The notes beneath the pieces were generated by a model. The model had not been told where the DNA came from, searched no databases, and saw nothing but the letters and a program-made list of their open reading frames with translations. A stretch of 37,527 nucleotides of DNA, taken from contig JAULBX010027396.1 of NCBI GenBank assembly GCA_032358255.1, positions 1 through 37,527 of the forward strand. The letters are read 5' to 3'. A program made the position numbers and the translations under genes. The stretch is from Heterotrichella gracilis. Its lineage: Eukaryota; Sar; Xanthophyceae; Tribonematales; Xanthonemataceae. How positions within the stretch are numbered: the first letter of the stretch is position 1; every line of letters starts with the position of its first letter. Of the stretch, positions 1 through 37,527 are shown one piece after another.

Positions 1-177
1 GGCGGGGCGCGGGCGCGCGCCAAAGGGCCGCGCTGGGCGGGCACGGCGCGGGGCCTGCTGAGCTGCCCAATGCGCCGATGCCGTCAGCGGCGTTGTATGC
101 ACCATCGCGTTCGCTGGGTGCCTGTGTCTGTGCTATGCGCCTTGCAAGTGCTGCGCTGTCTGTGTGTGTGTGGCTGG

Positions 178-1375
178 CTAGCCTTCTTTCCACTGGTGGC
201 TGCACTTCGCGCAGCGGAAGAAGAGCGTGGCTGGCTCGTCTGCTGACCGCGTCTGAATCTCCTGGAAGTAGGCCTCGGGGTGGCGGCAGTGCTCGCAGGT
301 GGCTGCGGGGGAGCACGGGTGGGGGGTCAGCGGGGGTGACGCCCAGGGTGGAGTGGGTGGGTGGGTTGCAATGTGCCCTGATATGGCATGGCCTGACGGA
401 GCACCGGCGAGCCTACCCCTGTGTGGTAGTGGGTACAGTGGTATGGCTGGTGGGAGCACAGGGTACCCGGGGCGGGTTGCTAGCCCAGCACTTGCAAGGG
501 TCCCAACAGCAGCAAGGTTCCTGTATGCGCAGTGGTAGTGTGTGCTGTTCCCCTTGCATAACGCATATCCCTGCCCCTCCATCCAGGTCAGAGAGCTTCT
601 GAAGTGAGACGCACCAGGAGCAGGCAGACCCCTCAATAGGCCCAGGCCAGGGTCAGACTGCCCCCGTGCCTACCCACAGCCCCTGGCCGCACCCCGCCAC
701 CTACCGTCAGTCTTTGGGAAGTTCTTCCAAGCGTCCTCCCCGCCTAGCACGTCATCAACTGTCTTGGACTTGAGGGGGAGCGCCTTGCTGATCTGCACAC
801 AGCACACACAGGCTCAACCCAGGCACCACTTGCACCACCGTCAGCCTCAACAGGGCAGCACCAGAGCTGGGTTACAGGCTAGGACAGTGTCAATGCGCGA
901 GGATCTACGTGTGATGGAGCTCTGGGTGTAGTGGGGTGCCCCAGATGGTGGGTGCTGTACCTTTCTGTCAACTGTATACACGTAGGGGCACGACTGGCAG
1001 AAGTAGCGCAGGTCGCCAGCGTCGAACTCGACTGCAGCGGCACACACAGGGTGGCTGATGGGTGGAAACACCAAGCACGGCAGACGGGTTTGAGGTGTGG
1101 GTGTCACAGCTGAGATGGGTGGTGGGTGGGATGGGGTTCGGTATGGATAGGGCAAGGCAGGACGTCCTGGGCAGAATGCGCGGCCTGTGCCTCACGGATC
1201 GTGCCCCTGGTACGAAGCATATCCTTCCTACGCTGCTGCCTTATGTCTTTAGGGCATGGGTGTGGCTGCTTGTCAGCAGAGAGTTGTAGCTTGGCCCCAC
1301 GATGTGTGTAGGTGCATATGCATGGGGTGCCCTACCTAGCAGCAGGTTAGCACACGTGGGGCAGTAGGTGTTCAT
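178..1375 (-). CDS. RPC11: DNA-directed RNA polymerase III subunit RPC11 (POLR3K/Rpc10 family)
   Basis: This is the small TFIIS-like subunit of RNA polymerase III, which supports transcript cleavage, termination and reinitiation in the nucleus. Exons on the minus strand are 1375-1336, 1031-961, 792-705 and 302-178; all borders are GT-AG, phases agree, and the product is 107 aa against about 108 in human. The N-terminal zinc ribbon uses C5, C8, C25 and C28, followed by PYVYTVDRK. A linker with VDDVLGG (residues 48-54) is typical of the family. The C-terminal ribbon uses C69, C72, C97 and C100 and contains the invariant acidic hairpin QTRSADEP (83-90). The VDDVLGG linker and the N-terminal ribbon favour RPC11 over Pol I RPA12 or TFIIS. 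The start is the only Met before the first zinc pair, in a 13-codon first exon. The gene looks intact. The 177 bases beyond the stop show no clear TGTAA poly(A) signal. Confidence 0.93.
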
Positions 1376-2987
1376 TGTGGCCCCTCACGACCAGAGGTAG
1401 TGCTGGGTGAAGGTGGCTGCGGCTCGCCATGTCACTGGCCAAAGCCAGGCTTTGCTGCTAGTGGGCAAGGTGGAGGTGGGGTGGCGACAGTGCCCGCGGC
1501 TAATAGTGAGCAAGCCACAACGCAAACGTGAAAACAAACGCGTGTGCAGGGCTTTCGTGCATATGGCCACAGGTGTCAACCAATGCGGGGCATTTCTGAG
1601 GGATGGCTGGGGTAATTGGGCGTTTGCAAAGCAAAAGTTTGCGTGGGGGGCTGTTTCGAAAAGAAGCGAGGCGAGCGGTCGAGGGGTTGTCCAGCTTGGC
1701 GAATCACGTGGCCCCATGCAGCCGCACATTTCAGAATCCAGATTGGCAGGATCAGCCCTGTAATTTAGCTTGGATCAGATGTAATTTAGCTTGACCAGTT
1801 CCAAAACAAGGCTAAGCTGATCGGTCGACTGATTAATGTGCGATGCGCCCTGAGGCGACACCTGATGAGGCAACATGCATGCGATGCATGCATGCATGTT
1901 TGAACCGCGCGGGTTGCAACGGCGAGCGCTGCAGCATCATATGTAGTATCATACTAGGTGACCTATTATGCCCCACGATTAGGGGGATATGCACTGCAAG
2001 GTTTGTAAGAAGACCAACTGTGGCACATGGTGAACAGACGTGCACCCCAATATAACCTGCTGTAACCAGCCACACTTCAGCTTGTAGCGTGTAAGTGTCT
2101 AAAAGCCATACAATTTTTTCGTCTCTATACCTACACAGATACAGACGAAGCTATTATAAGCAGACAACCCTTTCCACCTGTCCCGGGCAGAGTATGGCAG
2201 CTGGCATGCCGATGAAGACAACGGATATGCCCCTTGGCTGCAGCCTGGTTGGTTGCATTCCTGTTGCTGTTTGGTGGTGGGGGCCCAGAATAATGTGGAC
2301 CAGAGCCGTCGGGGTAACTGAAAGTAGTTTGTTGGCTGCGAAACAGTTGGAGCTTGGCGCGCCACTACTGGAGCCTAGCGCTCCACAGGTTTGCAAAGTT
2401 CCGCTGCGCTCAGACGTTTTGCAGTGTATATGGGGTAAGCATTCCAGCCCCCTTGTGCACGGGCGTCAAAGGCAGTGCCTGCCAACCTGCTTGTAGATAC
2501 AAAACTGGGTTCCCTGCAACACCAAACCGTGATCCTCGTGGTTATTAATATGCTGCAAAAATACAAGGGAACTAGTCTAATAGAAAGCTCAGGAAAGGCA
2601 TGCAGAGCTGTTGGGTTATAAACCGTGCTCGACTTAACGGGTTAAGCAGAAGACAGGACATACCAACACCTTAATGCTAACCCAAATGGGGGGCTGCTTG
2701 AACGGTACAGAGAGATGCTCAAGGCAAACAGCTGACTACAGGAAAACTTGCACACGGTACCTTCTCAGCATCTAGGGTGGCTATCTGTCCTTAAATCTGC
2801 CCTGCCTTGAACCCTTGCTTAGAACAAACTCTCTGCAAGCTGTGAAGGTGGTTTTGCGGCTGCTTTTGCCGCAAAACGCCAGTACTGCAAATGCTTGCAT
2901 GAGTTTTCCAGCTCAGCTATAAGATCAATCTTCTCCAAGGCTGAGTACAGCGTATTGCTGCTGCAAACACTGATGCCATGTCATTGA
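1376..2987. other. Non-coding interval upstream of RPC11
   Basis: Short open frames occur on both strands, but none has a recognisable domain, a consistent splice pattern or coding-like composition. The segment just above 1375 should hold the RPC11 promoter; no convincing TATA box was seen. It contains one arm of a dispersed repeat (1781-1906), a CATGCATG-rich patch near 1875-1900, and AT-richer sequence towards 2987. Confidence 0.55.
1781..1906 (+). repeat. Dispersed repeat, copy 1
   Basis: The stretch from GTAATTTAGC through GATCGGTCGACTGAT, GTGCGATGC and GACACCTG to CATGCATGTTTG recurs in the same order and orientation at 3852-3986, with many substitutions and small indels. It is probably an old transposon end or a small non-autonomous repeat. 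No target-site duplication was identified. Confidence 0.55.
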
Positions 2988-3465
2988 TCAGTATGTCTTT
3001 CTTGATGAGCGTATAGTACAAGATGTTGCAGGGGCACTGCGGCTGCCTTCCAAAGATATGGAGCGCAACCTGTCCCGCTTCGCAGCATTTTCTGCAAGGT
3101 ACAGGGTAATTGGCGTCAAGCGCACTATCTCTGCTGCCACCTTTTCAGTCCCTGTCCTCAGGGCCGACAGCTCTCGTTCCAGCCTCTTCACCGCACTGTC
3201 CCACTCTGTCCTCATTGTTGACAGCCCACGTTTCAGCCCCCTGCAACTCACTTTCCACCTCTGTCCTCATCGTTGCCAGTAACTTCAGTTCCTCGTGTTG
3301 AAAAAGTGTCTGCAATTGGTTGAACTGCTGCTGGAGTGATTCAACTGTGACAGGCTGCTGCTGTGGATGTGGCACTGACTCCATATCCTCCTCCTCTGCC
3401 TGTGACTTCATGCCCTGCTCCATCTCCGCTTGCATTGTATGAAGCTGCTGTGTTTGTGGCGGCAC
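2988..3465 (-). pseudogene. Frame-broken coiled-coil protein fragment
   Basis: The family was not recognised. On the minus strand a frame running from 3465 encodes a Gln/Glu-rich, Met-rich helical segment (VESLQQQFNQLQTLFQHEEL). It continues, after a one-base shift near 3237-3241, into a second frame ending in TGA at 2988 with EWDSAVKRLERELSALRTG, a good heptad pattern. Two imperfect copies of a motif beginning ATGAGGACAGAG lie 55 bases apart, one more than a multiple of three. The shift coincides with a run of five C on the plus strand. The upstream edge has a possible splice acceptor (CTACCAG) just above 3465, so this could be the last exon of a larger gene. It could be a decayed gene, a transposon remnant or a real gene with an assembly error. 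It lies between the two arms of a dispersed repeat. Confidence 0.4.
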
Positions 3466-4729
3466 CTGGTAGGTGGGTCTTCAAAGCGTCAGGGACTTCG
3501 TAGCAAACTGTATGCTACAACGTCACCCAGGCCCTGCCAGGCAAAGGGAGTGCCCACTGTCCAGCAAAGCAGTGGCAAGCTCTTTATGCAAACCAAGCAA
3601 AACTGCAGTATACCCTACCCAAATAAACGTTATCTGCACCGCAGTGGTGTCGTGAAAAGCAGAGCGTTCAAGAAGAAAACTGTTGACACCCTAAGGCCGC
3701 CTTGCTCGCAATAACGATTTTTCACGCCCAACCCACTGCCCAAGTTGACGAATACTGTATACAAGACTTTTCTAACAGTTCTGTTGCAGTCAAAACGTTT
3801 GACATAAAGCGCAGACTGCAGTCGACATAAGGACTGCTGCTTGAGTCTCAGGGTAATTTGGCAAGGTTGTGATTCAACCTGATCCTTGACTGATCGTCGA
3901 CTGATCATAGTGCGATGCCCCCAGAAGGTGACACCTGGAGGGGCTGGTGAGGCATCATTTGCGCAATGATGCATGCATGTTTGCAACGTTCTATTTCGTT
4001 CTAACAGTGCGAGAATTGTACACGCTGCTGACATTTCTTGTGGATGCGGGTTACCTGTGTTGGGCGTTGTCTGGTATTCAAGGGTGCAACCCTTCCTCAT
4101 CGTTGCCTTACGCGACAAGCGCTCGACCTAGGCGTACACAGTTGGCGTTACTTGCGACGAGTAATTTCGCTGAGAAACTTGCCGGGCTGGATATGTTTGC
4201 ATGAGCAGGAGGTCACTTTTAAACAAGGAGCATAAAGGCTTGAAGGTATACAACACCTAGCTACGTGTAGCGCGACACCACAAGCAGGGGGTAGCAACCG
4301 TGGTACCTGAACCCACGACTGCTGCTGACGTTCATCTTCTTTGCCGATCCAGTCTACTTTGCATTGAAGACCAACATCGCTAATTGTGCACATGCATGCA
4401 TAGAGACATCGTTACCCGCACCCGGGCTGCACAGACGTTCCCACAATACAGACAGGCAGTCCTCCCTGAAACCTCTAAATCCAAAACAGTCCACACTTTG
4501 GTTTCACAACCAATAACCAGTCCTGGCCTGCGCCTCTCACACGCCATGCAGCCCGCCAGTGCGTTGAACCCTCGCTGCTCAATCACATCCCCCGCAGGCA
4601 GTACACATAAGCAGAGTTGACTTGACGACGCACCCCTTGCAATGCCTGCTTTTGCGGCTTCCACCCTGGCCCTATTCTAAAATACGTTACCAACCGCCTC
4701 CTCCCCACCCCCCCAGCCCCACCCCAGCC
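3466..4729. other. Non-coding interval upstream of ERMP1-like gene
   Basis: No gene was recognised. The interval includes the second arm of the dispersed repeat (3852-3986) and AT-richer sequence. The last 100 bases before 4730 are C-rich and probably form the 5' leader and promoter of the metallopeptidase gene. No clear TATA box was seen. Confidence 0.5.
3852..3986 (+). repeat. Dispersed repeat, copy 2
   Basis: This is the partner of 1781-1906: GTAATTT, TGATCGTCGACTGATCAT, GTGCGATGC, GACACCTGGAG and GATGCATGCATGTTTG occur in the same order. Copies lie about 2.07 kb apart in direct orientation and are clearly diverged. Confidence 0.55.
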
Positions 4730-7700
4730 ATGGCTCCCAAGCTGCGCCGCCGAGGCACCGCCGCAGGCCCGCCAGCGGATGGGCTCGTGCCAGTGCCTGC
4801 CGGTGATGTGGAGCCCGCTAAGCGCCCCGTAATGGTCCAGGCGCAGGGCAGCAGCGTGGCTAACCTGCTTACCATAGTGTACATAGTGGCGCTCAACGTT
4901 GGGTTGGTAAGGGGGGAGGGGGGGGGGAGGGGAGGCGGTTTGCTGCTGCCTGCATAAGCATGTGGGATTACGATATGCCAGCCGCTGTATGCTTGTGTAT
5001 GTGCCCGGCCATACATCTGGAGCTAGTGTGTCCCGCCCCAACGCATGCACAAAGGCAATACACACCCCACCACCATCACCACACATGCCCAGCCATGTGG
5101 GGCTGACCCGGCACACTGCCACACCGCGACACAACCCAGCCCAAGCGCTTCACCCTTGGCACTCAACCTCGCATCAAATCCCTCCCCCTCCCATCTTGCT
5201 GTTGGCCTCCTCCAAACCTAAACCCTCCACCATTCGGAACCTGCACCTGGTTTTTAAATCCTGCTGTCTCCCCCGCAGTTGGGTGCGGGCTACTGGTGGA
5301 CCTTCCGCACCCCGCCGGTGGTGCCCGCCTCCGCGCTGTGCTCTACCCTCAAGAGCGCCACAACAAGAGTTTTAATTTGTAGCTTCCTTCTCTTGCATTG
5401 CTGGCCACCCTTTACACCCTATCGACAAGCCCTTTTGGCAATGACCATTTGATTGTGATGCCATATCCCCTGTTGCAGCTGGGTGCCGGCTACTGGTGGA
5501 CCTTCCGCACCCCGCCTGTGGTACCCGCCTCTGCCCCCCGCACCCACTTCTCAGAGGAGCGCGCCATGAGCCACGTGCACATGCTGGCGGGCCAAATAGG
5601 GCACAGGCAAATCAGCACGCCGGGGTACCGGCTGGCACACGAGTACCTGCTGCAGCAGGCACGCGAGGTGGCGGCGCTGGTGCGGGAGTACAGGCCCGAC
5701 CTCAAGGCAACGGTGGGTGGGGGGGATGGCGGGGGGTGTTGGGGGGTGGGGAGTAATCTCCAATTTGTGAGGCTAGATACAGTGGCTGGTGGTTGGCGAA
5801 GGGAGGGGGTGGGGTTGGAATAGGGCTGAGTAGTAAACGCAGTGGCTGGCTGGGCACACATAGCAACACCAGCACGACCACAATTAGGGTGAAGCCACTC
5901 TCGAGTCCCACGCACCCCCTTCCTCCCCCGGCCCCCGCAGGCCGCCCGCCAGTTTGTGAGCGGCGCTGTCAACATGAAGTTCTTTGGCACCGACATCACC
6001 AACGCATACATGAACCTCACCAACGTGATCCTCAAGATCAGCCCACGCAACGCATCAGAGGTGCCGGGCCTGCTCATCTCCTCGCACTACGACAGCACGC
6101 TGGGCACTAAAGGTGGGTGAAGGGGTCCACTTGGCAGCGGCGTGTGATAGACAGAGCTGCATGCAGGGCGTGGGGCAAGTAACAGTAACTACTGGTGCAG
6201 GCATCCCTTTTGGGCAAGCATGGTAGTGTGCATGACACTGGCACATAGTGCTGGTGCGTCTGGTTGCACCAGGAGAGATGGCAACTGCATGGTGTGTTAA
6301 GTGTTCAACACACCCCTGAGAAACCAGAACCCTCGGGCAGTCAGACCTTTGCCCGTCCTCTCGTCACTCAACCACATCCGTTCCCCCAACCCCCGGCCCC
6401 CATCCTCAGGCGCCTCCGATGACGTGGGCTCCAGCGGGGTCATGCTGGAGCTTGCGGCAGCCATCGCCACCAACCCCGCCTACGCCCTGCACGGCCCCCT
6501 GGTGTTTTTGTTCAACGGCGGGGAGGAGACGCTGTCCCAGGCTGCGCACGGCTTCATGACCAAGAGCAAGTATGCGCAGAACCTGGGGGCATTCATTAAC
6601 CTGGAGTCCACGGGGCCGGGCGGGCCGGAGACGCTGTTCCAGCACACAGGTGTGGGGCGCAGGGGTGGCGTGGTGGCACTGTGGCGCGAGTGCGCGTGCT
6701 AGAGCAAGTTGTGTGGCGCGCATGTGTATGCATGTGCATGTGGGTGTGGGGGGTGCGGCACATGGCTTTGAGTGGGCGCCAATCAATGCTTGTGTGCGCT
6801 GGTGCGGTGCAGGCCTTAGGAGTTCCTTGCATGGGGAGCGCATGCTGGTATTTATAAATCCATGTGTGGCATGCAACTCTCGCATGCACAGTCCCATGCA
6901 CCTGTGCATCCTGTGGTCATGTGTTAAGTGCACCCAAGGTCTTCCTACTCCCTGCAGGCCCTTGGCACATGCCTCTGCACACCCTTGCTTAAACACCCCT
7001 GCCCCCTCCCTGCAGGCTCCTGGACTGTGCATACCTATGCTCGTGCCGCACGCGTGGGGCGCGGCAACTCAGTTGGGCAGGTAAGGGGGTGGCCAGGGGT
7101 GCATAGCCTAATATTGACCAGGGGGCCCACTGCCATGGCGGTGGATGAGTACGCCCTGGGTTTGTGGCATGGTGTCAAATTGCCCACGGCCACGTGCCTA
7201 TCCAATGACTGCGCACCTCACCTCCCACTGGATGGGCATCTATGATGGCCGAGGACAAGCTGAGCAGGGGTGACTGCTGAGGGTAGAGGTGTACTGCTGT
7301 AATGCTTTTAAGTAGCTTGGTACCTAATATACACCCCCTTGTCCCCTGCAGGATTGTTTTGCCTGGTGACCGCTTACCAGCTATCATCTCCCCCTTGTCC
7401 CCGCAGGATTTCTTTGATTCCGGCGTGATCCCCGCCGATACCGACTTCCGCATGTATTCATCTGCGCACTATGGCCACCTTCCGGGCATCGACCTGGCCA
7501 TGGTGTTTGATGGCACAGCGTACCACACAGACAGGGATGTGCCGGAGAGGATTCGGCCAGGGACCCTGCAGGTGGGGGTTGAAGTGGGGTTGGGGACTGT
7601 TGTTGATCATGGGATGGTGGCCATCCTGTTTCTGAGGGTTCTGTAAATATATACCCTATGTAGGACCTGTTGAATACCCTACCAGGGTTGGTGTAGCATA

Positions 7701-10700
7701 CCCTGTGGGTTTGGTGCTCCCCATACCCTTTCAGCGGAACAGTGTTTATGGGAGCAGGCCCTGCACCCTTGCCTGCGGTCAACCCTCTCCTATCCCTCCT
7801 CTAAACGTCACAAACCCCCCCTTTCCCTGGTGGTGCACCACATGTGATGCCCTCCCCTCCTGAGAACCTGCTCTCCCCCCTGCAGGCCCTGGGCAACAAC
7901 CTCCTCCCTGTGGTGAGCGCCTTCACCCTCCAGCTGGCGCAGCGCCAGGGGGGCGGCACCGCGGATGATGACAAGGACACCGCGGTGCTGTTCGACTTGT
8001 TCGGGGTCATGGTGCGCGGGAAATTGTACAGCTGTTGTTGATATGTATGGAATGTGGGTGATATCGCGTTGCGCCCCTGTCTAGATTCATTTTCACCCGC
8101 CAGAAGGTGCTTGCTCAATTTGGCATTGCATTTTCCCCAGCAACACAGCCACACTGGCAGTGGGTCTTGAGCACATGCGGCGCACCATGTGAATTGCGCA
8201 CCATGCGAATTGCGCGCCAAGCAGTTCGTTTCTACTCCTAAAATCCTTTCGATGCCTTTGACCTGAAATCCACTTGTTCCCCCTGCTGCTGCCCCTACTG
8301 CGCATGCTCGATGTGCATCGCCTGCTTGAATCTCACTTGTTTCCCCCTGCCAGATCGTCTACTCCCGGCGCCTGGCCACAATCCTGCACACCTCCCCCTT
8401 GGCCATCATCATGCTGCTCCCCTGGCTGCGGCAGGGGGTGGTGGGCGGTGTGCGCGGGGTGACGTGGCAGTACAGCGGCATGGGCAAGTGGGCCACGCTG
8501 TCGCTGCTGTCGCTGATGGCTACAATCACAATGGGCTCCTTGGCAGGGGGGCTGCGCGCATATGTGACAGGTAGGTGAAACTCAAGGGTGGGACTGCTGT
8601 CGCCTCCCAGCGGCATGCATAGTGAAAGGAAATGCATGTAGGATGTAAACATACCGTGAATGTGTTTGTGTGGTTACGATTTGTGATGAAGGTTGCGACT
8701 GCCCCCACATTTCCACTGTGCAATCCCGTCTGGACAGCCAAGCAATTACCGCGATATGTAGGCATGCACTGTATGTAGCTTTCTTCGTTACTTCCATCCA
8801 CATAAGTGTATATGGTAGGTACAATGCTGAAGCGCCTCCTTGCATGCTTGGGGTGCCGGCTTGCTTGTTGGGTGAATCCCCAAGAGTTATCCTCCAATCC
8901 CCACACCTTGTTCTCCTAACCCTGCAGGCGTCGCCATGGTGTGGTACACCGCCCACTGGAAGACCTTCCCCTGCTTCCTCCCCGCGTCGCTGGTGGGCAT
9001 GCTCCTCCCCTACGCAGTGGCACAAGTACAATCCCCCCCTGCTGCAATTGCGGCGTACGGCGGGGGGGTGCTGCTGCTGGCCCTGGTGGCTGCTGGGGGT
9101 GCTGTGGCGGGTGTGGGTTCTGCGTTCATTGCTGCGGGGGGGGCGGCATGCGGGGTGGTGTGGCTGGTGCTGGCGCCGATGGTGGGTGGTGAGGGGGGCA
9201 GGGGGTGTTCTTGTTGGTGGGGACTGATGCATCAGGAATGACCCCTTAAGCTACCGGCAGACCATGTACCTTTGCTCCTTTCCCCTGGGATTCCCTATGC
9301 CCTGGACCTTGAACCATGCACCGCTTACCTTGCCACCTATGCCTGGTGCCCCGTCCTCATATCCCCATGTGCAGCTTCATGCCTTGCTGCCCGCTGCCAC
9401 CCACCACAGAACCATCCACACATCACCTACCCATCCACGCCAGTGCCCTGAACGCAGCTTCAACCCCTGCCCTGGGTTTCCCCCCAAACCCACGTCACCC
9501 CCCTGTCACCCTGCAGGTTAGCCCCACCACCAGCCGCGTCCTAATAAACCCTAAACCCCCCCTTTACCCTGCAGGTTGGCCCCACAACCCGCCACGCTTT
9601 AAGCCCTAAACCCAAAACCCTAAACCCACCCTTTTCCCCGCAGGTTGGCGCCACCGCCCGCCGCGCCCTGCTGCTAGCCCTGGCATTCCCCAGCACCCTG
9701 CTCACCCTGCCTCTCACATCCATGCTGGTCATGCATGTGATGGAGAAAATCACTATGGCTGGGGGCCCGCCGCCTCCCTGGGATGTGGTCATGCCGGACT
9801 CTGTGGTTGGGTTTTTGTTTGGTGCGGTGCTGTGGGGTAGTGTGGGGGTGCTGGCGCCGTGGCTGGCGCACTGCTGCGGGAAGAGGCTCAAGGTGGGTGC
9901 GGGGGTGTGGGCTGGGGAGGAGATGAGCCATCCGGTGCTGGTCTGTGTTTGGTGTTGCTTGGAAAGGTGGTGCCTGTGGTGTTGTGGGCGGGGGTGAGGG
10001 GCCAGGAGGGAGCTGCTCTCTGCACACAACACCACTGGCTTGTCACTGCCATGTGGATGGGTGCATTGAGGGTTGACTAGGGATACTTTCCAGCACTCGG
10101 GGCTGTGGGCGGTGCTGCCTTTCGCCACTTCCACATGCATCTTTGAACAAGCCCGCCATCACCTGATCCTCCCACTCACCCACCCCTCCTCCTTTCCCCC
10201 ACCCACCCAGGCAGTCCTTGCGCTCCTGCTAGCCGCATCCATCGCCGGCGCCGCCTTTGCCACCTGGGACACCCCCTCAACCTCGCACGTGTTCTCCCCC
10301 CTGTCGCCCAAGCGCCTCATCGTGCAGCACACGCACATCCAGGGAAGCACCATGAGCGTGCTGGCCTCGCACTGGCTGCTGGCAAGCATGGACTCCACAC
10401 CCACTAAGGTGGCGCTGGGCAACTTCACGCACCTGGAGCCTGCAGAGGAGGAGGGGAATGAGCTGGCGGTGCGTGAGCGGGGCAGCGGTGCGGGGAGTGG
10501 GGTGCGGGGAGTGGGGTGTGGGAGGGGGGTTTGTAGGGGCGGGAGGACACTACTGGGCCAGATGACAAGGAAAGTACAAGGAAAGAATAATTTAGTTTCG
10601 TTTGAACCAGGATGGAGGAAATCAATGTAATTTGTTGTAGTTTGGTTGCATTTAAATTATTGTTGCTTTTTTATTGAAACTCTTTTGTATTAATTTAACC

Positions 10701-11602
10701 CTAAATTTGAGTTAAATCTTCATTTGCTCCAGTTATGACAAGCACCTATCAATCTGACATTGTTTATATACTTTACTTCCCACCGCTGCAGCTGTTCTAC
10801 CCCATCTCCGACCTGCTCCAGCGCACCATCATGAAGGGACCACCGGCAGACGAATCAGTGCTTGAGGGCACGCCCGGCATAGAGCTGCGGCGGCGCGACG
10901 ACTACCGCACCCAGGGTTTCACCAAGATAAAGATGGCGCTGCTGCTGGACAAGGGGGCGTGGGGGGTGCTGAACATAACGGGGGCCGTGCAGGAGTGGTC
11001 CTTCACCTCGGAGGCGGTGGGGATTGAGCTGCCGGTGCGTGTCCTGTAGAGGTGTAGGGTGTAAGGTGGCACGTAGGCGGTGCAGTGGTGCCGGATGGTG
11101 TGTGTATATGTGTGCTGAGTCCAGTAGCCGATGTGGTGCATGTGGATGTGTTGGGGGATGATAGGGGATGGCATATGTGGTGCATGCGCCACTGGTACGG
11201 ATGGGGGGTTGCGGGCTGTTAATATGGTGTGATTGCATGCACATGCACTACATGCACTACCTGCGAGAGGTCATTGCCATGGGTGTGTGCACATTGGCAT
11301 GCACCACCTGTACCCGCCCCACTCGACACCCTGCCTCCCCTCCCTCCCCTACCACCCCTGACCCACTCTCCCCCCCGCTCCCCCAGAGCGGCGCCACGCA
11401 GTACATCGTGCGCTTTGCCGGCAACGAGGGGTGCGGCTACTGGAAGTTCTGGGTCAAGGTGCCCCTCTTCCAGGAGGTAAATGTGGAGATGTCGGTCACA
11501 TACCTGGCACCCAGCAAGCCCCTGATGGATTTTCAGGCGCAGCTGCCGGACTGGGTGGCCATGGTGCCTTTCACAACGTATGTGTCGGAGTGGATCTTCT
11601 AG
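4730..11602 (+). CDS. ERMP1: ERMP1-like endoplasmic reticulum M28 metallopeptidase
   Basis: A membrane-bound zinc aminopeptidase of family M28 (ERMP1/Fxna type), expected in the ER with the peptidase domain on the lumenal side. Exons: 4730-4906, 5479-5712, 5941-6112, 6410-6649, 7016-7080, 7407-7571, 7886-8011, 8354-8570, 8928-9181, 9644-9892, 10211-10468, 10792-11034, 11387-11602. All phases agree, giving 871 aa (human ERMP1 is 904). A first membrane segment lies near residues 43-59. The M28 signature residues are in order: HYDS (H186), GASDD (D198/D199), NGGEE (E233 catalytic, E234), ESTG (E260) and YHTDRD (H336). Several membrane segments follow between about 400 and 652, then a lumenal-type C-terminal domain starting around KRLIVQH. 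The start gives a short basic N-terminus (KLRRR) before the first membrane helix. All catalytic positions are present, so the enzyme is probably active. Its introns carry unusual ghost copies of exon heads, listed separately. Confidence 0.92.
5279..5335 (+). pseudogene. Ghost copy of ERMP1 exon 2 head inside intron 1
   Basis: Exactly 200 bases upstream of the true exon 2 (5479) an acceptor CCCCGCAG is followed by 19 codons encoding the same residues as exon 2 (LGAGYWWTFRTPPVVPASA). The two copies differ at six positions, all synonymous third or first-base Leu changes. After that the copies diverge, and the ghost frame runs to a stop near 5456, so splicing to it would truncate the enzyme. It may be a decayed mutually exclusive exon. 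Confidence 0.75.
6958..6985 (+). other. Possible decoy acceptor before ERMP1 exon 5
   Basis: CTCCCTGCAG followed by GCCCCTTGG resembles the true acceptor and exon head 58 bases downstream (CTCCCTGCAG, GCTCCTGG at 7016). The similarity past the acceptor is weak. Confidence 0.3.
7332..7368 (+). other. Decoy acceptor and exon head before ERMP1 exon 6
   Basis: CCCCCTTGTCCCCTGCAG plus GATTGTTTTG repeats the true exon 6 acceptor (CCCCCTTGTCCCCGCAG plus GATTTCTTTG, exon start 7407) 55 bases upstream. The copy does not preserve the downstream exon. Confidence 0.55.
8265..8302 (+). other. Decayed acceptor copy before ERMP1 exon 8
   Basis: AATCCACTTGTTCCCCCTGCTG followed by CCTACTGCGC resembles AATCTCACTTGTTTCCCCCTGCCAG followed by TCGTCTACTCCCGGCGC at the real exon 8 start (8354), about 63 bases downstream. 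The AG has been lost here. Confidence 0.4.
9507..9643 (+). repeat. Threefold repeated acceptor and exon-10 head with telomere-like tracts
   Basis: Acceptors followed by GTTAGCCCCACCACCAGCC (from 9517), GTTGGCCCCACAACCCGCC (from 9575) and the true exon 10 head GTTGGCGCCACCGCCCGCC (9644) stand 58 and 69 bases apart. Between them lie CCCTAAACCC tracts (about 9549-9560 and 9604-9627), which resemble plant-type telomere repeats. Only the last copy continues into an open frame matching the ERMP1 family. Confidence 0.7.
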
Positions 11603-13282
11603 GGTTACTAGGGTTCAGGTGCACAGCAGGGGGCGCATGGGGGCGGGTGCAGAGGGGCGCAAAGGGGCGCAGAGGGGAACGAGACAGGGCATACGACCTG
11701 CTGCTGCTATTCGGCTGCTGTCTCGGATGTAGGGCCAGTGGGCAAGGGGGGCGCACGCAACCCAGGTGCAACATCTGCCCGGGCCTCCTTGGACCAGTGG
11801 GCAGGGGGGCGCAGGCAGGGCCAGAGTATGTTGGGGCGCACAGGGGGTGAATGGGTGCGGATGGGGGGGAGACTTGCATGTGACCTACTACTCCCATAGG
11901 AGAAGGTTTGTGGTGTCAGGGGTACAGTAGTATACCAACAGTTAGTATCTTAGTATACTTTTGGTGGAACTGGGCTTCCATTCCGTGTGCACATCGCGTT
12001 TTATTGAGCTGTTGCATCGTTTGGGAGAGGCTGCTGCTATAGTTCCAGCCATTGGGGCAGAGCATGTGCAGTTTGGCCATTGCCATGGCCGCACCCACAT
12101 TGGAAAATACGGTGCACTTTACTCTTTGACAGGAAATTCCAACCCTGCAATGCAGTTTTGTTGCAGAGCACCCATTCGTGGATGGGCCTGTACCCCACTA
12201 GTGGGGCGTGTTTGCGCATTCTTGGTTTTCCGAATGGGTGTCACTTAGCCACGCCAATCAGTAGTTGCCAATGAATGATTTTGACATCTCAGGATGTTTT
12301 GTTGTGGACTCTGTTCCGTGATTCACATTAGAGTACAGACTTCATCATTGCAGTAGCTGACAAATGCCTATGGACAACTGATAAACATGTGCTGTGCTAG
12401 CAGCTGCACAGGCGTACATCCAGCTGCACATGCGTGCATCTTTGCGTGACGCATTGCCAGGGACCCTGTGATGTATGTACGCATAATCAGTATGATCACA
12501 TTGATTGCCAGCAGTGACCGACGCAGAGTTATTTTCATGCGCAATATAATATACATGCATGCTGCAGCTGCTGCTGCAATGTCGTACAGCGTCCGCTAGT
12601 GATGCAGATAATTGCGGTAACTCAATTGTGACACGCAATATTGCAGCTAGCTTGAAGCAAAGTTTGGTGCGTGACTCTCTTAGTCTGCACAGTGACTATA
12701 TATTGTACCATGGTGACCTGGTCCACCCGGCAATGCCAATGGGTGCTTATTTGAATGAGTCAGAAAAAGAAGACAGCTGAAAATATTACTGGTTTTATTT
12801 GCCAGTAGTATGATCCGCAACCAATTATCAACGTATGTTGGAAAGTTGTAAAGATTTATCACAATTGTGAATGAGTTTGACCGTCGTGAGCAGAGTTGGA
12901 TCCAAAGAAAGATTTCTTTCAAGAAACAGCTGAACGCCCCGACACTGAGTTCCACATGCATGCATGTGAGCGTCAAGCATGATAGCAACAGTCTTGAAGT
13001 GATCTCAAAATTTTGCATGTCAGATTATGGGAGCTAGCCTGCCTGCATGGTCCAATGGGTGGCATTGCAACGCTTTATGGGCGCCCTTACTTTATGTGTG
13101 ACATCGGCTCATATATTACCAGTAATTACTTATTGTGCTGCCAAGCCTGTCATGATGTTATATCCTTGGCAAAGCAACAACGCAGTAGCAACGCCCAACA
13201 TCCAACTTAAGTATCACTAAGCAACGTTGGCCGGCGACTACCGTATGGTCATCGATGAGATATGTATATTCCATATATTTCT
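11603..13282. other. Non-coding interval between ERMP1-like gene and paralogue A
   Basis: The first 300 bases are G-rich and probably belong to the ERMP1 3' untranslated region. From about 11900 the composition becomes AT-richer with many CATGCATG motifs. No open frame has recognisable features. The last 90 bases (13190-13282) resemble the sequence beyond the stop of the second paralogue (18340-18395) and are likely 3' untranslated sequence on the minus strand. Confidence 0.5.
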
Positions 13283-16200
13283 TCAGCGCGCAATATAGAA
13301 TGCATACCACCCCTTGCGCGGCGCAGCGCCTTGGTATGCCCCGCCAGCCCTTAGCCCCCCTGCAGCTGTCTTAATGTACCCCTGGGCCTGGTCGTAGTCG
13401 TAGCTGAAGCTGAGGCAGCGGCCATCTGCACCACACGCACGCGCAACATCCTCCACTGTCCCTCGCACCTGAAGAAGAACAAGAAGATAAAGAACAAAGG
13501 AAGGAGACCAACACAGGTGGCAGCCAGGCACGATATCATAGTACACACACAGGGCGTGTTCCACCCTCGCCAACCACCTAAAAAGCATGATTTACAAGGC
13601 ATAGCCTAAAGCATGGCCTTGATAGGCACACCTACCTGGCAGTATGTCTGCCCACCGCAGGGGATGTCGTACCCCTGGATGTCTGTGTCTGCCCAGGGGG
13701 TGAAGCACAGGGAGAGGCCAGCAGGGCAGTACTGGGAAGGGGGGGCGGGACCTGCGCCTGGTGCGAGGGGGTGTGCATTACGCATGCTACTTCATTCCAT
13801 GACGGAACAGATCTATTGGAGGTGTGCCAGTGCGAAGTAACAAGTCAACCTCATGTCATGCATTCTCACTTCATTGAATGCTTTTCTGCGCATATATATC
13901 TGCTCAAGCGCCATTGCGCTCCGCCAGGCATGAGCGCCACACCACCCATCCATTAGTGGGGCACCAACACATGCATGCCACCGCACAAGTGGCACATTAG
14001 CGCTAGTCACTCCCATTTTGTTGTATCAGTCAGCAGGTGTAGTCGGCTGGTGTGACCACTGGGCCTCAAGTGTGCACGCCATATGTGCCCTGATAGGGCG
14101 CCACCTGGCAGCTGGGGAAAGGCGTTGCTCAGAGCTTGTTCCATATGACCAGGCACTGCCAAAAAGAGTGGTACAGCACCTGTACTCCTATGCATCCAAC
14201 ATACCCAGCAGGAGCGGCGTGCTTATAGACAAGCTCGCGGCACAGTGACGCCTGCCCCTCACCGCAGCGTGGTCTGCGCCACAGAGCCGCCAGGTTGTTT
14301 ATTAGCACGCCACTCCTGCTCGGTACGTTGAATCATTTATGGCATGGGGGCACAGATGCTGTACCAATCTGTTTAGCAGTGTCTGGCGAGATGGATCAAG
14401 GCCAACAGCCACTTGGCGCCCTGTCTGGGCACAGCAATGGCCCCATAGCCAGCATGGAGACCCTACTTGGGGTCAACCATGGGCCAATGGCCGAACATTC
14501 GACCTCGCCAGCAACCCCTGCTATGGCACAGCATGCATTGAAACACACAGTGGCTGTGCAATCCGATGCAGTGTACCTGCTTGGGCGCCCGCAGCTGCGC
14601 CAGCTGTTGCGCTTGCATTCCATCCCCCCCCCCGGGACCACGGGTGCTGGGGATCCAGGGGCAGGGGAGGGGGCTGACACGGTGGGGGAGGGTGAAGGAA
14701 GAGGTGAAGCTGGGGAGGGGACCGGCACAGGTGGGGGAGATGAGGGTACCACCGGCGCAGGGGAGGGAACCGGCACAGGGGGAAGCGGAGATGCCACCAC
14801 AGGTGCTGCACCAGCAGGCTGAGGGGATGAGGTTGCATTGAGTGGCGCTGCCCCCCCTGTGCGCGAGGTCTTGCAGATTGCCAGCGCCTGTGCCAGGCCT
14901 GCCGCCACTGCTGGCTGTATGTCTGTGGCGATGGAGGTGGCGGTGCTGTTCACTGCACCTGGGCCAGTGGCGTTGCCTGATGCCTGCAGGAAGCACATAT
15001 GTGCATGCTTGCATAACAGTGCAGCATGGAATTGCCAGGCACCCAGGTATACCATGAAAATAGAGCCCCTTCTGTGCTGCAGTGCATGACTATGGCTAGC
15101 TGCATGGCGTGCATTGCATTTTGGCTGGTGTGCACCTTTCCACTCCCTTGTGCGCGCGCTTCTACCAACACAAGACTATCTTGCTGTAGAGCTTAGTTTC
15201 CATGTGCGCAGCCAGCGCACTCCCCATCTCCCAGCCCCCCACCTGCGCAGTGGCGGCAGCCTGCGCAAACGCCTGCTGCACTGACTGAGCCGCGCTCTGT
15301 GCCGCGGTGCTTCCGTTGCAGGCATTGCCGGTAGCGCTGGCAAACGCTGATGCAAGTGCCGAGGCTGTGGCTTTTGCGCTGGCAGAGGCGCTGCCTGACA
15401 CCTGGCATCCAGCTGCATGTACAACGCAAAGGATTGACAGTGTACACATGTGCCATGGCAATATAAAGCATTGGTTGCCACCTGGTGCGAGCCAGTGACC
15501 CCTCAACTTTGCCTTGTTGATTTACACACGTGACTCACAGTAGTACTACTCAGTTGCCAAGGAGGCATGCACTTTCAATTCATGACCACTGCATGAACAT
15601 TCATTATGTTGAGTACACAGTGTAATCGCCCAAAATAACGATCATAAATATACTTCAATATAAATAAACTTACACCTTAAGTATATTTTTAGATATATAT
15701 ATTGATACAAATAGGTAGGGCATAAATTTCAATTAGCTAGATAGTCACTAGATGTCTATGCAGTGGCACCATTGCAGCCCCGCAGTTGCAAAGGTGCAAG
15801 GGGGGCATGGCATTGTTGTCATCAAACATGGAAGACCCAAAGGATGGGGGCCAGATCCATGGCATGTGCTCGTTCTGCTCAACTGCATTGCATGCAAGGG
15901 TCATGCAGAGGGTTTTCTGGCCCCACCTTGGCTCTGAAGGTTGACTGAGGCTTGTGCGATGGCGGTGGCCACTGCAGTTGCAATTGCCTGCAAGGGGGAG
16001 CAACACAATCAACACCAGGCAGTGCAGGTGATTGCTAGGCGTGCCACTGTATGGCATCCCGATGCTAGGACGCTCATGTAAATGCATTGCACACACATGT
16101 TTAAGCCAGTCTTGCCACTTCCTTCAAACAGGCCATGCAGCGCCCACATGTTGGATACATGTGAAGGAGCGCCCACATGTTCATTTCACACAAACCAACA

Positions 16201-16558
16201 TCCCCACCTTGGCTTGCGCATCCGCCACCGCAGTGCAGGGGATGGCCTGGCAGTCTGCAAACGCGTTGTCAGTGGCTGAAGCAACCGCATCTTGCGCAGA
16301 TGATTGCAACCCGGCAACATATGATGCCACACATTGCGTCAACCGCATGTTGGCCTGCTGGCCCACCACATGGGGACCAGATCCACCCCCTGCCTCCATC
16401 ACACTGTCTGCCAATGGTATGCTGTGGCCAGCCACATGGTGGTGGGGGTGTGCAGGTATAGGTGACATGTACCGAGTGGCGCTAGCTCGTGATGCGCTGC
16501 ATGCATGCCACGTGGCACCGGCACAGAGGGTCAGCAGCAGCAGGGAGGGGAGGCGCAT
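13283..16558 (-). CDS. Secreted Ala-rich protein with Pro-rich linker and PAN/Apple-like C-terminus (paralogue A, frame break in exon 4)
   Basis: No named family was recognised. Minus-strand exons: 16558-16208, 15987-15927, 15412-15243, 14983-14577, 13757-13636, 13468-13283. The start opens a clear signal peptide (MRLPSLLLLTLCAGATWHAC). Ala/Ser/Gln-rich helical repeats with spaced Cys follow across exons 1-4. Exon 4 then carries a PVPSPAP-type proline-rich stretch, probably hydroxylated and glycosylated. The C-terminal part (from YCPAG) has paired Cys, CLSFSYDYDQAQGYIKTA and RKGWYAFY, suggesting a PAN/Apple-like fold. Exon 4 is 407 nt, but phase requires 406: a run of ten C at 14624-14633 is one base too long, and the other frame restores AGAAAGAQAG, matching paralogue B. 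Corrected length would be about 431 aa. An in-frame upstream ATG (16612) exists, but the chosen start fits the signal peptide. Probably a wall or matrix protein. Confidence 0.68.
13469..13635 (-). other. Intron present in paralogue A, absent in paralogue B
   Basis: A 167-base GT-AG intron (GTAGGT donor, TTCTTCAG acceptor) interrupts the codons for C-Q and V in paralogue A. In paralogue B the same codons are contiguous inside exon 5. The first 11 intron bases (GTAGGTGTGCC) are the exact reverse complement of B's exon sequence GGCACACCTAC just upstream of the same junction. Confidence 0.75.
14624..14633 (-). other. Homopolymer frame break in paralogue A
   Basis: Ten consecutive C on the plus strand (ten G in the coding sense). 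A run of nine would keep the proline-rich frame continuous with the C-terminal exon and make the exon phase match. Confidence 0.7.
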
Positions 16559-18395
16559 GGTGGTGGGGATGCGGGTGCCTGGGGATGCTGAGGGCGTGGG
16601 GGTCGGATCCACTTTCCTTCAAGGCTCTGGCTTCAGTTTAGCACCGTCCTTCGAATCAACTTGCTGGGCTCAACCAGCACTAGTGAGCTTCCCTTGTCAG
16701 GGCAACTCTGGGATGGATCCCTGGCTCGTGGCCCGCTCTGTTGTGTTGACAAGTCACCGCCCAGCCCGTTGGCGGCCCAGCTGCAGCTGCCTGTGTGGAT
16801 GTTGCACACTGTGTGAGTTGAAGTTGAAGCTTCCAGAGCCTTCAGTAATGTGGGCTGGTCGGGCCAAGTTAATACTCGGTTCCAAGTGACGGTTGGCAGC
16901 TTGCAATTGTTAGGAGAACAACTTTTCACTGATCAACGAAGTCACAAGGCTTGCCAAACAGGGCTTTACAGGCTTCGTCGATATATGGCAACATTCAACT
17001 ACTTGGAGTTGCCTGGTCCAGACACAGCGCTCTTACTTAAGTCTCCTTGCAAATGCCGAGTTCTTCTGGACTACCGAGTGGCTTCCGACACTCAGAAATT
17101 GCGAGAGTGTACCTGTTTCGCACTGTAGTGGTGGTCACAAACTGACCAATGCTGACTACCAGCCTGTGCTCGCCGTGAAGGCTTTGCAGCAGCACCGCCA
17201 AGCACCTGCCACTTTAGAGAATGGAAGCAAGTTGTGCAGGAGTATGAACCTCAAGTCTCGAATGTCCAGAAATCATTATCATTTACAAAATTGAACAAAT
17301 ATCTATACATATCAATTGATAATTTATAATCAATCACACATGTCAGAATGTCACAGTGATTTATTTTCATCCCATTGGGCCAGGCCAGTCCAAACCACAA
17401 TCTTAAAGAACTCGAGTATACCACTACATTGGCTCTTGCGCTGGCAGTCGCAACGTGCGGCGGCAATGCCATGCAGTGAAGCATACTGTGACAGTGCATT
17501 TAATGTAATTTACATGCCCACTGATTAAGTGGCTACCGGCATACAGCCTGGCAGATTTATCCACAGCTATGCAGTGTGTCTTAGGGCCTACACTTTACAG
17601 GAAGGAAATAATCCGTGAATGGGCAAAGTGATTGCTGCCCTTGGAGGGAACCATGGCTGCCAGCGCCGATCCAGCGGAGCACTGCTTGGATCAGGGGCGT
17701 AGCACACTAGGCTTCCAGCGCATGATTTAGAGTGTGACGGGGCCTGGGCCCCGTCATCATGGTGGTCACTAGTTCCCATGCCAATTTTAATTCATTGGCA
17801 ATTGGTGTAGAGGCTGTTTAGTTTGCATGCATGCAGTTTCATGTGATGCAGTATAGCTGTCAGTAGTACTCTGTCAGTGACTGAGTGATGCGTGTAATAC
17901 TGTTGTGGTTTGCAGCTGTTGCATTGAGCTAGCGCTGGAATGTATTATAACATTTGGTGCTGTTTTTAACTTACTATAATATTTAGACAGCTGAAATTCG
18001 GTTTTACACATGGTGTACAATATTTGAACCTGCAGGTCTGGTCACCAGCTTTGCGCATTTGACGGTTTTACAACAATCTATTTGCAATGCAAAACCTTTC
18101 TACCCAATCGAAAACATATAAATAAATAAATAAATGATGTATGCAAAATAATCATCAATGATCATGATTGGGAAGTTGAGACATCTCAGATAACCTCACA
18201 CCATTACACATTGTGCACAAAGCATGGTCCAACAGATGGCCTCATTGATCTCAACACTTCATGATCATTTTGAGAGTGCTATCCTGCGCCATCTCTGGTT
18301 CATAACTTAGACAAAGCGACAATTTTAAATGTAGTGGCCACGCCCAACGTCCAACTGGGTAAGCAGTAGCAAACATGGTCATTCATAAATACGCT
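16559..18395. other. Non-coding interval between paralogues A and B
   Basis: Sequence from 16559 to about 16760 resembles 21163-21400 upstream of paralogue B, so the duplicated unit included the promoter region. The rest, especially 17250-18360, is AT-rich with short AAATAAATAA tracts near 18117. No coding features were seen. A minus-strand TGTAA (18208-18204), 188 bases after the stop of paralogue B, could be its poly(A) signal, as this motif is used by chlorophycean algae. Confidence 0.5.
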
Positions 18396-21162
18396 TCAGC
18401 GCACGAGGTAGAATGCATTCCATCCCTTGCGCGGCGCAGCACCTTGGTTTGCCCCTCCAGACATCATCTCCCCTGCTGCTGTTTTTATGTACCCATGGGA
18501 CTGGTTGTAGTCATAGCTGAAGCTGATGCAGCGGATATCTTCAGCACACCTGCGCGCAACATCCTCCACCGCCCCTTGCACTTGGCAGTAGGTGTGCCCC
18601 CTGCAGGGTATGTCATATCCCTGGATCTCTGTGTCTGCCAGGGGGGTGAAGCACAAGAAGAGGCCGGCGGGGCAGTACTGCGTAGGGGGGACGGGACCTG
18701 CGCCTGGTCGGAGGAGGGTGTGTGCATCACACATGCCAGTCAGTTGCTTGCCGTAACAGGTCAATGTATGGAATGCATTTATACAGTTGGTGAACGGCAT
18801 TGCGCAGGCATGAGCTGCAGTACACCACACATTCAATCAATAAAGCACAAACCCATGCATCAAACATGCCCGATATGCACATGCACGCTAGTCACTCCTA
18901 CATTGAATGCCTCTTGAGTCACAAGTGGTAGGACCTGGTGGGGAAGGCAACAGTGACCACTGTGTGTCAACTGCAGCAAACAACTACTTGTGAAATGGCA
19001 TGCCGCGCAGTGCAACACACGGTGACAATCCGGTGCAATGTACCTGCTTCGGGGCCAACAGCCGCGCCTGCCGCTGGGGCCGTTGCCTCCGCAGGCGCTG
19101 CAGCAGCAGGTGGGGCGGTAGTAGTTTGAGGAGGGGAGCGCAAAATGAGGGTTACATTGAGTGGCACAGGCCCCTTGATGCGCGAGGGCTTACATATCCC
19201 CAGCGCCTGCGCCAGCGCAGCTGCCACTGCAGGCTGTATGTCTGTGGCAATGAAGGTGGCGGAGCTGTTGACTGCACCTGGGCCGGTGGCGCTGCCTGAA
19301 GCCTGCAGGAAGCACCATGTGTGCAACCTTACGGACTCGAGCAGAATTGAATGACAGTGTAGTTGGTGCAACGTGTCGTTGCTATGCTACGAGGACGTCC
19401 CCACAGGAGTTGCACTACTTTTTTATTTTTGGTTTGAGCTGGTCAGTGCATCAAGAATACATGAGTCGCGCAAAAGTACATGTACAGTGCAGGAGGGATG
19501 ACCTGGAATATGTGCCGATTAATTATTGGCATACTGAATGCCCATGTATACTTAGGCCAAAGCATCTGCATTGGGTACGCAGGAAATCTTGACATATTAT
19601 CTGAATCCTGCACTCTACATGGCATTAAATCCCGGCGCATACACTTGAGTCAGGTGCATTGCGCCCCATCTGCGCCGCGGTACCGTGCATGGCCAAAGCT
19701 AGCTGCATCACCGCTGGTGTCACCGTTGTACTCCCCAAGTCTACATCTCCGTGATTTCTGTCGCTTGTATCTGACATGACGCAAAGCTAACTTGCTGTGT
19801 AGCTTAGATTCCAGCCTCTGCTATTCCCATCTCACGTGAGGTTTGCACAGCTCCCCACCTGCGCAGTGGAGGACGCCTGCGCAAATGCCTCCTGCACTGA
19901 TTGAGCTATGCTCTGTGCTGCGGTGCTTCCATAGCAGGCATTGCCGGTGGCGTTGGCAAACGTTGATGCAAGTGCCAAGGCTGTGGCGTTGGCTCTGGCT
20001 GAGGCGCTGCCTGACACCTGGCACCCAGCTGCATGTGGTTATGGGACTGTCAGTGTGTATGGCAGCTCAAATCAGTGTCTGCCACTTGTGCTGTATGCGT
20101 GCCATGGTGGAACATGTTGAATTCTGTATGTGTGTGTCCGTTCTATACTTGTGACAATGCTTTAGTGTCTCAGCGGAGTCAGCCTCTTTCTAGCATGCAC
20201 TTTTCAATCGATGACCACAGCTATTTTGTTACTTCAAAATAGGCTTAATTTTTATGTATGCCAAGAGTTGTTTAGGATGCTTACATCGCGGTGTAATCAC
20301 CCCAGACATTCATCAAAAATATTATGATAATCTTGAAATGGGCATCAATTTCAATTGGCCATATATATAGAACATTCACCATTCTTGCTCCTTTAAGGTG
20401 GCAAACCCTCTGTTCATAAAAACATGGAAATACCCAAGGGCCAAATGCATCGCAGTGTGCAGTGATCAGCAGGGGCAGCTTCATCGCAAGGATTATGCAG
20501 AGGGTTTCCTAGCCGCACCCTGGCTCTGCAGATTAACGGGGGCTTGTGCAATGGCGGTGGCCACTGCAGTTGCAATTGCCTGCAAAGGGAGAGCAAATAC
20601 ACTCACACCAAGCTGTGCCAATTGAGTGCTAGGAAGAGCGTATAAATACATTGTTCACACACATGGTTTGCCACTGCTTTCAATCAGACCATGCAGCGCC
20701 CCCAACCGCACATGCTTAAAGGGGATACCTGTGAGTGAGCGCACACATGTTCACTTGGCCAGCAGGGTACATGTTTTGGGCAGGGTAGCCCCCTTCCTCA
20801 CCTTGGCTTGAGAATCCACCACTGGTGCGCAGGGATTTTTCCTGGCAGTCTGCAAACGCGGTGTCAGTGGCTGAAGCAACTGCATCCTGCGCAGATGACT
20901 GTGATTCGGCAACCGATGACGCCACGCATTGCGTCAACCTGCGCCGCATGTGGCCCTGCTGACCACCCACACGGGGACCATCTCCGCCCCATGCCTCCAT
21001 ATCACTGCCTGTCAATGGCATATTGTAGCCAGGCACATGATGGTGTGGGTGTGCAGGTAGGTCTGACAGGTGCCATGTGGCGCTAGCGCGTGATGCGCTG
21101 CATGCATGCCACGTGGCAGCCGCACAGAGGGCCAGCAGCAGCAGGCGGGAGCGGAGCCACAT
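18396..21162 (-). CDS. Secreted Ala-rich protein with PAN/Apple-like C-terminus (paralogue B, frame break in exon 1)
   Basis: Tandem paralogue of the gene at 13283-16558, same strand, repeat period about 4.6-5.1 kb. Minus-strand exons: 21162-20802, 20579-20519, 20028-19859, 19302-19044, 18703-18396. Exons 2 and 3 have exactly the same lengths (61 and 170 nt) as in A. Signal peptide MWLRSRLLLLALCAAATWHAC, Ala/Ser-rich Cys-containing repeats, then a short Pro/Ala linker (PPQTTTAPPAAAAPAE) much shorter than in A. The C-terminal domain has YCPAG, RCISFSYDYNQSHGYIKTA and RKGWNAFY. The last exon fuses the two last exons of A. Exon 1 (361 nt) is one base out of phase with exon 2. Relative to A the extra base falls around the T5 run at 20836-20840, after FADCQ. 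So it is either a pseudogene, an assembly indel, or uses a donor I could not identify. Corrected length about 385 aa. Confidence 0.62.
20836..20840 (-). other. Probable frame break in paralogue B exon 1
   Basis: Between GACTGCCAG and the conserved donor GCCAAG/GT, B has 40 bases where A has 39. The five-T run is the simplest place for the extra base. With it, exon 1 no longer joins exon 2 in frame. Confidence 0.55.
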
Positions 21163-22902
21163 GGTGGTGGAATTGTGGGTGCCTGGGGATGCTGAGGGCG
21201 TGGGGACCAGATCCAATGTTCTTCCACGCTCCAAGTCAGTGGCTACCGCTCAGCCGCTGGCACCCCTGGGTCTTGGTGTCACTGCGTTGCGCCGTCAAGG
21301 CAAGCTTGCTTAGCTTGCTGGCCTAGCTGGGCTTGCTTCCTGTCAGGGCAACTCAGAGCCTGGGTTTGACCCCTGCCAGTGGGTCTGTTGTGTTGATAGA
21401 TTCAACTGTCAGTGACAATGTGTGCTGGACTGCCGCAGGACAACCTGCTGTGGCAGGTTGCATGAACTGGCATGCCATTGAAGCACATGGGGATGGGATG
21501 GGAATCATTCCCAACGGTAGAAGCTTCACTGACCAAGCAGGCCAGGCTCTGGATCAAGGTTTCTTAGTAATATCCCGGATAGGGTGAGCATTGGTGCAAG
21601 TGATGGTTGCCAACAAACAAACAACAACTTATACAGCTGTCACGAAGTTCAAACTGCCAAGCTGGCTGCAGGCAAATTTTGAAGTGAGGCAGTACGTACT
21701 TTGCAAAGAGCTCAGCATGGGTCCCAAGCCCCGAGCGGCTCCGCTCAGCTCACTTTGCAAGCTTCCCTTTTCGGAAAGGGAACCGTTACATTAACGGTGC
21801 GGCACAAATTTGAAGGCGGAGTCTAACTTAGGGGCCACTGGCTTGCAACAGGAGACCATGCAAAACGCAGTTCGATTTGTATCATAATGATTGCAGACAC
21901 GGATGCTGAGCGCATGTGAGGTGCAAACCATTCTATGGAAGTTGGAAGTTCCAAGAGCGGCCTGTGAGGTGCAAGTTATTCCAAGAGTTTGCCAGTAAAG
22001 AAAATTGGAGTTCAATTTGAAAAGTAAACACAAATGATTTTAGGGTACTATTTGTGTCGACATACTATATATTTCCCATTTTGGCAGGCAAAGCCCAGTT
22101 CCCTGGGCTGCAGCGCATGATTCATGGCATCGGAAGCAACGTGCCCCAATACTCCATGCCATGGTGGGCGGGGCCCGGGAGCGCTGCATGGCCACTCAGC
22201 CTGAGAGTGTTACTACCACTAACAGATGGGGAGTGGCATGGCCATTGCCAGCATGATCGGGCAAGGTTGGGCACAACGGGTGTGGCTGCTGCATCGTTTT
22301 TGCCAGGAGCCTGGCAGTGTCTCAGAGGCAGGCACTCTAGCTGGCGCAGTTGCTAGCCAAGACAAAAGCCATTGTGCTGCTTTTACATGGACCGGGTCTA
22401 CAAATCCGATGCGGGATGCCACTGGCATGCATGCCGGTGCACTGCAACTGCCCATTGCATTCAGGAGTCAACATAATTGGCAGCCGAGTACAATGCAATG
22501 CACTGCTTCGTTGCATGGACCCCTGTCACCGTTTTGTGCGCTGCCAATTCCATGCCAGATTAAAATGCAATATATGCTCCACTCATTGGCTCAATGCATG
22601 ATGCAGCAGTCCGCTGCCACACACATACCATCGACCCTCGTCGGCATGTTGCACCATTTGAACCGCAAACGGGAGCCAGATATGTGCATGCTCTGCTCTG
22701 TGTCTCTGCTATGCTGCATGGCTGCTTGACATTTGCAAAACAGGCCAATGCCTGAATATGTTATCCTCTAGTGTTTGCCCTCAAAATCCTGCAATGGTTG
22801 CGCACCCATGGCGAGCACAGACCCCGCTGTCCCCGTGCCACAGCCGCGCCCACCTTACTTCCAGCCTAACGCTCGGCTGGAAGCCAACTCCCCCCCCCAG
22901 CT
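21163..22902. other. Non-coding interval
   Basis: The part next to 21163 is the presumed promoter of paralogue B and resembles the region upstream of A. The remainder holds only short unsupported open frames on both strands. The end near 22902 is the 3' flank of the small membrane-protein gene. Confidence 0.5.
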
Positions 22903-23540
22903 TCACTCGATTTCCACCCCCTTAATCTTGACGTTCTTCTCCCTCGCCTGCCGCACCACCTCCTCCTTGAGCTGCCTCAGGAACGCCTCCCTCTCCTCGC
23001 GGCTGCCCTCAATGCGCTCAGCCTCGAGGGCGGTCACCCTGCGGGAGGGAGATGCTGCAGTAGGAATAGGCACCTCTCTGATGGGGCACGTGCGGGGGAG
23101 GAGACACGCAAGTCCAGGCTTTGCAGTTCAAGTACTGTTGTGCAAATGCAGGTGCGCTGCTTGTCATTTGCAATATGCTTGCACTTCTGCTCGGTAGATC
23201 ATGGCGCTGCTTTTGTGGGGCCCAAGTGACTTACTGGTTGTAAAAGCCGGTGCGGATCATGAAAAACTCCATGCCGGCTCCAACCTGAAAATTGGCCCAT
23301 GAGTAGGAGTGTCAGGATTCCATATTGTACTGGCAGTCGGAATATGTCACTCTGATGCAAAAGTACAGGGTGGGGTGTGGTATTCAAGGTTGACCACACT
23401 TTGCAAATGAGAAGCATGTGCAGGCAGAGCTCACAGGCAGCAGCTGCTGGTGCAATTTCCTGTGGAAAGAGTGTCAGTAAGCTTACCAGGAAGCATGACG
23501 CCGACACCTTCGCGTAGAACTGGCACGGCAGGCTCACCAT
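22903..23540 (-). CDS. Small single-pass membrane protein, SMIM4-like (79 aa)
   Basis: Minus-strand exons 23540-23487, 23284-23235 and 23038-22903, with GT-AG borders (GTAAGC and GTAAGT donors) and matching phases. The protein begins MVSLPCQFYAKVSAS, has one hydrophobic stretch around CFLVGAGMEFFMI (residues about 16-28), then GFYNQVTALEAER and a charged helix ending KNVKIKGVEIE. The pattern G-x-G-M-E-F-F-M-I followed by FY resembles the SMIM4 family, small inner mitochondrial membrane proteins linked in animals to complex III assembly. Similar short proteins are, as I recall, common in plants. The resemblance rests on a short motif, so the function is inferred. The gene itself is well supported by phase-consistent exons and a compact reading frame. 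Confidence 0.7.
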
Positions 23541-24283
23541 GCATGCACACTAATCAGACAGATGCATGCATGCACCAAGGAATGAATAGAGCAACCCAAA
23601 GCAAAGCTGCTCCTCTATATGTGACTAAAACACGTAGTTAAGCCGTGCATGCTGTTGGCCTCGTGACGCCCGAGCACCGTCACAACTTGTGAGTCACAAG
23701 AGGGGTGGTGGCCTTACAACGCACAGTGCATGCAAACACATACACGGCGTAAACACGGCAGCAACGGCTAGATATAAATAATAGAATCTGCGCAAGTTGT
23801 GCTATTTTCCTAACACATATATGTGGTGGCCTTCTCCTAGGCCTTACCTTTCTCTTGCATGCATCGTTACCAGACAAATTTTCACTATGACGTTCCCCCT
23901 GTGGCATGCAGCGACGGCCAATGATCGAACCGTGTAGAAGCATGCGACCACTCTCTAATACCTGGTAAGCTACGCAAGTCGTGATTATGTGAATTGTGCA
24001 AGTGGGTCCTGACGTGTACAACATTAGCGCTACCGTTCGAGAGGGCATCAGGGGTGGCGTTCTTGCAAGAACGGTGCAAACAACAGTGCTCACCTGACGT
24101 TATGGTCTCAGCGAGTTTGGAACAGAACCCAGTATCGACATCGGGACTTTACTTGACTGTCTGTTCTTCTCAAGCCCTCTTTTCAGCAAACATGTGGCGG
24201 CATGCCGGTTGAGGCTCAAACACATCACTGCCGCCCACTGCTCTCCTGCACACTATCGGTAGACACACAAGGAACTGAGAGAT
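23541..24283. other. Divergent intergenic region
   Basis: It separates two genes transcribed away from each other and so should contain both promoters. An AT-rich patch with GATATAAATAATAG lies at about 23770. No gene was recognised. A tRNA-like stretch near 23900-23975 was examined and rejected. Confidence 0.5.
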
Positions 24284-25570
24284 ATGTCCAAGAAGAAAGA
24301 CGATAAGAAGTACGAGCTCACAGACGATGAGGTTGCCAACTACCCCGAGGACCCCACCACGGTGACACTTGGCACAGACAAAGACTATGCTGAGATCAGG
24401 GAGACGTATGCGCAAGTCAAGGCACAAGCGAACGTCAGCCGGGGGAAGGGTGCTTGGGACTGTGACGAAAACAAGATCATCCCTCCAGAGAAAGAGGTAA
24501 CTAGTGTTTGCGCCCCTGCACATGGTGCGTGTGGGCAGGTTGGGTGTTTGCCTCTTACGTTGCTTTGCAACGCAGGCGGAGGTTTTTGAAGAACTGATAG
24601 ATACATCAGATAAGCATCTGTTTGAAGGTATTCCACTTGTGCCTGCTCACAGAGACTTGAGCCACATGGTAAGCCTGCCCTTCCCTTTCCATGGTGATGG
24701 CCCCCAAGGATTGGGTGGTGTTGACTGCCCCATTGTCACCCGCAGGCGTTCTACTACAATGGAGTGCGTTACAGGGTAACTGCGTACCCAGAATCACTCG
24801 TGGCTGACGTAAGTACCAGTTTTTTGCAAAGCCATCCTGTGTGTATGCCACAGTGCTGGTAAAACCCAGCCTGCTCAACGGGTGCATGCCGCTGCGCACC
24901 CTGCTGTGCTGTCAGAAGTCAGCATGCCACTTTTCCTCACACCTCGCCCTCACACCACTTTTCCTCCCGCTGTTCCCTCAGGTCAAGGAGGCCCTGTTCA
25001 ACGGTGGCATTGCCCGCGGCAACTCCAAGGCGACCGACACCCCGGGGATACAGAAGTGGGAGGACATTGTGCGTGCACCCAGGGCCACCCGCCACCTACC
25101 AAACCCAACGCTGGACTGTGTATTGTGCAACTGTCTACACACAGCAGTGCCATCTTTTTTCCCCAGTGGCGGCTTTTTTCAGATTTGGCGCTTACTGTGA
25201 CGCGTCATGACGTTGTTCCCCTCTCTTTTGCAGGAGGTGTTCTATGCGGGCCAGAAGATGAGGAACCACCGCAACTTGAAGTACTACCATGTTCCACTGG
25301 TACGTGCAGCTCACAAACTGCTGTATACACTTCTGTATGTTGCCTTGTATGCCTGCTAGCATGTGGCCCTGTGCACTCCTGCAGCTCAGCCCACCAACTC
25401 TCAGCCAATGTGGCTAAACAAACAGGGCCGAAAGGCCAAAAGTTCACCATAATAGAGTGGCTATTTTACAGCAACACCTCTTGCTGCAGGGGTGCAAGTG
25501 CCTGCTGGCGGAAGAGGGCGCACGCCTGGCGCTGGGCAAGCCACCACCAGAGTCTGACTACTGGCTCTAG
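24284..25570 (+). CDS. Protein of unknown function with a ubiquitin-like C-terminal half (200 aa)
   Basis: Exons 24284-24496, 24576-24668, 24746-24808, 24982-25068, 25234-25299 and 25490-25570. Every exon is a multiple of three and all introns are phase 0 with GT-AG borders. The N-terminus (MSKKKDDKKYELTDDEVANY) is charged and lacks a targeting signal, so a cytosolic, nuclear or ciliary location is likely. From about residue 103, AFYYNGVRYRVTAYPES, LVADVKEALFNGG, and then EVFYAGQKMRNHRNLKYYHV and CKCLLAEEG follow the strand-helix-strand order of ubiquitin, where the equivalent late segment is IFAGKQLEDGRTLSDYNI. An insertion of roughly 15 residues (ARGNSKATDTPGIQKWEDI) sits after the helix. 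There is no C-terminal Gly-Gly (it ends ESDYWL), so it cannot be a conjugated modifier. I do not recognise the first 100 residues. Confidence 0.8.
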
Positions 25571-26875
25571 GTCCACTGGTCCCTAGCACACCGACGGGTC
25601 GTATACACTGTATGCAGATGTCCCCAACTGAGCAGCTGCAAAAGCAGCAAACCATCTCTATTATTTTGCTGCACAGGCGCCTGTGTGTGTATTATGTCAG
25701 TTCGCGCTGCATTGGTGTATCTTAGCAGCGCTGGAGGAGGTGGTTCATGGGGGACCCTGGCCAGGGTGGGGGTCCTGCCCTGACTGTGGCGCTACATACA
25801 CTGACAGTGGGGCAGCGCTACTCAAAGCACTGTCTCCTGAGAAATTGAGCCAAGTTATCCCCTGCATCTGCATCCAGACACCAGCGTGCGGGGCATGTGA
25901 TGAGCGTTGTATGCCATGCCAGCTGCCAGCGTTTGTACATCACACAGTCGCTGGGACTGACAGGCGCTGTGTCAAAAGAACAAAAAGCAACCTTGCAAAC
26001 TCAGTCTGGAAGATATATGTCTTCGCGTTTGGCGTTTGTTCTCCTTCTTTTATAAAAGCTGGGCCTGGGCATCACAGTCCCGTTCAGCCTTCCACCACAC
26101 CACCCCCTGATACCTCCCGACTTGCGCGTTATACCTCAGCTGTGGCTTGGCAAAAATATGATACGAACCCCCGCGCCTGCAACTACTGCACATGAACACT
26201 TGGCATGTTGCTGGATTGTACAGTCCTTGTAGACCAATTCCTTCTTTTGCCCCTGTCCTTCCTTGAGTTTGTGGGTGCTTGCTAAGAAGCACGCAAACCA
26301 TCTCGGCCAACATTGCTGCAGGGAACACAACCCTACCCCCGAGGTGGGACGTGCGACCACTGGCAGTTTCTGCAAAGGTTCAACGCCTTTGTTAAACCAC
26401 AAGTGCCTGCTATCTTTCCGTTGCCTGTCGTGTGTGGGGCATCTAAAGTGGGCTCGGCCGACGGCCGACGGCCAGGGGTACCACCGCCCAGCATCTGAAA
26501 TGGGGGTTGAACTCGAAGTCTTTCGCAACAGGCAATCCAGAACGTGAGTTTTAGCTGTATGGACTTCCAGATCTGTGGTATTTGAGACAGCGCGCTGTGT
26601 TTTGATGGTCACATGACAGGGTTGCAACCCGAATGGGTGCCCCGTGCAATGGGACCAGCTGGCCAGCAGTGCTTCCTAGAGCGGCACAACCATGCGCACC
26701 CCCTTTCAACCCTTCATACGCAGTATATACAACTAGTGCCCACACTCCAGGCAGTTTACACGATTCCGTTCTTGCGCAGTGTGTAGGGGCCAAGCTACGT
26801 GAGCCCACGGCATCGCCCGACAGCCTGTCCGCCGCAGTGCCTGGTGGCGGTTGAACTCGACCAAGGTTTGCCCGG
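25571..26875. other. Non-coding interval upstream of the modular PAN gene
   Basis: It contains the 3' flank of the ubiquitin-like gene and the presumed promoter of the next one. A TATATA motif occurs at about 26724-26729, some 150 bases before the start codon. No open frame here has recognisable features. Confidence 0.5.
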
Positions 26876-29800
26876 ATGGCACGCCGCCTTGCGCTGCCGC
26901 TGCTGGCCGTTGTGCTTGCCGCTATTTTGCCAGGCAGCCGGGCAGGTGGGTGGCGCCTATGATAAAATCCGGGCCGGGTATTTGCATGCGTCTGCAACGC
27001 ACCGCATGGACTAGCGCCCTCCTTTGGCACTTGACTTCGAGCTTTGCGTTACTTAGACCTGCCACCTAAGGCTTCGCTGCAACCCCTATCAGCGCGGCAA
27101 CGCTGTATTTCCATCCCGCCTCACAAGTGGTGCACCACCCCTGCAAGCGCATGCATGCTAACGTGCACATGGACCCTCTTACCCCTGCTCCACAGGCCAG
27201 TGCGACTTCACAGCAGCATGGCACTGCAGCGCCGTGGACAACTCAAAAGGCACCCTGGCATTCGCTTGGGACGGGAACTCCACCACCGTGTATAAGACTG
27301 CCAACTACCAGGACTGCTGCAACCTGTGCCTGGCGACAACAGAGTGCCGCTTCTGGAACTACCTCGAGTCGGCGGGGAAGGGCGACGCCAACGACGGCAC
27401 ACAAAATGAAAAGGTGTGCAGGCAAGCAGGTGGTGGGCTGGGGTAGTTTGTTGCTGCCTAGGGATGAGAGAGCCTAGGTGCCTAAACTGTGGGTCCCTAG
27501 GGCAGGAGTGTGCACAGGGCATTGTCCTTGGAGGGGGGCTGCCCACAAGCACAAGGTGTGCTTGTGCATATCATGTCCTGTGGCAGCACACAGTGCACCA
27601 GCTGGAGGGAGAGTGTATATGTCCCGCCGCAAATGCCATGTCACTGTAGCCAGCTTGGACTTCAACCTTCGGTCAGCTCACCACCTGGAAACCCGCATTG
27701 CGACAGTTCAGCGCCCCACCTGGCCCCGTGCCACACTGCATCAAGACCTGGGCAAGCCAGAGCGTAGCCAAACCAGGGTCAAGACACATGGCCATGCCCA
27801 GCACCCCCCCTCCCCCCACCTCCCCCACCCACCCACTGCAACCCCTCCCTGCGCAGGAGTGCTGGTTGTACACCTCAGCAGCGCGCCCTGTGCCGCCACA
27901 GCCCATCAACAACGCCACCCACCCCTTCCCGCCCAACACCACAGACCCAGGCTATTCTGCACCCAACTGGAAGTGCGGCGTGCTAGGTAGGACCTCCCAC
28001 TGCGGCTGAGATTTGGGCCCCAGCATTGTGGCATCGCCCCATGGTAGCTGGGCTTGTGGCATATGTGTGGTCCTGAGCATCTCATGCCCATGATCACATA
28101 CAGGGTACCTGCCATACACGTATCATGCCTCATCACAGCAGCCTTCTGTGGCGTGTTGGTTGCCACCTAACAGCATGTGGTAGTCCATTGTGCCGCTCCC
28201 ATGCCGCATGGATTCCAGGGCCGTGGCTCACGTATGATCCAGCAGCTGGTTCCACCTGTCTGCCCCCTATGGAGGGGCATGCATGCATACACAGTTGGTC
28301 TGACAGCGCCTAGTATTTGCATGGTGCAGATCCAGCGTCGGTCCTGCATGCCCCTCCGCCCAGGCCACCGCCACCAAAACCACCCTCTCCGCCACCCAAG
28401 CCACCCTCTCCACCGCCACCAAAGCCACCCTCTCCACCACCACCAAAGCCACCATCGTCCCCGTCAACAAGCACAGGTATGCGTGCATGCAAGTCTGTCA
28501 CCGACTTAATGTCCTCTTGATGCCCAAACGCCACCCACGTCACGTTGTTTCCGACTTCCTTTGTGTTGCTTTCGCAGGAAAGTGTGATTTCACTGCTGCA
28601 TGGCATTGCAGCGTTGAGGACAACTCAAACGGCACCCTGGCATGGGCATGGAATGGGCAATCCAGCAGCGTGTACAAGGGCGCAAATTGGCAGCAGTGCT
28701 GCGACACCTGCACTGCTAAGGGCTGCTCATTCTGGAACTACCTGGAGGCAGCCGGTAACGGAAACTCCAACGATGGCACGCAGAATGAGAAGGAGTGCTG
28801 GATTTACTTTGTGGATGCGCGCCCCGTGCCCTCCCCTCCACGCAACCGCTATGACTTCCCCCCTGGCCCCAAGGACCCTGGCTACCAGGCACCAAACTGG
28901 AAATGTGGGGCGCCAGCAGGTGAGGACACATAGGCTGCCACATTTGCCATCGCATGGCACCACCACTTGGCTGTGGTGTTGCCACATGCAGCACCGCATG
29001 GCACCACTGCGTGTGTGTCATCACATGCTCGTGAGCGCGCCTATGTTGCATGGTGCAGCATGACGCGCATGATGCGGCACGGCACATTGGCCAATGTTAG
29101 CGGGATTGTGGGTCTCTGCTCGGTGCGTGACATACAAATTGCGCATTGCACAACTTGGGGTGCATGGACTTTTCTTTGCAGTGAGGTTATACAGTTATAT
29201 GGCTGACGTGCCCTGGTGAGGGCCAGCGGCCCTTTAAATCTGCGTATGTGCGTTCCCTTCCTTTCTTTCCTCTGATTGCCCCCTTGCGTCCCAGGATCCC
29301 CATCTCCGCCACCATCCCCTCCGCCATGCCCGCCAACCACAGGTACTACGTTGACATGCACCACACCATGCAGTTGGTTGTACGCACACCACCCTGCACA
29401 TGTCTACAAACCTCCTGCATCTAGGTGCAGGCAGGGCTCATGTACTGGGAAGAGGGGGTGAACTGGATGGCACATCAGCATGGCTCATGTTCCCTGCCAA
29501 CCCCCTTTGGCACAGACTCCACTTCCCATGACCCCGCACCTTGCCCACCAGACATGTGCTCTACTCTGCCTGCTCCCTTGCACCTCACTCTACCACATAA
29601 TCCAAACTCGTATGCATGCGTCTGATGCCAACCTTGTTGTACCTGCAGGAAAGTGCGACTTCACCGCTGCATGGTATTGCAGCGCCGACGACAACTCCAA
29701 CGGCACCCTGGCATGGGCATGGAATGGACACACCAGTGGCGGGCACAAGGCGGCCAATTGGCAGGACTGCTGCGACACCTGCAATGCCAAGGGCTGCTCA

Positions 29801-32800
29801 TTCTGGAACTACCTGGAGGCAGCCGGTAACGGAAACTCCAATGATGGCACGCAGAATGAGAAGGAGTGCTGGATCTACTCTGTGGATGCGCGCCCCGTGC
29901 CCTCCCCTCCGCGCAACCGCTACGACTTCCCCCCTGGCCCCACAGACCCTGGCTACCAGGCACCAAACTGGAAATGCGGGGCGGGAGCAGGTGAGGCCAC
30001 ATGTCGCCACCACATGCCCTGTCACGTGACCCCCTGCATGGCACCACTGCGTTGTGTACAGCACAGGACATGCACACGTGGGTGGCATCACTGATGACAT
30101 GTTCACGTGCTGTAACCTTGCCCTACCTGCCATGCAGTCTGCGGAGTGATCCTCCCCTAACCCCTAAACCCTATACCCTAAACCCTAGAGCGCGGGGTGG
30201 TGCATGATTCCAGGGACTGTGCATCTGCCCGTCGCACTGAAATACTGTTTGCCCCTTGCATGCACATGTGGCACGGTACTTCATCATCCATTGTTGATGT
30301 ACAGTGATTGTATGACAGATGACATTGCCGATACTGAGATTGACCCCCTACATACCAGGTTCAGGGTGTTCAGGAGGTCCCACATCCTCGTCACCGTCTC
30401 CATCATCCCCGTCACCGTCTCCATCATCCCCGTCACCATCCCCAGCGTCACGCCCGCCTATCCAGAGGCCCTCTACATCACCATCACCAGGGCCTAGCCC
30501 TAAGCCCTCTCCATCACCATCACCAGAGCCATCCCCGGAGCCTTCTCCGGAGCCTTCCCCTGTGCCATCCCCAGAGCCATCCCCGGAGTCATCCCCAGAG
30601 CCATCCCCAGAGCCATCCCCAGAGCCATCCCCGGAGCCATCCCCGGAGCCCTCTCCATCACCATCCCCGGAGCCATCCCCGGAGCCATGCCCGCCAACCA
30701 CAGGTACTACGTTGACATGCACCACACCATGCAGTTGGTTGTACGCACACCACCCTGCACATGTCTACAAACCTCCTGCATCTAGGTGCAGGCAGGGCTC
30801 ATGTACTGGGAAGAGGGGGTGAACTGGATGGCACATCAGCATGGCTCATGTTCCCTGCCAACCCCCTTTGGCACAGACTCCACTTCCCATGACCCCGCAC
30901 CTTGCCCACCAGACATGTGCTCTACTCTGCCTGCTCCCTTGCACCTCACTCTACCACATAATCCAAACTCGTATGCATGCGTCTGATGCCAACCTTGTTG
31001 TACCTGCAGGAAAGTGCGACTTCACCGCTGCATGGTATTGCAGCGCCGACGACAACTCCAACGGCACCCTGGCATGGGCATGGAATGGACACACCAGTGG
31101 CGGGCACAAGGCGGCCAATTGGCAGGACTGCTGCGACACCTGCAATGCCAAGGGCTGCTCATTCTGGAACTACCTGGAGGCAGCCGGTAACGGAAACTCC
31201 AATGATGGCACGCAGAATGAGAAGGAGTGCTGGATCTACTCTGTGGATGCGCGCCCCGTGCCCTCCCCTCCGCGCAACCGCTACGACTTCCCCCCTGGCC
31301 CCACAGACCCTGGCTACCAGGCACCAAACTGGAAATGCGGGGCGGGAGCAGGTGAGGCCACATGTCGCCACCACATGCCCTGTCACGTGACCCCCTGCAT
31401 GGCACCACTGCGTTGTGTACAGCACAGGACATGCACACGTGGGTGGCATCACTGATGACATGTTCACGTGCTGTAACCTTGCCCTACCTGCCATGCAGTC
31501 TGCGGAGTGATCCTCCCCTAACCCCTAAACCCTATACCCTAAACCCTAGAGCGCGGGGTGGTGCATGATTCCAGGGACTGTGCATCTGCCCGTCGCACTG
31601 AAATACTGTTTGCCCCTTGCATGCACATGTGGCACGGTACTTCATCATCCATTGTTGATGTACAGTGATTGTATGACAGATGACATTGCCGATACTGAGA
31701 TTGACCCCCTACATACCAGGTTCAGGGTGTTCAGGAGGTCCCACATCCTCGTCACCGTCTCCATCATCCCCGTCACCGTCTCCATCATCCCCGTCACCAT
31801 CCCCAGCGTCACGCCCGCCTATCCAGAGGCCCTCTACATCACCATCACCAGGGCCTAGCCCTAAGCCCTCTCCATCACCATCACCAGAGCCATCCCCGGA
31901 GCCTTCTCCGGAGCCTTCCCCTGTGCCATCCCCAGAGCCATCCCCGGAGTCATCCCCAGAGCCATCCCCAGAGCCATCCCCAGAGCCATCCCCGGAGCCA
32001 TCCCCGGAGCCCTCTCCATCACCATCCCCGGAGCCATCCCCGGAGCCATCCCCAGAGCCGTCACCAGTCCCGGAATCGCCCTCCCCTCCACCCCCTGAGG
32101 CGCCACCCACCGGTGGGGAGTTAGAAGGCTCCCCCCCTGAGCCAATCCCCTCCCCTCCTGAGGACTCATCCCCCCCCCCCCCTGAAGCCTCCCCCATACC
32201 CACCCTGCCGGCCCCTGCACCTGACAGTGGCGCCACCACCATCCCCGTACCCGCACCAGATGTGCCCAGCGGCGGCGGCTTGGGCGAGGTGCCCTCCCCT
32301 TCCAGTGAAATCCCCGGAGAACCATCCTCGCCTCCTGAGAGCCCTGCGCCTGCCCCCAGCGACATTGTTGGGCCACAAACTGACGGGGCTGAATCCCCAG
32401 CAGAAGCCCCACTTGCACCAGTCCCTGCCGCAGGACCTGACACCGGTAGCGGGGGGGTGATCACACTGCCAGGAAGGTTCCCCCACAGGAGTCCCAAGCC
32501 CAAGCCCAGCCCAAGCCCTGCGGTTCCATCCCCTTTGCCATCTCCTTCCCCCACCCCCTTGCCCCCGCTGCCAGCCTCCCCCTCCCCGTCACCCACCCCG
32601 TCGCCGTCCCAGCCAACCTCCCCATCCCCCTCGCTACCAGCTTCTCCCTCCCCCGCTCTTCCTGCGTCCCCAGCCCCCTCGCCCTCTCTACCTGCCTTCC
32701 CTTCTCCGTCGCTGCCAGCCTCTCCCTCTCCCTCTCCCTCTCCCTCGCCGTCCCCCTCGCCCTTCCCATCCCCCTCCCCCTCGCCCTCCACACCGTCCCC

Positions 32801-35800
32801 CACCCCCCCAAGCCCTGGTCCAGGTGCGGTGCTGCGCTAAACCCTAAAACCCCATACCCTAGACGGGGAACAGCCTAAGCAGGGTCCATCCACGCTGCTG
32901 AGGATGCTCTTGCACTTGACTACTGTCATTTTAAGCATTGCGGTACTTCACAACTTGCACATGTATGGAATCCATGCAGTTGTCCTGCGCAGGCAACGTT
33001 GGTGCAGATGTAATAGGTGACCCGCGCGAGGCAGGGAAAATGATTACATGACTTTGCAAATGTGTATGAATATTGGCAATGGCATTCTAGCAGAACATGC
33101 CTTTCACACAACTTAAGACAATAGGCCAACTCGAACAATGTACACACCGGTATTCAACATGCAACTTCATACCCCATCCTGATGACGGCTCCGTACCATT
33201 TCCTTGCCTGTGCCGCAACAACGCCTCCCCCTTGGCTTGTCCCCAGACAACCCAGTGGAGCTGATCACGCCAGAGACACCCACCACCGGCAGCAGCTGGG
33301 TGCCCGGCCACCTTCCCTCGGCTGTGGTCGATGGCAACAACTCCACATACACGGAGACCCAGCCAGGTGACCCGCTGCCATGGGTGGGGGTGGAGGTGGC
33401 ACCGCCAGGGGAGAGTGCTACAATCACGGAGGTCACGGTGATGCCAGGTAGGGGGGGGGGATCCGGGAAGTAGGAGTGGCGGAAGAATGCGTGTTGAATT
33501 TATAGGTTATTATATGAACAAGCCCTGGGCTGTAGCTACATGCACATGCATAAAGGGGTGCAACATGGGTTGAGCAGTGGGAATTGGGGTTCAGGCACTT
33601 GGTGTAGGGTTTACATGCAAATGCATAAAGGGGTGCAACATGGGTTGAGCAGTGGGGAATTGGGGTTCAGGCACTTGGTGTAGGGTTGCATGTGGTGCAA
33701 CGCTGGTTGACCATGGTGCGCATCTGTCATTTGACCCTGGTTCTGCCTACCTCCCGCCTGTATCACATTATCTGCAGCCCCTGGTCTGCGGGGCGTGTCT
33801 CGCAAGCATCATCACATGGGACCTTGCTCCGCATGTAATGATATGGTAGATTGCGACCAGCATGCAATGCAGGCAGACCAGCATGCTGATGCGGCACACC
33901 CACTCCTCCCCCCTGCAGGCCCATCAGACCTCGGCGAATTGGTGATCATGGTGGGTACCAAACCGCCCACCACCGAGAACATCGGCACAGATTTCACCCC
34001 TGTGTATGTGGAGCAAGGGGGGAGCACAGCAGCAGGGGGTGGGCCGGTGACCATAACACTTCCCCCCCCAACTGCGGGGGGTGGCGGCGCCCCCCCTGCC
34101 AACTGGGTGGTCATAGTCAGACCCAGCGGGGGACCTTCGCCCACCCCACCTGGATCTCCTCCAGTGCCTGGCACACCAGCCATCCCTGAAACCCCAGCCA
34201 TCCCCGGCACTCCGGCCATCCCCGAAATTCCAGCCATCCCCGGCACTCCAGCTGTCCCTGGGACTCCAGCCACTCCTGAGACTCCTGCCATCCCTGGAAC
34301 TCCAGCCATCCCCGGAACTCCAGCCACCCCCGGGACCCCTGCTATTCCCGGAACTCCAGCCATTCCTGGAACTCCAGCTATTCCTGGGATTCCAACCATC
34401 CCAGGGACGCCTGCAGTGCCCAGTCCTGGTCCCGGGGTTGCACCGCCCCCACTGGTGATTGGAGGGCTCAGCGTTGTGGGCATCATCACTCCTGGTGCGG
34501 CTCACCCTGCAGGGTTTTTTGTAGTGCATGGAAATGTGTCTTGCGGTGGCACATCCCGTGTCATCCTATTTTACAAGGTGATAAAAGGATCCTTTAATCC
34601 GCATAGGCACCTGGATCGTGCACACCATCCACCACACATGGTCAACTGACCCCCTCCTTGTGCCCTCCCCATGCAGACCTGCCACCTCCCTCCCCGATGC
34701 CTCCTCTTTTCGCCCCGCCTCCTTTCCCATATGGACCCTACGGCCCATTATCCCCAGCGCCCTACGGTCCATCCCCAACGCCCTACGGCCCATCCCCATC
34801 GCCCTATGGCCCAATCCCCATGCCATCTCCAGCCCCCGCTCCCTACGGCCCCAACCCCACCCCATTCCCCCCATATGGCCCCTCGCCCTCCCCTTACAAC
34901 CCATATGGACCCTCGCCCTATGGGGCTCAAGCACGCATGCTGTTTGGGGTTAATGGCCTGCCGATGGAATTCATGGTGGCTGCCACCGAGGCATCTGAAT
35001 CCCCAGAAGACGATGTGGGGTCCCCAGAGCAGCCGCTGTGCGTTTCTGAAAACGAGGCTGCCGAGCCCTACTGCCTGGCGGAGGGGGTGTGCAGCACGCA
35101 CTTCAACCAGGAGGTAAGGGGTGGCTGCAGGTGGACAGGGAAACCCTAGCCCAGGGTTTTGCTGAAGGCGGTTTGGTGAACCTTAGCTGGCGTTTGCGGA
35201 CATTTGCAGTGCCGTTCATGCACTCAATCTGCCAATGCTATGCCATTGCCAACATAATCGAGCTTGTGATGATCATCTGGGTGGCCTTCACAGGAGCATG
35301 CGTGCCCAGGATGGGATGCATGCACCAGACATGACCACAGCTATCAACTCCTGTTGTTTGCACGCACATCCCAATGCCAGCGTGCGCACCATTTCCCCAT
35401 GACAAAATAAAGAATAATTTTGAAAAGCCCGCTGCACCCTGTAGGCCCCATGTGTGCCACTACCAGCTCTCTGCCATGCTCCCTCCCCTGTGCCCTGACC
35501 CCATGTTGCTCCCCTTGCAGTCCCCCCTGTCCGTTGTGTACACCGCCTTCAAGTCCATCGACTCCCCCTCCTACTACTACATTATCAAGGCCTACACTAA
35601 CAACACGCATGTGGAGCAGCTGACGTTCAAGTGAGTGGGCAAAGGGGATTGGGGGTATTTCAACAGTGCGAGTTGCCGCGCTGCATGGTTTTTAACCCTG
35701 TACATGTGAGGCATGGAGGCCTTGGTTTTGCCAATGCAGGCGCAGGGTTGTACTGGCAATGTGAGAGGCGTGTTTACAATTTATCACAGATGGTTACCTG

Positions 35801-36558
35801 TGATCTCAATAGCGTAACTGAATGGTTGCAACGGGCAAATGGCTGTGTACGAAATGGATCATTCAAAGCTGCCGCCCAACTCCTAAATCCTAATACCCTA
35901 GTACACACCCTCCACCCCTTGCCCCTTGCCTGCAGGGTGTCCGACGCCATGGTGCGCAGCCAGACCCTCCCCGTGCAGTCCTCCCCCGAGCTGCTGCGCG
36001 ACGAGCTGGCGCTGCCTGTGTTCACGGGCTGCTCTGCTGGCATGGAGAACACGCTGACATGGACAGCCATGCCTGAGCCGCTGCCCAGCGATGGGGAGGT
36101 TGCTGGGTACAAGTTCTACTTCAAGTTTGAGGTGGGTGGCAGCGGGTGGTTAGTTGAGTACTTTGCATGCGGAGTTTCACCAAGGTGGCTTGCCTGTAAT
36201 CTGTACTCACCAAATTGTCTGCTATTGATTCCCAATCCCTTGAGGGCCATTTAGGAAGTCCATTACTGACCCTGTAGTGCCATTTACATCCCCTGACCTT
36301 TGCCCCATGCACCTCCCTGTTGAGTTTGAAGGGATAGCGCACAACCCCTCATGAACCCATCAACCCCACTCCTGCCCGCACCCCCTCCTCCTGCTGCAGC
36401 TTGAGTTTGACGAGGCTGTGTCCAACCTGTTTGCGCGCGGCGTGTACATCGTGAGCGCAGCCAGCGGCAACCCCATCCTGGTCACCCAACCAGGGGAGGC
36501 GCTGTATGTGGCCAAGGTGGGCGGGGTGGTGGGCTATGGCATGGCCACCTACCTGTAG
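26876..36558 (+). CDS. Secreted modular proline-rich protein with four PAN/Apple-like modules (1588 aa)
   Basis: Sixteen phase-consistent exons: 26876-26945, 27196-27413, 27857-27986, 28330-28476, 28578-28919, 29295-29342, 29649-29990, 30359-30703, 31010-31351, 31720-32823, 33247-33447, 33919-34494, 34677-35113, 35521-35630, 35936-36131, 36400-36558. Exon 1 is a signal peptide ([23 protein letters not shown]). Four modules at about 24-139, 189-303, 319-433 and 548-662 share CDFTAAW, CC-x2-C, FWNYLE, ECW and PNWKCG, a PAN/Apple-like Cys pattern. Linkers are [14 protein letters not shown] and, in exon 10 (663-1029), a long Pro/Ser region. Exon 11 (1031-1096) resembles a galactose-binding F5/8C-type fold ([13 protein letters not shown]). 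Exon 12 holds PAIPGT repeats, exon 13 YGPSP repeats. Exons 14-16 form an unrecognised region ([11 protein letters not shown]). Likely an extracellular-matrix or surface adhesion protein. The exon 12 donor is the least certain border. If intron 10 is retained, the protein ends at TAA 32838-32840. Confidence 0.72.
27196..27986 (+). other. PAN-like module 1, split by an intron
   Basis: Module 1 is encoded by two exons (27196-27413 and 27857-27986) separated by an intron between NEK and ECW. Modules 2-4 encode the same junction without an intron. It is also the most diverged module and carries NNATHPF and NTTDPG, two possible N-glycosylation sites. Confidence 0.75.
28355..28476 (+). repeat. PPPPKPPSP linker repeat
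   Basis: Three to four tandem copies of a CCACCCTCTCCACCGCCACCAAAG-type unit encode a PPSPPPPK linker between modules 1 and 2. It is typical of extensin-like wall proteins. Confidence 0.8.
29323..30683 (+). repeat. 1361-bp tandem duplication, unit 1
   Basis: It spans the end of exon 6, intron 6, the module 3 exon (29649-29990), intron 7 and most of the linker exon 8. The following unit appears identical, in introns as well as exons. Exonic content is a multiple of three, so the reading frame is kept. The edges share GCCAT microhomology. Confidence 0.9.
30155..30190 (+). repeat. Interstitial telomere-like tract in intron 7
   Basis: CCCCTAAACCCTATACCCTAAACCCTAG in the intron between module 3 and its linker; it recurs at 31516-31551 in the second duplication unit. 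It matches plant-type CCCTAAA telomere repeats with interruptions. Confidence 0.65.
30480..30690 (+). repeat. SPEPSPEP linker repeat (exon 8)
   Basis: Tandem CCATCCCCGGAGC / CCATCCCCAGAGC hexacodon-like units encode [12 protein letters not shown] with a few SPSP, PVPSP and ESSP variants. The same array is found at 31841-32060 in exon 10. Confidence 0.85.
30684..32044 (+). repeat. 1361-bp tandem duplication, unit 2
   Basis: Copy of 29323-30683 at a constant offset of 1361, carrying the module 4 exon (31010-31351) and the first part of exon 10. All corresponding open frames translate identically in both units. Past 32049 the sequences differ. Confidence 0.9.
32500..32823 (+). repeat. Pro/Ser-rich tail of exon 10
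   Basis: CCC-TCC-rich degenerate repeats encode [18 protein letters not shown] and [16 protein letters not shown]. This is a probable arabinogalactan or extensin-type glycosylated rod immediately before the 32824 donor. Confidence 0.8.
32838..32866 (+). repeat. Telomere-like tract at start of intron 10
   Basis: TAAACCCTAAAACCCCATACCCTAGA directly after the in-frame TAA that would end the protein if intron 10 were retained. It resembles the tract in intron 7 and those in the ERMP1 intron. Confidence 0.55.
33539..33692 (+). repeat. 75-bp direct repeat in intron 11
   Basis: Two nearly identical copies of a unit running from CATGCATAAAGGGGTGCAAC through GAGCAGTGG and AATTGGGGTTCAGGC to GTGTAGGGTT, offset by 75 bases. 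They differ by a base or two. Confidence 0.85.
34160..34425 (+). repeat. [12 protein letters not shown] repeat (exon 12)
   Basis: About fifteen degenerate 15-18-base units encode PAIPGT / PAIPET / PATPGT / PAVPGT. Third positions vary, so the array is older than the SPEP arrays. It forms an extended, collagen-like or elastic proline-rich rod. Confidence 0.85.
34720..34925 (+). repeat. YGPSP repeat (exon 13)
   Basis: Repeats of CCCTACGGCCCATCCCCA-type units encode [18 protein letters not shown]. The Tyr-containing proline-rich repeat could allow tyrosine cross-linking, as in extensins. Confidence 0.8.
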
Positions 36559-37527
36559 CCAACCACAGGCAAGGCCTGCAGGAGATGCTGGACACCAGTG
36601 GTATTTATGAACACTTCTTTTCGTGTGTGATGGAGGGTTTAAACCCCGTCCTCTAATTATTTTCTTTCTTTTGCATGTGTGGTGGTTTGCTACCCGTGGT
36701 TTTCTAGGGTTCCAGCGCACTGGCCAGTAATAGCCAGCTGCATAGTATTCACAGGCGTGGCAGCTGCGGGTATCTCTGGGCCTGCCATACACAATCACGT
36801 GCCATGATTTGCACTTTGTTTTTCCATTTTTTGCAAGGCTTTTGGCTGGCACGCTGAAAACTATTCAGGGTAGGACTTCTCCGTGCCCATCACTATCATA
36901 CTTGTCCTGTCATGATGTTTGTTGCTGATAGGCCTGAGGTGTGCACCTGTAGGTGTGAACAGTTCACGGACTTCAAGCCTGCTGCAGGTTTGAACCGTTT
37001 GAAATGCCATGCCAATGAGGGTAAATAAACTTCAGCACAGTGCCTGCAGAATTCATTTTTGATAGTCCTTCACAATTGTGTCCAATTTGAAAATTGCCGT
37101 TTTTCACTCACTTCCCTTTTCCACTTGAGGATCCTATACCAATTTGATTATCTACCGAAGAATCTCATCTGCTGGAATGACGACCATCACCTTCCATTTC
37201 CGCAACAACATATATCTGAACTGATGATTCACTCATATTTTTATTGTGAAGTTGCAGTCAGTGAAGTTGAGGTATCTGTATCCAATCGGAATTAATTTAT
37301 GATTTGGGTGTTCAGCTTGAATGCTTGCTAGTATGGCATGCTTTAATTATTATAATGCCGGGCATAATATGCCGCTGTAAATGCATCGATACTACAAATG
37401 AATTCATTTGCTACTTGTAAGAATTCTATGATATAGAAAGAAAGAAAGAGACAAAACGCCCCCACACACGGCGGCAAACCACAACCAGCAATGTTGAAAA
37501 ACACAGACAAGCCGGGCAGCAACCAGT
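36559..37527. other. 3' flank of the modular gene
   Basis: No further gene was recognised. The sequence becomes AT-rich. A TGTAA motif at 37376-37380 could be a distant poly(A) signal. A short GAAAGAAAGAAAGAG run lies near 37434-37449. Confidence 0.5.

Follow-up and report, generated by a model that had tools for sequence, protein, structure and literature searches.

The hydroxyproline-rich glycoproteins of chlorophytes (GP1, VSP, and the pherophorins) carry SP-rich and PPSP-type repeats beside globular domains, as does the protein described here, which is set apart from them by PAN modules and an F5/8C-like domain. The wall-building proteins of green algae outside the volvocine algae are poorly known.

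An apple-domain protein is listed from Scenedesmus walls (PMC11839794). The entry KAF6251784.1, an apple-domain hypothetical protein of 1433 aa from Scenedesmus sp. NREL 46B-D3, was matched in the maternal walls of S. obliquus 633 (PMC11839794, Table 3). Like the protein of our window (the whole stretch of 37,527 nucleotides analyzed), it is described there as predicted to be secreted, with an apple domain (PROSITE PS00495), a similar length, and no predicted transmembrane helix. The likeness is one of description, and the wall match consists of one peptide (0.7% coverage). A review mentions a PAN/APPLE-like protein in the post-stress medium of Chlamydomonas (PMC6952985). The oomycete wall protein CBEL (CBM1-PAN/Apple, twice) binds Gal/GalNAc and also contains repeated PAN/Apple modules, its halves being joined by a Pro/Thr-rich hinge (PMC3532174). 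It differs by its length of 266 aa, its CBM1 domains, and its unrelated lineage, and it has neither long stalks nor F5/8C.

The sequence-only reading of this DNA knew of no described algal matrix protein with the domain order found here. Our literature searches, which covered an open-licence library, likewise showed none, but the kind of protein is not new, because secreted green-algal proteins with an apple domain have already been published (PMC11839794, PMC6952985). Three protein-database searches returned no homolog at E <= 0.01.

Results

The gene model comprises one open frame of 1588 aa on the + strand, from ATG 26876 to TAG 36558, in 16 exons with GT-AG introns throughout. This is the length of the single protein previously proposed for 26876-36558. 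Eleven of the 15 introns are in phase 1, including all introns between modules. Exons 14 to 16 have a coding signal (GC3 of 0.83-0.89 versus 0.33-0.65 in the other frames). The features are as follows.

26876..26945, + strand: exon 1, with the start ATG and an N-terminus resembling a signal peptide, aa 1-23 (gene model, hydropathy)
27196..27986, + strand: exons 2 (27196-27413) and 3 (27857-27986), PAN module 1 (Pfam, gene model)
28330..28476, + strand: exon 4, proline-rich linker of the PPSP/PPPPK type, starting at aa 140
28578..28919, + strand: exon 5, PAN module 2, without internal intron (88% aa identity to module 3)
29295..29342, + strand: exon 6, short linker (gene model)
29323..32049, + strand: exact tandem duplication, 29323-30688 = 30684-32049 (1366 bp at 100%, unit of 1361 bp)
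29649..29990, + strand: exon 7, PAN module 3, without internal intron (gene model, genome matches)
30359..30703, + strand: exon 8, SPSP/EPSP linker
31010..31351, + strand: exon 9, PAN module 4, DNA identical to exon 7
31720..32823, + strand: exon 10, long stalk of the SP/EPSP type, reaching about aa 1030
32824..33246, + strand: intron 10, with in-frame TAA 32838-32840 and TGTAA at 33009
33247..34127, + strand: exon 11 (33247-33447) and start of exon 12 (from 33919), putative F5/8C galactose-binding-like domain, its end at 34127 placed by eye
34128..34494, + strand: remainder of exon 12, TPAIPG-type repeats and hydrophobic stretch aa 1268-1288
34677..35113, + strand: exon 13, YGPSP repeats and beginning of the C-terminal domain
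35521..36558, + strand: exons 14 (35521-35630), 15 (35936-36131), and 16 (36400-36558), orphan C-terminal domain to TAG (GC3)

The exact 1366-bp tandem copy, the phase-1 introns between modules, eight further copies of the module, and the hydrophobic stretch at aa 1268-1288 had not appeared in the sequence-only reading.

The four modules (aa 24-139, 188-302, 318-431, and 547-660), each containing eight Cys residues, were scored against PAN/Apple families PF00024 and PF14295. Module 1 exceeded the Pfam cut-offs (PAN_4, 28.9 bits for a cut-off of 27; PAN_1, 24.7 for a cut-off of 21.4) and is therefore assigned to PAN/Apple. Module 2 alone gave no Pfam match, and module 3 alone gave PAN_4 at 11.5 bits (E 0.32), below the cut-off, a score taken to hold for module 4 as well, since the two are identical. 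Modules 2 and 3 (= 4) share 66-69% identity with module 1, and modules 2 to 4 are assigned to PAN/Apple because they are homologous to it. Thus, the proposed set of four PAN/Apple-like modules holds by profile for the first and by homology for the others, modules 3 and 4 being one unit exactly duplicated. Module 1 is interrupted by a phase-0 intron between NEK and EC, which modules 2 to 4 lack.

The core Cys pattern CxxC...C...C was found, with CCxxC, CxF(W/F)NY, and ECW(I/L)Y kept in all rows of alignment A1 covering them, and C41, C45, and C50 were invariant in 15/15 rows of alignment A4. When A1, the module alignment, was compared by hhalign to five further PAN exons from the genome, the probability was 63% (E 7e-5); modules 2 and 3/4 alone gave a weaker match (25.5%, E 7.5e-4). 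Modules 2 and 3 (= 4) look kept by selection, with dN/dS values (NG86) of 0.14-0.46 in the 43 computable pairs out of 45, several of which have dS > 1 and some of which repeat module 3 as module 4. Predicted structures (mean pLDDT of 38 and 53), in which strands come after a helix at 38-48, were too poor to use, and fold searches with them gave no match.

The 1366-bp copy takes in modules 3 and 4 with their linkers and introns and may be either a very recent duplication or an assembly artefact. Exon 8, which starts like exon 10 and ends like exon 6, reads as a fusion exon formed at the duplication junction. An artefact, leaving a true gene with three PAN modules, is a possibility that we entertain tentatively: identity is 100% over 1366 bases, introns included, whereas modules 2 and 3 (88% aa identity) differ by 9% in exon DNA and the introns compared have a single 31-base match in common. 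Against it, the junction fuses exon-6-type and exon-8-type coding sequences in frame with a 5-base overlap, an outcome with a chance of one in three, and changes of repeat number are common in such modules. The artefact would otherwise be compatible with the explanation that we prefer below.

The PAN module occurs at eight further places in the genome. In seven of these, a P-rich stalk and a GDPH (VWD/root-cap-like) domain lie downstream (five on contig C26, one each on C131 and C212); the eighth, on C556, ends within the stalk where its contig runs out. Identity to module 3 is 45-61% for the first-exon pieces and 54-77% for the second-exon pieces. These genes resemble the window gene in having a homologous PAN module followed by a proline-rich stalk. 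They differ by a single PAN module found per gene in place of four, by a module divided at NEK/ECW, which agrees with module 1 and not with modules 2 to 4, and by a GDPH tail in place of the F5/8C-like and orphan domains. None of the 62 genome matches to the GDPHxxGFDG domain lies on C489, the contig of the window. The window gene seems to be related to this small family, but is larger and has a different tail.

The N-terminus (aa 1-23) is hydrophobic, in agreement with the proposed signal peptide, as judged by a Kyte-Doolittle scan as the sole method. All four proline-rich repeat types previously listed were found, including one ending in (I/V/T)P(G/E), with 11 copies, and YGPSP (8 YGP). The putative secretory N-terminus and the SP/PPSP-type repeats, as judged by hydropathy and repeat counts, are those expected of a hydroxyproline-rich wall glycoprotein. 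The second hydrophobic stretch (aa 1268-1288, hydropathy) could be a membrane segment; the C-terminus has no hydrophobic segment.

The galactose-binding-like domain scored below the cut-offs of PF00754 (F5_F8_type_C; 20.3 bits, E 6.3e-4, cut-off 28.2) and PF22633 (15.2 bits, E 0.033, cut-off 27.8), and none of nine shuffled controls of the region matched anything. The match covers aa 1044-1149, across exons 11 and 12, and extends beyond the span first delimited (aa 1031-1096). Assignment to F5/8C is plausible though below the curated cut-off, and we use the name galactose-binding-like only. The profile searches that had been proposed thus recovered PAN_4 and PAN_1 for module 1, whereas F5/8C remained under its curated cut-off. 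The C-terminal 217 aa, considered unrecognized in the sequence-only reading, matched no family over cut-off (far-below matches only, to YmgD, E 0.033, and glutaredoxin 2, E 0.18), and a genome search with this orphan domain returned its own exons only.

Discussion

The explanation that we prefer, with moderate confidence, is that this nuclear green-algal gene codes for a secreted, modular glycoprotein, rich in proline and probably in hydroxyproline, that acts as a multivalent cross-linker or adhesin of the wall or matrix. Hydroxylation and glycosylation would turn the stalks into stiff wall or matrix rods, and the PAN modules, together with the F5/8C-like head, would bind glycans or glycoproteins, enabling a single molecule to bridge several partners. 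The protein would probably contribute to the cohesion of the algal wall or matrix. The possible surface or matrix adhesion role first suggested for it agrees with the paralogs, with the stalks, and with wall proteomics in the literature. The gene may have arisen from an ancestor with one PAN module and a stalk: exons would have been shuffled in phase 1, the intron inside the module lost, and modules duplicated in two rounds, the latest very recent.

A solely structural wall protein, in which the Hyp-rich rods act and the Cys-rich modules recognize no glycans but only form disulphide or protein contacts, is somewhat unlikely. Linkers, stalks, and repeats do account for about 760 of the 1588 residues, and there are Cys residues in linkers too (aa 314, 436, 543, and 665). 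However, the module sequences appear to be kept by selection, and binding of carbohydrates or proteins is described for PAN/Apple domains in other systems (PMC3532174); protein-only contacts are still compatible with both points.

The locus might also contain two genes, a PAN-HRGP gene that stops at TAA 32838-32840 and, downstream of it, a gene for the F5/8C-like, TPAIPG, YGPSP, and C-terminal parts, or one gene with two ends through polyadenylation inside intron 10. The TAA lies 14 intron bases beyond the exon 10 donor, a frame of 38 aa that begins at ATG 32904 has a hydrophobic start and phase-1 GT sites at 32998 and 33010, and TGTAA, the usual green-algal polyadenylation signal, occurs at 33009, though the + strand of the window has 24 of these. 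Yet intron 10 shares its phase (1) and its GT-AG ends with the other introns between modules, no ATG is present in the exon 11 frame from the upstream stop (33183) to 33441, a further domain follows the stalk in 7/8 paralogs, and two genes would leave only 63 bases from the stop to the new ATG. We therefore consider this alternative unlikely.

Very doubtful is a more specific version, in which the protein is a multivalent adhesin of a fast-evolving family whose PAN lectin heads bind arabinose/galactose glycans of neighboring Hyp-rich proteins, with valency tuned by the recent duplication (from three to four); cell-cell recognition or the assembly of the sporangium wall might be the purpose. 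Chance open frames were rejected, since the paralogs, GC3, and dN/dS speak against them. A transposon or virus origin was also rejected; the ten other window open reading frames scanned comprised one TFIIS zinc ribbon and nine without family match. A pherophorin was rejected because this family was absent from the Pfam matches to the N-terminal, F5/8C, and C-terminal pieces.

Under the preferred explanation of a secreted, multivalent wall or matrix glycoprotein, the family, which combines PAN modules and proline-rich stalks with exchangeable tails, supplies concrete candidates for roles in adhesion and in the assembly of walls, and the phase-1 introns between modules provide a testable case of algal domain shuffling.

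Gene model and PAN modules

The sequence-only reading described one gene at 26876-36558, and this description was borne out: 16 exons joined at GT-AG borders gave a single open frame of 4767 bases, encoding 1588 residues (24% Pro, 13% Ser, 40 Cys) and a stop. The entry phases of exons 2 to 16 were 1, 0, 1, 1, 1, 1, 1, 1, 1, 1, 1, 1, 0, 2, and 0. Eleven of the 15 introns are phase 1, including all of those between modules and the one within the F5/8C-like domain, the pattern expected from exon shuffling. In exons 14 to 16, the coding frame had a GC3 of 0.83 to 0.89 (other frames, 0.33 to 0.65), and in exon 11 it had 0.76 (other frames, 0.65 and 0.57). PAN exons 2, 3, 5, 7, and 9 also favored their own frame. 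No such bias was found in exons 1, 4, 6, 8, 10, 12, and 13, which we attribute to their signal-peptide or repeat composition.

The proposed domain content of the protein was supported in the main. Each of the four PAN modules (exons 2 plus 3, 5, 7, and 9) contains eight cysteines. Module 1 exceeded the Pfam cut-offs for both PAN_4 and PAN_1, whereas module 2 alone had no match and module 3 alone reached PAN_4 only at an E value of 0.32. Modules 2 and 3 share 88% identity at the protein level and 91% at the DNA level (dN/dS, 0.23); across 71 residues, module 1 has 69% identity with module 2 and 66% with module 3 (dN/dS, 0.17). Five paralog first-exon pieces submitted singly all matched PAN_4 (E values of 3e-5 to 0.004), none above its cut-off, and one of them passed PAN_1 (24.0 versus a cut-off of 21.4). 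In a profile comparison against five other PAN exons from the genome, the family alignment reached a probability of 63% (E, 7e-5); modules 2 and 3 on their own reached 25.5% (E, 7.5e-4). Since the AlphaFold models were of poor quality (mean pLDDT of 38 and 53) and a fold search returned nothing, the PAN identity of the modules is assigned on sequence grounds rather than on fold.

A stretch of 1366 bases, with its introns, occurs twice without any difference, at 29323-30688 and at 30684-32049. The repeat unit, 1361 bases long, comprises PAN module 3 together with two introns and the EPSP linker; exon 8, which is in frame, resembles exon 10 at its start and exon 6 at its end. The genome search revealed no third full copy. 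The introns of the older module 2/3 duplication have diverged, with a single 31-base match among the five introns compared. The exact repeat represents either a very recent gain, from three to four PAN modules, or a doubling of the unit made by the assembly. Short degenerate CCCTAAA telomere-like runs occur in introns of the gene at 30155-30187 and 31516-31548 and, by eye, near 32840 and 35890.

A family of PAN modules on proline-rich stalks

The genome searched comprises 68.5 Mb in 903 contigs, one of which (C489) is the entire window. Module 3 as the query matched 19 places, 5 on C489, which are the five PAN exons of the gene, and 14 on contigs C556, C212, C131, and C26, which correspond to eight further module copies. 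In each of the eight, the ECWIY part is separated from the NEK part and follows it downstream, as in module 1; for this reason, the split is probably ancestral and would have been lost in modules 2 to 4.

In all five C26 copies, a single open frame runs from the end of the second PAN exon through a stalk (24 to 169 residues, 26 to 35% Pro) into a GDPHxxGFDG domain; in the copy at C26:32053, the second PAN exon begins in a different frame. On C131 and C212, too, the stalk and GDPH domain are in frame with each other and lie downstream of the PAN exons; on C556 the contig end falls within the stalk. The C212 and C26:49510 copies may be pseudogenes, since each has an in-frame stop within its first PAN exon, located at a conserved Trp in C26:49510. 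The GDPH domain, which we take to resemble plant root-cap proteins, has 62 exon matches in the genome; of three pieces compared with Pfam, two showed weak VWD matches (E values of 0.012 and 0.031, under the cut-off) and the third showed none. The five C26 copies occupy about 48 kb (C26:2799-50541, L038 to L042) on both strands. Several of the GDPHxxGFDG exons (L057, L058, L060, and L061) lie behind PPSP-type stalks without a PAN motif in the stretch examined.

Tail of the protein and extent of the gene

For the domain read earlier as galactose-binding-like, residues 1044 to 1149 matched F5_F8_type_C (E, 6.3e-4) and F5_F8_type_C_2 (E, 0.033), both below the cut-off; none of nine shuffles of these residues matched any family. 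Used as a protein query against the genome, this domain matched nothing except its own two exons. The F5/8C family search of the genome was empty and also missed the split domain of the window, hence it is no proof of absence. The C-terminal 217 residues found only their own four exons and matched no family above the cut-off. Residues 1268 to 1288 are hydrophobic (up to 1.67, Kyte-Doolittle); because the core is short, they are probably not a membrane helix.

Intron 10 (32824-33246) contains an in-frame TAA (32838-32840), at which the gene could end early or give way to a second gene starting at ATG 32904, which opens 38 codons with a hydrophobic start and phase-1 GT sites. A TGTAA at 33009, one of 24 on this strand, also speaks for such a reading. 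We consider an early end or a second gene unlikely: the intron is phase 1 with GT-AG ends, the frame of exon 11 has no ATG before 33441, and seven of the eight paralogs carry a further domain behind the stalk. Read as a single gene, the locus looks like an enlarged, re-tailed member of the PAN-on-stalk family.

Other features of the window

178-669, minus strand: TFIIS-type zinc ribbon (PF01096; E, 3.5e-17)
5275-5334 and 5475-5534: 60-base coding-looking segment (QLGAGYWWTFRTPPVVPAS) and its repeat, at a distance of 200 bases and with 92% identity
13281-16627 and 18394-21231: duplicated stretch of about 3 kb, the copies 81 to 88% alike over eight pieces and 4.3 to 5.1 kb apart

The two QLGAGYWWTFRTPPVVPAS segments stand at the head of a stretch that by eye resembles a gene for an M28/ERMP1-type peptidase. 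Minus-strand frames of the 3-kb copies include a hydrophobic N terminus and a proline-rich part; these are perhaps tandem genes for secreted proteins.

Host lineage and putative function

The chlorophyll a/b-binding family has 43 exon matches in the genome; psaA and psaB were not found in the assembly. A CP26 exon scored 307 to 312 bits against its best three PDB chains (7pi0, 9is4, and 6kac) and 273 to 274 bits against the fourth and fifth (8bd3 and 9hd7). We take 7pi0 and 6kac to be from Dunaliella and Chlamydomonas and 8bd3 from a Chlorella; if this is right, the host would be a chlorophycean alga.

KAF6251784.1 (1433 residues, signal peptide, and apple domain), identified from one peptide, is listed for the maternal walls of Scenedesmus obliquus as one of 12 likely wall proteins (PMC11839794), and a PAN/APPLE-like protein is reported in Chlamydomonas medium after salt stress (review PMC6952985, citing Khona 2016). 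An excerpt of a review of green-algal matrices (PMC10762512) contains no word starting with "apple." The novelty earlier claimed for the protein thus shrinks: this kind of protein has already been seen in green-algal walls, and what stands is an apparently enlarged and re-tailed family member. The oomycete wall protein CBEL combines two PAN/Apple modules with a Pro/Thr-rich hinge and is reported to bind glycoproteins via Gal or GalNAc (PMC3532174). Predicted secretion, the stalks, and the PAN modules together suggest an extracellular binding protein, and we infer that, in the wall or matrix, it may serve as a multivalent cross-linker or adhesin, with putative glycan binding.
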